Origin: Algibacter lectus
GTDB lineage: Bacteria > Bacteroidota > Bacteroidia > Flavobacteriales > Flavobacteriaceae
DNA: 64,000 nt
NCBI RefSeq assembly: GCF_900112395.1
Contig: NZ_FOLN01000010.1
Location: 1-64,000 of the forward strand
Direction of reading: 5' to 3'
Part shown: positions 1 to 64,000 of the stretch, piece after piece
How positions within the stretch are numbered: the first letter of the stretch is position 1
Layout of the letters: each line of letters starts with the position of its first letter
Program-made: the position numbers and the translations under genes
Notes under the pieces: generated by a model
The model's input: the letters and a program-made list of their open reading frames with translations, nothing else
Databases searched by the model: none
What the model was told of the DNA's origin: nothing

Positions 1-126
1 AAGTTTTCTAAATGCTTTAAAGCCTGAAACCTTATTTTTAAACTGATAATAATTACCATCTGAATCTGTGACATCAAAAACTAAATAACTAATGTCAATA
101 CCAAAATATTTAATATCTTTATTCAT
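1..126 (-). CDS. IS110-family transposase, N-terminal fragment (cut by window edge)
   Basis: Reading leftward from an ATG at 124-126 (complement), 42 codons stay open to the window edge. The peptide begins MNKDIKYFGIDIS and continues with a VFDVTDSDGNYYQF stretch and VSGFKAF. The GIDxS-x(3)-FDV signature is the start of the RuvC-like DEDD domain of IS110/IS1111 transposases, and the Asp in GIDIS is the first catalytic acidic residue. The rest, including the Tnp20 domain with its catalytic Ser, lies outside the window, so whether the gene is intact cannot be judged. The usual Lys-Asp after GIDIS is Tyr-Leu here. A long non-coding stretch lies upstream, as expected for the IS110 subgroup. Confidence 0.82.
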   Translation of the reverse strand, partial: MNKDIKYFGIDISYLVFDVTDSDGNYYQFKNKVSGFKAFRKL

Positions 127-180
127 AACAAATTATTTTTTTGAAAGGACATACTACGCGAGTTTCAACGACTTAAAATC

Positions 181-294
181 GAGGTCTAAAAGCCTCACAG
201 AACTGTTCGAAATCTGTGTAGAAAAGAGAGGGGATTTACAATGTTGACGAGATCTGTAGTCTCTCCGTATAAATTAACCTTATTCCTCTCTTTT
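181..294 (-). ncRNA. Candidate IS110 bridge RNA (guide RNA) region
   Basis: Three stems are visible between the transposase start and about position 295. A perfect 10-bp stem pairs AAAAGAGAGG (222-231) with CCTCTCTTTT (285-294) and encloses a 53-nt internal region that holds its own small hairpin (GAGA 249-252 with TCTC 260-263). Closer to the transposase, CACAGA (196-201) pairs with TCTGTG (213-218) around an 11-nt loop, followed by GAGG/CCTC (181-184/193-196; shares one base with the previous stem, so the two may be alternatives). Two stem-flanked loops read toward the recombinase are the layout of the target-binding and donor-binding loops of IS110 bridge RNAs. The stems are seen; the role is inferred from the family. 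RNA ends are not determined. Confidence 0.5.
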
Positions 295-609
295 GTGCTT
301 TCTATTTTATATGTTTAAATTAGTCTTTTTTATTTAAATGCTAACTTAAGAAGTATAAAAAAATAATAGGGGTTAAGTGCCAAATCCGAAAGTAAGTATA
401 TTTTAGTTTCGTACTATTCTTATACCTACTGTTGTATGTAATTAAAGAAAAATCGAGTTCGAAAGAAGAATATTAACATTCATTTAAAAAGAATTTAAAA
501 GAACACAATCACTGAATTTTAATGAATCTATAGAAATGCGTGAAAGGAGAAAATGAGCTTAAAAAACATTAGTAAGTTGAACCTATTAGATTCTTCAATA
601 TAAATAGAT
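295..609. other. Intergenic stretch between IS end and first small gene
   Basis: AT-rich sequence probably containing the outer end of the IS110 element and the promoter of the gene at 610. No gene longer than 16 codons is convincing. The only translation-like signal is an unusual AGGAG just before an ATG at 553. No terminal inverted repeat or target duplication was identified. Confidence 0.5.
553..603 (+). CDS. Possible 16-codon ORF with a Shine-Dalgarno-like GGAG
   Basis: ATG at 553 is preceded by AAAGGAGAAA, a close Shine-Dalgarno match, which is uncommon in Flavobacteriaceae. The ORF runs to TAA at 601-603, encodes 16 residues (begins MSLKNISKLN) and ends six bases before the ATG at 610. 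It may be a leader peptide coupled to the next gene, a remnant of a longer gene, or chance. Confidence 0.2.
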   Translation: MSLKNISKLNLLDSSI

Positions 610-930
610 ATGAAAAAGTTAAAAGTAAGTTCATGGAATGACGGAAAACAAAATCCAAATGGAAATGGTTATGGCATTAGAGTTGGAGTAAAAGGTCGTG
701 AATATTTTGAGAAAAATATTACTAAAATTAATCTATCAATTGAAAATTCTGATTTTTTTGAAGTCAAAATAACAAATGGATTTTGGAGAAATTGTACTGA
801 ATTTAGGGACAAACGAATTGGAGAATGGATGATTATGAATAATCTTGCTCCTTGGAAAAAAGGTGAAAATCATAAATTTAATTTAACCGTTTTGCCTAAT
901 AATAAATTTCACTTGGAAAAATTGAGCTAA
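610..930 (+). CDS. Hypothetical protein, 106 aa
   Basis: Not recognised. A 106-residue soluble protein without signal peptide or membrane segment, rich in Lys and Asn, with alternating hydrophobic patterns suggesting a small beta-rich fold (GYGIRVGVKGREYF near the start, FNLTVLPNNKFHL near the end). It lies between an IS110 element and small chromosomal genes, so it may be accessory. The ATG at 610 is the first in frame and is close behind a possible 16-codon ORF. Function cannot be assigned. Confidence 0.55.
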   Translation: MKKLKVSSWNDGKQNPNGNGYGIRVGVKGREYFEKNITKINLSIENSDFFEVKITNGFWRNCTEFRDKRIGEWMIMNNLAPWKKGENHKFNLTVLPNNKFHLEKLS

Positions 931-1101
931 AAACCAAAACGGTCATTGTAATTCAGTTAAATATTAGTTCAAACAACAAAAGACTCAGTTTTTCTTAAAA
1001 TAAAATCACCAACTTTTTCAACCCCAAACCCCATTATAAATATTTTACCTAAATTGTTAAAATATTAAAACCATTAACCAAATCAATTAAAACCGAAAAA
1101 C

Positions 1102-1425
1102 ATGTTAGGATTAGTATTACTGTATTGGATAGGCAAGTATTTTTACAAATTGGCAGAAGTCTACAATAAAAGCCAATGGGGCTTTGCCATTTTAGGCATA
1201 GTGGTATATTACGCAGGTATAGTCGTTTTTGCGTTCGCTATAGGCATAATAGCAGAACTTGTAGCTCCAGGCGCTATAGATGGTGTTAACGACACGTTGT
1301 TAGGCATTATGATGCTTCCTTTTGGACTTTTAAGCACCTATTTACTGTACAAATATTTAGAGAAAACGTGGGAGAAGAACAAGCCAAACACCGATGTAAT
1401 GATCGATGAAATTGGTTTAGAGTAA
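1102..1425 (+). CDS. Small integral membrane protein, 107 aa
   Basis: Unrecognised family. The protein has about three hydrophobic segments: residues 1-14, about 25-55 (containing a long [18 protein letters not shown] stretch) and about 68-85 ([17 protein letters not shown]). It ends with a charged tail containing [13 protein letters not shown]. The order hydrophobic helices then charged cytoplasmic tail suggests a small inner-membrane protein. The start at 1102 directly precedes the first hydrophobic segment. Spacing of 110 bp to the lipoprotein gene downstream allows co-transcription. No function is proposed. Confidence 0.6.
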
Positions 1426-1535
1426 GTATTTAGCTTTCTAATAAAGCACAAGCTAATGAAAGCTCATGTTTTAAAAATTTGCTTTTAAGTAAATATTGCT
1501 TAAATTGTTTGTTTAACACTCTAATAATTCTCACG

Positions 1536-1760
1536 ATGAAGAAAATGAAAAATGCAGTAGCTTTAGTATTAGTAGCGATTATGATGTCTAGTTGTGCCAC
1601 TCTATTTGGAGGCCCTGTAACGGCATCTCAAAAAAGAAAACCAGCTGGAGGTGAACAACAACGCCAAATAAGAGTTGTGGCCTTAATAGCCGATATTATT
1701 ATTTTTGCACCTAGCGTAATAGTAGATTTTGCAACAGGCGCTATTTACAAACCAAGATAG
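1536..1760 (+). CDS. Small lipoprotein, 74 aa
   Basis: A longer ORF opens at 1479, but the ATG at 1536 gives MKKMKNAVALVLVAIMMSSC, a clean lipoprotein signal with lipobox SSC, so this start is preferred. After the lipidated Cys come ATLFGG, a short charged region and a C-terminal hydrophobic segment (ALIADIIIFAPSVIVDFATGA) ending in IYKPR. Small lipoproteins with an ATxFxG start and a D-x-A-T-G-A-I-Y end are common in Bacteroidota and resemble YceK-type proteins; this resemblance is from memory and gives no function. Probably anchored in the membrane. An intrinsic terminator follows at 1783. Confidence 0.65.
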   Translation: MKKMKNAVALVLVAIMMSSCATLFGGPVTASQKRKPAGGEQQRQIRVVALIADIIIFAPSVIVDFATGAIYKPR

Positions 1761-1782
1761 TAACTTGGTAAAAGATATATTT

Positions 1783-1817
1783 AAAAAGCTCAAAAGATAT
1801 TTTCTTTTGAGCTTTTT
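1783..1817. terminator. Bidirectional intrinsic terminator
   Basis: A perfect 15-bp stem (AAAAAGCTCAAAAGA, 1783-1797; TCTTTTGAGCTTTTT, 1803-1817) with a 5-nt loop lies between the end of the lipoprotein gene and the end of convergent lutC. A and T tracts on both sides let it work in both directions. Confidence 0.85.
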
Positions 1818-1821
1818 TATT

Positions 1822-2409
1822 TTATTTCAATAATAAAGTTAAACTTAAAGCGCCATGTGCGCCAATAACAAGCGATTGCTCAATATCGGCTGTTTTAGAT
1901 GGCCCAGCAATAAATACTCCAAAATCGTTAGCATTGCCAGCATTTATTTTGTGGTATGCTTGGTGCATGTAAGGCACTATATTGTCTTTACTGGTTACAA
2001 TAACGAGGTGTTTTGTAATAAACGGTAAAACACGCATTGGTAATTGTTTATCGGTTACCCAAACCGATCCGTTTTCGGCTACAGCCAATTCACTTTCAAG
2101 AATTAAAATATCTAAATCTTCTAAATCTTGTGGTTTTTCAATGTTTGCTAAATCTATAGTGTTAAAAGCACTGGTGTTCTCTATGGCCGAATATTTAATT
2201 TTAGCATCCGGAAACAAGTTTTCAACCTTTGCAACAACATCGTTAGACACCATATCGATAACGTTAGCGCCAACAACTTCAGCTTTCTTGGTAAACTCCT
2301 GTACTAAGTCTAAACCTTCATCAAAAAGCGATAAATCGATATTTGGTAACGCTAGAGCGTCTGGTTTATTAGCTTCTATTCGGCTTAATATTTTATCTCT
2401 ACTGCTCAT
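1822..2409 (-). CDS. lutC: Lactate utilization protein C (LUD domain)
   Basis: A 195-residue protein of the LutC/YkgG (LUD domain) family, last gene of a lutABC set transcribed leftward. LutABC together oxidise L-lactate to pyruvate in the cytoplasm, in place of or beside flavin lactate dehydrogenases. The family pattern is seen in the central ILESELAVAENGSVWV and the C-terminal FGVFIAGPSKTADIEQSLV followed by the GAHG turn. Length fits the usual 200-240. It starts three bases after the lutB stop codon, indicating translational coupling. A bidirectional terminator follows. It carries no Fe-S cysteines, as is normal for LutC. Confidence 0.88.
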   Translation of the reverse strand: MSSRDKILSRIEANKPDALALPNIDLSLFDEGLDLVQEFTKKAEVVGANVIDMVSNDVVAKVENLFPDAKIKYSAIENTSAFNTIDLANIEKPQDLEDLDILILESELAVAENGSVWVTDKQLPMRVLPFITKHLVIVTSKDNIVPYMHQAYHKINAGNANDFGVFIAGPSKTADIEQSLVIGAHGALSLTLLLK

Positions 2410-2412
2410 AGC

Positions 2413-3792
2413 TTAGTTGTTTTTACCTTTATTTTCTTCTCTTTTTTTGTACCAATCATCAAAACTTTCTTTTGGACCTGTTGGTAAATCACGGGCTTTT
2501 CCCCAGGCATTGGGTTTAGAATTTATTACCGCTTTTGGTAAGGTTCTTAAACTCCAACGCGCAATTTTTCCAACCTTTTCAAACTGTTTAGGTTTAGCAA
2601 AAATGCTTCCCATAACTTGCATAGACTTCTTTTTTATAAAAGGCTGTGGCGTTTCTTTAGTAATAATTTGTCGCCATTTATAAAGTTGCGCATGGATGTC
2701 TATTTTCACCGGACACACATCCGAACAAGATCCGCAAAGGGTAGAAGCAAAGGGTAAGCTGCTGTGTTTTGTTAAATCTTTACCTGGCGATAGTATAGAA
2801 CCAATTGGTCCTGGTATTGTGGCATCGTAACTATGGCCACCACTACGTCTGTAAATTGGGCAAGTATTCATACAAGCACCACAACGAATACAGTGTAAAG
2901 AAGCTCTAAAATCCGGACGACTTAATTGCTCCGATCTGCCGTTGTCTACAATTACAATGTGCATTTTTCTGCCATCGCTAGGTTTTTTAAAATGCGATGA
3001 ATAAGTGGTTACCGGTTGTCCAGTAGCCGACCTTGCCAATAAGCGTAAAAACACACCTAAATGTTCTTGCTTTGGTATTATTTTCTCGACACCCATGCAG
3101 GCAATATGTACAGGCGCTAAATGTGCACCCATATCGGCATTACCTTCATTGGTACAAACTACAAAGCCTCCGGTTTCTGCAATGGCGAAATTTACACCGG
3201 TAATTGCAGCATCGGCTTCAATAAATTTTTGTCTTAAATGTTTTCTCGCTTCTCCAGTTAAATATTGCGGATCGCCATCACAAGGTTTAGTGCCTAAATG
3301 TTCTTGAAACAACTCATCTACCTCATGTTTGTTTTTATGTATGGCTGGCAATACAATATGACTAGGCGGCTCTTTGGCCAATTGCACAATGCGTTCACCT
3401 AAATCGGTATCGATAACTTCTATACCATCGGCTTCCAAATGCGGATTTAAATGGCATTCTTCAGTTAGCATCGACTTACTTTTTACAACTTTTTTAGCGT
3501 TGTTATCTTTTAAAATTTTATGTACTATTTGGTTGTGCTCTTCGGCATTGGCTGCCCAGTGTACTTCTACACCGTTTTTGTTAGCATTGGCTTCAAACTC
3601 ACGTAAGTAAATATCGAGATTAGAAAGCATGTGCGCTTTAATGCCATGCCCTAAATTTCTCAGTTCTTCCCAACCTTGCACATGGTGTACAGATTTGTCG
3701 CGTTTATGGCGCACAAACCACAAGGCTTTATCATGCCAATCGACTTTTTTTTCGTCTTTATTAAATATGCTAGCTAGTTTTGGATGACTCAT
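2413..3792 (-). CDS. lutB: Lactate utilization protein B, iron-sulfur subunit
   Basis: A 459-residue LutB/YkgF homologue: N-terminal LUD domain (about 60-280) followed by a ferredoxin-like segment with two Cys sets, CIRCGACMNTC (Cys301, 304, 307, 311) and CGSCSDVC (Cys353, 356, 360), expected to bind [4Fe-4S] clusters. The ETGGFVVCTNEGNAD motif around 206-220 is typical of the LUD part. Acts with LutA and LutC in L-lactate oxidation. Length is close to the usual 460-475. It starts 36 bp downstream of lutA. Confidence is high from the cysteine pattern and from the gene order. Confidence 0.93.
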   Translation of the reverse strand: MSHPKLASIFNKDEKKVDWHDKALWFVRHKRDKSVHHVQGWEELRNLGHGIKAHMLSNLDIYLREFEANANKNGVEVHWAANAEEHNQIVHKILKDNNAKKVVKSKSMLTEECHLNPHLEADGIEVIDTDLGERIVQLAKEPPSHIVLPAIHKNKHEVDELFQEHLGTKPCDGDPQYLTGEARKHLRQKFIEADAAITGVNFAIAETGGFVVCTNEGNADMGAHLAPVHIACMGVEKIIPKQEHLGVFLRLLARSATGQPVTTYSSHFKKPSDGRKMHIVIVDNGRSEQLSRPDFRASLHCIRCGACMNTCPIYRRSGGHSYDATIPGPIGSILSPGKDLTKHSSLPFASTLCGSCSDVCPVKIDIHAQLYKWRQIITKETPQPFIKKKSMQVMGSIFAKPKQFEKVGKIARWSLRTLPKAVINSKPNAWGKARDLPTGPKESFDDWYKKREENKGKNN

Positions 3793-3828
3793 AATGTTTT
3801 GTTTTACAACACCTGTTGGCGGTTAAAA

Positions 3829-4566
3829 TTAAAGACTACTGTTTAAAATTTCGGCTATATGCAAGATTTTTAAAGGCTGTTGGTTTCGGTTAACCAAACC
3901 TTCTAAATGCATTAAACAGGAGGTGTCGGTGGCCGTCATAACTTCAACACCACTTTCTAAATGATCTTTAATTTTATCTTTCCCCATTTTAACGGAAATC
4001 GCCTCTTCGGTAACGGCAAATGTGCCACCAAATCCGCAACATTCATCACTTCGTTTTACAGGCATTAATTCTACACCTTTTACTTCTTGTAGTAATTCTT
4101 CAATGTAAGAAAAACGCGGTCCTACCACTTCCGAGCAAGAACCTAAACGTAAACCTCGTAAACCGTGGCAACTTTTATGTACACCAACCTTAAAGGGGAA
4201 TGATGCGCCTAAATCTTTAACTTTTAAAATATTTAATATGAAGTCGCACAACTCGTAAACATTGTTTCTAACCTTAGTAACCTCGTCGGTTTGTGGAATA
4301 ATGTTGTAATGCTTTTTTACATGATAAGCACAACTTCCAGAAGGCGTAACAATGTAATCGAAGTCTTTGAAATTATCTACAAAATTATTGCAAGCCCCAA
4401 CCGATTCGTACTCGTAACCCGAATTGGCCATGGGTTGCCCGCAACAGGTTTGTCCCGACGGATAAGCAACATCAACCTTTAGTTTTTCTAAAAGTTCTAA
4501 AGTTGCTTTACCAACTTGCGGATAGAGTTGATTGATGTAACAAGGAATAAATAAACCTACTTTCAT
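3829..4566 (-). CDS. lutA: Lactate utilization protein A, CCG-domain Fe-S oxidoreductase
   Basis: A 245-residue LutA/YkgE protein with two cysteine-rich (CCG) domains: GQTCCGQPMANSGY (Cys41-42) and DECCGFGGTFAV (Cys176-177), plus SCA at 78-80 and KSCHG at 131-135. CCG domains are also found in heterodisulfide reductase and GlpC and bind unusual Fe-S clusters. First gene of lutABC; a TAatTTTG promoter element lies about 75 bp upstream. The AraC-type regulator gene just upstream on the same strand is the likely local controller, in contrast to the GntR-type LutR of Bacillus. Confidence 0.92.
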   Translation of the reverse strand: MKVGLFIPCYINQLYPQVGKATLELLEKLKVDVAYPSGQTCCGQPMANSGYEYESVGACNNFVDNFKDFDYIVTPSGSCAYHVKKHYNIIPQTDEVTKVRNNVYELCDFILNILKVKDLGASFPFKVGVHKSCHGLRGLRLGSCSEVVGPRFSYIEELLQEVKGVELMPVKRSDECCGFGGTFAVTEEAISVKMGKDKIKDHLESGVEVMTATDTSCLMHLEGLVNRNQQPLKILHIAEILNSSL

Positions 4567-4641
4567 AAAATTTCTAATTTAAATGACTTGGGCTTCTAAA
4601 ATGGTTTAAAATGAAGTTTTAAAACCGTTTTACAGCGCAGG

Positions 4642-4649
4642 ACAAAATT
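4642..4649 (-). promoter_or_regulatory. Candidate -7 promoter element of lutABC
   Basis: Read leftward, TAATTTTG is an exact match to the Bacteroidota -7 consensus TAnnTTTG, 76-83 bp before the lutA start. No good -33 TTTG is seen at the usual spacing. A short palindromic GTATAC lies upstream (about 4659-4665) and may belong to a regulator site. The AraC-type regulator gene is the obvious candidate to act here. Confidence 0.45.
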
Positions 4650-4738
4650 AGAAGGAAATAGTATACCAGTCTGCCTAATTTTTGATCGTGTGTGATACTT
4701 TTTTTGCCTTGTATTGATTATTTACTTAAAAAATGCAA

Positions 4739-5611
4739 TTAATCGTGCTTTGTTTTGTGCTTCTCCAAATACTCTGAAGGTGTGTAATTCATCACGATTT
4801 TAAATTGCCTGTTAAAGTTAGAAATGTTATTAAAACCAGACTCGTAACAAATTTTTGAAATATTGAATCTGTTCTCTAATAGTAACTTACAAGCATAGCC
4901 AATACGGATTTCGGTAACGTATCTAGAAAACGTTTTTTTGTTAACACGCTTAAAGTAGCGGCTAAAGGCCGAAGGATTCATGTGTGCAATTTCGGCAGCT
5001 TTATTTAGTGAAATATCTAAGTTGAAATTTTTAAAAATATAAGCTTGCACATTATCTTGGGTATCACTTTTAGAGGAATTAAAGGAGTTTATAAAGCCTT
5101 GGCTCGATAATTTTTTAGTGTCGGTGTGCTTAGCTAGAGCGTGTAGAATATGCAAAAAGGCCATGGTTTTTTCAAAACCTTCCAGTTCTAGCATGCTTTT
5201 AATACTGTTAATCAGTTTTTTGTTAACATTTAAAAACTTGAGTCCGTAGCTAGCACGTTTAAATAATTCTAAAATATGAATCATTTCGGGCGTTTCGAAA
5301 AACTTAGGTCCTAAATAGTTTTCTTTAAAATGAATAGCAATCGCTTTGGCTGTTTGTTCCGAGGTTTGCTCGAAATACCCGTCGTCGTTCAACCACATGT
5401 GCGGCAAGTTTTTACCAATAAGTACCACATCGCCAATACCAAACTTTTCTACACTATCGCCAATAAAGCAGGTGCCTTCACTCTTTAAAACCACTACAAG
5501 CTCCAGCTCGGGATGGTAATGCCATATTTTTAAAAAATAAGGATATTCGTTAATTTTAGTGGTAAACGAACTATTGGTGAGGTTACTACGATCTAAAAGG
5601 TGCAGTTTCAT
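4739..5611 (-). CDS. AraC-family transcriptional regulator with cupin sensor domain
   Basis: A 290-residue protein. The N-terminal half (about 1-150) has the cupin pattern HYHPELELVVVLKSEGTCFIGD-like; the quoted core WHYHPELELV is at about 30-40. The C-terminal third (about 185-285) has two helix-turn-helix motifs typical of AraC/XylS proteins, with the second-helix signature CYESGFNNISNFNRQFK and the PSEYL ending. Cupin-AraC proteins usually bind a small sugar or acid. It lies 172 bp upstream of lutA in the same direction, so lactate or a precursor sugar is a reasonable but unproven ligand. A TAttTTTG element lies 62 bp upstream. Confidence 0.88.
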   Translation of the reverse strand: MKLHLLDRSNLTNSSFTTKINEYPYFLKIWHYHPELELVVVLKSEGTCFIGDSVEKFGIGDVVLIGKNLPHMWLNDDGYFEQTSEQTAKAIAIHFKENYLGPKFFETPEMIHILELFKRASYGLKFLNVNKKLINSIKSMLELEGFEKTMAFLHILHALAKHTDTKKLSSQGFINSFNSSKSDTQDNVQAYIFKNFNLDISLNKAAEIAHMNPSAFSRYFKRVNKKTFSRYVTEIRIGYACKLLLENRFNISKICYESGFNNISNFNRQFKIVMNYTPSEYLEKHKTKHD

Positions 5612-5672
5612 TATTAAAGTTAGTATAGGTGGTGGTTAATAGACATAAAATAACGAAAAAGGTTTAATCCGG

Positions 5673-5680
5673 CAAAAATA
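5673..5680 (-). promoter_or_regulatory. Candidate -7 promoter element of the AraC regulator
   Basis: TATTTTTG on the minus strand matches TAnnTTTG exactly and lies 62 bp before the regulator's ATG. No matching -33 element was found. Confidence 0.4.
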
Positions 5681-5891
5681 ATATTGCTATTGTTTTGTTA
5701 ATTGTGATTTTAAGCAGAAACTAGAGTTGGTTAATGTGCTATTAAATGGGCTAATTGTTGATAATAATTAAAAATCTATTAGGTTTATCAATACCTTTTT
5801 AAAGATAACGCCATAAGCTGTTTTATAGTAACTAACTATTGAACTATAAAAACTGTTGATAACTTCTATGTAAGGATTCAATCAAAAATTC

Positions 5892-5899
5892 TACTTTTG
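5892..5899 (+). promoter_or_regulatory. Candidate -7 promoter element of trxB
   Basis: TACTTTTG matches TAnnTTTG exactly, 51 bp before the trxB ATG, leaving a leader of about 45 nt. The -33 element is weak or absent. Confidence 0.45.
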
Positions 5900-5950
5900 T
5901 TATACCAATTTCATAGTTAAATTGGTCTTAATCAAAATTTAATAGCAATT

Positions 5951-6931
5951 ATGTCTGATACAATTGAAAAGTTAAAATGCTTAATTATAGGGTCAGGACC
6001 TGCAGGTTATACAGCAGCAATTTATGCGGCTAGAGCCAACATGAATCCGGTGTTATATCAAGGAATACAGCCAGGCGGACAATTAACTACAACCAATGAA
6101 GTAGAGAATTTTCCAGGTTATCCAGAAGGTGTTACAGGACCTCAAATGATGATGGAATTACAAAAGCAAGCAGAACGTTTTGAAACTGATGTACGCGACG
6201 GTTGGATTACTAAAGTTGATTTCTCTGGTGATGTACATAAAGTTTGGGTAAATGATACTAAAGAAATTCACTGTGATACTGTAATTATTTCAACAGGAGC
6301 TTCTGCTAAATATCTAGGTATAGAATCTGAACAAAAATATTTAAAACTAGGTGGTGGTGTTTCTGCTTGTGCAGTTTGCGACGGCTTTTTCTATAGAAAC
6401 CATGAGGTTGTTATTGTAGGAGCAGGAGATTCTGCTTGTGAAGAAGCTCACTATTTATCTAAACTTTGTAAAAAAGTTACCATGTTAGTGCGTAGAGACG
6501 AATTTAGAGCGTCTAAAATAATGGCTACTCGTGTTAAAAACACAGAAAATATTGAAATTTTATTCAATACGGAAACAGAAGAAGTTTTAGGTGACGGTCA
6601 AGTTGTTACAGGAGTAAGAGTATCAAATAATAAAACGAAAGAAACTCAAGATATTCCTGCTACAGGATTTTTTGTAGCTATTGGGCATAAACCAAATACA
6701 GATATCTTTAAAGGCTTTATTGATATGGACGAAACAGGATACATTAAAAATGTACCAGGTCGTGCTTTAACAAATGTTGAAGGCGTATTTGTTTGTGGAG
6801 ATGCTGCAGATCACGTATACCGCCAAGCTGTTACAGCTGCAGGTACGGGATGTATGGCTGCTTTAGATGCAGAGCGTTATTTAGCTGCTAAAGACTCTTC
6901 TTTTGAGGTAAGCACTTCAAACTATAACTAA
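5951..6931 (+). CDS. trxB: Thioredoxin-disulfide reductase
   Basis: A 326-residue NADPH-dependent flavoprotein that reduces thioredoxin in the cytoplasm. FAD-binding GSGPAGYTAAIYAARA at about 14-29, redox-active CAVC (Cys140 and Cys143) followed by DG, NADPH-binding GAGDSACEEA near 157-166, and the C-terminal FAD motif GVFVCGDAAD. Length is typical for the low-molecular-weight bacterial enzyme. It is a single-gene unit: its own promoter element upstream and a strong terminator at 6962. Confidence 0.96.
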   Translation: MSDTIEKLKCLIIGSGPAGYTAAIYAARANMNPVLYQGIQPGGQLTTTNEVENFPGYPEGVTGPQMMMELQKQAERFETDVRDGWITKVDFSGDVHKVWVNDTKEIHCDTVIISTGASAKYLGIESEQKYLKLGGGVSACAVCDGFFYRNHEVVIVGAGDSACEEAHYLSKLCKKVTMLVRRDEFRASKIMATRVKNTENIEILFNTETEEVLGDGQVVTGVRVSNNKTKETQDIPATGFFVAIGHKPNTDIFKGFIDMDETGYIKNVPGRALTNVEGVFVCGDAADHVYRQAVTAAGTGCMAALDAERYLAAKDSSFEVSTSNYN

Positions 6932-6961
6932 GAGTATTATAAAATATTTTTTAATATGAAG

Positions 6962-6989
6962 AAAAGACTGCTTGAAAAAGCAGTCTTTT
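6962..6989 (+). terminator. Intrinsic terminator of trxB
   Basis: A 12-bp perfect stem (AAAAGACTGCTT, 6962-6973; AAGCAGTCTTTT, 6978-6989) with GAAA loop, followed by more T residues. Confidence 0.9.
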
Positions 6990-7163
6990 TTTGTTTAAAA
7001 GTGTGGCTAGGGTTTTGTTTTTTTAGTTGAAAATTTATTTTAATTAAAGCAAATTTCAGGTCGATATTATTTTACAATAGGTTTTAAATTTCGTATTTTA
7101 ATAGATTAAAATAAAGTTTGTAAATAAGAAGAATTACAAAGGTTTTCTAAAGAAAAAGTAGCG

Positions 7164-8258
7164 ATGAGCAAAGTAACCGATAAGGCATTAGAAGAACGTA
7201 TTAAAGAACTTACCTGCCTTTACGAGGTGTCGTCGAGCATTAGTAATGCCGATCCCGAACATATTGAAGCCACTTTAGAGGCTATTGCTAAAAGCCTGCA
7301 AAAAGCATTTTTATATCCTAAAAAAATAGGCATTCGTATTCTAGTGAATCGTTTAGAGATACATACCGGAACAGACCCTGAAGATGCGGTTTCAATTCAA
7401 TCTGAAATCAAAATTTTTAATGTGGTTAAAGGCCATATTGTTTGTAGTTTAAATGCAGATTCTTTTCAGGTGGACGATTTTTTAAATGAAGAACAACTCT
7501 TGTTAGATAATGTCGCTTTAAAAGTTGGCGATTTGTTGGAGCGTATTGAAATTCAAAACAGTGAAGCCGCTTTAAAAAAACGTATGGAACATGCGGATCG
7601 ATTAGGAATTCTTGGTGAAATAACAGCAGGAATTGCTCACGAACTCAATACACCATTAGCCAATATTTTAGGCTTTGCCGAATTACTGAAATCTGATTTT
7701 GAAGATGATAAAAAGATATCGGGCGATTTAAATAAAATTATTGATAATGCCATTTTTTCTAGAGAGGTTTTAAAGAAATTAATGTTTTTTGCTTGTGAAA
7801 TGCCTCAGGAAATGAAACGTGTTAATCTCGTGCCTATTATTAAAAGTGCTATTGATTTACTCGATGCTTCTTTTAGAAAAGAACAGGTTAAATATGTTGT
7901 AAAAATTGAAGATGAAACGCTGTGGTTAAAAGCAGACCCTATTCAACTGACTCAAATAATATTCAATTTATTGATGAATGCTATTTACTTCTCGCCAAAA
8001 GATGGATTGGTAACCATGGAAGCTCTACAAACAGAAACCGATATTATTCTAAAAATTCTAGATGAAGGTTCTGGCTTTACACCCGAAGCATTAGAAAAAG
8101 TATTTCAACCATTTTTTACCACAAAACCTATGGAAGATGGTTCTGGTCTTGGGTTAAGCGTGGTGCATGGTATTGTGGCATCTCACAAAGGCATCATAAA
8201 AGCAGAAAATAGAACACGTAAAGGTGCTATATTTACAATTACTTTACCAAAAAACTAA
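7164..8258 (+). CDS. Soluble sensor histidine kinase
   Basis: A 364-residue cytoplasmic kinase. Residues about 10-130 form a GAF-like sensor region without membrane segments. The H box is GIAHELNTPLANILG with phospho-acceptor His159. The C-terminal ATPase has an N box (IIFNLLMNAIYFSP), DEGSGF, FQPFFTTKP and the G2 motif GSGLGLSVVHGI. The HELNTP form is typical of NtrB-like kinases. It ends three bases before the sigma-54 activator gene, its obvious partner, and directly upstream of a sigma-54 promoter. The signal sensed is not visible from sequence. Confidence 0.93.
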   Translation: MSKVTDKALEERIKELTCLYEVSSSISNADPEHIEATLEAIAKSLQKAFLYPKKIGIRILVNRLEIHTGTDPEDAVSIQSEIKIFNVVKGHIVCSLNADSFQVDDFLNEEQLLLDNVALKVGDLLERIEIQNSEAALKKRMEHADRLGILGEITAGIAHELNTPLANILGFAELLKSDFEDDKKISGDLNKIIDNAIFSREVLKKLMFFACEMPQEMKRVNLVPIIKSAIDLLDASFRKEQVKYVVKIEDETLWLKADPIQLTQIIFNLLMNAIYFSPKDGLVTMEALQTETDIILKILDEGSGFTPEALEKVFQPFFTTKPMEDGSGLGLSVVHGIVASHKGIIKAENRTRKGAIFTITLPKN

Positions 8259-8261
8259 GGC

Positions 8262-9590
8262 ATGCTATTACGTAAAGAAAACATATTAATTGTAGACGAT
8301 GATGTTGATATTCTAGAGCTCTTGCAAAGGCATTTACAGTCATGGAATTATCATACCTACAAAGCGGTTTCTGTAAAAGAAGCGGTTACTATTTTGCGCG
8401 ATACTAAAATAGATTTGCTAATTACAGACTTAAAAATGCCTGAAATTGATGGGGCAGAACTCATCAAATTTGTTTCCGAGCATTATCCTAAATTGCCAAA
8501 ATTAGTCGTTACAGGTTATCCTTCGGTTCAAGATTCGCTATCGTTTATAAAATCTCGAGTGGTTGATTATTTAACGAAACCATTCACGAGAGAGGAACTT
8601 CAAAATGCGGTGAATAAATCGTTGGCGATTTCTAATGAAAACAATCAAAAAACGATTAAACCTTCCGAAGAAAAAAATAAAGCTTACGGCGATATTATTG
8701 GAGAATCTGAAAAAATACAGAGTGTTATTCAAATTATTGAACGTATTAAAGATAACAAAGCCACTGTATTTATTAACGGAGAAAGTGGTACAGGAAAAGA
8801 ACTTGTAGCACGTGCGATACATTACCAAGGTAAATTTGCTAGAGCGCCATTTATTGTGGTTAACTGCGGTGCTATACCCGAAAATTTATTGGAAGCCGAA
8901 TTATTTGGTTACGTAAAAGGTGCTTTTACGGGTGCCGATACAAATAGAGATGGCTTTTTTCAGGCGGCAAATGGTGGTACTATTTTTTTAGATGAAATAG
9001 GTAATGCGCCTTTAGCTGTGCAATTGCGTTTATTGCGTGTGTTGCAAGAAAAGGAAGTGATTAAAGTTGGTGCACAAAAGCCCGAAAAAATTGATATTCG
9101 AATTATAGCGGCAACCAATAGCGATTTGCGCGACATGATCCAGAAACAAACCTTTCGAGAAGATTTGTTTTACAGATTAACCGTTGTAGAAATACATGTA
9201 GCGCCACTCCGAGAACGCAAAGAGGATATTCTGGTTTTGGTGGATAAGTTCCTGTTTAAATATGGCGTAGAATATAAAGATCGATTTATAAAAATAACAC
9301 CCGAAGCTTTGGCTATTTTAAACCGCTATAATTGGCCAGGGAATATTAGAGAATTAGAAAACGTCGTGCAACGCGCTGTAATTATGTGCGATAAAATTAT
9401 AGATGTGGCGCATTTGCCAGTGCATTTAAAATACACTTTAGAGTTTAGTGATACCAGCTTGGAACCGCTAAAAGTTATTGAAAAAAAATATATAGAAAAA
9501 GTATTGCGTGCCACAGGTAATAATAAAACGAAGGCCGCCGAAATTCTTCAAATAGATAGAAAAACCATTCGTCAAAAACTATCAGAATAA
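8262..9590 (+). CDS. NtrC-type sigma-54-dependent response regulator
   Basis: A 442-residue activator with three domains. Receiver 5-120 has the acidic pocket VDDD and phosphorylated Asp56 in ITDLKMP. The AAA+ domain (about 143-365) has Walker A GESGTGKE (173-180), the sigma-54-contacting GAFTGA loop (220-225), Walker B and the arginine finger region FREDLFYRL. A C-terminal Fis-type helix-turn-helix (NNKTKAAEILQIDRKTIRQKL) binds an upstream enhancer. Phosphorylated by the adjacent kinase, it should drive sigma-54 promoters, and one lies 137 bp beyond its stop codon. A strong hairpin terminator separates the two units. Confidence 0.96.
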   Translation: MLLRKENILIVDDDVDILELLQRHLQSWNYHTYKAVSVKEAVTILRDTKIDLLITDLKMPEIDGAELIKFVSEHYPKLPKLVVTGYPSVQDSLSFIKSRVVDYLTKPFTREELQNAVNKSLAISNENNQKTIKPSEEKNKAYGDIIGESEKIQSVIQIIERIKDNKATVFINGESGTGKELVARAIHYQGKFARAPFIVVNCGAIPENLLEAELFGYVKGAFTGADTNRDGFFQAANGGTIFLDEIGNAPLAVQLRLLRVLQEKEVIKVGAQKPEKIDIRIIAATNSDLRDMIQKQTFREDLFYRLTVVEIHVAPLRERKEDILVLVDKFLFKYGVEYKDRFIKITPEALAILNRYNWPGNIRELENVVQRAVIMCDKIIDVAHLPVHLKYTLEFSDTSLEPLKVIEKKYIEKVLRATGNNKTKAAEILQIDRKTIRQKLSE

Positions 9591-9667
9591 GGCCTTTTTA
9601 CTGAGGCATTTTCTCCCAACTGGGTAATTTTGTACCAGTTTAAAATATAGGTCTTTTATTGAAATAT

Positions 9668-9701
9668 CACCAAAACCCTTTATTCGTAAAGGGTTTTGGT
9701 G
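9668..9701 (+). terminator. Intrinsic terminator after the kinase/activator operon
   Basis: A perfect 15-bp stem (CACCAAAACCCTTTA, 9668-9682; TAAAGGGTTTTGGTG, 9687-9701) closed by a stable TTCG tetraloop, followed by TTTC. The U tract is short. It insulates the constitutive regulatory genes from the sigma-54 unit downstream. A short palindrome TACGT-GTT-ACGTA follows at 9706-9718. Confidence 0.8.
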
Positions 9702-9726
9702 TTTCTACGTGTTACGTAATTCCAAA

Positions 9727-9742
9727 TGGCACAAACGTTGCC
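9727..9742 (+). promoter_or_regulatory. Sigma-54 (-24/-12) promoter
   Basis: TGGCAC-AAACG-TTGCC has the invariant GG (9728-9729) and GC (9740-9741) at exactly 10-bp spacing and all other consensus positions of TGGCAC-N5-TTGCW except the last. The predicted start is near 9753, giving a leader of about 23 nt before the ATG at 9776. It lies directly downstream of an NtrC-type activator gene. Confidence 0.85.
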
Positions 9743-9775
9743 TTTTATGGTTTAAGAATACTAAATGTAATAGAA

Positions 9776-9961
9776 ATGAGTGTCAATCAATTTAATATCT
9801 GTCCGAGTTGTGTGCATTGTAAAACATGTGTGTTAACGTCTCAAAAGGATAAAGTTTGGTCTTGTAGCGAGTACGAAGAAGAAGTCTTAGAACCGAGTTT
9901 TTCATTAGCAAATCGAATAGATAAAAATAGAAGTAAAAAATCTTTAATGACGCTGGCTTAA
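9776..9961 (+). CDS. Cys-rich small protein (CxxCxxCxxC), 61 aa
   Basis: An in-frame ORF opens at 9659, but that region holds a terminator and the sigma-54 promoter, so the ATG at 9776 is the real start. The 61-residue product has CPSCVHCKTC early (four Cys spaced CxxCxxCxxC) and a fifth Cys in VWSCSEYEE, suggesting zinc or Fe-S binding in a small ribbon. It has no signal peptide. It is the first gene after the sigma-54 promoter. The family was not recognised; the role may be redox or metal sensing, but that is only inference. Confidence 0.75.
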   Translation: MSVNQFNICPSCVHCKTCVLTSQKDKVWSCSEYEEEVLEPSFSLANRIDKNRSKKSLMTLA

Positions 9962-10041
9962 GTTGGTGTTGTTAGTAATTGATAAAAACAGAATATCCAA
10001 AAAAAGAATTTAAATAGTTTTAATTTTAAAAGTAAGTATCC

Positions 10042-10404
10042 ATGAAAAAGTATGTATTAGCAAGTTTTATAGTTTTAGGAAGTTTAAGCATCAATGCTCA
10101 AGATGATGTAAATGCATCGGCAACTTTAAAAGTAGGCGATGTTATTGAAATCGGGAATCCTTCAACAAGTAAATACAAACACATTAAGTTTCCGCGTGCA
10201 AATTTCATCATTAAAAGAAATGGCGTTGCAGATTATAAAAGCGCTTTAGGCGAAGAAGTTGTTGTAACAGAAGTAGAAACGCTTAAAGAAGGTGATACTA
10301 GAATTAGCGTAAAGCGTAAGGATGGTCGACGTTTTTTTAATACAGTATCCAACGTTTCTATAAGTTTAGAAAAAGCTATAGAGGCTAACGAAATTAAAAT
10401 ATAG
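10042..10404 (+). CDS. Secreted hypothetical protein, 120 aa
   Basis: Begins with a Sec signal peptide (MKKYVLASFIVLGSLSINA followed by Q), so it is probably periplasmic or surface-bound. The mature part of about 100 residues is beta-rich (TLKVGDVIEIG, EEVVVTEVETLKEGDTRISV) and could be a small SH3-like or OB-like barrel. The family was not recognised. It sits 80 bp after the Cys-rich protein and 28 bp before the glutamate dehydrogenase gene, inside the presumed sigma-54 unit. Confidence 0.7.
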   Translation: MKKYVLASFIVLGSLSINAQDDVNASATLKVGDVIEIGNPSTSKYKHIKFPRANFIIKRNGVADYKSALGEEVVVTEVETLKEGDTRISVKRKDGRRFFNTVSNVSISLEKAIEANEIKI

Positions 10405-10432
10405 TACCTAATCTCATTAAAAATCGAAGGTA

Positions 10433-11734
10433 ATGGTAGAAGTAGCAGAATTAAATAAGAAAGCGCATAAGAAACCGTTAAAAGGCATGATGGAGAACGT
10501 CATGAATCAGTTTAATCATGCTGCTGATATAATTAATTTACATCCTAATATTCGTAAAATACTGAGCATAACCAATAACGAAATTATTGTGCATTTTCCG
10601 GTTAAGATGGATAATGGCGAAGTAGAAATATTTACTGGATATCGCGTACAGCATAATAATGCGTTAGGACCTTATAAAGGCGGTTTGCGTTATCATCCAA
10701 CAGTTGATATTGATGCCGCAAGAGCATTGGCGATGTGGATGACGTGGAAAACCTCTTTGGCTGGTTTGCCTTATGGTGGAGGTAAAGGTGGTATTCAGAT
10801 AGATCCTTCTAAATATTCTACCTCAGAATTAGAACGTATTACAAGACGTTTCACCTTTGCTTTAGCCGATAATATTGGGCCAGAACACGATATTCCTGCC
10901 CCAGATGTGAACACGAATAGCCAGACGATGGCATGGATTTCAGATACGTACATGAGTACGCGTCCGCCAGCAGAACGTTCGGCTAATTTACATGTGGTAA
11001 CAGGTAAGCCCGCAGGAAGCGGTGGCTTGGAAGGCAGAGATCGCGCAACGGGTTACGGTGTGTTTTTAACCATTAAGTTTTGGGCCGATAAAAATAAAAT
11101 CAACCTAGAAAATAAAAAGTTTATAGTACAAGGTTTTGGTAATGTTGGGTACTGGGCATCTTATTTTTTAGAAAAAGAAGGCGCTGTGCTTGTTGCTGTG
11201 CAAGATGCGTTTGGTAGCATTGAAAACCAAAAAGGGATTGACGTTGAAAGCCTGTTTAATTATACAAAATCTAACGTAGGGAGCATTGTTGGTTTCCCAA
11301 TAGCTAATGATACTTCGAATGATACGTTTTTTGGAATAGATTGCGATATTTTAATTCCTGCGGCATTGGGTAATCAAATTACAAAAGATAATGCGCACGA
11401 TATTAAAGCGACCCTTATTGCCGAAGGTGCAAACGGACCAATAAATGTAGAAGGTGAGCAAATTTTAGTTGAAAATGGTGTAACCATAATACCCGATATT
11501 TTATGTAATTCTGGTGGTGTTATTGGAAGTTATTTTGAATGGTTACAAAACCGAAACGGCGAGCTTTGGCAGTTAGATGAGGTGGTTGCAAAACTCGATA
11601 AAAAATTAAAAGAATCGTTTAATAAAGTTTATGAATATTCTATAAAAGAATCTATGGATATGCGCACAGCCGCCTACTGTATTGCCATAGAACGCATAGA
11701 GAAAGCCTATGTGTTAAGAGGAATATTTCCATAA
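10433..11734 (+). CDS. gdhA: Glutamate dehydrogenase
   Basis: A 433-residue Glu/Leu/Phe/Val dehydrogenase of the RocG-like class, catalysing reversible oxidative deamination of glutamate to 2-oxoglutarate and ammonia. The substrate-binding region is GPYKGGLRYHPTVD (80-93) and the catalytic Lys lies in PYGGGKGGI (Lys118). The nucleotide-binding fingerprint is VQGFGNVGYWAS, and AEGANGPINVEG is conserved. Length and motifs fit the hexameric 410-450-residue group that is usually NAD-dependent and catabolic. Placement behind a sigma-54 promoter with stress genes suggests starvation-linked control. The symbol is by family; substrate preference was not tested. Confidence 0.9.
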   Translation: MVEVAELNKKAHKKPLKGMMENVMNQFNHAADIINLHPNIRKILSITNNEIIVHFPVKMDNGEVEIFTGYRVQHNNALGPYKGGLRYHPTVDIDAARALAMWMTWKTSLAGLPYGGGKGGIQIDPSKYSTSELERITRRFTFALADNIGPEHDIPAPDVNTNSQTMAWISDTYMSTRPPAERSANLHVVTGKPAGSGGLEGRDRATGYGVFLTIKFWADKNKINLENKKFIVQGFGNVGYWASYFLEKEGAVLVAVQDAFGSIENQKGIDVESLFNYTKSNVGSIVGFPIANDTSNDTFFGIDCDILIPAALGNQITKDNAHDIKATLIAEGANGPINVEGEQILVENGVTIIPDILCNSGGVIGSYFEWLQNRNGELWQLDEVVAKLDKKLKESFNKVYEYSIKESMDMRTAAYCIAIERIEKAYVLRGIFP

Positions 11735-11759
11735 ATAGAATTGATAAAACAGAATAAAA

Positions 11760-12179
11760 ATGAAATACGGAAGCCTAATATTAGAGAAAAAAGAATACGT
11801 GTATTTAAAGCGTATACTGAATGTGTCTGGTTATGCAGGAGATTTTGAAATTCAAAAGTCTCTGCAAAAACTAAGTGAAGAGCTAAAGGAAGCTCAAATA
11901 GTGGATAATGAAAAAATGCCAAGCGACATTATTCGCTTTAATAGTAAGGCGACTTTAATTTTTGAGAATGGCATAGAAAAAACATTGCAATTGGTGATTC
12001 CAACCGAAAGGGATGTAAACAAGAATAAAGTTTCAATTTTAGCGCCTATGGGTGCAGCGTTAATTGGTTATGCAGAAGGCGATACTATTATTTGGGATTT
12101 TCCGGGAGGAAGGCATCATTTAAAAATAGTCCATGTAAATCAGGAAGAAACCGTTAAAGGTTTAAATCTAGTAATTTAA
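11760..12179 (+). CDS. GreA/GreB-family (Rnk-like) protein
   Basis: A 139-residue protein whose C-terminal half (about 55-135) has the GreA/GreB C-terminal FKBP-like fold pattern: FNSKATLIFENG, LVIPTERDVN, SILAPMGAALIGYAEGDTIIWDFPGG. The N-terminal part (about 10-50) is a short helical region, much shorter than the GreA coiled coil, and lacks a clear acidic tip. This is the layout of Rnk, which binds RNA polymerase without cleavage activity. Probably modulates transcription under stress. Follows gdhA by 25 bp. Confidence 0.82.
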   Translation: MKYGSLILEKKEYVYLKRILNVSGYAGDFEIQKSLQKLSEELKEAQIVDNEKMPSDIIRFNSKATLIFENGIEKTLQLVIPTERDVNKNKVSILAPMGAALIGYAEGDTIIWDFPGGRHHLKIVHVNQEETVKGLNLVI

Positions 12180-12192
12180 AAAATCTTTAAAA

Positions 12193-12597
12193 ATGAAAAC
12201 AGAATATTTAGAAATTTACGACCATGATTCTGATGTTGATATTACACATAAAATCAACACCACAGAACTCGATAATTGGATAAGCCATATTAAATACATT
12301 CAAAAAGAATTGGATAATTTAACTGGCATATATAGTGCAATAAGCCAAACCGTAGAAGAGGATGGGGTTTTAAATAAGCTTTCTAAAAAGCAAGCAGAAA
12401 ATCAAATCTTGCTAAATGCACTTAATAAGTATGTGCTATTACGCTCTAATTTAATTGAGTGTGATGATATGCAATGCGATATGGTGTACATAACAGAACA
12501 CGAAAGTTATAGAAGAACTTACCTCTACCATATTGATAAATACCGAAGATTGAAAGATGAGGTATATAGTGTAATACAAGCCAAACTAACTTTGTAA
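12193..12597 (+). CDS. Helical hypothetical protein, 134 aa
   Basis: Not recognised. A soluble, almost wholly helical protein with a core of about 100 residues starting at TTELDNWISHIKYIQKEL and ending at the conserved-looking YHIDKYRRLKDEVYSVI. It shares pattern with the next gene product (EL-x2-W near the start, an L-x-A-L block in the middle, an E-Y-type stretch and a final amphipathic helix), suggesting an old duplication. Starts 13 bp after the Rnk-like gene, so it is probably co-transcribed and co-regulated with stress genes. Confidence 0.7.
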   Translation: MKTEYLEIYDHDSDVDITHKINTTELDNWISHIKYIQKELDNLTGIYSAISQTVEEDGVLNKLSKKQAENQILLNALNKYVLLRSNLIECDDMQCDMVYITEHESYRRTYLYHIDKYRRLKDEVYSVIQAKLTL

Positions 12598-12628
12598 ACA
12601 GGTAATACTACTTAATTTATATAATTTT

Positions 12629-13018
12629 TTGGACCATATTTTATTACATAGAATAGATAATCAAAGGCGACTTTGCATTCAAAAAGATTTAAAAGAATTA
12701 AATCTTTGGCTCTATACACTCGAGCAGTTTAATAACAAATTAGATTGCTTTAGTGTTTTAGAAAAACGGCTTATTAAAAGTCCATCGGTTGAAAATCTAA
12801 TTAAAGCACTCCGACGAAAAAATGTTTTGGTTATGGCTACTTTTTGCAAGTATAGCCAAGATTTAAAAATTGAATTTGAATACGGTAAAACAGAGTACAA
12901 TGAAGTAAGATCAAAATTGCACGAAAAAAAGCGAGAACAATACAAACTCCTTTTACAGGAATGTACAGCTTTTGAAACGCATATTTATAAATTGTTAATG
13001 CGATATAAACTTAAATAA
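12629..13018 (+). CDS. Helical hypothetical protein, 129 aa (TTG start)
   Basis: Not recognised. The best start is TTG at 12629; no in-frame ATG exists between there and the preceding gene, so the exact start is uncertain. The product is helical and basic (DLKELNLWLYTLEQFNNKL, EYGKTEYNEVRSKLHEKK). It appears to be a distant paralogue of the preceding 134-residue protein. It ends nine bases before the universal stress protein gene, so it belongs to the same unit. Confidence 0.6.
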   Translation: MDHILLHRIDNQRRLCIQKDLKELNLWLYTLEQFNNKLDCFSVLEKRLIKSPSVENLIKALRRKNVLVMATFCKYSQDLKIEFEYGKTEYNEVRSKLHEKKREQYKLLLQECTAFETHIYKLLMRYKLK

Positions 13019-13027
13019 TTAGAAAAC

Positions 13028-13852
13028 ATGAAAAAGATTTTAATTCCCACAGATTTCTCTACAAATAGCTATAAAGCTATAGATTACATTACAGAGCTCT
13101 TTAAAAATGAAGCCTGTGCGTTTTACTTTCTTAATGTTTATAATTACGGAACAGGTGGTTTAAGCGCTATTGAAATGTTGCAGGCCGATGATGAATGGTT
13201 TGAAAAACCTAAAGAAGAATCTTTACTACACTTGGGAGATTTACTCGATGAATACACTGTAAATAAAAACAATGAAAAGCATGAATATCATGTTATTTCC
13301 GAAAGTTTAAGCCTGGTAAAGGCTATGGAAAAACATATAGAAAGTATCGATGTCGATTTAATTGTGCTAAAGGGGAATGCGAAAATTAGTAAAAACATAG
13401 AATCTATTGTTGGTAAAATTAGAACCTGCCCCGTTTTAATTGTTCCACCGTATGCTTCCATGAACAAAAAAATAAATTTAGCTATAGCATCAAATTTTAC
13501 TGAAGAAGTAAGAACCAATGAAATTGATAGCTTTTTAGAAATCTTTAAAAACACCAATTTCATCATTACTGTCTTAGCTCTCACAAACGAGAAAGACATG
13601 CCAGATGAAACTAGTAGACATATTAAATTACTGTGTAATCATTTAGAAAATCAAACGGATAAAACTGTGGCCTTAGAGTTTACAGCAAAATCTGATAATT
13701 TAAAAACTTATGCTATTTCTCATTTAAGTAGCATTATGTGTGTGGTAGACAAGAAACCAGATCTACTTCGAAAAATTGGGTTGTGTAAATCTAGAGTTAT
13801 TTCAACTTTAGAGAAACTTCATAACAACCCAGTTTTGACTATACATCAGTAG
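13028..13852 (+). CDS. Universal stress protein family
   Basis: A 274-residue UspA-fold protein. The first domain begins KKILIPTDFSTNSYKAIDY and has VDLIVLKGNAK, then VGKIRTCPVLIVPP, the usual end of a Usp domain. The second half is a degenerate Usp domain ending in NNPVLTIHQ. Tandem Usp proteins of this length are common in Flavobacteriaceae. The ATP-binding G-x2-G-x9-G-S/T motif is incomplete (GNAKISKNIE), so nucleotide binding is doubtful. Last gene of the presumed sigma-54 unit; a terminator follows. Confidence 0.85.
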   Translation: MKKILIPTDFSTNSYKAIDYITELFKNEACAFYFLNVYNYGTGGLSAIEMLQADDEWFEKPKEESLLHLGDLLDEYTVNKNNEKHEYHVISESLSLVKAMEKHIESIDVDLIVLKGNAKISKNIESIVGKIRTCPVLIVPPYASMNKKINLAIASNFTEEVRTNEIDSFLEIFKNTNFIITVLALTNEKDMPDETSRHIKLLCNHLENQTDKTVALEFTAKSDNLKTYAISHLSSIMCVVDKKPDLLRKIGLCKSRVISTLEKLHNNPVLTIHQ

Positions 13853-13886
13853 TTTGATGTTAATTTTTTAGTTAAGTTGTTGGTAG

Positions 13887-13909
13887 AGCCTTTGAGATAA
13901 TCAGAGGCT
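13887..13909. terminator. Terminator between usp and the lrp-like gene
   Basis: A 9-bp stem with one G-T pair (AGCCTTTGA 13887-13895; TCAGAGGCT 13901-13909), 5-nt loop, followed by TTATCTTTTTC. It lies between convergent genes. Confidence 0.7.
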
Positions 13910-13930
13910 TTATCTTTTTCTGAAATTAGT

Positions 13931-14392
13931 TTAAATGTAAAACTCTGTAGTAGAGTGTATTTCTTTTAAAACAAAATAACTTTCTAGTACACCAATATTT
14001 TCAATTTTAGAAAGTTTAAGCCGAACAAATTCATGATAATCGGTAAGACTTTCAAGATTTATCTTCAGGAAAAAATCAACCTTTCCAGCCATATGGTAGC
14101 ACTCTTGTACTTCTTTTAGAGCTTTAATTTGGCTTTCAAACTTTTCTATAAAACCTTCGTTGTGGTAACGAAGAGAAACCATACACACCGCTGTTACAGC
14201 TTTGTTTAAATGTGTTTTGTTAAGTAAGGCAACGTACTTTTTTATGTAGCCTTTGTTTTCTAAACGTCTAATACGCTCGTAAACTGGTGAGGCTGTTAAA
14301 TTGAGTATTTTGGCAATTTCTTTAGTCGTTTTTTTAGAATCTTTTTGTAAAATTCTTAAAATATGTAGGTCTATGTCGTCTAATTTTTCCAT
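13931..14392 (-). CDS. Lrp/AsnC-family transcriptional regulator
   Basis: A 153-residue protein with the classical Lrp layout. The N-terminal helix-turn-helix is recognised by LDDIDLHILRILQKDSKKTTKEIA and LTASPVYERIRRLENKGYI. The C-terminal RAM/effector domain contains VQECYHMAGKVDFFLKINLESL. It is divergent from threonine dehydrogenase and 2-amino-3-ketobutyrate ligase genes with 168 bp between starts, so it probably senses an amino acid and controls that pair. The target amino acid is not evident. Confidence 0.9.
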   Translation of the reverse strand: MEKLDDIDLHILRILQKDSKKTTKEIAKILNLTASPVYERIRRLENKGYIKKYVALLNKTHLNKAVTAVCMVSLRYHNEGFIEKFESQIKALKEVQECYHMAGKVDFFLKINLESLTDYHEFVRLKLSKIENIGVLESYFVLKEIHSTTEFYI

Positions 14393-14533
14393 TTGTGCAG
14401 GTAATTTTACTGTTTAAAAAGATTAAAAGGAGTTGCTTTAGTTAATAATATGGTGTTATTTTATTTTAAAAGATAAAAATACTTATTTATTGTTTATATA
14501 GCATTTAATTAATGGAGTAATTGTTGTTTTTGG

Positions 14534-14541
14534 TAATTTTG
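14534..14541 (+). promoter_or_regulatory. Candidate -7 promoter element of tdh-kbl
   Basis: TAATTTTG matches TAnnTTTG exactly and ends 20 bp before the ATG at 14561. It lies in the divergent region shared with the Lrp-type regulator, which may bind there. Confidence 0.45.
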
Positions 14542-14560
14542 TTCTGTAATACATTGAGTT

Positions 14561-15520
14561 ATGAAACACGAAAGAATTTTAATTACTGGAGGAGGTGGCC
14601 AACTTGGTACCGTATTAACAGTTGAATTACAGAAAAAATATGGAGCGGATAATGTTATCGCTTCAGATTTAAGATTAAACCCTGATTTTGTGGGGCATTT
14701 TGAGGTTTTGGATGCTACCGATTTTGAAGCACTTAAAAGTGTGGTCTTAAAATATAAGATCACTCAAATATTTCATTTAGTCGCTATTTTGTCTGCTAAT
14801 GGTGAGAAGTTCCCTTTAAATACTTGGGATATTAACATGAAATCTTTATTTAATGTTTTAGAAGTTTCAAGGTTACACGGTATTAATAAAGTGTTTTACC
14901 CAAGTTCCATAGCTGTTTTTGGTGAAGATGTAGAAAAAGATAATACACCTCAAAATCCTAATTTAACGCCTTTAACTGTTTATGGTATGAGTAAAGTAGC
15001 TGGTGAAAACTGGGCTAGTTATTATCATAAAAGATATGGTTTAGATGTCCGTTCTTTAAGGTATCCAGGAGTTATTGGATATCAATCTATGCCAGGCGGA
15101 GGTACAACAGATTATGCTGTAGATATTTATCATAAGGCTGTTAAAAATGAATCTTTTGAGTGTTTTTTAGAAGCTTCAACTCATTTACCAATGATTTTTA
15201 TAGACGATGCCATTAGAGCAACTATAGAGTTAATGGATGCGCCTGCCGAAGAAATTTCAGTGAGAACATCTTATAACTTATCAGGAATGAGTTTTGCGCC
15301 ACAAGAGGTGTTCGATGTTATTAAAAAAACAATTCCTAATTTTGAAATAACTTATAAACCCGATTTCAGACAAGGTATTGCAGACTCATGGCCTAATAGT
15401 ATTGATGATACTCAGGCCAAAAAAGATTGGGGTTGGCAACCAAAATACAACTTGGAAAACATGACGGAAGTTATGATTGAAAAGTTGAGAATATATTATA
15501 ATAATAAATTAATAGCATAA
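14561..15520 (+). CDS. tdh: L-threonine 3-dehydrogenase, short-chain (epimerase-like) type
   Basis: A 319-residue extended short-chain dehydrogenase. The NAD-binding motif is [11 protein letters not shown] (9-19), the catalytic pair is Tyr141 and Lys145 in VYGMSK, with Ser115/116 in FYPSS. This is the non-zinc threonine dehydrogenase type known from psychrophilic Flavobacterium and from mammals, oxidising L-threonine to 2-amino-3-ketobutyrate. The gene directly downstream (10-bp gap) encodes the next enzyme, which makes the assignment firm against other epimerases. Likely controlled by the divergent Lrp-type regulator. Confidence 0.9.
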
Positions 15521-15530
15521 AAATAAAGCG

Positions 15531-16727
15531 ATGTACGGAAGCATAAAAGACAAATTACAAGAAGAGTTGCAAGCCATTAAAAATGAAGGTTTGTACAAAG
15601 AGGAGCGCATTATTACAAGTTCTCAAGATGCCGTTATTAAAGTATCAACAGGCGATGAGGTTATTAATTTTTGTGCGAATAATTATTTAGGATTATCAAA
15701 CAATAAAGACGTGATTCAGGCAGCTAAAGATACTTTGGATACGCACGGATTTGGTATGTCTTCAGTACGTTTTATATGCGGAACTCAAGATATTCATAAA
15801 GAATTAGAAGCTAAAATAGCCGAGTTTTTTCATTGTGAAGATACTATTCTATATGCTGCTGCTTTTGATGCTAATGGAGGGGTTTTCGAACCACTTCTAA
15901 ATCATGAAGATGCTATTATTTCAGATTCATTAAATCATGCTTCTATTATCGATGGTGTACGTTTATGTAAGGCTGCAAGATATCGTTATGCTAATAATGA
16001 CATGACGGATTTAGAAGCTAAACTTATTGAAGCTAATAAACGAAATCATCGTTTTAAAATTATTGTAACCGATGGTGTGTTTTCTATGGATGGCGTAGTT
16101 GCAGAATTGGATAAAATTTGTGATTTAGCCGATAAGTATGATGCTTTAGTTATGGTTGATGAATGCCATGCCTCTGGTTTTATTGGTAAAACGGGTCGTG
16201 GTACTATTGAGCTTAAAAATGTATTAGGCCGTGTAGATATTATCACAGGTACGCTTGGTAAAGCTTTAGGTGGCGCGATGGGTGGTTTTACAACGGGTAA
16301 AAAAGAAATTATCGATATGTTACGCCAACGTTCGCGTCCGTATTTGTTTTCAAACTCTTTAGCTCCAGCTATAGTTGGGGCTTCTTTAAAAGTGTTTGAA
16401 ATGTTAGAAAAAGATACTTCGCTTCGAGATAAGTTAGAAGAAAATACAAAATATTTTAGGAGTAAAATGGAAGCTGCTGGTTTCGATTTAGTAGGGGCAG
16501 ATGCAGCAATTGTGCCAGTTATGCTTTATGATGCTAAGCTTTCTCAAGATATGGCAAATCAACTTTTAGATGAAGGGATTTACGTTATTGGTTTCTTCTA
16601 CCCTGTAGTACCAAAAGATAAAGCTAGAATTAGAGTACAACTATCTGCTGCGCATACTAAAGCGCACATTGATAAAGCCGTTAATGCTTTTATTAAAGTG
16701 GGTAAAAACCTAAAGGTTATTAGTTAA
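15531..16727 (+). CDS. kbl: Glycine C-acetyltransferase (2-amino-3-ketobutyrate CoA ligase)
   Basis: A 398-residue alpha-oxoamine synthase of PLP fold type I. The PLP lysine is Lys244 in [26 protein letters not shown] and [16 protein letters not shown] are also characteristic. It splits 2-amino-3-ketobutyrate with CoA to glycine and acetyl-CoA, completing threonine breakdown started by the upstream dehydrogenase. Length equals that of E. coli Kbl (398). Coupled operon with tdh. Confidence 0.94.
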
Positions 16728-16760
16728 AAAGAAAACTTTAAAGAGTTAAATATTTAAGTT

Positions 16761-16818
16761 GAAATGCCTTCGTTTTAACGCTTCAAAGCGAAGTGTCCTC
16801 TTAAATCGAAGGCATTTC
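16761..16818. repeat. Long inverted repeat spanning the 3' end of the giant secreted-protein gene
   Basis: GAAATGCCTTCG (16761-16772) and CGAAGGCATTTC (16807-16818) are perfect 12-bp arms separated by 34 bp. One arm is non-coding; the other encodes part of the last residues (NAFDLRG) of the 1630-residue protein. A smaller CTTC/GAAG hairpin sits inside. It may serve as terminator for one or both converging genes. Confidence 0.6.
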
Positions 16819-19800
16819 CATCTTGAATAATTTGTGCTAAATACCAATAATCATCAGCAGGAAGATGTTGTCCGTTAAAGGTGCCATCCCAACCATCTGA
16901 TTCATGAGTAAGTGTTTTTAATAGTTTTCCATATCTATTATAAATATATACTACTGTTCCTGGTAATTGAGCAGCGCCAACAACATGCCAAGTGTCGTTA
17001 AACAAGTCATTGTTAGGTGTAAAGTACTTAGGGATATCAAATATAAACACAGGGCGGGTTTCGTCCATACAGCCATTTAAATCTCTAACAGTAACCAAAT
17101 GTTCCCCATAAGGAACATTTGTGAAAATATTAGAAGTTTGTGGTTCTCCATCATCTAAGATATAAACATAATCTCCTGTTCCGCCAGAGCGAATATTTAC
17201 GATAATACTATTTGGATCGGTAAAGTTTGTTGTTGGAGGTGCAATGTCTATTATTGCAGCATCAGATAGAACAACCTCAAAATTGGCCGAACTCGAACAA
17301 GAATTTGCGGAAGCGTAATCTCTAGTTACGGTAACACTATAATTTCCTGGGTTTTCTGGTTGAATTGTAATTTCTGGAGTTGTTGCTCCTGTAGACCATA
17401 AATACGTATCCCCAGCTACACCTGTTTCTGCGCTAACAGTAATAGGCATGCCATTACAAATCGGGATTATTTCTTCTAAATCAATAACAGGTAAAGCGTT
17501 TATGTAGGTGTTAAATTGTGTAATATCGTAACATGTGGTGGCTGTAGACTCTAATCTAGCGTAAATAGTTTCGCCGTTTTCAGCAACGTATAAATTACTT
17601 AAAGGATTTATTTTTTCATCCGCATCGGTAACGTTATTGTAATAAGTAATACTGTGTGTATTTGGATTTAAACCTCCAAGAATAATGGTGTTGGCATTGG
17701 TTAAATCGAACTCTAACAAGCCATCGTCGTCGTCGTCACATTCTGTTAAATCTGCAGGAGTACTAGAAGCACGCGGGTTAATGTAAACTCTTAAGTTAAA
17801 CGAAGTCACAATGTGGCAGGTATTATCAATATTTGTTACTCTAGCATAAAAGGTTTGATTTAGATTGGTGTAATTGTACATTGGGTCTAACGGATCCGTG
17901 TTGTTCTCGGCTTGCATTTCTGTTTCATGGTAAGAAATGGTTACAGCACTAGTATCATCAACTAATCGAAGGTCTACTTGAGATAAATCGTAAGTATCAG
18001 TATCATTATCACAAATGGCGATAGTACCAACCGTTAAGGTTTCTGGTGGTAAGTTAACCTCTAATTCTTGTGGTATAACACTAAAACACCCTGTTAGTGT
18101 ATTGGTTACTTTTATATATACTGTTTGCGCTGGAGAATTGAAAGCGGTTGGGGTTGTAATTTCATTAGTATTATCGAAACCATCATCACTAATATCATCT
18201 AGATTTTCAAAGTAATTGATAGCTATGTTAGATTGAATTCTATCATATATATCAAACTGCGCATCCTCGAGGTTGAAATTTGTAATACCATCATAATCGG
18301 CATCACAACTAATTAATGGACCTGTAACTTGCGATATGTCTGGTGCCGAAATAATGTTTAAACTTAATGTTTCAACTACATAGCATAAAGAATCATCACT
18401 TTCAATACGAACAAATAAAGTTTGTGGGTTTACAACATTGGTATAATTAGAATCTGTAATAGGGTTTGTGTTGTCTTGCGCATCTAATTGCGTTGTATGA
18501 TAAGAAATATTTAAATCATCGGGAGATCCGTTTGTGATTTCTTGTGTTTTTGTATCTAAGTCAAAAACAGCTATTTCATCATTACTAATATCATCACAAA
18601 TTAAATATTGTGCGGGCGTATTGTAAATAGGGTCTGGAGCTACTTGTATAGTAAACGAGGTTTCAGCAAAACAGTTAGCGTCCGTAATGTTTTCAACACG
18701 TACATATATGGTTTGGCTGGGTGTTGTGTTGTTGTAAATATTGGTTTTGTCGATTGGCATTGTAAGTGCCACATCTTCAAAATAGTAAACCTCTTTACCT
18801 GTTTGGCCATTTAAAATTTCAGTATCTTTTTCCGATAATAAAAAATCGGCTGTTCTATCTCCATCAACTTCGCATATTTGGTAGTTGGTAATAGTAGGTG
18901 GGGTTGGCAGCGTATTTACAATAATTTGTTGTTCTACTATATTATAGCACCCCGAAGTGTTAGCGCTACTTTCTACTCTTACATATACGGTTTGCGTGTT
19001 TGCATTGTAAGCGGTGGGTGTGTCTATTGAGTTTATAAAGTTATTAGCATCGTCAACATTGGTGTAATAACTGAATACATTAACGGAAGGATCTGCTACA
19101 ATTTCGGAATTTTTATCTTCTAAATTAATAATAGAGAATCCATCGTCATCATTATCACAGACCACAAAATCTGAAGGAGTTGTAGCGGCAGGAGCTAAAA
19201 GAATTTCAATTTCAAAAGGATTAATAGTTGCGCAACCTGTTGCAACATGTTGTATACGCGCATAAATAGTTTCTAAGCTATTGGTGTTAGTATAGAAAGG
19301 CGGTAACTGATTGGTGTTATTTTCTGCATCGGTAAGTTCTCCGAAATAAGTAACTTCAAAATCGGGATTACCGTTTAATACTGTACTGTCTAATGAGTGT
19401 AAATCAATGCTAACAAAACCATCATCATCAGAATCACAATAGGGAAGTGGTACGGCAGGGTTAAATAATAATACCGGATTAATGACAAGTGTAATATCTG
19501 ATAATTCTGAACATCCGCTATCTGTATCCTCTATCCTAATAAATAACGTTGTTGGGTTTTCTGCTGTATATAAAACAGATTTATCTAGCATGTTTATGTT
19601 TGCATCTCGGTCTGATTCATCTTCGAAAAAATTTACACTAATCGGGTTTGGTAACTCGTTAGCAATAAAAGTTTCAACAGAGTTTAAATTAAATTGAAGT
19701 AAATCGTCTGGATCTTCATTGGTGTCACAAAGAGCAAAAAAGCCAGTGTCTGTACCTGTTAAAAGCAAGTTCGTGTGAACTTCTAAAGGCACAATGGTAG

Positions 19801-21667
19801 GGCAACCAGTAGAATCGTCTACAATACGTACATAAAGAATACGGAATCCAGGTTCTCCTGCAGCATTTGTGTATTGGTAATTGGTTTCGTTTGCAATAGG
19901 GTTGCTGCCTGTTTGGGCATCGTCTATACTTTCATGGAAAGTTGCTGTAACACCTGTTAAGCCTTGTATAATATCGTCTATTGCTTCTGTTAAATCGAAA
20001 TTAGCTGATCCATCTTGATCACTATCACAGGCATCCAAATATTGAGTGTCTCGATTTACAATTGGGCTAATTGTTATTTCAATATCAAGTTGCGTTTGGC
20101 TTATACAACCTGTAGCAGGGTTGAGGACTCTAACATAAACACGCTCGTTTGGTGTATTCAAGTTCTGGTATGGAGTTGGTATTGGGTTAGCTCCAGTATC
20201 AGCATCCGCTTGGCTATAGTGATAAGTTACTATAAGCATGCTGTCTCCTGCACTAATTTCGGAGTCTTTTTGAGTTAAATCTATTATGGCATAACCATCA
20301 GGTAAATTATCAGTATCACAAATTTCTAGTACCGTAGGTGTGTTTATAACAGGTAACGGATTAACAATTAAGTCGAAATTAGTATAGGCGAAACAACCAG
20401 AATCTGAATCTTCAATACGAACAAAAATGTTTTGAGGATTAGATGCTGCATTTGGTATTGGGGTTAATATTCGGTTTACGTTTGTACGTGCTTCTGTTTC
20501 ATTGTAGTGATACGAAAAGGTGTAGTTTGTAAACGGAATATTAGCAATTAACTCGGCGGTTTTTGTGGATAAATCGAAAATTTCAATTTCATCACCACTG
20601 GTGTCATCACATAATTGATAATCTGTAATTGGTGTAATTTGTTCTTCGGTATTTAATACCACAATAATTTCATCTTCTTCTATACAAGTATTTCCATTTA
20701 AAGAAACGCTTACTTCAATTCTATAGGTTCCACTTTCAATAGCTGTGTATGTTGGAGTAATAGCTCCTGTAATTTCAACGTTATCTTTAAACCATTTGTA
20801 AGAAGCAAAGCTGTTATTGATATCTCCATCTAACAGTGCAGAACTTTCACAACTTGTAATATCTTCACCTAAATCTAATATTTTAAAACTATCACCTTCT
20901 ATAAAAACAGCAGAATCGTAAGTGCCATCGGTTTGATCTGCAATAATTAGCTTTACGTGATAAGATACATAAGGCGTAATAGTTGTAGCAGCTGTTAAAA
21001 CAGTTGTTCTACCAATGTAGTTGGTGTCTCCAATATTATAGCCTGCAAAATATTGCTCGTTTTCTGCAGCACATGCGGGTAATAAGTTAGGGTGAACTGT
21101 TCTAGTATTTACCGGTGTTGTTGTGCCTGGGAGAAGAGCTATGTTTTGATAAGGTGCAGTGCTTCCTGTTTCTTTTATAAGAAATACGAAACCATCGGAA
21201 ACTTGACAAGGATTAATACCATCGTAATCTTCGGAAGCAAATAAATAATTAAATTGAAATTGTCCCGAAATTGAAACAATATCGAACTCTATTGAAGTTG
21301 CATTTAAGGTATTGGTTGTACCAAGAGCGGTTTCTAAATCGGGATCTGTTCCCCAAACGGAAGATCCTTCGCTTAATGTAGGTGTAATAAGAGAGTTTCC
21401 TCCAGAATTTGCAGCTCCTGTAGAAAGCATGATACCACTTGCAAAAGGAAAATTAGAACTCGCACGTTCAAAATAACCAAAACTATTAAAACCGTGTGGT
21501 GTTCCATTTATCGCCGACTCAACATTAGAAATATCTACACAACCATCTACAAGGTTATCTTCAACTAAAGATTGTACAGGTACACTACTGTCTACCGATA
21601 TTTTTTGTGCATTAGTAAATTGGCTACAACATAAGAGAGCAATTAAGAATGAATAGAAAAATCTCAT
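16775..21667 (-). CDS. Giant secreted repeat protein with type IX type B sorting domain
   Basis: A 1630-residue protein. Signal peptide 1-20 (ending TNAQ). Residues about 25-265 are a choice-of-anchor L-like domain (LVEDNLV, FGYFERASSNFPFASGIMLSTG-like; FLFASEDYDG-type core). Then follow about eleven repeats of roughly 85-95 residues, each beginning with a C-D-x-D/N-x-D motif (for example DFVVCDNDDDGFSIINLEDK) and ending with TVYVRVE-x-T-x-GC. The C-terminus (about 1545-1630) is the gliding-motility-type sorting domain: YFTPNNDLFNDTW, YIYNRYGKLLKTL, DGWDGTFNG, LPADDYWY. Acidic CDxDxDG motifs may bind calcium. Expected on the cell surface or released via the type IX system; adhesin-like role is inferred. 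Confidence 0.88.
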   Translation of the reverse strand: MRFFYSFLIALLCCSQFTNAQKISVDSSVPVQSLVEDNLVDGCVDISNVESAINGTPHGFNSFGYFERASSNFPFASGIMLSTGAANSGGNSLITPTLSEGSSVWGTDPDLETALGTTNTLNATSIEFDIVSISGQFQFNYLFASEDYDGINPCQVSDGFVFLIKETGSTAPYQNIALLPGTTTPVNTRTVHPNLLPACAAENEQYFAGYNIGDTNYIGRTTVLTAATTITPYVSYHVKLIIADQTDGTYDSAVFIEGDSFKILDLGEDITSCESSALLDGDINNSFASYKWFKDNVEITGAITPTYTAIESGTYRIEVSVSLNGNTCIEEDEIIVVLNTEEQITPITDYQLCDDTSGDEIEIFDLSTKTAELIANIPFTNYTFSYHYNETEARTNVNRILTPIPNAASNPQNIFVRIEDSDSGCFAYTNFDLIVNPLPVINTPTVLEICDTDNLPDGYAIIDLTQKDSEISAGDSMLIVTYHYSQADADTGANPIPTPYQNLNTPNERVYVRVLNPATGCISQTQLDIEITISPIVNRDTQYLDACDSDQDGSANFDLTEAIDDIIQGLTGVTATFHESIDDAQTGSNPIANETNYQYTNAAGEPGFRILYVRIVDDSTGCPTIVPLEVHTNLLLTGTDTGFFALCDTNEDPDDLLQFNLNSVETFIANELPNPISVNFFEDESDRDANINMLDKSVLYTAENPTTLFIRIEDTDSGCSELSDITLVINPVLLFNPAVPLPYCDSDDDGFVSIDLHSLDSTVLNGNPDFEVTYFGELTDAENNTNQLPPFYTNTNSLETIYARIQHVATGCATINPFEIEILLAPAATTPSDFVVCDNDDDGFSIINLEDKNSEIVADPSVNVFSYYTNVDDANNFINSIDTPTAYNANTQTVYVRVESSANTSGCYNIVEQQIIVNTLPTPPTITNYQICEVDGDRTADFLLSEKDTEILNGQTGKEVYYFEDVALTMPIDKTNIYNNTTPSQTIYVRVENITDANCFAETSFTIQVAPDPIYNTPAQYLICDDISNDEIAVFDLDTKTQEITNGSPDDLNISYHTTQLDAQDNTNPITDSNYTNVVNPQTLFVRIESDDSLCYVVETLSLNIISAPDISQVTGPLISCDADYDGITNFNLEDAQFDIYDRIQSNIAINYFENLDDISDDGFDNTNEITTPTAFNSPAQTVYIKVTNTLTGCFSVIPQELEVNLPPETLTVGTIAICDNDTDTYDLSQVDLRLVDDTSAVTISYHETEMQAENNTDPLDPMYNYTNLNQTFYARVTNIDNTCHIVTSFNLRVYINPRASSTPADLTECDDDDDGLLEFDLTNANTIILGGLNPNTHSITYYNNVTDADEKINPLSNLYVAENGETIYARLESTATTCYDITQFNTYINALPVIDLEEIIPICNGMPITVSAETGVAGDTYLWSTGATTPEITIQPENPGNYSVTVTRDYASANSCSSSANFEVVLSDAAIIDIAPPTTNFTDPNSIIVNIRSGGTGDYVYILDDGEPQTSNIFTNVPYGEHLVTVRDLNGCMDETRPVFIFDIPKYFTPNNDLFNDTWHVVGAAQLPGTVVYIYNRYGKLLKTLTHESDGWDGTFNGQHLPADDYWYLAQIIQDGNAFDLRGHFALKR

Positions 21668-21790
21668 GGTTCGTAGGCTATTATCAGTGTTTGAATTGTC
21701 GCTATTAATGTGCTAAAAGTATTTGTTTTTCAATTGAAATTTAAAAAATTAAGGTAAAATACCATTTAATAAGGTTTTTAGGCCACCAGA

Positions 21791-24238
21791 TTAGTACTTT
21801 AACGTAAAATGATCTTTAAATATTCTGCCATCTTCAAGTTTAATTGAAAACCAATAATCGTCACTTGGTAATTTCTCTCCATTAAATAATCCGTTCCAAC
21901 CATCTTCAGTAGCTTTTAATGTCTTAATTAACTTACCAAAGCGGTTGTAAATGGTGATTTCTGAGTTTGGTTGGTTTGAGCTCGAAATGCCATAAACTTG
22001 CCAAGTATCATGAAAGCCATCATTGTTTGGTGTGAAAAATTTAGGAAACCCAATAACGTATACTTTTTTATTTATTACACCGCAATCGTTTTTGGTGTCT
22101 TTAACAGATACGGTATAATCTCCAGGGCGGACGTTCTCAAATAAAATCTCACTTTGGTATGGTGCAACAACCACGTTATTGCTGTTAATTAATCGATACT
22201 CATAAACACCTTCTCCAGAAGTTAATACAGTAATAGTGTTATTGTTAGAGATATCGTCTACTTTTATATCGTTAATTTCAGCAATGCCGGACGCTTCAAC
22301 TGTAATTGTTTTTGTTTTAGAACAACCTGTTGTGTTTGTTACGGTAACCATGTAAATCCCAGGTTCGTTTACGTTTATGGCATAGGTAGTTGCTCCAGTA
22401 GACCAACTATAGCTGTAATTACTTGGTAAGTCGTTTACTACACCTGCATTAAGTTCTATGAATTCCGGATAGGTGTTTAAGCAATAGTATAATAGGGCAA
22501 CTGAATCTATTTCGGGTAATTTCGCCACTGTAAGTTCAACTTCGCTAATACCATAACAATCATTGGCATTTTCAACTCTTGCAAAAATAGTTTGGTTATA
22601 GGGTATCGTGTTGGTGTAGTCTGAGTTTAATTCATTTGTTTCTAGCAACGCATCATTGTAAGTTTCATAATAATAGATATTTAAACCAACAGGAAGCCCG
22701 TTAACAACTTGGCTATCGGCATTGTTTAAATTAAAGGTTTCTAAGCCATCTTCAACACCATCATTATCGCATAAAGTAAGTGTTGCATTGTTCGAGTTGG
22801 TTGTGCTTACCGCTAATGTTAATTCAGCAAAGCTAAAGCATCCTGTTACCGTGTTCGTGATTTCGGTATAAATAATTTGTGGATTTTGGCTGTTTAAAAA
22901 AGCATCACCATTCACTTCTATCGTTCTGGCATTATCAGTAAAATAACGTACCGATCTATCTGGCGTTTTACCTGTTAAATTAGCTTCGGCTTCAGTTAAA
23001 TTAAAATTTGTAAAACCATCGCTTATGCCATCTTCATCACATTGAAGCAAAGTAGTGTCAAACGCTTCCGGATTAGGATTTGTAACTAAATTGAAAGACG
23101 TTATGCTTCTACATAGAGGATTTATTTTATCTTCAATACGCACAAATACAACTTCGTTAAAAGCAGTAGTGTTATAGTATAAATCAGGATGTGGATTATT
23201 TTTTGATTCAGCATCTGCTGAAGATTCATAATAAGTGATATTCAAATCATTTAGATCTTGACCATCTAATATTTCGCTGTTTTTTGAAGATAAGGTGAAA
23301 GTGGTGCGTCCGTTTTTGTCATTGCCATCATCCATATTATCACAAAGTTCATAATCTGCAGGTTGTAAAAAATCAGGACCTGTGTTTACAACAAGATTAA
23401 ATTCTGATATTTCGAAACAGCCCGTAGAGTTGTTTGTGATTCTAGCATATATGGTTTGCGGATTGGCAATGTTGGTATATGGCGAACTAATTGGGGTAAT
23501 ACCTATTATCGCATCACTTTCTGAGGCGTGATAAGTAATTGCGGCATCGGTTTGGCTACCCGTAATTATAGGCGTATTTTCTTCTAAATTAAAAAACGTA
23601 AAGCCGTCATTATAAGGTAAGGTGACATCGCAATTTTCAAGGTTCTTTGAGGTCGAACTTGTTATAGAAGCATCTGTTGGAGGGTCTGAAAACTCAGCAG
23701 TTCCAGTCCATTCTAAATTAAAGGCACTGTTTCCAATAGGTCTATCTATAACAATAAAATAGGTGTCTCCGGCCGATACATTAAGCCAGCTTACAAAACT
23801 GTTACCATTTGCGCCAGGCCCTTCAGAAGTATCATTAGCAGTACCATTCATACCTGTATGATTATTGCTGGCTCCAGAAGAAGACGGGTTGGTGGTAGAG
23901 CATCTAATAGCTAAACCTAAATTATTACAATCGGCATTTGGACCAAAAACAAAAAAATCGTAATCTTCGTTTATAGAACTACTAGATGGTTTAAGGGTAA
24001 AGCCGAGTGTACCATCGGTTACTGGAGTTACTTTTAACCAAACACTATTATTTTCTTGACTGCTACAGTTTTGACCGAAGCCGAGTTCTTGTCGACCAAT
24101 TCCATTAACATTTAAATTAATATTAGAGTTTCCACATACTATTACAGCGTCGCTACAATCGGTTGGGTTTTGGGCATAGGTATCTAGTTGAAAAGCAAGG
24201 CTCATCAAGATAGAAAGGGATAGTAATTTTATTTTCAA
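21791..24238 (-). CDS. Secreted repeat protein with type IX type B sorting domain (815 aa)
   Basis: Signal peptide 1-22 (ending TYAQ). N-terminal domain about 25-190 resembles the pre-peptidase/choice-of-anchor jelly rolls (CSDAVIVCGNSNINL, YDFFVFGP, GDTYFIVIDRP). Four C-D-x-D-type repeats follow (for example LLQCDEDGISDGFTNFNL). An Ig-like region with YSWSTGATTYAINV then leads to the sorting domain FPKFFTPNNDGFHDTW to FTLKY at the end. The last 400 residues closely parallel the upstream 906-residue paralogue. Starts three bases after that gene's stop codon, so the two are co-translated. Confidence 0.88.
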   Translation of the reverse strand: MKIKLLSLSILMSLAFQLDTYAQNPTDCSDAVIVCGNSNINLNVNGIGRQELGFGQNCSSQENNSVWLKVTPVTDGTLGFTLKPSSSSINEDYDFFVFGPNADCNNLGLAIRCSTTNPSSSGASNNHTGMNGTANDTSEGPGANGNSFVSWLNVSAGDTYFIVIDRPIGNSAFNLEWTGTAEFSDPPTDASITSSTSKNLENCDVTLPYNDGFTFFNLEENTPIITGSQTDAAITYHASESDAIIGITPISSPYTNIANPQTIYARITNNSTGCFEISEFNLVVNTGPDFLQPADYELCDNMDDGNDKNGRTTFTLSSKNSEILDGQDLNDLNITYYESSADAESKNNPHPDLYYNTTAFNEVVFVRIEDKINPLCRSITSFNLVTNPNPEAFDTTLLQCDEDGISDGFTNFNLTEAEANLTGKTPDRSVRYFTDNARTIEVNGDAFLNSQNPQIIYTEITNTVTGCFSFAELTLAVSTTNSNNATLTLCDNDGVEDGLETFNLNNADSQVVNGLPVGLNIYYYETYNDALLETNELNSDYTNTIPYNQTIFARVENANDCYGISEVELTVAKLPEIDSVALLYYCLNTYPEFIELNAGVVNDLPSNYSYSWSTGATTYAINVNEPGIYMVTVTNTTGCSKTKTITVEASGIAEINDIKVDDISNNNTITVLTSGEGVYEYRLINSNNVVVAPYQSEILFENVRPGDYTVSVKDTKNDCGVINKKVYVIGFPKFFTPNNDGFHDTWQVYGISSSNQPNSEITIYNRFGKLIKTLKATEDGWNGLFNGEKLPSDDYWFSIKLEDGRIFKDHFTLKY

Positions 24239-24241
24239 AAG

Positions 24242-26962
24242 TTAATATTTTAAAGTAAAATGATCTTTATGTATACGACCATCTTCCAGTTGAATAACAA
24301 ACCAATAATCATCGGCAGGTAATAATGCGCCATTGAAGCGACCGTTCCATCCGGTATCTTTTGGACTTAATGTTTTTAATAATTTTCCGTAGCGGTTATA
24401 AATTAAAATTTCCGAATTAGGTTGATTGTCACTTGATATGCCGTAGATTTTCCATGTGTCATGAAAACCATCATTATTAGGTGTGAAAAACTTTGGAAAC
24501 CCTATAACATGGGCTTTTTGATTAACAGCACCACAATCGTTTTTTGTATCGTTAACAGAAACCGTGTAAACCCCAGGGAATACATTTTCGAAAACCGGCT
24601 CGCTTTGGTATGGAGCAATTACCACATTATTGCTGTTTAATAATCTATACTCATACTCGCCTTCACCCGAAGCCATAACGGTTATGCTATTATTTGTAGA
24701 TACATCTTTAATTTCAATGTTATCTATGGTGGCAATATTGGCGCCTTCAATAGTTATGGTTCTAGTTTTAGAACATCCAACGGCGTTGGTAACGGTAACA
24801 GTATAAGTGCCAATTTCGTTAATGTCTATGCTGTATGTGTTCTCTGATGTAGACCAGTTATATGTGTAATTACTAGAGAAACCGTTTGTTAAGGCAGCGT
24901 TTATAGCAATAGTTTCCGGGAATTTATTAATGCAATAGTAAAATAAAGCTTCGGTTTCTATTTGTGGCAGTTCATTAACCGTAAGTTTAATTTCGCTTAT
25001 GCCGTAACAATTATTAGCATTTTCTATACGTGCAAAAAGTGTTTGTGAGTAAGCCGTTGTATTAGTGTAAATGTTATTTAAAGCATTTTGTTCTAATAAG
25101 GCATCGTTGTAATTTTCAAAATACAAAATGGTTAAACCAGCAGGTAATCCATCTGTAAGTTGTGCATCTGCATTATTTAAATCAAAGGATTGAAAACCAT
25201 CTTCAGTGCCATCATCATCACATAAAATTAATTCTGCATCTTTAGAGTCGGTGGAGCTTACGGCAATAGTTAATTCAGAATTGTCAAAACAAGTGGTTGT
25301 TGGATTGTAAACTTCAACATAAATAATTTGAGGGTTTGAGGTGTTGTTGTAGCTTGTGCCATCTATTTCTAAAGTTCTCGCACTATCTGAATAAAAACGA
25401 GTTTCTAAGTCGGCTACATTTCCTGTTAAGGCTTCATTGGCTTGAGTTAAAACAAACGTTGTTCTATCATCTTTTAATCCATCTTCATCACATTGTAGTA
25501 GCGTGTAATCGAAGGCTTCGGGGTTTTCGTTAAAATTAACGTAAGCTTCTCCCTCTAAAGCACAATCGCCATTATTCGGGTCTATGTAAACTTCATAATG
25601 TCCGCTGGCATTAATAAATAGGCTAGCACTTGTTTCTGCAAGTGGTAAGCCATTCATAGACCAAGTATAGGTGGCCCCGGCAATATCATCTGCAGCAAGG
25701 GTATAGGTGTCGTTTTCGCATAAATCTAAATTAATAGTACTTTTTGAATTCTTTATAATATCAATTTTTGTATTGAAAAAAGACTGAATAAATGGAGGTA
25801 AACCTTGCGAGGATAAATTAGGGGATAAGTTTACAGCATTATGCTGATAGTTACTAGCCGGGCCTAATTCGTTTGGGTTATTTATTACACCTAAATATGG
25901 TAAGCCTTGTCTGTATGTGGCACTTAATGCTCTGTATATTTTTCCGTTTGGAGCAAGCTGTAAACCACCTCTAAAAAGACGCCTGTCGTCTAGCGTTATC
26001 GCGGAATTCACAATATCTGTTGCAAGTAAGTTGTATTGTATAAGTTTAGACTCGTGATTGCTTGGGTCTTCGCTAGCTTGTGGATTGCTGTTATCCGAGA
26101 AGTCGTTGTATGTGCTTACATAAAGTAACTCACTATTTGGTGAGAATTCTAGTCCGTAAGCTTTGTTTGCAAAACCAGTAATGGGTATAGGCAATTGGTT
26201 GCTAACAATACCTGTAGCTACATCAAAATCGTATAAATACATACCATTTGATACATGGCTAATGGCTACCTTGGTGCCATCTGGCGATAGTTTTAAATAG
26301 CCTCGATAATCTATAAAAATGGAAGATGGTAATTTAAAAGTAGATTTAATTGGTTTGTTTTGTACACCAGCACTATCAACTTCATAGGCATAAAAGGTGT
26401 CTAAATCTCCTGGGTTTCCATCGATTGATGCATAGGCAATTACCCAAATAGAATTGGTGATACAATCTTTTAAAACAGCGGTGATCTTTTCAGAACAATC
26501 GTTTAATAAATTAACGTTTTTAGTAGTTACTTCACCTAAGCCACCATCTAGAGTGATATCAACTTCAGAATAGTTTAATCCAAAATGGGATTCATTATTA
26601 TTGTGGTCGTCTACGGTGAAGATGAAAAAGATATTTTCGTCGTTAGGTTTTGGGACAATAATAGCCGATTGCGTACTAGAAGGATCTCCAAATAAACCAC
26701 TACCGTTGTTCATGATGTCGTGGTTTCTATTCCAAACGGTTGTACCATCGGTATAGAAAAGTAAATCGCCGAATTCATCCGAAATGGTTGCGCAACCTTC
26801 AAAAGTATTTAAATTTCCATCAGTAAGCGTGGTAATACTGTTAGATGCTAAATCGAATTTAATGCCGCTGTTATAACCAAAATACCAGGTAGATGCTTCA
26901 CTTTGAGCATAGATATTAAATCCAATTAACAAGAATAAAGCGAGTAGTATATTTTTTTTCAT
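24242..26962 (-). CDS. Secreted beta-propeller-like protein with type IX type B sorting domain (906 aa)
   Basis: Signal peptide 1-19 (ending IYAQ). Residues about 20-395 look like a WD40/YncE-like propeller (STWYFGYNSGIKFDL, GDLLFYTDGTTVWNR, YLKLSPDGTKVAISH, LQLAPNGKIYRAL). An Ig-like region and two C-D-x-D repeats (LLQCDEDGLKDDRTTFVL; LILCDDDGTEDGFQSFDL) follow. The type B sorting domain starts at FPKFFTPNNDGFHDTW. First of three tandem genes for type IX-secreted proteins; 29 bp behind the ABC permease gene, so possibly read from the same promoter. Confidence 0.88.
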   Translation of the reverse strand: MKKNILLALFLLIGFNIYAQSEASTWYFGYNSGIKFDLASNSITTLTDGNLNTFEGCATISDEFGDLLFYTDGTTVWNRNHDIMNNGSGLFGDPSSTQSAIIVPKPNDENIFFIFTVDDHNNNESHFGLNYSEVDITLDGGLGEVTTKNVNLLNDCSEKITAVLKDCITNSIWVIAYASIDGNPGDLDTFYAYEVDSAGVQNKPIKSTFKLPSSIFIDYRGYLKLSPDGTKVAISHVSNGMYLYDFDVATGIVSNQLPIPITGFANKAYGLEFSPNSELLYVSTYNDFSDNSNPQASEDPSNHESKLIQYNLLATDIVNSAITLDDRRLFRGGLQLAPNGKIYRALSATYRQGLPYLGVINNPNELGPASNYQHNAVNLSPNLSSQGLPPFIQSFFNTKIDIIKNSKSTINLDLCENDTYTLAADDIAGATYTWSMNGLPLAETSASLFINASGHYEVYIDPNNGDCALEGEAYVNFNENPEAFDYTLLQCDEDGLKDDRTTFVLTQANEALTGNVADLETRFYSDSARTLEIDGTSYNNTSNPQIIYVEVYNPTTTCFDNSELTIAVSSTDSKDAELILCDDDGTEDGFQSFDLNNADAQLTDGLPAGLTILYFENYNDALLEQNALNNIYTNTTAYSQTLFARIENANNCYGISEIKLTVNELPQIETEALFYYCINKFPETIAINAALTNGFSSNYTYNWSTSENTYSIDINEIGTYTVTVTNAVGCSKTRTITIEGANIATIDNIEIKDVSTNNSITVMASGEGEYEYRLLNSNNVVIAPYQSEPVFENVFPGVYTVSVNDTKNDCGAVNQKAHVIGFPKFFTPNNDGFHDTWKIYGISSDNQPNSEILIYNRYGKLLKTLSPKDTGWNGRFNGALLPADDYWFVIQLEDGRIHKDHFTLKY

Positions 26963-26991
26963 CTAAATAATAGCAATAGCTATCAAATATA

Positions 26992-27816
26992 TTACAAATC
27001 GCGCTTTTTTAATAATTTAAACGATAAAAATACAAATAGAGCGGTCCAGCCAAGAACAATGGCAATTTCATACCAATGCACTAAATAATCGTATGCTAAT
27101 TCTGCCTTTTCAGGGAATTTGGACATGGCCACACGTTGAAAAGGTTGTTCTATTAAATTGTACATAGACTGTAGCGGAAAGAAATTTTGAATTTTAGTAG
27201 CCACATGATGATCGAATTGCCAGGTAATTAATCCGAAAATAATCCATTCAGAAATAAATAAAATAAATAAGAAAGCCAATGCAAAAGCAGAACGTTTTAC
27301 AAGCATTCCGAAAAATAAACACAAGCTAAAAAAGCCTAATAATTTCACGAAATAAGCTAATAAAAAATTTGTTTCTCTAAAGATAATGTCAATCTGGTCA
27401 TAGCTTGAATAATACATGCCAATACAGAATGAAATAAGACCAATAAGCACAGTGGAAATAAGCGAAAAGAAAGCAATAGCATAGAATTTAGATAAAATAA
27501 ACTCCTTTTTACTTAAGCCGTCAATTAGGTTTTGTTTTATGGTTTTGTTGCTGTATTCGTTCCCGATCATGCTTACCACAACAATCGCGAAAAAGAATTT
27601 AAATTGCGAAGCAAAAAATGTGGTTAAATGCCAAATTATAGGAAAGTTGAAAACGCCTAATTCACCAAGTTCTAAAGTGAAAAAGCCAAAAACATTAATT
27701 TTTATAGAGGATAAAAGAATAACGAAAAACGGTAAAATAAACGACACAAAAATTAAAACTTTGCTGGTTCTATTTAGTAAAAGCTTTTGTAATTCTAGGT
27801 TTAAAAGTCTGAACAT
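26992..27816 (-). CDS. ABC-2 type transporter permease
   Basis: A 274-residue inner-membrane protein with about six hydrophobic segments, the first at residues 20-45 (TSKVLIFVSFILPFFVILLS is part of it). The layout, with a large first extracytoplasmic loop and the SNKTIKQNLIDGLSKKEFI segment after the second helix, is typical of ABC-2 permeases of the BcrB type. It follows its ATPase gene by 20 bp. Substrate is unknown; peptide or lipid export are the usual possibilities for such pairs. Confidence 0.85.
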   Translation of the reverse strand: MFRLLNLELQKLLLNRTSKVLIFVSFILPFFVILLSSIKINVFGFFTLELGELGVFNFPIIWHLTTFFASQFKFFFAIVVVSMIGNEYSNKTIKQNLIDGLSKKEFILSKFYAIAFFSLISTVLIGLISFCIGMYYSSYDQIDIIFRETNFLLAYFVKLLGFFSLCLFFGMLVKRSAFALAFLFILFISEWIIFGLITWQFDHHVATKIQNFFPLQSMYNLIEQPFQRVAMSKFPEKAELAYDYLVHWYEIAIVLGWTALFVFLSFKLLKKRDL

Positions 27817-27836
27817 GAGTTTTGCTTTTGGTTGTT

Positions 27837-28733
27837 TTAGTTATTATCTGTTAATTGTAAAAATTGCTCTTCTAAACTTTCTTTACGCTGCACTAGATGG
27901 GTAAGAATTATACCGTTTTCAAAAAGTTGTTTATTAAAATCTTCCGAGCTCAATGGTTCTTTAAGAAAAGCCGTTATTAAACCACTATCGGTTTTTGTAT
28001 TCGAGAATGATGGATGGTTTTCAATAAAAGCAAGCAGTTCAGTTTCTTTATTACATTTCAATTCAAAAAAGCCATGGCTAGAAATCATTTCATCTACACG
28101 GCCAGAATATAATTTCACACCTTTACGCAAAACAACAACGTGCGAGCAAACTTTTTCAACTTCATCTAATAAATGCGAAGCCAATAAAATAGTAGTGCCT
28201 TTAGCAGCAATTTGCTTTATAATTTCTCTAATTTGGTGAATACCTTGTGGGTCTAAACCATTTGTAGGTTCGTCTAAAATTAATATTTCGGGGTCGTTCA
28301 ATAAGGCAGAGGCAATGGCTAAACGCTGTTTCATACCTAAAGAATAGGTGCTGAATTTATGATTTTTTCGATCTAAAAGTCCAACAACTTCTAGTTTTTC
28401 TTCAATTTTATTTAAACCAACACCTTTTATTTTACAAACCAGTTTTAAATTTTGTTCAGCCGTCATGTACGGATAAAAATTTGGGCGTTCAATAATGGCG
28501 CCTACCTTTTTTAAAGCATCGTGTGTTGAGGTATTACCATCAAACCAATGAAAGCTCCCCTCCGTTTTATTTACTACGTTTAAAACAATACCTAAAGTGG
28601 TCGATTTCCCGCTGCCATTTGGTCCTAAAATGCCGTAAACATTGCCTTTGTTAATGGTGAAAGATAAATCTTTAACGGCTGTTAAATAACCGAATTTTTT
28701 GGTGAGATTCTTGATGGTTAATATAGATTCCAA
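27837..28733 (-). CDS. ABC transporter ATP-binding protein (BcrA/CcmA-like)
   Basis: A 298-residue ATPase. Walker A GPNGSGKST at about 38-46, signature YSLGMKQRLAIASALL, Walker B ILILDEPTNGLDP, and switch His in LLASHLLDEVEKV. A C-terminal extension of about 80 residues is usual in antibiotic/bacteriocin-type exporters. Partner of the permease gene downstream. It is not the gliding transporter subunit GldA by its N-terminus, though that was considered. Likely promoter in the 228-bp divergent region upstream. Confidence 0.9.
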   Translation of the reverse strand: MESILTIKNLTKKFGYLTAVKDLSFTINKGNVYGILGPNGSGKSTTLGIVLNVVNKTEGSFHWFDGNTSTHDALKKVGAIIERPNFYPYMTAEQNLKLVCKIKGVGLNKIEEKLEVVGLLDRKNHKFSTYSLGMKQRLAIASALLNDPEILILDEPTNGLDPQGIHQIREIIKQIAAKGTTILLASHLLDEVEKVCSHVVVLRKGVKLYSGRVDEMISSHGFFELKCNKETELLAFIENHPSFSNTKTDSGLITAFLKEPLSSEDFNKQLFENGIILTHLVQRKESLEEQFLQLTDNN

Positions 28734-28961
28734 ACTATGTAGTTTTTAAAGCCTGCATTTTTTTAAACGCCGGCATGTGTTAGTTTTTTAGTACGACGAC
28801 CCGTTTTCTAATTTGTTACAAGAAAAGAAATAAAAGATTAATATATAAGGAATAGTATTGTCAATATTAATTTTGATTATTTTTAAGATGAATAAATAAT
28901 AAAATGAGGAGATTATTTTAATTAGCCGAAAATATTTTATTTTTAGATATATTTACATGCT

Positions 28962-30029
28962 ATGGAAGATTTAAAAATATCGAAGAGGAAACCATCGTTT
29001 CCGATTACTGAAAAATTACATAATTATCTTTTGGAATATAATAGAAACACAAAAATTCCAATTTTTTATGATGATTTGTTACGTTTTCAAGGTTCGATAG
29101 TAGTTTATGATAAGGATGATAATGATACGTTATGGATTCGCGTATATTATAATGAGTTTGAGCGTCAGGAAATTGAGCAATCTCTAAAGAAAGTATATAC
29201 CATTCTGCATTCTGATGGAAATGAAAATATTTTTCAATTCCTTAGTGTTGATGCTATAGATTTTTGCACCTTCGGAAATTCGAAGCCTTTTCGGATTAAA
29301 ATTCGTAATATTTTAAACGATAATTATACTTATTTTTATATTAAAACTGCCGATGCCTCTCGTGTTTATGGTTTAGAATTGGAGCATATGCTTTCGCCAT
29401 ATAATTTGAATTTTTTAGTTTACGAGAACACATTAATAGAAGAGCATATTGCCGGAATTCCTGGAGATGAGTTTATAAAAAACTTTTTACCAAAATGTAG
29501 TAATTCAGAAAAAACACAGATTGCTAAAGAGTTTGTAAAGTTTAATGAACGTTGTATGATTAGGCTTTTAGGAGATATGCGATCTTACAATTACGTTATT
29601 GTGCCAACGCACGATTTTGACCATGTGGTGTATAAAATTCGTGCCATCGATTTCGATCAGCAATCTTACGAAGGAAAGTTAAATATATACAGACCTCAGT
29701 TTTTTAAAGAGAATTTTAAAATGGTAGAGTTAGTTACCGAGCGCGTACAGAAATTCTCTATCGATCAATATAAAATTGAAGAGCGTTCTATTTTAGTAAA
29801 ACGACTAAAAAGTTTTAAAGATAGAATAGAAGAGTTGCTAAACTGTATGTATGAAGATACTATTTCCAACGAAGAGAATATTGCTTTATTAAAGTCGAAA
29901 ATATTCGATTATACTCAAGATATTGAGTTTAAAAACTGTAAAAATATGGGTGATATTTTAAAAAATACGCTTAGATTTTTAACCCACAATTACGAGAATG
30001 TTAATCCAAAAGGGTTTTACAATAATTAG
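28962..30029 (+). CDS. Unrecognised protein with atypical kinase-like motifs, 355 aa
   Basis: No family was recognised, but the order of motifs fits a protein-kinase/APH-like fold. There is a beta-3-like YFYIKTA (Lys128), an alpha-C-like LELEHML (Glu139/Glu141), a hinge-like VYENTLIEEHIAGIPGDEF (154-171), a catalytic-loop-like LGDMRSYN (Asp205, Asn210, a D-x4-N pattern) and a metal-binding-like AIDFDQ (Asp230, Asp232). The N-terminal 110 residues are mixed alpha/beta. No signal peptide or membrane helix; presumably cytoplasmic. Its neighbours give no clue to a substrate. The pattern is seen; kinase activity is inference. Confidence 0.6.
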   Translation: MEDLKISKRKPSFPITEKLHNYLLEYNRNTKIPIFYDDLLRFQGSIVVYDKDDNDTLWIRVYYNEFERQEIEQSLKKVYTILHSDGNENIFQFLSVDAIDFCTFGNSKPFRIKIRNILNDNYTYFYIKTADASRVYGLELEHMLSPYNLNFLVYENTLIEEHIAGIPGDEFIKNFLPKCSNSEKTQIAKEFVKFNERCMIRLLGDMRSYNYVIVPTHDFDHVVYKIRAIDFDQQSYEGKLNIYRPQFFKENFKMVELVTERVQKFSIDQYKIEERSILVKRLKSFKDRIEELLNCMYEDTISNEENIALLKSKIFDYTQDIEFKNCKNMGDILKNTLRFLTHNYENVNPKGFYNN

Positions 30030-30038
30030 AAGGTTTTA

Positions 30039-30275
30039 TCAAGCTATATAAACTTGTCCTCGGTGCGGTTTTAGGGCATCGCGAATGGGTTTCATATCGG
30101 CCTCATCAACAACTAAAAAGGCAATAGCGTGCATTTCGCTTAAAATTTCAACACCAGTTATTGTAATATCTAGTTTTTCTATACTAATGTATTCTTTTAA
30201 ATGAATAAGGTGGTGTTCTGCTGTTCTTTGTCCGTTTGGCCCTCTAAAATCCCAGATAAGTTTAAGTTTGCGCAT
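30039..30275 (-). CDS. Small conserved-looking protein, 78 aa
   Basis: The ORF extends to 30302, but the ATG at 30275 (MRKLKLIWDFRGPNGQRTAE) is the more natural start. The 78-residue product looks like a small ferredoxin-like alpha/beta (dimeric barrel) protein: beta LKLIWDF, helix AEHHLIHLKEY, beta ITITGVEI, beta AIAFLVVDE, helix MKPIRDALKPH, beta QVYIA. Similar single-domain proteins include the YCII and DUF3303 groups; no catalytic residue is claimed. Convergent with the kinase-like gene, nine bases apart. Confidence 0.65.
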   Translation of the reverse strand: MRKLKLIWDFRGPNGQRTAEHHLIHLKEYISIEKLDITITGVEILSEMHAIAFLVVDEADMKPIRDALKPHRGQVYIA

Positions 30276-30354
30276 GCTTATTGTTGTGGTTTTCTGGTTC
30301 AAATATACTTCAAAAACTGTAATATTTATGTTTTTTAAACGTTTGTTAAAGCAA

Positions 30355-30385
30355 CTTGCTTTATAGCTTTATATTACTATTTTTG
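30355..30385 (+). promoter_or_regulatory. Promoter of the foldase operon
   Basis: CTTG (30355-30358), a 19-bp spacer and TATTTTTG (30378-30385) match the Bacteroidota -33/-7 consensus TTG-N19-TAnnTTTG. The ATG of the first foldase gene is 27 bp downstream. Confidence 0.6.
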
Positions 30386-30411
30386 TTTTTATTAAAAATT
30401 GATATTTTCAA

Positions 30412-32367
30412 ATGAGGTTTAAATATTTTTTTATTCAAATTCCGTTCTTTTTTTGTTTGTTTTTAAATGCTCAAACAGTAGATAAAGAGGTGTTACTAGA
30501 AGTTGGTGGCGATCCGGTTTATGTATCTGAATTTATGAATGTTTATAATAAGAACTTAGATTTAGTTCAAGATGAATCTCAAAAAGATGTCGATGCTTAT
30601 TTAGAACTTTTTACAAATTACAAACTAAAGTTAAAAGAGGCAAAAACACTTGGCTTAGATAAAAAGCCCAGTTATAATCGCGAATTATTAACTTATAGAA
30701 AACAATTGGCTAAAAATTTCATGACCGATAATACGGTTACCGAAGCTTTAGTTGAAGAGGCTTACCATCGTATTTCTAATGATGTAAAAGCACAGCATAT
30801 TTTAGTTTTATTATCTGAAGATGCTGCTGCGACAGATACTTTAGCGGCTTTTAATAAAATAACCAAATTGCGCGAAACTACTTTAATTGAGGGTTTTGGA
30901 AATGTAATGACGCAAAAAGCCGATGGTAAAACAATAATAGCAGAACAACTCGGTTGGTTCAATGGCTTTAAAATGGTTTATGCTTTTGAGAATGCTGCTT
31001 TTAATACTGCAGTAGGCGAAACATCTCAACCTTTTAGAACACGTTTTGGATACCATATTGTTAATGTACAAGATAAACGTGAATCACGTGGCGAGCGTAC
31101 AGTGGCCCATATTATGGTTGTAGATAAGGAAGATGATGCTACTGCCGAGAATCCGGAAACTAGAATTCAAGACATTTATAAAAAAATAAACCAAGGTGAA
31201 GATTTTGAGGCTTTGGCTAAACAGTTTTCAGATGATAAAAGTTCTGCTTCAAAAGGTGGGGTGATGCCTCCGTTTTCTGGAGGACAGTTAAGTGCTGCAA
31301 AATTTGAAGATGTTGCTTTTAGTTTGGAAGATGTTGGGGCGGTTTCAAAACCATTTAAAACACAGTACGGCTGGCATATTGTTAAACTATATAATAAAAA
31401 GCCAGTTGCAGATTTTAAAGATATTAAAACGGAATTGGTTCAAAAAGTTCAGCGCGATGAGCGCTCTAAACGCATTGATGATGCTTTGTATAGTAAGCTA
31501 AAGAAAATGTATAATTTAAATAATGAGGAACCTAATCTCGATTATTTTGTTTCGGTTTTAAAGGCTGATTACTACAAGCGTAAATGGAAATTGCCATCAA
31601 ATTTTGAAGCCGATAAGATATTGTTTACTATTGGTGAAACAAATTACACTTATAAAGATTTCGGGAATTATCTTGTAAAAACACAACGTAATCTTCGTGA
31701 TAGTGTACCGTTTAATCATATTGTTTCAGAAAAATATACTGAGTTTTTTAATAAAAGTTTAGTGGAGTATCACGAAGCGCATTTAGAAGAAGTAAATTCA
31801 GAATTTGCAAATGTTATTAACGAGTATAGAGATGGGTTGTTGCTTTTCGATTTAATGGAAAATACCATTTGGAATGCTTCAAAAACAGATTCTTTAGATA
31901 TTCAGGAGTTCTATAATTCGAATAAAAAAGAATATATTTTACCCGAAAGAATTGATGCTGTTGTTGCTTCTTCAACTAAACAAAAAACGTTAAAAAAGGT
32001 TTCTAAATTGCTAGAGGAAAATATGTCTTTAGATCGTATTAAAAACTTAGTGAATAGTAACGATAGTGTAGAAGTTATTTTCACATCAGGTATTATGGAT
32101 GCCGAACATCAAGCACTTCCAAAAGGATTTAAGTTCAAGAAAGGTATTTCTAAAATTTTTAAACATCATGATGCTTTCGAAGTGGTTCAGGTAAAAGATA
32201 TTCTTCCGGAAACTGAAAAAACTTTAGAAGAAGCAAAAGGGGCTGTAATTTCAGATTATCAAAATGAAAAAGAAGCCAAATGGGTTAAATCACTAGCCGA
32301 TAAATACAAAGTAGTGGTTAATAAAGATATCTTGAAAAAGGTGAAGTCTAAAATAGAAAAACAATAG
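30412..32367 (+). CDS. Periplasmic peptidyl-prolyl isomerase with two parvulin domains
   Basis: A 651-residue protein with a signal peptide (FFCLFLNAQ, cleavage near 20). A SurA-N-like helical region (about 25-115) is followed by two parvulin (rotamase) domains: KAQHILVLL (about 123-225, ending FGYHIVNVQD) and VAHIMVVDK (about 230-325, containing FSDDKSSASKGGVMPPF and ending YGWHIVKLY). A further helical region of 300 residues completes it. Likely an outer-membrane-protein chaperone in the periplasm. First of three related genes; the next begins immediately after its stop codon. Confidence 0.88.
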   Translation: MRFKYFFIQIPFFFCLFLNAQTVDKEVLLEVGGDPVYVSEFMNVYNKNLDLVQDESQKDVDAYLELFTNYKLKLKEAKTLGLDKKPSYNRELLTYRKQLAKNFMTDNTVTEALVEEAYHRISNDVKAQHILVLLSEDAAATDTLAAFNKITKLRETTLIEGFGNVMTQKADGKTIIAEQLGWFNGFKMVYAFENAAFNTAVGETSQPFRTRFGYHIVNVQDKRESRGERTVAHIMVVDKEDDATAENPETRIQDIYKKINQGEDFEALAKQFSDDKSSASKGGVMPPFSGGQLSAAKFEDVAFSLEDVGAVSKPFKTQYGWHIVKLYNKKPVADFKDIKTELVQKVQRDERSKRIDDALYSKLKKMYNLNNEEPNLDYFVSVLKADYYKRKWKLPSNFEADKILFTIGETNYTYKDFGNYLVKTQRNLRDSVPFNHIVSEKYTEFFNKSLVEYHEAHLEEVNSEFANVINEYRDGLLLFDLMENTIWNASKTDSLDIQEFYNSNKKEYILPERIDAVVASSTKQKTLKKVSKLLEENMSLDRIKNLVNSNDSVEVIFTSGIMDAEHQALPKGFKFKKGISKIFKHHDAFEVVQVKDILPETEKTLEEAKGAVISDYQNEKEAKWVKSLADKYKVVVNKDILKKVKSKIEKQ

Positions 32368-33222
32368 ATGCAGAAAATTATAATTTTAGTTCTTTTATCA
32401 TCAATTATGGTGTCTTGCGATTTCTCGTTAAAAGAAGAGGGGAATCTCGAACCCATTGCTAGGGTGAATAATTCTTACTTATACAAAGAGGATGTGTCGG
32501 AATTGGTTTCTGAAGCAGTTACAAAAGAAGATAGTGCTGTTTTAGTGCAAAACTATATCAATAATTGGGCTACAAAACAGTTGTTTTTAGATGGTGCATT
32601 GCTTAATTTAAGTGAAGAAAAACAAGCAGGATTCGATAAGTTGGTGGCGCAGTATAAAACAGATTTATACACAAAGGCTTATATTGAAGCCTTAGTAAGT
32701 AGAAATCTAGATACGGTTGTTAATCGAAGCATGGCAGAGGCATATTATGATAAAAATAAGGACGTTTTTAAGTTGAATGAAGAGTTGCTGCAGTTTCGAT
32801 ATATTCATGTAGACGAAAACATTATTGACTACAGTGGTATTGAGAAAAAATTTAAGCGTTTTAATGAAAAGGATAAAAGAGAACTAGATTCTATGTCTAT
32901 TCAGTTTAAATCTTATTCTTTAAACGACTCTATTTGGATAAAAGCAAGCCAAGTTATTAGTAAAATTCCTGCGATTACGCCCGAAAATAAAAATCAACTG
33001 TTAAAAAAATCTAATTTTGTACAGCTCAAAGATTCATTAGGAGTATATTTGATGCAAATTAATGATGTTTTATTACGAAATGATACGGCGCCGCTAGAAT
33101 TTGTAACGCCAACAATTAATCAAATTGTTAGAAATAAGCGTAAATTAGAACTTATTAAAAAATTAGAAAAAGACATTACTAAGGATGCTATTAAAAATAA
33201 AGAATTTGAAATTTATAAATAA
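32368..33222 (+). CDS. Lipoprotein, SurA-N-like chaperone lacking a clear parvulin domain
   Basis: A 284-residue protein with lipoprotein signal IIILVLLSSIMVSC (lipidated Cys17). The rest resembles the SurA N-terminal chaperone region (VNNSYLYKEDVSELV, LVQNYINNWATKQLFLDGALL) and the C-terminal helix that follows parvulin domains. The parvulin signature itself is poorly preserved (LQFRYIHVDENI in place of a Q/A-H-I-L motif), so isomerase activity is doubtful. Starts directly after the first foldase gene and overlaps the third, so the three are translated together. Confidence 0.8.
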   Translation: MQKIIILVLLSSIMVSCDFSLKEEGNLEPIARVNNSYLYKEDVSELVSEAVTKEDSAVLVQNYINNWATKQLFLDGALLNLSEEKQAGFDKLVAQYKTDLYTKAYIEALVSRNLDTVVNRSMAEAYYDKNKDVFKLNEELLQFRYIHVDENIIDYSGIEKKFKRFNEKDKRELDSMSIQFKSYSLNDSIWIKASQVISKIPAITPENKNQLLKKSNFVQLKDSLGVYLMQINDVLLRNDTAPLEFVTPTINQIVRNKRKLELIKKLEKDITKDAIKNKEFEIYK

Positions 33223-34654
33223 CCTAAAATTTACTACTGTTGCTTTACTATGTTTAGGAAACGCAGCATTTGCACAAGAAATTATTGAAGAGGATGTTGT
33301 TGCAAAAGTAGACTCTACAACCTTAGTACAAAACACTAAAAGTGATGTGCCAAGCAATTACAAAAAGCAAAAAGTAGATGCAGTTGCTGCTGTAGTTGGT
33401 GATTTTATTGTGTTAGAATCTGATGTGGATAAAACCTATTTACAATTAGAAGCACAAGGTGTTAATGTCAAAGATATTGAACCTTGCCAATTATTTGGTA
33501 AGTTACTAGAGGACAAATTGTATGCGCATCACGCTATACAGGATAGTATTATAGTTTCAGATGCTGAAATTCGTAGTATGGTAGATTACCAAATGGAACA
33601 GTTTTTAGCTGAACTAAATGGTGATATGAAACGTTTATTAGCGCTTTATGAAAAGGATACAGAGAAAGCAGTTCGTGAAGAAATGTTCGAAATTAATAAA
33701 AAGAATAAGTTAGCTCAAGAAATGCAAGCTAAAATTGTTTCGGAAATTGAAGTGACTCCCGAGGAAGTTCGTTTATTTTTCTCTAAAATACCTAAAGAAG
33801 ATCGTCCAACATTTGGAACGGAGCTTAAAGTAGCACAAATTGTTTCGGAACCTAAAGTTTCTGAAGAAGAAGAACAACGTGTTATAGATAGATTGAAACA
33901 GTTTAAAGCAGATATTATAGAGAAAGGTGCAAGTTTCCGTTCTAAGGCGGTATTGTATTCTGAAGATCCTGGTTCTGCGAGTCGTGGAGGAAAATATACG
34001 CTAAATAAGAAGAAACCAAGAATGGTTAAAGAGTTCCGTCAAGTGGCTTTTGCACTTCAAGAAGGAGAGATTTCAGAGCCATTTAAATCAGACTTTGGTT
34101 ACCATATTATTACTGTAGATAAAATTAGAGGTCAAGAGTACGATGTAAGTCATATTTTACTAACGCCTAAAGTGTCAAGTGAAGCTATAACAGAAGCTAA
34201 AGAACGCCTTGAAAAAGTAAGAGAACGTATTGAAAGTGGTGCAATTACTTTTGCAGATGCTGCTCGTGAGGCTAGTGATGAAAAAGAAACTAGAAATGAT
34301 GGTGGGCAATTAATTAACCCAGCGACTCAAGATTACAACTTCGAATTAACTAAATTAGACACAGAATTATATTCTCAAATTCAAGATTTAAAAGAAGGAG
34401 AAGTTAGTTTAGTTTTAACAGAGCAAGACAGAACCGGAAATGTTAAGTTTAAAATATTAAGAGTAACCGATAGAATCAATGAGCATGAAGCAAATTATGC
34501 TCGCGATTACTTAAAAATTAGAGAACTTGCTCTAGACGAAAAGAAAATTAAAGCGATCGAAGATTGGCAAACAGAGAAAATTGAAGATACTTATATCAAG
34601 ATTGGATCTAAATATAGAGATTGCGATTTTTCTGGTAACTGGTTAAAAAAATAA
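33185..34654 (+). CDS. SurA-like peptidyl-prolyl isomerase
   Basis: A 489-residue protein with signal peptide (FTTVALLCLGNAAFA). The SurA-N domain (VDAVAAVVGDFIVLESDVD, QLFGKLLEDKLYAHHAI) is followed by two parvulin domains: LKVAQIVSEP through GSASRGGKYTL to FGYHIITVDKI, and YDVSHILLTPK with NDGGQLI. This is the clearest SurA homologue of the trio. The ATG at 33185 overlaps the previous gene by 38 bp; an in-frame TTG at 33206 would give a more normal signal peptide and a 17-bp overlap. A moxR gene follows four bases later, a pairing common in Flavobacteriaceae. Confidence 0.9.
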   Translation: MLLKIKNLKFINNLKFTTVALLCLGNAAFAQEIIEEDVVAKVDSTTLVQNTKSDVPSNYKKQKVDAVAAVVGDFIVLESDVDKTYLQLEAQGVNVKDIEPCQLFGKLLEDKLYAHHAIQDSIIVSDAEIRSMVDYQMEQFLAELNGDMKRLLALYEKDTEKAVREEMFEINKKNKLAQEMQAKIVSEIEVTPEEVRLFFSKIPKEDRPTFGTELKVAQIVSEPKVSEEEEQRVIDRLKQFKADIIEKGASFRSKAVLYSEDPGSASRGGKYTLNKKKPRMVKEFRQVAFALQEGEISEPFKSDFGYHIITVDKIRGQEYDVSHILLTPKVSSEAITEAKERLEKVRERIESGAITFADAAREASDEKETRNDGGQLINPATQDYNFELTKLDTELYSQIQDLKEGEVSLVLTEQDRTGNVKFKILRVTDRINEHEANYARDYLKIRELALDEKKIKAIEDWQTEKIEDTYIKIGSKYRDCDFSGNWLKK

Positions 34655-34658
34655 ATCT

Positions 34659-35612
34659 ATGTCCGATGTAGCTGCCATTGAACAATTTGTAAAACAATTT
34701 AAAGCATTAAAAACCGAAGTTGCCAAGGTAATTGTTGGTCAAGATGCTGTTGTAAACCAAATTTTAATTTCTGTGTTTTCTGGAGGTCACGCCTTACTTA
34801 TTGGTGTGCCTGGATTAGCAAAAACCTTAATGGTAAATACTATTGCACAAGCGTTAGGTCTAGATTTTAAACGTATTCAGTTTACTCCGGATTTAATGCC
34901 TAGTGATATTTTAGGTAGTGAAATTCTAGATGAAGATCGTCGTTTTAAATTTATAAAAGGACCTATTTTTGCTAATATTATTTTAGCAGATGAAATAAAT
35001 AGAACACCTCCAAAAACGCAAGCCGCACTCTTAGAGGCTATGCAAGAGCGTGCTGTTACTGTTGCAGGGCACCATTATAAACTAGATTTACCTTATTTTG
35101 TATTAGCAACTCAAAACCCAATTGAACAGGAGGGAACTTACCCGTTACCTGAAGCTCAGTTAGACCGTTTTATGTTTGCTATTAATTTAGATTACCCAAC
35201 TTTTGAAGAAGAAGTACAGGTTGTAAAATCGACTACAAATGATAATAAGGTTAAGGTAAATGCTTTGTTCTCGGCAAAGCAAATTGTCGATTTTCAACAT
35301 CTAATTCGTCGTATTCCTGTTGCAGACAATGTTATTGAATACGCGGTTGCTATGGTTGGTAAAACAAGACCAAATAGCGATCAGGCTCCAGAAATAGTTA
35401 AAAATTATTTAGACTGGGGAGCAGGTCCAAGAGCTTCTCAAAATTTAATTTTGGCAGCCAAAACACATGCAGCTGTAAATGGTAAATTTTCTCCGGATAT
35501 AGAAAATGTACAAGCCGTTGCAGAAGGTATATTAAGACACCGTATTATCAAAAATTACAAGGCCGAAGCCGAAGGTATTTCAGAGACAGATATTATTAAG
35601 AGTTTGTTCTAA
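34659..35612 (+). CDS. MoxR-family AAA+ ATPase
   Basis: A 317-residue ATPase of the MoxR group. Walker A GVPGLAKT (49-56), Walker B IILADEINRTPPKTQAALLEAMQE, sensor-1 FVLATQNPIEQEGTYPLPEAQLDRF. MoxR proteins act as chaperones that insert cofactors or activate partner proteins, often encoded with von Willebrand-domain proteins; no such partner gene lies downstream here. Four bases after the SurA-like gene, so part of the foldase operon. Confidence 0.92.
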   Translation: MSDVAAIEQFVKQFKALKTEVAKVIVGQDAVVNQILISVFSGGHALLIGVPGLAKTLMVNTIAQALGLDFKRIQFTPDLMPSDILGSEILDEDRRFKFIKGPIFANIILADEINRTPPKTQAALLEAMQERAVTVAGHHYKLDLPYFVLATQNPIEQEGTYPLPEAQLDRFMFAINLDYPTFEEEVQVVKSTTNDNKVKVNALFSAKQIVDFQHLIRRIPVADNVIEYAVAMVGKTRPNSDQAPEIVKNYLDWGAGPRASQNLILAAKTHAAVNGKFSPDIENVQAVAEGILRHRIIKNYKAEAEGISETDIIKSLF

Positions 35613-35637
35613 ACGTTTTATACAAGAATTCTAACCC

Positions 35638-36774
35638 ATGTCTATAAATGCAAAGCATAGAATTTTTGGATTAGACGTTGTTAGGGCTACAGCCATATTA
35701 CTCGTGTTATGCTCGCATTCCACGCTATTATTATTTCCAAATGAATCTCATTTTATTATTACCATAGTCCAATTTTTTGGGGCTATTGGTGTCGATTTAT
35801 TTTTTGTATTAAGTGGATTTCTTATAGGAGGTATTATTATCAAAAACATAGATAATAATAAAACTACACCGAGAGATTTTATTCAATTTTGGGTTAGGCG
35901 TTGGTTTAAAACGTTGCCAAATTATTTTCTAGTCCTTCTGTTAAACATCAGCGTGTTTTATCTTTTTAATAAAGAAATTATAGATGGTATAGGTGATTTT
36001 TTTGTTTTTATTCAAAATTTTAAAACAGAAATGCCCGACTTTTTTACAGAATCGTGGAGTTTATCTATAGAAGAGTTTGCATATCTTTTGGTGCCTGTTT
36101 TACTTTTAGCGGCTATTCATTTTAGTAAAACGGCTTCGAAAATTAAATTGTTTGTCCTAGTAACTTTGGGCGTTATTTTTGCCGTATTTTTAGCGCGTTT
36201 GTTATTTTATTTTGATAATGATATAACATCTTATAAAACATGGAGCCATCAAGTTAGAAAGGTTGTTATTTATAGAATTGATAGTATTTACTACGGGTTT
36301 TTAGCGGCTTATTTTTTCACTAAAGGGCGTTTATTATGGAATCGGTATAAAACAAGCGCCTTTATTTGTGGGCTTATTTTGTTTTTTTCTATGCATGGCT
36401 TTATCTTTATTTTTAATAGTGAACCACAAACGCATCCATTATTTTACACGGTTTTTTACTTACCGTTTTTATCTATAAGCTTACTCTTATTATTTCCTGT
36501 TTTTTCTAATTGGGAAAAAGGTCTCTTACTCAAAGAACAAATTACTTTTATAAGTTTAATTTCCTACGCGCTCTATCTTTTAAATTACTCTTTAATTTTA
36601 CTTCCGCTACAGCGAATATTTAATGTTGAAACCTTTTCAAGCATTGAAAAAGTGATGATTTTAGTGTTCTACTGGGGAGCATCATTCTTTTTTTCTTATT
36701 TACTTTATACGTATTTCGAAAAACCGATAATGACTTTTAGGAATTCACGATTTATTAATAAGTATTTTTGTTAA
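35638..36774 (+). CDS. Acyltransferase 3 family membrane protein (OafA/YrhL-like)
   Basis: A 378-residue integral membrane protein with about ten hydrophobic segments. The N-terminal GLDVVRATAILLVLCSH with His27 and the FFVLSGFLIG segment are the hallmark of acyltransferase family 3, which O-acetylates cell-surface sugars at the membrane. The R/x10/H-type catalytic pattern is present. Without neighbouring polysaccharide genes, its substrate cannot be guessed. Starts 25 bp after moxR, perhaps the last gene of the operon. Confidence 0.88.
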   Translation: MSINAKHRIFGLDVVRATAILLVLCSHSTLLLFPNESHFIITIVQFFGAIGVDLFFVLSGFLIGGIIIKNIDNNKTTPRDFIQFWVRRWFKTLPNYFLVLLLNISVFYLFNKEIIDGIGDFFVFIQNFKTEMPDFFTESWSLSIEEFAYLLVPVLLLAAIHFSKTASKIKLFVLVTLGVIFAVFLARLLFYFDNDITSYKTWSHQVRKVVIYRIDSIYYGFLAAYFFTKGRLLWNRYKTSAFICGLILFFSMHGFIFIFNSEPQTHPLFYTVFYLPFLSISLLLLFPVFSNWEKGLLLKEQITFISLISYALYLLNYSLILLPLQRIFNVETFSSIEKVMILVFYWGASFFFSYLLYTYFEKPIMTFRNSRFINKYFC

Positions 36775-36914
36775 TTACTTAAGATATTGCTATTTTTTTT
36801 ATTAAATACGTGAAAAATAAATAGTCATATTAATTTAAAATGGTATTATAATAATTAACTATAATTAGTTGTTGTATTACGCTGTTTCTTTTTAAAACTT
36901 TGCTTTAAATTTTT

Positions 36915-36922
36915 TAAGTTTG
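36915..36922 (+). promoter_or_regulatory. Candidate -7 promoter element of acnB
   Basis: TAAGTTTG matches TAnnTTTG exactly, 87 bp before the acnB start. An upstream TTTG (36899-36902) is closer than the normal spacing. A leader of about 80 nt results. Confidence 0.45.
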
Positions 36923-36957
36923 CAAGACTTAAAAAAATAAACTTAAATAAACTATCC

Positions 36958-36982
36958 GGCTCTGAATTTGGTAATTCGAGCC
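36958..36982 (+). promoter_or_regulatory. Hairpin in the acnB leader
   Basis: GGCTC (36958-36962) and GAATT (36964-36968) pair with AATTC (36973-36977) and GAGCC (36978-36982) around a TGGT tetraloop, with one bulged T. It lies 27 bp before the start codon. No U tract follows, so it is not a terminator; a regulatory or stabilising role in the mRNA is possible. Confidence 0.45.
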
Positions 36983-37009
36983 TAAACTAACACCGTAAAT
37001 ATTTCTTTC

Positions 37010-39787
37010 ATGAATACTTATAAGGATTACATTAAGCAGATCGAAGAACGAAAAGGTCAAGGGCTTAACCCACAGCCAATAGATGGCGCTGAATTACTTA
37101 GCGAAATTATTGCGCAAATTAAAGATGTAAATAATGAATATAGAGAAGATTCTCTAAATTTCTTTATTTATAATGTTTTACCTGGAACCACGAGTGCTGC
37201 TGCTGTAAAAGCTAAGTTTTTAAAAGAAATTATTCTTGGTGAATCTGTTGTAGAAGAAATTACACCGGCTTTTGCTTTTGAACAATTATCACACATGAAA
37301 GGTGGACCTTCTATTGAAGTTTTACTTGATTTAGCTTTAGGTGAAGATGCTGCTATTGCTACAGATGCTGCAAAAGTTTTAAAGACACAAGTGTTTTTAT
37401 ACGAGGCAGATATGGCGCTTTTAGAGAATGCTTACAAAGCAGGAAACCCAATTGCCAAAGAATTATTAGAAAGTTATTCGCAAGCTGAGTTTTTTACAAA
37501 ACTACCAGATGTTGAAGAAAAAATAGAAATAGTAACTTACATCGCAGGTGTAGGTGATATTTCTACAGATTTATTATCTCCTGGTGCAGATGCACACTCA
37601 AGATCAGATCGTGAATTACACGGTCAATGTATGTTTGAGCATAACAAAGACATGCAAAACGAATTGTTAGCTTTAAAAGAGCAACACCCAGATAAACGTG
37701 TGATGTTAATCGCCGAAAAAGGTACTATGGGAGTTGGATCTTCAAGAATGTCTGGTGTAAATAACGTAGCGTTATGGACTGGTGTTCCTTTTAGCCCTTA
37801 CGTGCCATTTATCAATTTTGCGCCAGTAATTGCTGGTACAAATGGTATTGCGCCAATTTTTTTAACAACTGTTGGAGTAACTGGAGGTATTGGTATCGAT
37901 TTAAAAAACTGGGTACAAAAGAAAGATGCAGAAGGTAATACTGTTGTAGATGCTGATGGAGAACCAGTTTTAGAAGAAGTGTATTCTGTAGCTACAGGTA
38001 CGGTGTTAACGATTAATACAAAAACAAAAAAATTATATAACGGAGATAAAGAGTTAAAAGATATCTCAGCTGCATTAACGCCACCAAAAATGGAGTTTAT
38101 CAAAGCAGGAGGATCTTACGCTGTTGTTTTTGGTAAAAAATTACAAACTTTAGCTTGTAAAATATTAGAAATCGATATTCCTCAAGTATATGCACCTTCT
38201 AAAGAAGTATCTGTTGAAGGACAAGGTTTAACAGCTGTTGAAAAAATATTCAACAAAAATGCCGTTGGAAATACTCCAGGTAAAACATTACATGCAGGTT
38301 CTAATGTGCGTGTTGAAGTAAACATTGTAGGGTCTCAAGATACTACAGGTTTAATGACGTCTCAAGAATTAGAGATGATGGCAGCGACTATCATTTCTCC
38401 AATTGTTGATGCGGGTTACCAATCGGGTTGTCATACAGCTTCTGTTTGGGATGATAGATCTAAGGCTAACATTCCAAGATTAATGAGTTTTATGAACGAT
38501 TTTGGTTTAATTACTGCACGTGATCCTAAAGGACAATATCACGCGATGACCGATGTTATTCATAAAGTATTAAATGATATTACTGTTGATGATTGGGATA
38601 TTATTATTGGTGGAGATTCTCACACACGTATGTCTAAAGGTGTTGCTTTTGGAGCCGATTCAGGAACTGTTGCCTTAGCATTAGCTACAGGTGAGGCTAC
38701 TATGCCAATTCCAGAATCTGTAAAGGTTACTTTTAAAGGTGAAATGAGAAGCTTCATGGATTTCCGTGATGTGGTACACGCTACACAACAACAAATGTTA
38801 AAGCAGTTTGGTGGAGAAAACGTATTCCAAGGAAGAATCATTGAGGTTCATATTGGAACGCTTACTGCCGATCAAGCTTTTACATTTACAGATTGGACTG
38901 CTGAGATGAAAGCTAAGGCTTCTATTTGTATTTCAGAAGAAGAAACATTGATTGAATCATTAGAAATTTCAAAAGGTCGTATCCAAATCATGATTGATAA
39001 GGGTATGGATAATGACAATAAAGTACTTCAAGGTTTAGTTGATAAAGCAAATGCTAGAATACAGGAATTAAAGACAGGTATTAAACCAGCTTTAAAACCA
39101 GATGCTGATGCAAACTATTATGCTGATGTTGTTATTGATTTAGACGAAATTGCTGAACCAATGATTGCCGATCCAGATGTAAATAATGATGATGTATCGA
39201 AACGTTATACACACGATACTATTCGTCCATTATCTTTCTACGGAGGAACTAAAAAAGTAGATTTAGGTTTCGTAGGGTCTTGTATGGTACACAAAGGGGA
39301 TATGAAAATATTAGCTCAAATGTTGAAAAACATTGAAGCACAACACGGTAAAGTTGAATTTAAAGCACCTTTAGTAGTGGCCCCTCCAACATATAATATT
39401 GTTGATGAGTTGAAAGCTGAAGGCGACTGGGATGTTTTAGTTAAATACTCAGGATTTGAGTTTGATGATAGCGCACCAAAAGGTTTAGCACGTACTAAAT
39501 ACGAAAACATGTTGTATTTAGAGCGTCCAGGTTGTAACCTTTGTATGGGTAACCAAGAAAAAGCAGAACCAGGAGATACGGTAATGGCAACATCTACACG
39601 TTTATTCCAAGGTCGTGTTGTAAAAGATACTGGCGAGAAAAAAGGTGAATCTTTATTATCATCTACACCAGTTGTAGTACTATCTACAATTTTAGGTAGA
39701 ACACCAACTATGGCAGAGTATGAAGCTGCTGTTGACGGTATTGTATTAACGAAGTTTAAACCTTCTACAAAGCAACTAGTAAGCTAA
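37010..39787 (+). CDS. acnB: Bifunctional aconitate hydratase 2 / 2-methylisocitrate dehydratase
   Basis: A 925-residue AcnB. The N-terminal HEAT-like domain (about 1-160) is unique to AcnB among aconitases. Iron-sulfur cysteines are recognised in the SGCHTASVWDD region, GSCMVHKGDMK and GCNLCMGNQEKAEPGD. Catalyses citrate-isocitrate conversion in the TCA cycle. About 60 residues longer than the E. coli enzyme (865), mainly from an insert near 305-375 with acidic repeats (DAEGNTVVDADGEPVLEEVY), common in Bacteroidota homologues. Followed by its own terminator, with an AcnA-type aconitase next. Confidence 0.95.
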   Translation: MNTYKDYIKQIEERKGQGLNPQPIDGAELLSEIIAQIKDVNNEYREDSLNFFIYNVLPGTTSAAAVKAKFLKEIILGESVVEEITPAFAFEQLSHMKGGPSIEVLLDLALGEDAAIATDAAKVLKTQVFLYEADMALLENAYKAGNPIAKELLESYSQAEFFTKLPDVEEKIEIVTYIAGVGDISTDLLSPGADAHSRSDRELHGQCMFEHNKDMQNELLALKEQHPDKRVMLIAEKGTMGVGSSRMSGVNNVALWTGVPFSPYVPFINFAPVIAGTNGIAPIFLTTVGVTGGIGIDLKNWVQKKDAEGNTVVDADGEPVLEEVYSVATGTVLTINTKTKKLYNGDKELKDISAALTPPKMEFIKAGGSYAVVFGKKLQTLACKILEIDIPQVYAPSKEVSVEGQGLTAVEKIFNKNAVGNTPGKTLHAGSNVRVEVNIVGSQDTTGLMTSQELEMMAATIISPIVDAGYQSGCHTASVWDDRSKANIPRLMSFMNDFGLITARDPKGQYHAMTDVIHKVLNDITVDDWDIIIGGDSHTRMSKGVAFGADSGTVALALATGEATMPIPESVKVTFKGEMRSFMDFRDVVHATQQQMLKQFGGENVFQGRIIEVHIGTLTADQAFTFTDWTAEMKAKASICISEEETLIESLEISKGRIQIMIDKGMDNDNKVLQGLVDKANARIQELKTGIKPALKPDADANYYADVVIDLDEIAEPMIADPDVNNDDVSKRYTHDTIRPLSFYGGTKKVDLGFVGSCMVHKGDMKILAQMLKNIEAQHGKVEFKAPLVVAPPTYNIVDELKAEGDWDVLVKYSGFEFDDSAPKGLARTKYENMLYLERPGCNLCMGNQEKAEPGDTVMATSTRLFQGRVVKDTGEKKGESLLSSTPVVVLSTILGRTPTMAEYEAAVDGIVLTKFKPSTKQLVS

Positions 39788-39812
39788 TTAAAAGGTTTTA
39801 TTATAATATCTT

Positions 39813-39842
39813 AAAATCCTGAGTCTTTAGACTCGGGATTTT
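39813..39842 (+). terminator. Intrinsic terminator of acnB
   Basis: A 13-bp stem with one G-T pair (AAAATCCTGAGTC 39813-39825; GACTCGGGATTTT 39830-39842), short loop and T tract. Confidence 0.88.
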
Positions 39843-40091
39843 TTTGTTTAATACAGTTAATTATATTTTTTTTCAAGTTAAGTTCAAAAGCGTAAAAGTG
39901 GTAATTTCGAAATTATATCAAAAGACGTACATCACCTTGTATTTATTAATTCTTGAAGTTAAGTATTCGAAAAGCGATGATGGTCTTAGAAATTATTAAA
40001 CGTTATCAAAATGTGAAAATATGATTGTAATAATTCAATATTTTGTACATTGTAGTAATTAAAATTCAAATAACAAAAAAACAAATATTTT
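39843..40091 (+). other. Intergenic region between acnB and acnA
   Basis: Together with the terminator, 304 bp without a gene. AT-rich; it must hold the acnA promoter, but only an imperfect -7 candidate (ATATTTTG near 40038) was seen. No hairpin or repeat was recognised beyond the acnB terminator. Confidence 0.5.
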
Positions 40092-42362
40092 ATGGCATTT
40101 GACATCGACATGATTAAGGAGGTTTATACCAAAATGGCTCAACGTGTAGACAAAGCACGAAGCATTGTAGGTAAACCATTAACACTTTCTGAAAAGATTT
40201 TATATTCTCACTTGTGGGACGGAAACCCTACCAAAGCATTCTCGCGAGGTAAGGATTATGTAGATTTTGCGCCAGATAGAATTGCTTGCCAAGATGCAAC
40301 AGCACAAATGGCTCTTTTGCAATTTATGCAAGCCGGAAAAACTAAAGTCGCTGTACCAACAACGGTGCATTGCGATCACTTAATACAAGCTAAAGATGGT
40401 GCAGCAACCGATTTAAAACACGCCAACTCTGTGAGTAGCGAAGTTTTTAATTTCTTAGAATCTGTATCAAATAAATACGGTATTGGTTTTTGGAAACCAG
40501 GCGCCGGTATTATTCATCAAGTCGTTTTAGAAAATTATGCATTCCCAGGAGGAATGATGATTGGTACCGATTCCCACACAGTAAATGCTGGTGGTTTAGG
40601 TATGGTCGCAATTGGTGTTGGTGGAGCCGATGCGGTAGACGTTATGGCCGGAATGGCTTGGGAACTTAAATTCCCTAAATTAATTGGTGTTAAGTTAACT
40701 GGTAAATTATCAGGATGGACAGCGCCAAAGGATGTGATTTTAAAAGTAGCCGGAATTCTTACTGCAAAAGGAGGAACTGGAGCTATTGTAGAATACTTTG
40801 GACCTGGAGCAACATCAATGTCGTGTACAGGTAAAGGAACCATTTGTAATATGGGAGCCGAAATAGGCGCTACAACCTCTACTTTTGGGTACGATGAGTC
40901 TATGGAGCGTTATTTACGTGCAACCGATAGAAGCGATGTTGCAGATGCTGCAAACGCCGTTAAAGAACATTTAACGGGAGATGCTGAAGTATACGCAAAC
41001 CCAGAACAATATTTCGATGAACTTATTGAAATTAATTTATCAGAATTAAGTCCATTATTAAACGGACCTTTCACGCCAGATTTATCTACGCCAGTTGGTA
41101 AGGATATAAATGAGAAAGCAACCGCTAACGAGTGGCCTTTAAAAGTAGAATGGGGTTTAATTGGTTCTTGTACCAACTCATCTTACGAAGATTTATCTCG
41201 TGCATCATCCATAGCACAACAAGCCTTAGATAAAGGTTTAAAAATGAAATCGGAACTAGGTATTAATCCAGGATCAGAGCAAGTACGCTACACAGCAGAT
41301 CGTGATGGTATTTTAGGGATTTTCGAAAATCTAGATGCAAAAATATTTACAAATGCCTGCGGACCATGTATTGGACAATGGGCAAGATATAGCGATCCAA
41401 AAAACGCACCAAAAAACAGCATTGTACATTCGTTTAACCGAAACTTTGCTAAACGTGCCGATGGAAATCCAAATACACACGCCTTTGTAGCTTCTCCAGA
41501 AATTACTGCAGCCATTGCCATTGCAGGTCGTTTAGACTTCAATCCAATGACAGATAAGTTGATTAATGAGAATGGTGAAGAAGTGATGTTCGATGAGCCA
41601 ACAGGATGGGAATTACCACCAAAAGGATTCGAAGTAAAAGATAATGGATACCTAGCACCAGAAGCCGATGGTAGCCACGTACAAGTAAAAGTAGCCGAAG
41701 ATTCGGAGCGTTTACAATTATTAACGCCATTTACACCGCTTGGTAACGATATTTCAGGTGCAAAACTATTAATAAAAGCCTTTGGAAAATGTACCACCGA
41801 CCATATTTCTATGGCAGGGCCATGGTTACGTTTCCGTGGGCACTTAGATAATATTTCAAACAACTGCTTAATTGGAGCCGTTAACGCATTTGGTCAAAAA
41901 ACAAACTTTGTTAAAAATCAAATAACAGGAGATTATGGTGGCGTGCCAGATACAGCACGTGCTTACAAAGCCGCAGGAATTAAAACTGTTGTTGTGGGCG
42001 ACCATAATTACGGAGAAGGATCCTCTCGTGAGCATGCAGCCATGGAGCCAAGGCATTTAGGTGTTGCCGCTGTAATTGTAAAATCGTTTGCGCGTATTCA
42101 CGAAACAAACCTTAAAAAACAAGGGATGCTAGGTTTAACATTTGCTAACGAAAGCGATTACGATTTAATTCAAGAAGATGATACGTTCAACTTCACAGAT
42201 TTAAATGCCTTTGCACCAGACAAGCAATTAACCTTAGAGGTAGTTCATGCCGATGGCAGTAAAGATGTTATTAAATTGAATCACACTTATAACGATGCGC
42301 AAATCGATTGGTATAACGAAGGTTCTGCCTTAAACTTAATTAAAAAAGAAAACGGAGCATAG
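40092..42362 (+). CDS. acnA: Aconitate hydratase, mitochondrial/AcnA-like type
   Basis: A 756-residue aconitase of the mitochondrial-type AcnA lineage. Motifs include [23 protein letters not shown], the Fe-S cysteines in [11 protein letters not shown] and ACGPCIGQW, and the swivel-domain [22 protein letters not shown]. It performs the same reaction as the neighbouring AcnB; the two classes usually differ in oxidative stability and expression. Own terminator downstream. High confidence by motif set and length (mitochondrial enzymes about 750-780). Confidence 0.93.
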
Positions 42363-42383
42363 TTTTCTAAAATCATAAAAAAT

Positions 42384-42411
42384 AAAAATCCGGCTTTCTA
42401 GCTGGATTTTT
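42384..42411 (+). terminator. Intrinsic terminator of acnA
   Basis: A 12-bp stem with one G-T pair (AAAAATCCGGCT 42384-42395; AGCTGGATTTTT 42400-42411) and TTCT loop, followed by TGTTTT. Confidence 0.88.
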
Positions 42412-42448
42412 TGTTTTAAAACGGTTTCCTGTTTTAGAATTGGTATTT

Positions 42449-42561
42449 GGGCGTTACCTAGGTCCTGAAAAAAAAATCAGGACCTAGGTCGGGCTTTCCG
42501 TTGCAAGTCCTCGCACTTCCTTCGTCAGGCTGTGGGCTTTTCTCTGCAATCCCTAACGCGG
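42449..42561. repeat. Structured intergenic element (nested hairpins)
   Basis: About 113 bp of higher GC than its surroundings. Outer arms GCGTTA (42451-42456) and TAACGC (42554-42559) could close a multi-branched structure. Inside is a perfect 13-bp hairpin (ACCTAGGTCCTGA 42456-42468; TCAGGACCTAGGT 42477-42489) with an eight-A loop, then CGGGCTTTCCG, a CCTTCGTCAGG mini-hairpin and GCAATCCC. From memory, elements with the words GGGCTTTCCG and CAATCCCTAACGCGG recur between genes of many Flavobacteriaceae genomes. Only one copy is present here. It could be a mobile repeat or a structured RNA; no ORF fits. Confidence 0.6.
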
Positions 42562-42595
42562 GCGTATTAGCCAAAAGGATTTATTAGTCGAAGTT

Positions 42596-43417
42596 TTATT
42601 CACCTTCAATAGCTGTTTTTTTTAATTCACGCTTATCCAAAACACTTCTTATTTTCTTATAAACAAGAAGATAAACTGTAGCTGCTCCAAACGAAATAAG
42701 AGTACCAACATAAATTCCATGAAGTGGATAAACTATAGAAATAACAAGCGAATAAATTATTAATGAAAACATACCAATAGGAACATTTTTTATCACCGTA
42801 TGCACATGTTCTTTAGAATATGTAAAATGAATAATTAGCATAAGCGGAAACAAAGTTGTCGGAAATGCAGAGAAAAGTCCTGCCCAAGTTGGACCAACAA
42901 ATTTGGGGACACTCGTAATTACTAAAATAATTAAAGCAGCAAAAAAGGCGCGCACAAAAAGAATTTTATAATTAAGTTTAGCCTTAGTTTTTATGTTAAT
43001 ATTTTCAATACTTTTAAAAAGACGAATAAACAAAAATGAGAAAGTAATTGGGATTAATATGGCTATATATTTATTAATTTCTATAAGGTGTAATAGCGAA
43101 ACTACAGCAAAGTAAGCCGTTATAGCCGATAAAGAAGATAGCAAAATATTAAACCTTTTAAAGTATCTAGAGGCTATGTAATACACATAAACAAAAGTTA
43201 AAGCAGCCGTTAAGCCCATCATATTATAAACAGCGCTTTTTGCAGCAAAATCAGGACTAACTTCTAAGCCAAAGAAAAATAAAGTGATAGCAGATCCCGT
43301 TGGGTATCCCGATAAAATACCAGCAACTTTTGGGCTTACATTTTCAGCTAGTATTGATAAGCCGATAACAAAGGCGATAGCCACTAATAATTTAATTATG
43401 AATAATAATTCTATCAT
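42596..43417 (-). CDS. Integral membrane protein with duplicated halves (GlpM/DUF3147-like)
   Basis: The ORF opens at 43441, but ATG at 43417 (MIELLFIIKLLVAIAFVIG) places the start at the first helix. About 273 residues with eight or so hydrophobic segments. The two halves look related: VSPKVAGILSGYPTGSAITL in the first and VGPTWAGLFSAFPTTLFPLM in the second, i.e. a repeated P-x3-AG-x2-S-x-P/FPT loop. This resembles the GlpM/DUF3147 group of small four-helix proteins fused in tandem. Role unknown; a transporter-like function is inference. It stands alone, divergent from the MMPL transporter gene. Confidence 0.7.
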   Translation of the reverse strand: MIELLFIIKLLVAIAFVIGLSILAENVSPKVAGILSGYPTGSAITLFFFGLEVSPDFAAKSAVYNMMGLTAALTFVYVYYIASRYFKRFNILLSSLSAITAYFAVVSLLHLIEINKYIAILIPITFSFLFIRLFKSIENINIKTKAKLNYKILFVRAFFAALIILVITSVPKFVGPTWAGLFSAFPTTLFPLMLIIHFTYSKEHVHTVIKNVPIGMFSLIIYSLVISIVYPLHGIYVGTLISFGAATVYLLVYKKIRSVLDKRELKKTAIEGE

Positions 43418-43627
43418 TTTACTATTATTTATTTGTTGCAAGCTTGTTATAGAAAAATATCCATTTGCTTGATAACATGATTTAAATTAAGCTTCAAAAT
43501 TAGAACAATCTATTGGTTTCTTTTCAACAAAACTTCTGCTATTTTAAGTAGAATAGAGTAAAAGGCTATTAAAGTAAAATTGTGCTTCGTATCTTGTATG
43601 CTCTAAGCTAAATAGAGGCAATTACAT

Positions 43628-45871
43628 ATGATTGAAAAACTCTTAAAATACAGATATATCTACATAGTCATATTAATTTTACTTGTAGTATTTGCAGCAA
43701 TAAAAGCGCCGAATATTGAGGTAGATACCGATATATCTCAGTTTTTTCATGAAGATGATGCCGATTACACTTTTTATCAAGACATGAAATCGGAATTCTC
43801 TAGTCAGGATAATTTAATTCTATTAGGCGTTAAACATCAAGATTCTGTTTTCAATTTGGAATTTCTTAATAAAATAGAAGCGCTAACCGATAGCTTAAAA
43901 CAGATTCCGAATATAAAAAAGGTAAATAGCTTGCTAACGCTGTCTTACCCAATAAAAAGTATGTTTGGTATTATTGGGGTACCGTATTTAAAAATTGAAG
44001 ATAGCGGTAAATTAGCCTATAATAAAAAGAAAATTTTAGGCGATGAGTTACCTAAAAGCTTTATTAATAGACAAGGCGATGCGTTGTTTTTATGGATAGA
44101 AACCGAGCCAAACTTAGAGACTAAACCCTTAGATAAATTAATAGGAGATGTTAATGCCTTAAGAACCGATTACGGCGAACTTACCACGTTTTTATGGGGA
44201 AGAGAAGTTATTGATGTTTCGTTTAAAAACATTCTTATTAAAGAGATACTGACGTTTAGTTTTTGGATTTCTATTTTTTTATGTTTGAGTTTAATTTTCA
44301 TATTTAAAAAACCAGCAGCTATTTTATTTCCCATAGTGTTGGTTGTTGTGGTTATTATTTTGTTTTTGGGAGGTATGGTTACTTTGGGGAGACCTATAAG
44401 TACCATGTCTAATTTATTTCCAACTATTATTTTAATTGTAGCGGTTTCCGATGTTATTCATTTGTGCATAAAATATGATATTGAAGCTAAAAAAGGATTA
44501 TCATCTAAGCAAGCAACCAAAAATGCGTTAAGCGAAATTGGGTTTACAACCTTAATCACATCGTTTACAACAGCAGTTGGTTTTTTAGTATTGTATATGT
44601 CTCCCATGCAGGCAATGCGAAATTTTGGAGTTGAGTCGGCTATTTTAGTGATTTTAACCTTTGTTTTAACGCTTATCTTTTTGCCTATATTTTTTAGTGG
44701 TCTAAAAAAGAGAAATTTATTTACCATCAGTAAACCGTTTACGGCATTATCTACGAAGCTGTTTAAAAAGCTAGATTTAATTTATAAATATCAAAATACG
44801 GTACTTGTTGGGTTTGCTGTAGTTCTTGCTCTGAGTTGTTATGGAATGACTTTAATTAGTACAAATGGGAGTCATTATTCGTTTCCTGAAAAAACAGATT
44901 TATACAGCAGTTATAAATTCTTCGAAAATAATTTTGGAGGTTCTCGTACGTTCGAGCTTGTGCTTTCATCTAAAAATGAAAAGAAATTAAATGAGCCTGA
45001 ACTTTTAGAAACGGTTTATGCTATTGATAATTACCTAGCGGAACATCCTAATTTAAACGATGTAAAATCACCTGTAAATTATTATCAAATTATGAGTCAG
45101 GCGTATTATCCAAATACCTATAAAGAACGACCGTTACCTCTAGATATTAAGACTATTAAAAAATATGAAAAGGAACTAGCTTCACTTTTAAAGAAAGATT
45201 ATTTAGCTAATAAAAACCGAACTATTTTTAAATTTAATGCCCAGATGAAAGATTTTGGAAAGCATGATATTGATGCCATCCATACTGATATTTTGGCACA
45301 TGTAAATAGTTTAATTGCTAATAAACCAATAGAAGCAAGGCTATCTGGTATCGATATGCTTATCGATATATCTCAAGAGAAAAGTATAGAAAATACATTT
45401 TTCGGACTTTTGATTGCCATAATAATTGTGTCTATTACTTTAGGAATAGTTTATAAAAATATGGCTTTAGGTATTTTGGCTGTATTCCTTAATTTAATCC
45501 CGTTGATTATAACGGCTGGAATTATGGGGTTTTTTAAAGTCGATTTAAGAGCAGAAATTGCACTAATTTTTACAGTTGGTTTTGTTATTGCTGTAGATGA
45601 TACCATTCACCTTTTAAGTAAATTTCAATGGGAACGTAAAAAGGGAGGCTCTGTAGACTATGCTATAAAAACGGCGGTTTTAGAGTGCGGAAAAGCTATT
45701 TTGGCTACCAGTATTATTCTGGTTGGTGGCTTTTTTATTTTAATGAGTTCAGGATCGTTAGAAATTTTTATACTCGGTTTATTGGTAGGGCTTATTGTGA
45801 TTATAACCTTATTTGTAGATTTAGTTCTGGCTCCGATAGTTATATTAAAATGGTTTAAAAAGTTTCTTTAA
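43628..45871 (+). CDS. MMPL/RND-family transporter
   Basis: A 747-residue membrane protein with the RND layout in two repeats: a first helix (residues 9-27), an extracytoplasmic domain, five helices containing FPTIILIVAVSDVIHL (a D in the fourth helix), then a second loop and five helices containing LIFTVGFVIAVDDTIHLLSK. The sterol-sensing-like domains and the absence of a large periplasmic docking domain point to MMPL/HpnN-like exporters of lipids or hydrophobic compounds, rather than AcrB-type drug pumps. No membrane fusion protein gene is adjacent. Substrate unknown. Confidence 0.85.
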   Translation: MIEKLLKYRYIYIVILILLVVFAAIKAPNIEVDTDISQFFHEDDADYTFYQDMKSEFSSQDNLILLGVKHQDSVFNLEFLNKIEALTDSLKQIPNIKKVNSLLTLSYPIKSMFGIIGVPYLKIEDSGKLAYNKKKILGDELPKSFINRQGDALFLWIETEPNLETKPLDKLIGDVNALRTDYGELTTFLWGREVIDVSFKNILIKEILTFSFWISIFLCLSLIFIFKKPAAILFPIVLVVVVIILFLGGMVTLGRPISTMSNLFPTIILIVAVSDVIHLCIKYDIEAKKGLSSKQATKNALSEIGFTTLITSFTTAVGFLVLYMSPMQAMRNFGVESAILVILTFVLTLIFLPIFFSGLKKRNLFTISKPFTALSTKLFKKLDLIYKYQNTVLVGFAVVLALSCYGMTLISTNGSHYSFPEKTDLYSSYKFFENNFGGSRTFELVLSSKNEKKLNEPELLETVYAIDNYLAEHPNLNDVKSPVNYYQIMSQAYYPNTYKERPLPLDIKTIKKYEKELASLLKKDYLANKNRTIFKFNAQMKDFGKHDIDAIHTDILAHVNSLIANKPIEARLSGIDMLIDISQEKSIENTFFGLLIAIIIVSITLGIVYKNMALGILAVFLNLIPLIITAGIMGFFKVDLRAEIALIFTVGFVIAVDDTIHLLSKFQWERKKGGSVDYAIKTAVLECGKAILATSIILVGGFFILMSSGSLEIFILGLLVGLIVIITLFVDLVLAPIVILKWFKKFL

Positions 45872-45895
45872 AAAGAACTTAAATATTGTTGTGGG

Positions 45896-46609
45896 CTATC
45901 TTATTTGGTAGATGGAAAAATTACTATCTGTTTTTCCTCCAAGAACATCGACAGTTAAAATAGCTGGTAATCCGAGTAATCGCGAAGATGTTAATTTGAA
46001 TTCAATAGTATCACCTACGCTTAAATCGGTGGTAGCGGTTACGGATCTAATCGGCGAAGTTGATACATCTGTTAATATTAAAGGTACGGAGACAACAACA
46101 CTAGTATAACTTTGCTCAGCTATTAAAATATTATTTTTGTAAATACCGATGCCGTAATCTGTACTTACACTAATTAATGTAGGATCTACTTTTATTTGCG
46201 CGTTAATAATATATATACCTTCCTGTTTAGCTGTAAATGTATTTGTAGTTAAATCGAATTCATCGTTATTGTCTACTTCTTCACTATCAAATGTTATTTT
46301 AGAGCTTCCAAGAGTAAGTGATAAGGTTTGAGGGCCTCCACTAGAAAATGAAGCCTTAACTATTGTTGGTAATGCAGCATCTATAATATCGTTGGCAAGT
46401 ACCGTGTTAACAATGCCTGATTTAGAAATAACTAAAATAGAATCTTGTATAACTTCTATATCGTTTTCGTTTACAGTACTTCTTACTTTAAGTGTACCAT
46501 TTACATCTAGCATAGCTTCGGGGCTAGTGGTGCCAATTCCTACTTGGGCAAATGATACTGTAGACAGTAAGAATAATAATACAGGGAATATAGCATGTAA
46601 TTTCCTCAT
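45896..46609 (-). CDS. Secreted protein with C1q/TNF-like domain
   Basis: A 237-residue protein. Signal peptide (ending STVSFAQ) followed by VGIGTTSPEAMLDVNGTLKV, the N-terminal motif of many Flavobacteriaceae surface proteins related to tail-fibre and chaperone-type sequences. Residues about 90-230 form a beta-rich C1q-like jelly roll: a strand-rich core with the GIYIINAQIKV, DYGIGIYKNNILIAE and LSVGDTIEFKLTSS segments typical of the C1q/TNF fold. Probably a secreted or surface-exposed trimer. No sorting domain of type IX was seen, so the export route past the periplasm is unclear. Confidence 0.75.
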   Translation of the reverse strand: MRKLHAIFPVLLFLLSTVSFAQVGIGTTSPEAMLDVNGTLKVRSTVNENDIEVIQDSILVISKSGIVNTVLANDIIDAALPTIVKASFSSGGPQTLSLTLGSSKITFDSEEVDNNDEFDLTTNTFTAKQEGIYIINAQIKVDPTLISVSTDYGIGIYKNNILIAEQSYTSVVVSVPLILTDVSTSPIRSVTATTDLSVGDTIEFKLTSSRLLGLPAILTVDVLGGKTDSNFSIYQIR

Positions 46610-46939
46610 GATATTTTGTTTTGGTTGATCTTCGGGAGAAAGATTCGATTAAAATAATAAAAAATAAAATAAAATTCTGACAATAATAGTGGTTTTTCGA
46701 CTACGTGTATGTTTTTTGTCGAGGTTTTATAAAAAGTAGAAGTAAATTTTAATTATTAAGATAATTTATATCGTTTTTGCGAGAAAATTAAACTGTAAGC
46801 TTGATTGTATATTAGTATTAGGTTACCGCCAATTCTTTTAATATCAATATGAACCCCAGCATTATTTTCTTCCTGTAAATTAAAATTATAATTAGTAGAA
46901 ACTGTATTTTTACAAAAAAGAATACAATTTCAATTTCTC
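46610..46939. other. Intergenic region before mazG with a possible gene remnant
   Basis: 330 bp without an intact gene. On the minus strand an open frame ends with TAA at about 46758-46760 and carries about 50 codons of protein-like composition (ending YSLIFSQKRYKLS) but no ATG. It may be the 3' end of a lost gene or chance. No hairpin or clean promoter was seen. Confidence 0.35.
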
Positions 46940-47713
46940 ATGAATTCTAGAGCAAATCAACTAACAGCATTCGATAGATTATTAACTATTATGGACGAGC
47001 TTCGTGAGCAATGCCCATGGGATAAAAAGCAAACCATGGAAACGCTTCGTCATTTAACCATAGAAGAAACGTATGAGCTGGGTGATGCTATTTTGGATAA
47101 AGATTTAGAGGAAGTAAAAAAAGAACTAGGCGATGTGCTTTTGCATATTGTATTTTACGCTAAAATTGGTAGCGAAACTAAAGATTTTGATATAGGTGAT
47201 GTTTGTAATTCTATCTGTGAAAAATTGATACACAGACATCCACATATTTATAGCAATGTAAAAGTTGAAAACGAAGAAGATGTTAAAAGAAACTGGGAAA
47301 ACTTAAAACTTAAAGAAGGAAAATCTAGTGTTTTAGAAGGCGTACCAAAAAGTTTGCCTGCACTTGTAAAAGCAGGACGAATTCAAGAAAAAGTAGCTGG
47401 TGTAGGTTTCGATTGGGAAGAACCTTCTCAGGTTTGGGAAAAAGTAGAAGAAGAGCTTAATGAGTTTAAAGTAGAAGTTGAAGTAAACGACCAAGATGCT
47501 ATGGAAAGTGAATTTGGAGATGTTTTGTTCTCGCTGGTAAACTATGCACGTTTTAAAAATATTAACCCAGAAAATGCTCTAGAACGTACTAATAAAAAAT
47601 TTACTAAACGTTTTCAATATCTAGAAGAAAAAGCTAAAAGTTTAAATAAACCATTGAGAGACATGACGCTTGCCGAAATGGATGTGTTTTGGGAAGAAGC
47701 CAAAAAACTATAA
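46940..47713 (+). CDS. mazG: Nucleoside triphosphate pyrophosphohydrolase MazG
   Basis: A 257-residue protein with two MazG domains. The first has LREQCPWDKKQTMETLRHLTIEETYELGDAI and EELGD-like VKKELGDVLLHIVFYA; the second has EELNEFKVEV and ESEFGDVLFSLVNYA. The E-E-x-E/D and E-x2-D residues bind magnesium. It hydrolyses all NTPs to NMPs and pyrophosphate, cleaning abnormal nucleotides. Length agrees with E. coli MazG (263). Stands alone. Confidence 0.94.
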   Translation: MNSRANQLTAFDRLLTIMDELREQCPWDKKQTMETLRHLTIEETYELGDAILDKDLEEVKKELGDVLLHIVFYAKIGSETKDFDIGDVCNSICEKLIHRHPHIYSNVKVENEEDVKRNWENLKLKEGKSSVLEGVPKSLPALVKAGRIQEKVAGVGFDWEEPSQVWEKVEEELNEFKVEVEVNDQDAMESEFGDVLFSLVNYARFKNINPENALERTNKKFTKRFQYLEEKAKSLNKPLRDMTLAEMDVFWEEAKKL

Positions 47714-47764
47714 TATTATAAAACAAGCGTTTTTTACGAATTGTATTTATCTTAACATGGTTAA

Positions 47765-47796
47765 TTTGCTATTGGGGTTCATTTTATTTAAATTTG
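47765..47796 (+). promoter_or_regulatory. Promoter upstream of the GNAT-proCBA genes
   Basis: TTTG (47765-47768), 20-bp spacer and TAAATTTG (47789-47796) match the Bacteroidota -33/-7 consensus. The start would be near 47800, about 240 nt before the GNAT gene and right at the ATG of a short leader ORF. Confidence 0.6.
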
Positions 47797-47800
47797 CATC

Positions 47801-47902
47801 ATGGTAAAAGGCATACATGAGAAAAGAAATATCAGAATCTTTAACTTCAACTTTCTAGTTTTTAGAAATCAGTCGGATAAATTCATTCCTCCTGCATTCT
47901 AG
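47801..47902 (+). CDS. Candidate leader peptide, 33 aa
   Basis: An ORF ATG-TAG of 33 codons starting at the predicted transcription start (so nearly leaderless). It begins MVKGIHEKRNIRIF and ends with FIPPAF; it contains three Arg and seven Phe. It precedes a terminator-like hairpin. Whether it is translated is unknown; it may be a leader sensing an amino acid, but no run of one codon makes the signal obvious. Confidence 0.3.
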   Translation: MVKGIHEKRNIRIFNFNFLVFRNQSDKFIPPAF

Positions 47903-47941
47903 TATTCAGCCAATCTCCTTACTCAATTTTTAAACGTTAAT

Positions 47942-47976
47942 TATTTACTTATTAGTTTATAAGTGAATAGTTTTTT
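47942..47976 (+). terminator. Candidate attenuator hairpin
   Basis: An 11-bp stem (TATTTACTTAT 47942-47952; ATAAGTGAATA 47959-47969, one G-T pair) with 6-nt loop followed by G and six T. It lies inside the transcribed leader, 60 bp before the GNAT start. The stem is AT-rich, so the terminator would be weak. Confidence 0.4.
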
Positions 47977-48037
47977 GCGTTTACCTCATTTTTATGTTTA
48001 CCTAAATTTAGGTATACCCACAAATAATAATCATTTA

Positions 48038-48475
48038 ATGACTATTACGACTTTTGATGCCTTTTCTAGGTTGTCAATCAATGATATATCACGTATTTCC
48101 AAGTTTTTGCATGAATATTCTGGTGAGTTTACAGACACCAAAAGTGCCATCCAAAAATCAATTATGTATGCTGCAAAAGAAGTTCCAGGACTTGGCGGTT
48201 ATGTTTTTATTATGGAAAAGAAACAAGAAATTTTAGGAGCCATAGTTGTTAATAGAACAGGTATGAACGAGTATTTAGCAGAAAACATATTGGTATATAT
48301 GGCTGTTAAAACCGAGTATAGAGGTAGAGGGATTGCTCAGAAGTTAATAGAACATACCATAAAATATTGTGATGGCGATATCGCTATACACGTAAATAAA
48401 GATAACCCAGTTATAGAATTATTCGAAAAACAAGGGTTTAAAGCAAGAAATATAGAAATGCGATTAGTTCGATAA
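48038..48475 (+). CDS. GNAT-family N-acetyltransferase
   Basis: The ORF opens at 47963 within the attenuator-like hairpin; the ATG at 48038 (MTITTFDAFSRLSIND) is preferred, giving 145 residues. The acetyl-CoA binding motif is VKTEYRGRGIAQKLIEHTIKYC (Q/R-x-x-G-x-G/A type), followed by the GNAT beta-5 pattern IAIHVNKDNPVIELFEKQGF. The substrate is unknown. It heads a set ending in proC-proB-proA; similar acetyltransferases are often found by arginine or proline genes in Flavobacteriaceae, but a biosynthetic role is only inferred. Confidence 0.85.
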   Translation: MTITTFDAFSRLSINDISRISKFLHEYSGEFTDTKSAIQKSIMYAAKEVPGLGGYVFIMEKKQEILGAIVVNRTGMNEYLAENILVYMAVKTEYRGRGIAQKLIEHTIKYCDGDIAIHVNKDNPVIELFEKQGFKARNIEMRLVR

Positions 48476-48501
48476 TCCATTTTAAAAAACACACACAGAA
48501 C

Positions 48502-48693
48502 ATGAAGATTATACAAATAAAGAGAAAAACATCTTACGAGAAAATACATAGCGTAAAAATGGGCGAACTTACAAGTAAAGTAACACACATTAGAAAATAC
48601 TTGTTTGGTTTACCTATAAAAACGCTTCATAAATATCGTGAAACATATTATGGTGAAGTTAAAGATTACAAAGATTGTATTCTTTTTGTTTAA
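48502..48693 (+). CDS. Hypothetical protein, 63 aa
   Basis: Not recognised. A short basic protein (MKIIQIKRKTSYEKIHSV to KDYKDCILFV) between the GNAT and proC genes, in line with both and with short gaps (26 and 35 bp), so probably co-transcribed. No signal peptide or helix. Supported only by context and by the even ORF spacing. Confidence 0.5.
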   Translation: MKIIQIKRKTSYEKIHSVKMGELTSKVTHIRKYLFGLPIKTLHKYRETYYGEVKDYKDCILFV

Positions 48694-48728
48694 CCAAATT
48701 TTTAATAATTAATTTAAATATATATTAA

Positions 48729-49535
48729 ATGAAAGTACTGGTAATTGGAGCAGGAAACATGGGGCTTACTTATGCACAAGGCATGTCTAAATCTAGACTG
48801 CTTAAAAAGAGAAATATTATGGTTTTGGATAAATCTGAAGAGAAATTGGAGGAGCTCAACCAAATATCACATTTTGATGCATTTAAAGAGCTTGAAGACT
48901 GCGTGCCAAAAGCAGATATCATTTTTATTGCAGTAAAACCATACCATGCTGAAGGCGTTTTTAAAGCCATCAACAAATTGGTAAACTCACAACAAATTAT
49001 TGTCTCTATTATGGCAGGTGTAACAATAGCCTCTATAAAAGAACTAACAGGTTTAGAAAAAGTTGTACGTGCTATGCCTAATTTACCGGCACAAATAGGT
49101 AAAGGCTTAACATCTTACGTAACATCACCAGAAATTTCTAGAATAGAAATGCTAACGGTAGAAAGTTTATTGGATACCACAGGTAAATCAATGCGAGTTT
49201 CTAACGAAAACTTTATAGATGCCTCTACAGGTATTTCGGGAAGTGGACCAGCTTATGTATTCTATTTTATGCAAAGTATGATGGAAGCGGCTTTACAAAT
49301 GGGCTTTTCTAAAAACGACTCTACAGTATTGGTAAGTCAAACTTTTACAGGTGCTGTAGAACTTTTTAATCAATCTAATCTATCTCCAAACTCGTGGATG
49401 GATCGAGTAGCTTCTAAAGGAGGCACTACACGTGCCGCGCTAGACTCTATGGAAGATAATAATGTTAATGAATTAATTAAAGAAGCCGCTTTTGCTGCAT
49501 TTAGTCGTGCAGTAGAAATGGGAAAAGAACACTAA
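48729..49535 (+). CDS. proC: Pyrroline-5-carboxylate reductase
   Basis: A 268-residue ProC. NADPH-binding GAGNMGLTYAQGM at 7-19, MPNLPAQIGKG, and the C-terminal signature SGSGPAYVFYFMQSM followed by SKGGTTRAALDSM. Converts 1-pyrroline-5-carboxylate to proline, last step of the pathway. Length equals the bacterial norm (about 270). proB begins one base after its stop codon. Confidence 0.95.
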   Translation: MKVLVIGAGNMGLTYAQGMSKSRLLKKRNIMVLDKSEEKLEELNQISHFDAFKELEDCVPKADIIFIAVKPYHAEGVFKAINKLVNSQQIIVSIMAGVTIASIKELTGLEKVVRAMPNLPAQIGKGLTSYVTSPEISRIEMLTVESLLDTTGKSMRVSNENFIDASTGISGSGPAYVFYFMQSMMEAALQMGFSKNDSTVLVSQTFTGAVELFNQSNLSPNSWMDRVASKGGTTRAALDSMEDNNVNELIKEAAFAAFSRAVEMGKEH

Positions 49536-49536
49536 A

Positions 49537-50307
49537 ATGTGTAAACAAAGAATAGTGATTAAGGTTGGTACTAATGTAATGACCAACAAAGATAATAGAA
49601 TTGTAAGACCAGTTTTAAGACGATTGGTAAAACAAATAGCAGAGCTTTACGAGCGTGATATCATGACGATATTAGTCTCTTCTGGTTCTGCCATTGCAGG
49701 AAAAGAAGTTTTAGGGAAATCTAAAATTAAAGATAAAACCGTACGGCGCCAAGTATATTCTTCTATTGGGCAACCAAGAATGATGCGTCTTTATTATGAT
49801 ATTTTTCATGATTATGGAATGAAGTGTGCGCAAGTACTACCTACAAAGCGAGATTTTAGCCCAGGAGTACACAGGCAAAATATGATTAACTGTTGTGAAG
49901 GTTTACTTTCAGAAGGTGTTATTCCTATTGCTAATGAGGATGATGCCGTATCGGTAACCATGTCTATGTTTTCTGATAATGACGAGCTGGCGAGTTTAAT
50001 TGCTCAGCTAATTAACGCAGATAAGCTTATTATTCTAACCGATATAGATGGTCTTTATACAGGGCATCCGGAAGCGGAAAGTAGCGATTTAATAAAAAAT
50101 GTAGATCCGGGGGACGATCTTAATAAATATATTCAGGACAATAATAAAGGTGAAGGAGAAGGCCGTGGTGGTATGGGATCTAAATTAGATTATGCGCAAC
50201 AAACTGCAGCCAACAACATTCCAACTTTTATTGCTAATGGAAAAAGTGATAACACCATTATCGATATTATAGACGGAAAAGCTGTAGGAACTAAGGTGTC
50301 ACTTTAA
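49537..50307 (+). CDS. proB: Glutamate 5-kinase (catalytic domain only)
   Basis: A 256-residue amino-acid kinase. The start RIVIKVGTNVMT, the VSSGSAIAGKEVLG segment, ILTDIDGLYTGHPE and GRGGMGSKLDYAQQTAA define ProB. It lacks the C-terminal PUA domain found in E. coli ProB (367 residues), as do a number of shorter bacterial enzymes. Forms glutamyl phosphate, used by ProA directly downstream (13-bp gap). Feedback control by proline may differ without PUA. Confidence 0.93.
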   Translation: MCKQRIVIKVGTNVMTNKDNRIVRPVLRRLVKQIAELYERDIMTILVSSGSAIAGKEVLGKSKIKDKTVRRQVYSSIGQPRMMRLYYDIFHDYGMKCAQVLPTKRDFSPGVHRQNMINCCEGLLSEGVIPIANEDDAVSVTMSMFSDNDELASLIAQLINADKLIILTDIDGLYTGHPEAESSDLIKNVDPGDDLNKYIQDNNKGEGEGRGGMGSKLDYAQQTAANNIPTFIANGKSDNTIIDIIDGKAVGTKVSL

Positions 50308-50320
50308 AAAAAGAGAGAAA

Positions 50321-51520
50321 ATGGAATTATTATCAGAAGAAATAAAAAATAGTGTTTTAAAAAGTATGGAGGTTCTTTTAAAGGAACATGAGGATACTTT
50401 ATTAAATGCAAACAAAAAAGATATAGCGGCTTTTAATCAAGAAGATCAAGCCATGTACGATCGCTTAATTCTTAATAAAGATAAGGTCGATGGTATGATT
50501 ACCGCAATACAGGTAGTGCGTGAACAAGAGGATCCTGTGAATAAAATAATTAGCAGAAAACAGTTTGATAACGGTTTGGATGTTGTGAATAAAACAGCAC
50601 CATTTGGAACTATTATGATTATTTATGAATCTAGACCAGATGTAACTGTAGAGGCTACAGTGCTTGCTTTTAAAGCTAATAATAAAATACTGCTTAAAGG
50701 AGGTAAAGAAGCCGTACACAGTAACACAGCTATTGTAAAACTTTGGCATATGGCATTAGAAGAGCATAATCTGAGCACCGATTATATTCAAATGTTAACC
50801 ATGAATAGAGCAGAAACTCAAGCTTTTTTAAGAAACCCTACCGAGCAACTCGATTTAATAGTGCCTAGAGGTGGCGAGCAGCTTATAAAGTTTGTAAAAG
50901 AGCATGCTAAGTGTGCTGTTTTAGTGAGCGGACGTGGTAATAACTTTTTATACATTGATGAGGCTGCCGATTGGAAACAAACCATAGAGGTGATTTTAAA
51001 TGCTAAAACTCAAAAAATTTCGGCATGTAATGCTTTAGATAAAATTTTAGTAAGTAAAAAACTTCCTGATTATGCAGGTAGAATTTTAAATTTAAATGAA
51101 ATTTTAAAAGACAGTGGTGTAGAGGTTTTAGTTGATGAAGAAACAAAATCTATTTTAAGTGATGAAAAACTTATAACAGATGATTCCATTTGGTATCAAG
51201 AATTTCTTGAAATGAAATGTTGTATTGGTACCGTAAATTCGGTTTTTGATGTTATTGAAAAAATAAACGAATACTCTGGTGGACATTCTGCTACAGTCAT
51301 GACGACTAATACAGATATTGCTAAGAAATTCATGGAACAAGTAGATTGTGCTGTGGTATATCAAAACGCATCAACACGTTTTACCGATGGCGGACAAATA
51401 GGTGTAGGAGCAGAGCTTGCTATAAGTACAGATAAATTACACCATCGCGGACCATTAGGGTTAAAGGAGCTTGTTACCAATAAATATTATGTTTTTGGAG
51501 ACGGCCATGTTCGTGTTTAA
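50321..51520 (+). CDS. proA: Glutamate-5-semialdehyde dehydrogenase (gamma-glutamyl phosphate reductase)
   Basis: A 399-residue aldehyde-dehydrogenase-fold enzyme. Motifs: IIYESRPDVTVEATVLAFKANN, LLKGGKEAVHSN, the catalytic-Cys region KTQKISACNALDKILV, and STRFTDGGQIGVGAELAIST. Reduces glutamyl phosphate to the semialdehyde. Length close to the usual 415. Last gene of the GNAT-proCBA set; a very strong terminator follows. Confidence 0.95.
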   Translation: MELLSEEIKNSVLKSMEVLLKEHEDTLLNANKKDIAAFNQEDQAMYDRLILNKDKVDGMITAIQVVREQEDPVNKIISRKQFDNGLDVVNKTAPFGTIMIIYESRPDVTVEATVLAFKANNKILLKGGKEAVHSNTAIVKLWHMALEEHNLSTDYIQMLTMNRAETQAFLRNPTEQLDLIVPRGGEQLIKFVKEHAKCAVLVSGRGNNFLYIDEAADWKQTIEVILNAKTQKISACNALDKILVSKKLPDYAGRILNLNEILKDSGVEVLVDEETKSILSDEKLITDDSIWYQEFLEMKCCIGTVNSVFDVIEKINEYSGGHSATVMTTNTDIAKKFMEQVDCAVVYQNASTRFTDGGQIGVGAELAISTDKLHHRGPLGLKELVTNKYYVFGDGHVRV

Positions 51521-51554
51521 TATTTTAGTGTTTTAGAAAACACGACATGAAACT

Positions 51555-51591
51555 AAAAAGGCAGCTTAGAATTTTTCTAAGCTGCCTTTTT
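51555..51591. terminator. Bidirectional intrinsic terminator of proA and the DUF349 gene
   Basis: A perfect 17-bp stem (arms 51555-51571 and 51575-51591; core AAAGGCAGCTTAGAA / TTCTAAGCTGCCTTT) with T tract, between convergent genes. Confidence 0.92.
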
Positions 51592-51617
51592 TCTATTGTA
51601 ATAAATAGTGTTACAAA

Positions 51618-53615
51618 TTAATAACGCTCTTTAATTTTTCTTAGTTTTTCTTTTAAAAGAACAAGAGAATCTTTGTGGCCTTTAATGTTGTTGTGCACAT
51701 CTTTAACTAGCGGATTATCTTCATCTACATTCGTGAAAAACTGTAAATTATTTTCTAACTGATTAATTTGCGCTTTTACTTCATCCATTTTTTTACGAAT
51801 GAATAAGCGTTCGTTATCTAAATTTCTTGTATCACCATCAGAAGAAGTTAAGCTATCAAGTTTGTTCTCGTACTTAATCATTTCGATTTCTGTTTTATCC
51901 ATTTTTAAACTAGATAATAAATCGTCAATGGTTTTCTGGAATTTATCTTCAATAAAACGTTTGTCGTTTGGTACACGTCCTAAATCTTTCCAAGTATTAA
52001 TATGTCCTTTAATGATTTCAACATCTTTGTCTTTATCATCTGTAGGTGTCACAGCTTTAAGAGTTTCTAGTAATTCAGATTTTTTATTGAAAGCATCAAC
52101 GTGTTCTTGACTTACAGCATTTCTTTTTGCATGCACTTTATCGAAATAGTGATTACAGGCAGCTTTAAATTGTTTCCAAATTTTGTCGCTGTCTTTTCTT
52201 GGAACATGACCAATTTTTTTCCAATCGTTCTGAATTTTTTTCATCAAAGGCGTTGTTACCGCAGTATCTTCGCTTTCTTTGTTGTCTTCAGCAATTTTTA
52301 TTAACTCTAATTTTTTCTGTAAATTAGTGTATTGTTCCTTTTTTAAATCTTTGTAATAAGCGTTTTTGTTTCTGTTAAAAGTTCTAACAGCATCTTTAAA
52401 CTTAGCCCAAGTATCTTCGTTAACTTTTAAAGGTACTTTTCCGGCATTAAAAAATTGATTTCTTAAATCTTCAATAATTTTAATACGCTTTTGCCATTCA
52501 CTATGCGAGCCTGCAGGTTGTGCAGCAACAAATTCAATATTAGCAATTATTTCTAATTTAGTTTCTAGGTTTTTATCGTAAACCTTATCAATTTCTTTGT
52601 AATAAACTTGGCGTTTATCGTTTATAATTTTTGTTGCAGCTTTAAAACGATCCCAAATTTCTTCACGATGTTCTTTACCAACAGGGCCGAGCTCTTCTTT
52701 CCACATTTTGTGTAATTCTTGAAGTTCTCTAAACGATCGCATTACATTATCATCTTGGGCTAACTCTTCAGCGCGCTCAATAATTAATAATTTCTTCTCT
52801 AAATTATGTTTAAAATCTAGATCGCGTAAATCTCTGTTAAGGTGTAAAAAATCGTAAAATAACTCCACATGGTGATGGTAGCTATTCCAAGCGTTATTGT
52901 ATTTATCTCTCGGAATTGGTCCGGTTGTTCTCCAACGTTCTTGTAATTCTTTAAAATGCTTGTAGGTTGTATTTATATTCTCTTCAACATTAATTAAACC
53001 TTTAAGTTCTTCAATTATTTCTAGCTTATCGGTTAAGTTTTGCTTTAAGTTTTTTTCTAAACTTTTATAGTGATCGTTAAGCTTATTTCGGTATTCTTTG
53101 TAAGCTGCTTTGTAACGTTTTTCAATAGGAGAGGCGTAGTAGAAATCGATTTCATTTCCTCCTTCATTTAAAAATTCTTCCTTTTTCTCTTCAACTAAGG
53201 CTTGGTGCTTTGTTTTAAACTCGGCATTAATACCATCTACATGAGATTTTATAGCCTGTACTTTTTGTCCCTGAACAAGTTTTTCTAACTCAATGGCTAA
53301 AGCTTCAAGCGACATGCTATCATATTCCTTAACTTCAATGGTGTGCCTATCTTTGTTTCCTTCATCTTCGGCATCTTCTGCGTTAGATTCTTCAATTTCA
53401 TTTAGAACTTCATCATCTTCACTGTCTCCTTTTACAGGGGCAGGTGTAGCGGCTACAGTATCTTCTGTTTGTACTTCAGTGGTTGGTGTTTCAGAAGTTT
53501 GTGAATCATCAGGAGTTACAGCTTCCGGAGCCGTGGTTTCTGGTGTAATAGATTCACTGTTTACAGGATTAGCATGATCTGCGTTTTCTGCGTTAGGGTT
53601 ATTTAAGTCAGACAT
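51618..53615 (-). CDS. DUF349-domain protein
   Basis: A 665-residue protein. The first 95 residues are a low-complexity acidic, Thr/Glu/Ala-rich region. Residues about 130-590 contain about five DUF349 helical repeats, each with a W-x2-F/Y-x-A pattern (RWRTTGPIPRDKYNNAWNSY, MWKEELGPVGKEHREEIWDRF, FNAGKVPLKVNEDTWAKFKDA, DWKKIGHVPRKDSDKIWKQFKAA, TWKDLGRVPNDKRFIEDKFQ). A coiled-coil tail follows. Soluble and cytoplasmic; widely conserved in Bacteroidota, molecular role not known to me. Begins 89 bp downstream of aroE on the same strand. Confidence 0.88.
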   Translation of the reverse strand: MSDLNNPNAENADHANPVNSESITPETTAPEAVTPDDSQTSETPTTEVQTEDTVAATPAPVKGDSEDDEVLNEIEESNAEDAEDEGNKDRHTIEVKEYDSMSLEALAIELEKLVQGQKVQAIKSHVDGINAEFKTKHQALVEEKKEEFLNEGGNEIDFYYASPIEKRYKAAYKEYRNKLNDHYKSLEKNLKQNLTDKLEIIEELKGLINVEENINTTYKHFKELQERWRTTGPIPRDKYNNAWNSYHHHVELFYDFLHLNRDLRDLDFKHNLEKKLLIIERAEELAQDDNVMRSFRELQELHKMWKEELGPVGKEHREEIWDRFKAATKIINDKRQVYYKEIDKVYDKNLETKLEIIANIEFVAAQPAGSHSEWQKRIKIIEDLRNQFFNAGKVPLKVNEDTWAKFKDAVRTFNRNKNAYYKDLKKEQYTNLQKKLELIKIAEDNKESEDTAVTTPLMKKIQNDWKKIGHVPRKDSDKIWKQFKAACNHYFDKVHAKRNAVSQEHVDAFNKKSELLETLKAVTPTDDKDKDVEIIKGHINTWKDLGRVPNDKRFIEDKFQKTIDDLLSSLKMDKTEIEMIKYENKLDSLTSSDGDTRNLDNERLFIRKKMDEVKAQINQLENNLQFFTNVDEDNPLVKDVHNNIKGHKDSLVLLKEKLRKIKERY

Positions 53616-53704
53616 TATAAAATGTTTAGGTTCGTAGTTTTTACTATAGACTTTAAAGATACTAACAAGTCTATTATTAACAAAGGCTTAGGCGTGGATA
53701 TTTT

Positions 53705-54442
53705 TTATAAATCCCAAATGGCCCACGATTTTTCTGCTTGTAATTTAAGCATATTTAATCCGTTAATAGTTGTGGCACCGTTATCCTTACCTTGTTTTAG
53801 GAATTTAGTTTGATCTGGATTGTATATTAAATCGAATAGAATATGTTTATCCGTTATACCGTTGTATGGAATATTTGCGCAAACTTCAATGTTCGGGAAT
53901 GTCCCTAATGGCGTGCAGTTTACAATCACTTCGTGTTCTGCAACAATGGTTTCTGTTAAATCGTCGTAGGTAAAAGTGACACCTTTAGAGTGTTTTCTAG
54001 AAACATATTTATAATCTATTCCTAATTCTTTTAAACTGAAAGCAACCGCTTTACTAGCACCACCTGTACCTAGAATTAAAGCTTTTTTATGATGCGGTTT
54101 CACGAAAGGTTTAAGTGTGTTTTTAAAACCATAACAGTCTGTATTATAGCCAACAAGTTTTCCTTTTTTTGTGATTTTTATGGTGTTAACCGCTCCAATA
54201 GCTTTCGCTTTTTTATTTATTTTATCAAGAAAAGGCATAACCGCTTCTTTATAAGGAATAGTCACGTTTAAACCCTTTATGTTTTCTGTGTTTTTTATAA
54301 TTGAGGGAAATAGATCGATGTTTTCTAAATCGAAATTTTCGTAGCTTGTATCTGTTATATTTTCATTTTCAAATTTATTTTTGAAATAATTTCTTGAAAA
54401 TGAATATGATATATCTTTGCCTAAAAGTCCTAATTTTTTCAC
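53705..54442 (-). CDS. aroE: Shikimate dehydrogenase
   Basis: A 245-residue AroE. N-terminal substrate residues SYSFSRNYF (Ser-x-Ser), LNVTIPYKEAVMPFLD with catalytic Lys65, NTDCYGF (Asp at about 104), then NADP-binding GTGGASKAVAFSL and NCTPLGTFPN. Reduces 3-dehydroshikimate in chorismate synthesis. Somewhat shorter than E. coli AroE (272), as usual in this phylum. Sixteen bases after the second DUF368 gene. Confidence 0.94.
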   Translation of the reverse strand: MKKLGLLGKDISYSFSRNYFKNKFENENITDTSYENFDLENIDLFPSIIKNTENIKGLNVTIPYKEAVMPFLDKINKKAKAIGAVNTIKITKKGKLVGYNTDCYGFKNTLKPFVKPHHKKALILGTGGASKAVAFSLKELGIDYKYVSRKHSKGVTFTYDDLTETIVAEHEVIVNCTPLGTFPNIEVCANIPYNGITDKHILFDLIYNPDQTKFLKQGKDNGATTINGLNMLKLQAEKSWAIWDL

Positions 54443-54458
54443 TTGATAATTTTTTATA

Positions 54459-55478
54459 TTATTCTTGTATATGTCTTGTTTTTTGTCCGTACCACTCTAA
54501 GCCTAAAACAAATGCTATGCCTAGTAATATAAAGCCAATAGCTAAATAAGTATCGGTGTTTAATTCAGGGAAAAAGCGTTGATAGTTGTGAACTACTTTA
54601 GAGCCTGTAGAATCGAATAGAAAACCACCATTTTGGTCTAGTTTATAGATTGTTTTTTTCCAAGGCCAAACAACTCCTAAAGAACCTATAATAAACCCTA
54701 ATATTGATGAGGTGGTAATGCTTTTGTAGCGTTTTAAAATATAGCTTAATAAATGAGAAAAGGTTACTAAACCTGCAATTGAGCCTAAAGTAAACACAGC
54801 GAGCACTTGTAGCATTCTTAAACGTTCTGGATTGTTGGTAAAACCGAAATCATTTCTAATTATTTCTGAAAAAGTATCGTAAAGAGCGTTTACAGAATCG
54901 ACTAAAAGGAGTACATAGTTACCAAGTAAAATGAGAATAAATGAACCTGAAAACCCAGGTAAGGTCATGCCTGAAACACTTATAATGCCACAGAAAAATA
55001 CAAACCAAAGATTATCGTTTTCCTTAGCAGGATTTAAAAAGCTAATACCAACACCTAGTAAAATACCAATAGCTAGTGATAGATAGGTTTGATAATTACG
55101 GTCTTTAAAATCTTTATTTATATAGTAAATTGAGCCTATAATCATTCCGAAGAAAACACTCCAAACATATAATTCGTATTGTTTGATAAGATAATCTAGA
55201 ATTTTAGATATACTAAAATAACTAACTATCATACCGAAGAAAAGTAAACTTAAAAATCTACCATTTATATAATTGTAGAAACTTTTAAAGCGCCCATTAA
55301 TTAGGAGTTTAAAAGCTTTACCGTTTACTTTTTTTAGTGAGTAAATAAACTCTTCGTAAAAACCAGCAACAAAAGCCACAACACCACCAGAAATTCCGGG
55401 TACCTTATTGGCAGCACCCATTCCTAATCCTTTTAGGATTAGAAAAATTTTATCGGTAAGTGTTCTGGTACTTTCCAT
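54459..55478 (-). CDS. DUF368 polyprenyl-phosphate transporter (second copy)
   Basis: A 339-residue membrane protein with about nine hydrophobic segments. The DUF368 signature occurs twice: GAANKVPGISGGVVAFVAGFYEE near the N-terminus (quoted core KVPGISGG) and MTLPGFSGSFILILLGNY in the middle. The family (PopT) recycles undecaprenyl phosphate across the inner membrane for peptidoglycan and other envelope polymers. Its start overlaps the stop of the first DUF368 gene by one base (TAATG type), so the two are coupled. The copies differ clearly in sequence. Confidence 0.88.
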   Translation of the reverse strand: MESTRTLTDKIFLILKGLGMGAANKVPGISGGVVAFVAGFYEEFIYSLKKVNGKAFKLLINGRFKSFYNYINGRFLSLLFFGMIVSYFSISKILDYLIKQYELYVWSVFFGMIIGSIYYINKDFKDRNYQTYLSLAIGILLGVGISFLNPAKENDNLWFVFFCGIISVSGMTLPGFSGSFILILLGNYVLLLVDSVNALYDTFSEIIRNDFGFTNNPERLRMLQVLAVFTLGSIAGLVTFSHLLSYILKRYKSITTSSILGFIIGSLGVVWPWKKTIYKLDQNGGFLFDSTGSKVVHNYQRFFPELNTDTYLAIGFILLGIAFVLGLEWYGQKTRHIQE

Positions 55479-56398
55479 TATTGTTTTTTATTGCCCACTT
55501 TTTCAAGAATAAAAATAGTTAAAAATCCTAGAATCATTAAGGTAATGGCAAAAAGTAATTGGTTATTTCCATCGAAAGAAAAAGGTGAAACACTTTCTTG
55601 TAAAACGGCAGATTTAATTCCTTCGGAATTGGTGTGCCATGTTAATGTTTTTTTCCAAGGCCAAACTTTGTTTAGGGATCCAAAAATAAAACCTGTAAGC
55701 ACTGCTAAGGTGATATTATGATAATGTTTGAATAACCATTTTAATAAATGACTAAAACTTAAAAGACCCACAAGAGCTCCTGTAGCAAAAATTAATATTT
55801 TCTTGATATCAAAATCATGAAAAGCATCACTTAAAGCTTTGTATGCGCCTAAAATTATTAGAATGAAGGCTCCCGAAATTCCTGGTAAAATCATAGCGCA
55901 AATTGCGATAGCTCCGGCGATAAATAGAAACCAAGGATTTTCATTATTAGATGAAGCAGGAAGTGTTGTAATGTAAAAGGCTATAAAGGCACCAACAATT
56001 AAACTAATAATTACGGCTAAGTTCCATTTTTGAATTTGTTTTCCAACAAAAAAAATACTTGCCACAATAAGACCAAAAAAGAAAGACCAAATAAGTACAG
56101 GGTGATTTTCTAATAAGTATTTTGCTAAACGCATTACAGATACAAAACTGACCATAATACCAGCTAATAGCGCTATTAAAAAATTACCGTTCAGTTGTTG
56201 CCAAAAAGGCTTTATACCTTTAGTGAAAAGTGATTTAATTAAATCGGCATTTATATTACTTATGGAATTTATTAATTCTTCGTAAATACCTGAAATGAAG
56301 GCAATAGTTCCACCAGAAACACCTGGAACAGCATCGGCAGCTCCCATAGCAAGGCCTTTAAGCGAAATAATTAAATAGTCTTTTAAATGTCTTTGCAT
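55478..56398 (-). CDS. DUF368 polyprenyl-phosphate transporter (first copy)
   Basis: The ORF opens at 56425; ATG at 56398 (MQRHLKDYLIISLKGLAMGA) is preferred, giving about 306 residues. The DUF368 motifs are AADAVPGVSGGTIAFISG and MILPGISGAFILIILGAY, with about nine membrane helices. Same PopT-type undecaprenyl-phosphate translocase family as the following gene. Both in tandem with aroE and the DUF349 gene. Two adjacent divergent copies may act as a pair or under different conditions. Confidence 0.88.
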   Translation of the reverse strand: MQRHLKDYLIISLKGLAMGAADAVPGVSGGTIAFISGIYEELINSISNINADLIKSLFTKGIKPFWQQLNGNFLIALLAGIMVSFVSVMRLAKYLLENHPVLIWSFFFGLIVASIFFVGKQIQKWNLAVIISLIVGAFIAFYITTLPASSNNENPWFLFIAGAIAICAMILPGISGAFILIILGAYKALSDAFHDFDIKKILIFATGALVGLLSFSHLLKWLFKHYHNITLAVLTGFIFGSLNKVWPWKKTLTWHTNSEGIKSAVLQESVSPFSFDGNNQLLFAITLMILGFLTIFILEKVGNKKQ

Positions 56399-56467
56399 CT
56401 TTTGATTTTTTACGTAAAAAACCAAAGGTATGTATTTTAATGAAAATGTTTATATAGAATATAAAAC

Positions 56468-57859
56468 TTACTTCGAATTTTGTTTTAGCAAGCTTTGTAC
56501 TGCAACTTTCTTATAGATTTCAGGGAAAAGTTCTTCAATAATAAAGCTATAATCTTCATTAATATTTAGAGCATTCTTTAAATGAAATGTCCCTTTATCC
56601 GTTTCGTGAAGTGCTAAATACAATCCAGCTAAGCGGTACTCTAATTCTGCGCTATCTGAGTAAAACTCTACAGCTTGTTCAAAATTATCAATAGCTGCTT
56701 CTGTTTCACCTAATTTAATAAGTAAATCGCCTCGGGTTAACCAAGTGTTTAGCTCGTAATTGCCAAGTTCTAGCGTTTTTTTGTATCCGCGTTCTGCTTC
56801 TTCATAAAAATTTAAACGCTCGTTTATTTGCGCATAAAGCTTCCAATACATCACGTTTTCTGAGTCTATATTGATAGCTTTATTTATAAAATAGAGAGCA
56901 CGCTGATAGTTTTTTCGTTTATTATAAAACTTAGTAATAGCTATCCATCCTTTATCTAATAAAGGATCTTCGTGTACAGTTCTATCATAATATTGGAGGG
57001 CTAAATCGTCCTTTTTTAATTTTTCGTAGCAGTTACCAATATGTAATAGAGCAAATGAGGTAGGGTCGTCTAGTTTTAAAGTGATTGAGTAATTTTCGAT
57101 GGCGTCTTCATAGCGCCCTAATTTCTCTAATACTTTGCCACGTTCGATGTAAGCTCCAATAAAGGTATCGTCGGAGATAATTGCAAAATCAAACGCTGCT
57201 AATGCTTTTTTTAGTTTTTTTAGTGCAAAATATTGAATACCTAATTGGTGCCATGCGACTTCGCAATATGGATTTTTATCTAAAAAGGTGTTTAAATAAG
57301 TGATAGCCTCTTCATTTTGATTTAAATATTCGAAGCAATATATAATATTGTAAAGTGATGAATAGTCTTCAATATCACTTTCTAAGCATTTCATGAAATT
57401 GATTTTTGCCTCTTCAAATTTATCCAAAAACAAGTATTCCATTCCTATTAACGAGTATAGGTCAACTACATCGTCAGCTAATTTTAGAGCTTGTTTTAAG
57501 ACTTCTATTGCTTTTTCGTGATTATCTTTTTTAGAAAAAATATTGGCTTTTTGAATGTATATTTCTTCGTTTTGAGGATCTAGGCTGTAAAGTCGATCTA
57601 ATAAAAGGTCTGCTTCTTCAAGCTTATCTTCAAAAACAAAGACTTCAACTCTGAATAATTTTAAATTAATGGATGTAGGGTGCTGATCCAAACCTAGTTT
57701 AATCGCTTTTTTTGCTAAAGCAATTTTTCCTAAGTTAAGATAATGATGAATGATATTTTCAAACTCTTCTGAATCGAAAAATAAAACATGATTTGTTTTA
57801 AGCATCGACTCAAATTTAGTTAGAGGTAAGCTATTATTGTGGTCGTGACCATACTCCAT
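56468..57859 (-). CDS. TPR-repeat protein
   Basis: About 463 residues from the ATG at 57859 (MEYGHDHNNSLPL). Contains roughly ten tetratricopeptide repeats from about 40 to the end (for example KAIEVLKQALKLADDVVDLYS, AIENYSITLKLDDPTSFALLH, YQRALYFINKAINIDSENVMY). No signal peptide; a soluble scaffold. Commonly found upstream of DUF368/aroE in Flavobacteriaceae, from memory. Partner proteins cannot be inferred. Confidence 0.85.
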   Translation of the reverse strand: MEYGHDHNNSLPLTKFESMLKTNHVLFFDSEEFENIIHHYLNLGKIALAKKAIKLGLDQHPTSINLKLFRVEVFVFEDKLEEADLLLDRLYSLDPQNEEIYIQKANIFSKKDNHEKAIEVLKQALKLADDVVDLYSLIGMEYLFLDKFEEAKINFMKCLESDIEDYSSLYNIIYCFEYLNQNEEAITYLNTFLDKNPYCEVAWHQLGIQYFALKKLKKALAAFDFAIISDDTFIGAYIERGKVLEKLGRYEDAIENYSITLKLDDPTSFALLHIGNCYEKLKKDDLALQYYDRTVHEDPLLDKGWIAITKFYNKRKNYQRALYFINKAINIDSENVMYWKLYAQINERLNFYEEAERGYKKTLELGNYELNTWLTRGDLLIKLGETEAAIDNFEQAVEFYSDSAELEYRLAGLYLALHETDKGTFHLKNALNINEDYSFIIEELFPEIYKKVAVQSLLKQNSK

Positions 57860-58006
57860 AAGCACTTTTGTGTGTTTTCTACTTTATTAAAGTTAGTATT
57901 CTATTTTTGGTTTACACCAAAACCGACGAAAATGTTTTTAACAAAGTAATGAACATTTTTGTTTTTTATTTGAGTTTTAAAATATAATACTTTGTATGTT
58001 AAGCTT

Positions 58007-59191
58007 TTAAGTGTTTTTTATTTCATCTAAAATATTGAGAATTTTAGAGCAACCTTCCTTTATTTCATCATTAGAAATTGTTAATGGTGGGGTGATTCTA
58101 ACGGCTTTTGGCTCAAAAAGTAGCCAAAATAGTATTAATCCGGCATCTTGACATTTTAAAATAAGTGCATTTGTTATACCTGCAGAAGGTGTTATTATGG
58201 CTAACATTAAACCTCTACCACGAATTTCTTTTATTAAAGGGTGAACTAATAGTTTTCTAAAGAGTTGTTCTTTTTTAAGGGTCTGTTCTATCAAGTTACT
58301 TTTTGTAATTTCAGTTAGAGTTGCTAATGCAGAAGCTGCAATTACGGGATGGCCTCCAAAAGTAGTAATATGACCAAGTTTGGGGTTATCTTGTAAAAGA
58401 TTCATTAATTCAAGAGATGCTGTAAATGCACCAATAGGCATACCGCCTCCAAGTCCTTTGCCAGTAACTAAAATATCAGGAATACAATTGTAATGTTCAA
58501 ACCCAAAAAGCTTACCTGTTCTTCCAATACCTGGTTGAATTTCATCTAAAATTAAAAGAGCTCCAACGGCATCACATTGTTTTCTTACTTTTTCTAAGTA
58601 ATTGTTTTGTGGTTCTATAAAGCCGGCTCCACCTTGTATGGTTTCTAAAATAACACAAGCAGTCTTTGTTGTTATTTTAGAGAGATCATCCTCGTTATTA
58701 AATTCTATAAATTTAACATCAGGAAGTAATGGCCTAAAGGCTTGTTTTCTATCTTCATACCCCATTACGCTCAAAGCTCCCATGGTGTTACCGTGGTATG
58801 CGTGATTTGCTGCTATCATTTCACTTCTCCCAGTAGCACGTTTTGCTAACTTTAGTGCGCCTTCTATAGCTTCAGTTCCTGAATTAGTTAAATATGTGGA
58901 TTGTAATGATGTTGGTAAATGTTTTGCTAAAAGTTTGGTGAGCTCTACTGCTGGTTTTTGTATGTATTCGCCATAAACCATAACATGTGAATATTGATCG
59001 AGTTGGTTTTTTATGGCAGAATTAACTTTAGTGTGTTGATGACCCAATGGACATGCTGAAACTCCGGCTACAAAATCGAGATAAGCTTTATTGTTTGTAT
59101 CATAAATATATGAACCTTTAGCATGGGAAATTTCCATAGCTAATGGGTGAGGAGAGGTTTGGGCTTGGTGGGAGAGAAAGTCTGGTTTCAT
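58007..59191 (-). CDS. Class III PLP-dependent aminotransferase (acetylornithine/aspartate aminotransferase family)
   Basis: The ATG at 59191 (MKPDFLSHQAQTSPHP) is preferred to an upstream TTG. About 394 residues. GVSACPLGHQHTKV, LTNSGTEAIEGALKLAKRATGR, the Asp of LILDEIQPGIGRTG, and PLP Lys in VTGKGLGGGMPIGAF are the class III signature. The sequence belongs with the broad ArgD-like group often annotated aspartate aminotransferase family. Placed next to an OstA-like gene rather than arginine genes, so the true substrate is open. Terminal cleft residues could not be judged. Confidence 0.87.
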   Translation of the reverse strand: MKPDFLSHQAQTSPHPLAMEISHAKGSYIYDTNNKAYLDFVAGVSACPLGHQHTKVNSAIKNQLDQYSHVMVYGEYIQKPAVELTKLLAKHLPTSLQSTYLTNSGTEAIEGALKLAKRATGRSEMIAANHAYHGNTMGALSVMGYEDRKQAFRPLLPDVKFIEFNNEDDLSKITTKTACVILETIQGGAGFIEPQNNYLEKVRKQCDAVGALLILDEIQPGIGRTGKLFGFEHYNCIPDILVTGKGLGGGMPIGAFTASLELMNLLQDNPKLGHITTFGGHPVIAASALATLTEITKSNLIEQTLKKEQLFRKLLVHPLIKEIRGRGLMLAIITPSAGITNALILKCQDAGLILFWLLFEPKAVRITPPLTISNDEIKEGCSKILNILDEIKNT

Positions 59192-59228
59192 TATCAATAA
59201 TAAGAACTAAAGTTATCGTTAGAAGTAA

Positions 59229-61391
59229 TTAGTATTCTTTAGTGTTGTTGTTGTTGTTGTTGTTGTTGTTAAATTTTATTATTTCTGGGTTCCAAGCGAA
59301 CAGTTTTTTTGTTAGGTGTACACCGCTAAGTATCACTTTTATTTTAATATTGTTGTCTGTTTTCTTATTGATTTTTAACACGTGTTTTTTCCATTTATTG
59401 CTGAGAGTTATTTGGGAAAGACCATAGTTATAAGACTTGCCATTTTCTTGGAACAGCATATAAACAGTTCCTTCTCCTTTTAACCAAATGGAAAATTGAA
59501 ATTCACCATTTGTAAAAGGTGTTAGAAAAAAGACATGGCTATTACCTCCGTTTTTTGAAAGTTCAAAAGCGGTACTATTATTAATAGGTGAGGTTTCTGT
59601 TTTTGATTTTATAATTAAGTTACTTTTTATCCAATCTTTTGAATCTAATGTTTGATTTTGTTTTAGTATGTTTGTGAATAAAGGGTTTTTATACCTAATT
59701 TCATTTCTTTTTATGTTAATAATATTTATCCGCTCCAACAACTCCTCATCAAAAAAGTTTTCTTGTGGTACATAATCTTCTAAACCTTTTATTACGGCTA
59801 GCTCGAAAGGTTCATCTTCTTTAAATAAATCGTCAACACTTAGAGGGCGCTCATCTTCTCTCCAATCAAAACCTTTCAGGAATTTATCTTTTTCTTGATA
59901 ATCTTTTTCAGGGAATAGTGTGCCATCAACAGTATTTAATCGCGTATATTCTTCAATGTCACTATTTGCAAATAACATCTTTATACTACCAGATTTAGCT
60001 TTGTCTATACCTATTAATTCTTGATTTTCATCACGTGTATAAAATATAGATTCTGCATTTTTATTAATATTTACTTCTCGTAATTCATTCGCGTCATTAA
60101 ATAAACCAACTAAGGTTATTCCAAAAATTTGATTATATCCATTTTCACTAATAGTATCTTTACTAATTATAAAAGCGTTATTAAAAACACGAAGTGAATC
60201 TAGTTTTTCTGTTTTTGAATTTGAGATTAAATGAATAGTGTCACCTGTCATTTGGTTTGCGTTATTCCATAGAATGGGGCGTCGCTTTGTTGAAAAAGCA
60301 TCGGTAGGAGCAAAGCGGTCTAGATTTATTAATTCGGTAATACCTGTTTTTTGATCAGCATGAATAGAATCGGCTTTTGCACTAATGTCTGTTTTAAAGA
60401 GTTTAGCATTGTAATAGGCTCGGGTAATTCTATTTTCAGGTTTACCGGTAACCATTATTTTATCGGCATGTAAATAGACAGAATCTTTTTCTTGAACCGT
60501 TGTTACTAAGGCGCGTTTAGTGATAAAAAGAGAATCTTTAGCTCTAAAAACTTCGGCGTAATGGCCCGTTACAATACTCTTATTTATAGTGTCAGTAATT
60601 TTAATATTGTTGGTTGCTGAAGCAAAACTTTTAGTGTTATCAAAATATAGACTATCACCTTCTATAATACGATCATCATAATATATCTTAGAATCTTTCA
60701 GTGCATACCCAGTCTTGTTTTTTGTGTCATAAAAGCCTTTTTCACAGTAGGTTTTACTATCTTCTGTTGTTATGGTTGATGGGCCGAATAAATAAGCAAG
60801 TCCTGTATCTTCATAAAAATCAAAATAATTTGAATTTACCACAGTGCCGTCACCTGTTAAAACAACATCGTCAACAAACTGGAATTTTTTATCAGTCATA
60901 TAATAACGACCAATTTTACTTGTAATAGTTCCTGATGAATCTTTAACAACATTACCACCACTTTTATAAAAAGATTGTTGTTTTATTCTATCGAAATATA
61001 AAGTATCTGAAGAAATAGTTGAATTTGGACTTTTTAAAACAACTTCACCACTAGCGAAGGCTAGTTGAGAGGTTCCACTATATTCAACATATTTAGATGT
61101 CATGGTTATGGTATCACCTTGCTTTACAATAACATTTCCGTAAGCTTCAACGAAGTTTTCACCACTGTAGTAAATGGCCTTATCGCACCACATATTACTA
61201 CCAGCATGGGCAATATGTACCTGCTGCATGCTGTTACGTGTTAGTACTTTTGCTCCTGGATAATTTTCTTCATCTACATTTAATCGCCCAGCATATTCAA
61301 TGCTTATTTTCTTTTTATCTTGTGCGGTTAAAATTGTTGAAATTCCAAGAAAGAAAATGATGAAAGTGTATATAAATTTTGTTCTTATCAA
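59229..61391 (-). CDS. OstA/LptA-like LPS transport protein with extra C-terminal domain and poly-Asn tail
   Basis: The ORF opens at 61484, but that part overlaps a terminator hairpin; a TTG at 61391 gives signal peptide KFIYTFIIFFLGISTILTAQ and about 720 residues. OstA-type beta repeats run about 25-490 (NMWCDKAIYYSGENFVEAYG, NSTISSDTLYFDRIKQ, NKIMVTGKPENRITRAYYN-like), normally used to carry LPS across the periplasm. A conserved-looking FLKGFDWREDERPLSVDDLF follows. Residues about 590-705 add a jelly-roll, carbohydrate-binding-like domain (TLDSKDWIKSNLIIKSKTET, FQFSIWLKGEGTVYMLFQEN). The C-terminus has nine AAC codons. This is longer than usual OstA-like proteins. Confidence 0.82.
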   Translation of the reverse strand: MIRTKFIYTFIIFFLGISTILTAQDKKKISIEYAGRLNVDEENYPGAKVLTRNSMQQVHIAHAGSNMWCDKAIYYSGENFVEAYGNVIVKQGDTITMTSKYVEYSGTSQLAFASGEVVLKSPNSTISSDTLYFDRIKQQSFYKSGGNVVKDSSGTITSKIGRYYMTDKKFQFVDDVVLTGDGTVVNSNYFDFYEDTGLAYLFGPSTITTEDSKTYCEKGFYDTKNKTGYALKDSKIYYDDRIIEGDSLYFDNTKSFASATNNIKITDTINKSIVTGHYAEVFRAKDSLFITKRALVTTVQEKDSVYLHADKIMVTGKPENRITRAYYNAKLFKTDISAKADSIHADQKTGITELINLDRFAPTDAFSTKRRPILWNNANQMTGDTIHLISNSKTEKLDSLRVFNNAFIISKDTISENGYNQIFGITLVGLFNDANELREVNINKNAESIFYTRDENQELIGIDKAKSGSIKMLFANSDIEEYTRLNTVDGTLFPEKDYQEKDKFLKGFDWREDERPLSVDDLFKEDEPFELAVIKGLEDYVPQENFFDEELLERINIINIKRNEIRYKNPLFTNILKQNQTLDSKDWIKSNLIIKSKTETSPINNSTAFELSKNGGNSHVFFLTPFTNGEFQFSIWLKGEGTVYMLFQENGKSYNYGLSQITLSNKWKKHVLKINKKTDNNIKIKVILSGVHLTKKLFAWNPEIIKFNNNNNNNNNTKEY
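59244..59270. repeat. GTT triplet microsatellite (9 copies)
   Basis: Nine uninterrupted GTT units encode nine Asn (AAC) four residues before the end of the OstA-like protein. Copy changes would stay in frame. Confidence 0.9.
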
Positions 61392-61408
61392 AATGAAAAT
61401 GTTTGTGA

Positions 61409-61416
61409 CAAAAATA
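61409..61416 (-). promoter_or_regulatory. Possible -7 promoter element of the OstA-like gene
   Basis: TATTTTTG (minus strand) matches TAnnTTTG but lies only about 18 bp upstream of the TTG at 61391, so the leader would be very short. No -33 element was seen. Confidence 0.3.
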
Positions 61417-61451
61417 ACGATTATTAAACAGTATAATTGTATTGATGTAAA

Positions 61452-61479
61452 AAACGCTTCAATAATTTTTGAAGCGTTT
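61452..61479 (-). terminator. Terminator after the GDPD gene
   Basis: A perfect 11-bp stem (AAACGCTTCAA 61452-61462; TTGAAGCGTTT 61469-61479), T tract on the minus strand. It falls inside the upstream extension of the OstA-like ORF. Confidence 0.8.
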
Positions 61480-61515
61480 CTCAAGCATTAAAATATTTGA
61501 CTTTATTTTTAATAA

Positions 61516-62421
61516 TTAATCTAACAAATTTAGTACGCGTTCTGGATAATCGGTAATGATGCCATCTACTTGTAATTCAATCATTCGTTTTATGTCCTTC
61601 TCATTATTAACCGTCCATGGAATTAATTTTATATTTAAATCTCTTAGAGAATCAACTGTTGTTTTGTTTTCTATGAGTTTGAAATTTGCTCCATAAATTT
61701 GAGGTTTAAAATCTAATTGGTTCAAATTACTTTGAATGCTTCCCTTTGAAACCAAATAAGCGATTTCAATTTTGGGATATTTTTGATGTAAAACATTAAG
61801 GGGGGTAGTATCGAAAGATTGGATATTCACTTTGTCTTCCATTTGTTTTTCTTGAATGATTTGCATAACTAAGTCAACAAAGATATCTGGTTGGGGTTGA
61901 TAGATTCCATAAACCTCCGCTATTGATTTTATTTCTATATTGTATTTTACGGAAGGTAATTTATGCTCTTTAATTTCTTTTTCGATAACATCAAACACTT
62001 CGCTTAACAAGGGTTTGTAAGTTTTTATTTTTTTTTGATTCGGGAAATTTTGATTTCCTCTAGAACCTCCATCAAATGTTTTAATGCTATCATACGTCAT
62101 TTGGTATAAATTATAATTTTTCTCTTCGGATTTTAAAATAGGTTCACCTGAAGCTTTAGACATATACAAAGAAGACATGTAAGGCTCATGCGATACCACG
62201 ACTTGATTATCTTTTGATATAATTAGGTCTAGCTCAAGAACATTTGCGCCTTTATGAAGTGCGCTTAAAAAACCTTCGATTGAGTTTTCTGGAAAGTTGC
62301 CGCGGTCACCACGATGTCCTTGAACTTTAATGTTATGTTTTGTAATTGGTTCTTTAGTTTCTGATTTACAACTCACGGTTAATATGAGTAAGATAACTGT
62401 TAAGGTTTTCAATATTTTCAT
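61516..62421 (-). CDS. Glycerophosphodiester phosphodiesterase lipoprotein
   Basis: ATG at 62421 gives MKILKTLTVILLILTVSC, a lipoprotein signal (upstream in-frame codons overlap a terminator). About 301 residues. The GDPD signature is QGHRGDRGNFPENSIEGF (catalytic His/Arg), with metal ligand Glu-x-Asp in LELDLIISKDNQVVVSHEP and the second His there. The C-terminus PWTVNNEKDIKRMIELQVDGIITDYPERV is typical. It hydrolyses glycerophosphodiesters to glycerol-3-phosphate and an alcohol, on the periplasmic or surface side. Behind the phosphoesterase gene, both probably for phosphate or lipid head-group scavenging. Confidence 0.93.
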   Translation of the reverse strand: MKILKTLTVILLILTVSCKSETKEPITKHNIKVQGHRGDRGNFPENSIEGFLSALHKGANVLELDLIISKDNQVVVSHEPYMSSLYMSKASGEPILKSEEKNYNLYQMTYDSIKTFDGGSRGNQNFPNQKKIKTYKPLLSEVFDVIEKEIKEHKLPSVKYNIEIKSIAEVYGIYQPQPDIFVDLVMQIIQEKQMEDKVNIQSFDTTPLNVLHQKYPKIEIAYLVSKGSIQSNLNQLDFKPQIYGANFKLIENKTTVDSLRDLNIKLIPWTVNNEKDIKRMIELQVDGIITDYPERVLNLLD

Positions 62422-62434
62422 CTGTTTATAATTA

Positions 62435-62472
62435 AAAAGCTTGTTTATCATTTTACGGACAAACAAGCTTTT
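62435..62472 (-). terminator. Terminator between the phosphoesterase and GDPD genes
   Basis: A perfect 12-bp stem (AAAAGCTTGTTT 62435-62446; AAACAAGCTTTT 62461-62472) with 14-nt loop, T tract leftward. Confidence 0.8.
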
Positions 62473-62481
62473 GGTTTAAAT

Positions 62482-64000
62482 TTATTGTTTTGGAGTTTCT
62501 AATCTGTAAGAACTCGTTTCGGTATACTCGTTTCCAAACATATCCGTAGCTTTAATTTCAATTTTATGGACTCCAATTTCTAATTTAGTCGGTATGGAAC
62601 CACGCCATAAATGATTACTGATAATTGGATTTGACGACCGTCTTCCAACCATTAATTCGGTTTTGGTATCCCATTCATTAACCTGTGACACATAGGAGGG
62701 ATCGTAATCTTGGACGTGCTTCATAGGCTGCCATTCACCACTATCAATACGATATAAAACTGTGTCTTTTTCACTACCCATAAAGAAGTTGGCATAAATT
62801 CCCGCTCTTGTTTTTCTTCCTTGCGCAACTACTTTTGGAGCAAAAATTTCTATCTGAAAATCTTTTGGTTTTCCAGCTACTTTATATTCTATGTTGTATT
62901 TGTTTTCATCAAAATGTAAAAAAGCGTAACCTTTTGGCGTACCATCTCTCATGGTTGAAATAGGGATGCCGGCTTCGTTTAATTTGCCCGAATACCAATC
63001 ACCAGAAGTAGTCCCTACATTATATTCATGATGTGGTTTTGCTCTTAACCAACCTTGTGAAGCATCAAAAAAGGTTTGTTTTTGAATGTGTGTATGAGCT
63101 GAAAGTGATAGTGTATTAGGATAATCTTTTAATAGACTAAATAGCTTTTCACGATCTTCATCTTTAAAAGCATCGCCATTTGGTTCGCTTAGAGGGATAT
63201 GGAAAGCCAAAACGATAAGGTGATCTTTTGGAACAAATTTTAAATCGTTGGCTACAAAATTTAATTGATCTTCTCGAAATCCACCCCAATAGCCTTTGCC
63301 ATCTCTAGGATCTGGATAAAGAATATTATCTAAAATAATAAAGTGCACTTTACCAAAGTTAAAAGCATAATTTGCTGGGCCAAAATGAGCTTCGTATGTT
63401 TCATCGCTAATAGTATCTGTTTTAGCATCAAAGTTCATATCATGGTTTCCCATAACATTATACCAAGGCACTCCAATTTCTTTTACAGCATCAATATATG
63501 GATTAAATAAACTTAAATCATCACCGACTAAATCGCCCAAACTTAATCCAAAAGGTACATTTTTGATGGCTTCAACTTCAGAAACGATACCTCTTTTAAA
63601 GTATTCTATTTCTTCTAAAGTATAAGCTTGTGGATCTCCAAATACCAGTGCTGTAAATTTAGTGATTTCTTCTGTTTTAATTAATCCGAAATTAATCGAT
63701 TTAGGAAGTTTACCTGTGGGGGCTACTCCTTTAAACTCTAATTCTGGAGAACCCTGAGGTTTGTGGTTGTAGAAGAATTTGGGTAGGTTATTGGCATCTG
63801 TAGTAACGTTGTACCCAGAAGGTTTTATAACAGAAATAATATGATCGGTACCAATTGGGAGTTCGTATTTTCCATTTTTATCGGTTAAAACCACTTGTTC
63901 TCCGTTACTAACGGCTACATCTTTAATGCCTTGTTCTTTTCTTTCTTTTTTATTGTTTTGGTTCAGGTCGTTGTAAACATAACCTGTTACCTTGTTTTGT
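62482..64000 (-). CDS. Calcineurin-like phosphoesterase, 5' end cut by window edge
   Basis: The frame is open from the stop at 62482 to the window edge (at least 505 codons); the GTG at 63894 is internal. The visible part starts in an N-terminal beta-sandwich (NKVTGYVYNDLN, AVSNGEQVVLTDKNGKYELP), then the metallophosphatase core with LVFGDPQAY, SLGDLVGDD, MGNHDMNF, AFHIPLSEPNGD and SAHTHIQKQ as the metal ligands, and a C-terminal domain (IEIKATDMFGNEYTET). This three-part layout (N-domain, core, C-domain) is common in Bacteroidota. Acts on a phosphoester outside the cytoplasm; the substrate is unknown. Confidence 0.88.
   Translation of the reverse strand, partial: QNKVTGYVYNDLNQNNKKERKEQGIKDVAVSNGEQVVLTDKNGKYELPIGTDHIISVIKPSGYNVTTDANNLPKFFYNHKPQGSPELEFKGVAPTGKLPKSINFGLIKTEEITKFTALVFGDPQAYTLEEIEYFKRGIVSEVEAIKNVPFGLSLGDLVGDDLSLFNPYIDAVKEIGVPWYNVMGNHDMNFDAKTDTISDETYEAHFGPANYAFNFGKVHFIILDNILYPDPRDGKGYWGGFREDQLNFVANDLKFVPKDHLIVLAFHIPLSEPNGDAFKDEDREKLFSLLKDYPNTLSLSAHTHIQKQTFFDASQGWLRAKPHHEYNVGTTSGDWYSGKLNEAGIPISTMRDGTPKGYAFLHFDENKYNIEYKVAGKPKDFQIEIFAPKVVAQGRKTRAGIYANFFMGSEKDTVLYRIDSGEWQPMKHVQDYDPSYVSQVNEWDTKTELMVGRRSSNPIISNHLWRGSIPTKLEIGVHKIEIKATDMFGNEYTETSSYRLETPKQ

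What the first reader, a model, noticed from the sequence alone, without database searches (positions are those of the whole stretch)
1..300. IS110 element end with a candidate bridge RNA
The transposase N-terminus (GIDIS-x(3)-FDV) is followed, on the upstream side, by a long non-coding stretch holding a perfect 10-bp stem (222-231/285-294) around an internal loop, and a second stem-loop (196-201/213-218). IS110-group elements encode a bridge RNA there whose two loops choose donor and target DNA. The sequence shows the stems; the guide role is inferred. It could define the target specificity of this element in this genome.
Basis: partly seen in the sequence, partly recalled or inferred. Interest (0 to 1): 0.68.

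Follow-up and report, generated by a model that had tools for sequence, protein, structure and literature searches.

The report
Bridge-RNA insertion sequence targeting gene-cassette sites
The window starts inside a jumping gene of flavobacteria that appears to use its own small guide RNA to insert itself into the recombination sites separating the genes of integron-like cassette arrays.

Summary
Window 1-350 is the left end of an IS110-group insertion sequence cut by a contig end. (1) The partial frame starts a DEDD/Ser IS110 transposase; full copies in relatives match solved IS621. (2) The upstream non-coding stretch folds as two stem-loops with internal loops, supported by covariation: 17 of 29 pairs change on both sides, shuffled mean 5.6. 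(3) The first loop carries target guides that covary with real insertion sites: 184 of 234 matches over 26 distinct left guides, shuffled maximum 151. (4) The usual target is the spacer between L and R boxes of attC-like sites in tandem gene-cassette arrays; neighbouring ends obey the integron rule at 231 of 234 bases. A tyrosine recombinase lacking most of the IntI-specific stretch has such sites directly 3' of it in 11 of 15 loci examined. It belongs with IS110/IS621; in my searches attC targeting turned up only for IS1111. No transcription or activity was tested.

The parts
1..126 (-). first 42 codons of the IS110-type DEDD transposase (cut by the contig end)
   Evidence: identical to the copy in contig 31; the 83-aa piece of that copy scores 27.2 bits for PF01548, below the cut-off of 29, while the intact relative L058 passes PF01548, PF02371 and NF033542
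1..350 (-). left-end portion of the insertion sequence; terminus CTTAAG at 350-345
   Evidence: flanks diverge at this point among copies; the ends were located with a CTTAA pattern, and 10 records without it were dropped; window reading
154..294 (-). bridge RNA, two stem-loops (5' end at the 294 side)
   Evidence: alignment A3 and covariation; coordinates
222..294 (-). stem-loop 1, target-binding loop: pairs 292-285/231-224, 279-276/236-233, 263-260/252-249
265..274 (-). left target guide ATTTATACGG
   Evidence: covaries with left target over 26 distinct guides, 184/234 vs shuffled mean 121.6, max 151
239..247 (-). right target guide TCAACATTG (CAACA pairs with TGTTG of the R box)
   Evidence: 89 of 97 copies have TGTT at the right target; among the variants L102, L134 and L144/L146 follow the guide, L130 and L154 do not
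154..221 (-). stem-loop 2, donor-binding loop: pairs 221-218/157-154, 212-209/166-163, 197-193/184-180
199..208 (-). left donor guide GAACAGTTCT (matches the element's own right end CACAGTACT/CACAGTTCT)
   Evidence: 155/200 vs 144.9 shuffled, 3 of 20000 shuffles as high; position -8 agrees 20/20, position -3 only 13/20
169..179 (-). right donor guide ATTTTAAGTCG (TTAAG pairs with CTTAA of the left end)
   Evidence: complementarity only; left end almost invariant, so no covariation test
351..360 (-). left target flank TTTTATACTT (L box side of the attC-like site)
351..438 (+). remainder of the attC-like site interrupted by the element (R' box GTTGTATG at 431-438)
   Evidence: weak site model R1 hit 342-439, 29.2 bits, E 0.0043; reading

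Best explanation
This is the left end of an IS110-group (IS621-like) insertion sequence whose leader encodes a bridge RNA. Inferred mechanism: the circular element and its RuvC/Ser recombinase use loop 1 of the RNA to pair with a target (left guide TATACGG-type = L box of an attC-like site; right guide CAACA = complement of the TGTTR of the R box) and loop 2 to pair with the element's own joined ends, and insert in one orientation between the L and R boxes of attC-like sites in integron-like cassette arrays of Flavobacteriaceae. Shown here: transposase family, RNA fold by covariation, guide-target covariation, target sites and their cassette logic, fixed orientation. Inferred: transcription of the RNA, RNA-protein complex, circular intermediate, activity of this cut copy.
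For: Transposase (intact relative L058): PF01548 + PF02371, NF033542, E = 7.7e-34 to IS621 8wt6 and 3e-34 to ISCro4 9t56; D11, E52, D94, D97 and S237 invariant in 11 of 11 aligned (catalytic roles recalled). RNA: 98.3% of cells paired vs 47-56% when slid; 17 of 29 pairs with both-side change vs 5.6 shuffled, 0/500. Target guide: 184/234 vs 121.6; over 94 distinct guide-target rows 83 have 0-1 mismatches at -8..-3. Within genome G002, 4 of 4 copies with guide ATATACACGG sit in targets with C at -5 and 6 of 6 with guide ATTTATACGG in targets with T at -5; at the other differing position (-8) 7 of 10 agree. Right target TGTT in 89 of 97. Donor loop. A site ends at the left end in 37 of 67 named-locus copies, and all 102 site hits in the 80 named loci lie on one strand. 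Cassette rule 231/234.
Against: No expression or activity data. Single-sequence fold energy is not exceptional (z = 0.13). No Rfam family matched. The common unoccupied sites read TATAC-NN-T-GTTR with no CT (GGT 41, GTT 8, TGT 3), while both element ends carry CTT, so the shared CT core that IS621 reads is not visible. 30 of 67 named copies have no site recognised by model R1 at their left end. 11 of 94 guide-target rows have two or more mismatches at -8..-3; worst are L137 (6, probably misaligned), L122 (4) and L104 (3). Guide position -1 agrees in only 10 of 26. L130 and L154 have another right target without a changed guide.
Confidence: 0.88

Rival explanations
1. The non-coding stretch is a structured leader that regulates transposase expression (attenuator or translational control), and site choice is made by the protein.
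For: Structured, upstream of the start codon, on the coding strand; fold energy unremarkable.
Against: Loop letters change in step with the target between near-identical elements: 10 of 10 copies in one genome at position -5 and 26 distinct guides across relatives; leader function would not predict this.
Confidence: 0.06
2. The element recognises the folded single-stranded attC hairpin, as integron integrases do, rather than a sequence read by RNA.
For: Many targets are foldable attC-like sites; orientation is fixed.
Against: Variants follow guide letters: L038/L021, L134, L144, L068_2239 and L102 sit in other sequences that match their own guides wholly or in part.
Confidence: 0.03
3. The 'attC-like sites' are dispersed repeats (REP/MITE-like) without a recombination role, and the element simply targets an abundant repeat, as IS621 does with REP.
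For: Some sites are solitary (e.g. G000 C18, C21, C26); the recombinase is not a canonical IntI; 4 of 15 recombinase loci show no site.
Against: Tandem one-gene units, and the first bases of a unit are the complement of its own terminal site (231/234); sites directly 3' of the recombinase gene and on its strand in 11 of 15 loci.
Confidence: 0.07

Closest known systems
IS621 / IS110 group with bridge RNA (PMC11208160, section 6 and passages read; structure paper PMC11208158 seen only in a search listing)
   Same: Transposase homologous over residues 1-315 of 323; RNA upstream of tnp; first loop target, second loop donor; 5' side of each loop matches the left side (bottom-strand pairing), 3' side the right side (top-strand pairing).
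   Different: Usual target is an attC-like L/R spacer instead of REP; no CT dinucleotide in the common unoccupied targets; right target guide appears to pair about 5 nt, against a four-base guide in the IS621 analysis.
IS1111-attC group, e.g. ISKpn4, ISPst6 (Tetu & Holmes 2008 and Post & Hall 2009, known to me only through passages and citations in PMC11187229)
   Same: Inserts at one defined place in attC sites of gene cassettes; RNA-guided (seekRNA).
   Different: Those are IS1111 type (RNA usually downstream of tnp, subterminal inverted repeats, guide order reversed relative to IS110). Here the RNA is upstream, guide order is left-then-right, and the longest end-to-end inverted match in the one copy tested is TAAAAAA.
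Integron gene-cassette arrays and attC sites
   Same: Tandem one-gene cassettes, ~136-nt terminal site with R-L...L-R boxes, R'' complementary to the start of its own cassette.
   Different: Recombinase scores below the IntI model (205 vs cut-off 265), with about 21 residues where the model has positions 180-240; it passes the XerA/integron-integrase model NF040815 instead; it lies on the same strand as, and upstream of, the sites. Spirochaete IntIs are also reported in reverse orientation (PMC9668308, passage).

Membership tests
IS110 family transposase | DEDD (RuvC) domain plus Transposase_20 domain | tested here: met
   PF01548 63.1 bits, PF02371 82.9 bits, NF033542 200 > 140 on relative L058; the window holds only the first 42 aa of the same protein, and an 83-aa piece alone scores 27.2 < 29
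IS110 family transposase | D/E/D/D and serine conserved | tested here: met
   D11, E52, D94, D97, S237 invariant in 11 of 11; assignment to catalytic roles recalled
IS110 group (not IS1111) | long non-coding region upstream of tnp | tested here: met
   194-277 nt between left end and start codon in 105 copies; right end 32 nt after the stop in the G002 copies with intact frame printed
IS110 group (not IS1111) | no 11-13 bp subterminal inverted repeats | tested here: met
   longest match between the ends is TAAAAAA; one copy tested
Bridge RNA (IS621 type) | two stem-loops with internal loops, conserved by covariation | tested here: met
Bridge RNA (IS621 type) | loop 1 guides complementary to both sides of the target, covarying | tested here: met
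   left guide; right guide supported by few variants (L102, L134, L144/146), two variants against (L130, L154)
Bridge RNA (IS621 type) | loop 2 guides complementary to the element's ends | tested here: met
   left donor guide covaries at -8, not at -3; right donor guide complementary but not testable by covariation
Bridge RNA (IS621 type) | shared CT core in target and donor, read by all four guides | tested here: not met
   common unoccupied sites are TATAC-NN-T-GTTR; the left guide is not followed by CT. CT is at both element ends
Bridge RNA (IS621 type) | RNA is made and bound by the recombinase | not testable with these tools
   no expression data
IS1111-attC group | RNA downstream of tnp and subterminal inverted repeats | tested here: not met
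Integron (cassette array with attC) | cassette start complementary to own attC R'' | tested here: met
   39 neighbouring pairs, 231/234, shuffled mean 86.6, max 125; some cassettes repeat, so pairs are not all independent
Integron (IntI-based) | IntI integrase with the IntI-specific additional domain | tested here: not met
   own genome: no match over the TIGR02249 cut-off; array recombinase 205.2 vs 265 with model positions 180-240 skipped

The most novel reading that the evidence does not exclude
Flavobacteriaceae carry an integron-like system that my paper searches did not find described (most listed papers not opened): attC-like cassette arrays headed by a co-oriented XerA-type recombinase without the IntI-specific domain. 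An IS110-group lineage has specialised, through its bridge RNA, to read the two halves of that recombinase's site, rewriting its guides as site lineages diverge, convergently with IS1111-attC; and it may tolerate a non-matching core dinucleotide.
Probability: 0.55. Interest if true: 0.78.

Novelty: new variant of a known kind. Interest (0 to 1): 0.6.

Why it matters
It is a natural retargeting series: one recombinase scaffold with many different target loops, most found in a matching site, which shows which bridge-RNA letters choose the target. Because the target is the recombination site of gene cassettes, the element can interrupt or freeze cassette exchange. It also points to abundant cassette arrays in a group where IntegronFinder 2.0 named a single complete integron in Bacteroidetes proper, in Salinibacter ruber M1 (PMC9024848, passages).

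Tried and rejected
Rfam on the window start: no match up to E = 1; Rfam at gathering cut-offs on four loci with unusual targets and on two arrays: no match. Single-sequence folding: no excess stability of the whole region. First donor-guide test used a pattern that found the wrong place and gave a null result (60 of 90, shuffled mean 57.6, 687 of 5000 shuffles as high); replaced. First cassette-rule test picked the wrong AAC and gave 105 of 240 (shuffled mean 66.2); corrected. First right-target count mis-parsed some copies (TGTT in 78 of 97); corrected (89 of 97). A CT core in the target was expected from IS621 and not found. That L102 lies in the 3' end of a group II intron is recalled from its sequence only; Rfam did not confirm it (the site is split there), and no reverse-transcriptase frame was noticed beside it (by eye).

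Dropped rows: of 138 records, those under 50% identity and 10 without a recognisable left end were left out and duplicates merged, giving 105 copies; the common start CTTAA is therefore partly by selection. The guide test takes the first listed element for each of 26 distinct guides. The donor test used 95 of 105 copies, merged to 20 combinations. Alignment A3 holds 46 of 77 distinct leaders: 42 of the 64 anchored plus 4 of the 9 that missed the anchor; several with inserted hairpins or long tails were left out. A2 used 34 of 37 sites. One search used 60 hits chosen. The named set is the best 80 of 334 related stretches. The 35 sites in the window's genome are a lower bound: 150 of 4695 first-look candidates were scored.

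Full report
WHAT IS THERE. The window is the start of contig C10 of a 4.8-Mb draft genome. Its first 350 bases are the left end of an insertion sequence that continues past the contig end; five such ends were found in the genome, all at contig ends, as expected for a repeat that breaks assembly. The partial minus-strand frame (126->1) is the start of a 323-aa transposase. Copies in same-genus genomes (10 in G002, 7 in G001; two of the G002 copies have broken frames) include intact ones; L058 matches Pfam DEDD_Tnp_IS110 and Transposase_20, NCBIfam IS110, and in the PDB, at E <= 0.001, only ISCro4 and IS621 transposases. An 83-aa piece from this genome scores just below the DEDD_Tnp_IS110 cut-off on its own (27.2 vs 29). 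One same-genus genome, G003, has a contig of exactly the length of an Algibacter miyuki contig (1,459,866), so the host is probably in the same genus as that species.

THE ELEMENT. 105 distinct copies come from unnamed relatives and named records (best 80 of 334 kept; by record title mostly Flavobacteriaceae). Their left ends were located by a CTTAA pattern and 10 records without it were dropped, so the common start is partly by selection; flank comparison among G001 and G002 copies shows the same boundary. The right end AGT[A/T][C/T]TT was found in 97 of 105. The common unoccupied sites in the loci read TATAC-NN-T-GTTR (GGT 41, GTT 8, TGT 3); occupied ones read TATAC-NN|CTTAAG...GTACTT|T-GTTR. 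Insertion is therefore between NN and T, without visible duplication. Two tandem junctions (L104, L083) read AGTACTTCTTAAG.

THE RNA. The stretch between left end and start codon was aligned for 46 of 77 distinct leaders. RNAalifold finds two stem-loops, each with an internal loop, 29 pairs, 17 with changes on both sides that keep the pair. Against shuffles: 98.3% of cells paired (92.5 shuffled), 17 pairs with both-side change (5.6), none of 500 shuffles as high; one measure, further pair types, is not above shuffles (27 vs 25.9, 154 of 500); slid structures pair 47-56%. Related sequences inflate such counts, but the apical helix of loop 1 alone shows A-U/G-C exchange in 11, 15 and 21 sequences at three pairs. 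The energy of the single window sequence is ordinary (z 0.13).

THE GUIDES. Near the apical helix of loop 1, on its 5' side, lie ten letters that largely equal the left target. Taking the first listed element for each of 26 distinct guides, 184 of 234 positions -9..-1 agree with the element's own target; shuffling targets gives 121.6 on average and at most 151 in 20,000. Agreement is highest at -8 to -3 (21-25 of 26) and low at -1 (10 of 26). Over 94 distinct guide-target rows, 55 have no and 28 one mismatch at -8..-3; 11 have two or more, of which L137 (6, likely misaligned), L122 (4) and L104 (3) are worst. Examples of rewritten guides, guide then target: ATATAGCCAT/TTATAGCCAT (L022), TGTTAAGCAT/GTTTAAGCAT (L144), GGTCTACCGT/CATCTACCAT (L021), TTTTGTATAG/TCTTGTATAA (L068). 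In G002 two guide alleles occur; 4 of 4 ATATACACGG copies lie in targets with C at -5 and 6 of 6 ATTTATACGG copies in targets with T, one in 210 by chance for that position; at the other differing position, -8, 7 of 10 agree. The 3' side of loop 1, CAACA, complements TGTTG; 89 of 97 copies have TGTT there. The other eight: L102 (TGGTG, guide CACCA) and L134 (GGA, guide TCC) follow their guides, L068_2239 only in part, L130 and L154 do not, L083 is a tandem junction, L060 has a site one base shorter, L084 reads N. L146, with TGTTTTT, has guide AAACA. Loop 2 matches the element's own right end: 155 of 200 vs 144.9 shuffled, 3 of 20,000 as high; the variable position -8 agrees in 20 of 20 guide-end combinations, position -3 in 13 of 20. 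The window copy has guide ATTTATACGG and target TTTTATACTT.

THE TARGET. The flanks are ~136-nt sites that recur in tandem with about one gene per unit; in L065, 8 of 10 non-transposase frames of 60 aa or more lie on one strand. In 39 neighbouring pairs (under 1,200 nt apart, second site unoccupied; from 60 sites) the six letters after GTT at the end of one site are the reverse complement of the letters before AAC in the next: 231 of 234, 36 perfect, shuffled mean 86.6, maximum 125 in 10,000; some cassettes recur, so pairs are not all independent. That is the rule of integron cassettes: attC R'' is complementary to the start of its own cassette (recalled). A covariance model of 34 sites finds at least 35 in the window's genome at E <= 0.01 (150 of 4695 candidates scored), many near contig ends, and a weak one at window 342-439 (E 0.0043). 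A site ends at the element's left end in 37 of 67 named copies with enough flank; several of the other 30 have a TATAC-type flank, others a different one. All 102 site hits in the 80 named loci lie on the strand opposite to the transposase.

THE RECOMBINASE OF THE ARRAYS. Nothing in the genome reaches the IntI cut-off. A 375-aa tyrosine recombinase in contig C13 stands just before two sites; it passes NF040815 (XerA/integron integrase, 234 > 220) and scores 205 against 265 for integrase_gron, with model positions 180-240 bridged by about 21 residues. Homologues were found in 39 of 40 genomes searched, many probably ordinary Xer proteins. I fetched 15 loci around strong homologues (34-100% identity); 11 have sites, in all 11 on the recombinase's strand and 3' of it; L203, L204, L207 and L209 have none by this model, L204 and L207 being cut by a contig end just 3' of the gene. 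That it recombines the sites is inference.

COMPARED WITH WHAT IS KNOWN. PMC11208160 (section 6 and passages read) describes the same RNA layout for IS621 and predicts bridge RNAs in 85.7% of IS110 elements, so a bridge RNA here is expected. PMC11187229 (passages) describes ISKpn4 and ISPst6, IS1111 types that target attC. The term 'IS110-attC' was in no paper found, 'IS1111-attC' in 7; 18 papers hold IS110, attC and integron together, of which I opened two. Searches for IS110 + Flavobacteri + bridge RNA and for Flavobacteriaceae + integron + gene cassette + tyrosine recombinase returned none; attC sites + Flavobacteri + integron + Bacteroidetes returned one, not opened. PMC9024848 (passages) names one complete integron in Bacteroidetes proper, in Salinibacter; PMC8618304 (one passage) lists Bacteroidota among phyla with integrons. 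The library holds only open-licence PMC papers, so absence there is weak evidence.

VERDICT. A well-supported IS110 bridge-RNA element with an attC-like target: new variant of a known kind. The one IS621 feature that fails, a CT core in the target, is the main open point.

Noticed in passing
L195 11682-12806 (G000 contig C13); also L196, L197, L198, L200-L202, L205, L206, L208, L210: XerA-type tyrosine recombinase without most of the IntI-specific stretch, followed on its own strand by attC-like sites; possibly an unrecorded integron type in Flavobacteriaceae. The IntI-stretch test was made on the C13 protein only.
   Followed up: partly
L104 about 2589-2618; L083 after 3469: Tandem junctions AGTACTTCTTAAG where one element's right end meets another left end; may be the circle-junction sequence or insertion at an occupied end.
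   Followed up: no
window 350-339 and other copies with left end CTTAAGTTAGC: The left end carries GTTAGC, which resembles an R box next to the L box of the split site, so an occupied site might keep a pseudo-recombination site; other copies have GTTTAC instead.
   Followed up: no
occupied and unoccupied sites: GT at the two bases before the element is about as common as GG in occupied sites (28+5 vs 32+3) but rarer in unoccupied ones (GTT 8 vs GGT 41+2); a hint at target preference or at how the crossover is resolved.
   Followed up: no
L102 2260-2294 and 3505-3560 (Zobellia amurskyensis): This copy's guides are changed on both sides and its target looks like the 3' end of a group II intron (recalled motif, not confirmed by Rfam).
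   Followed up: partly
L085 and L092, right side of loop 1: The right target guide region is replaced by an inserted hairpin (TCAATCCCGAAGC..TCGGGA) although the copies still sit in TGTT targets.
   Followed up: no
L154 and L130, right flank: Right target begins CTTAAG / CTTAAT instead of TGTTR although the guide is the usual CAACATTG.
   Followed up: no
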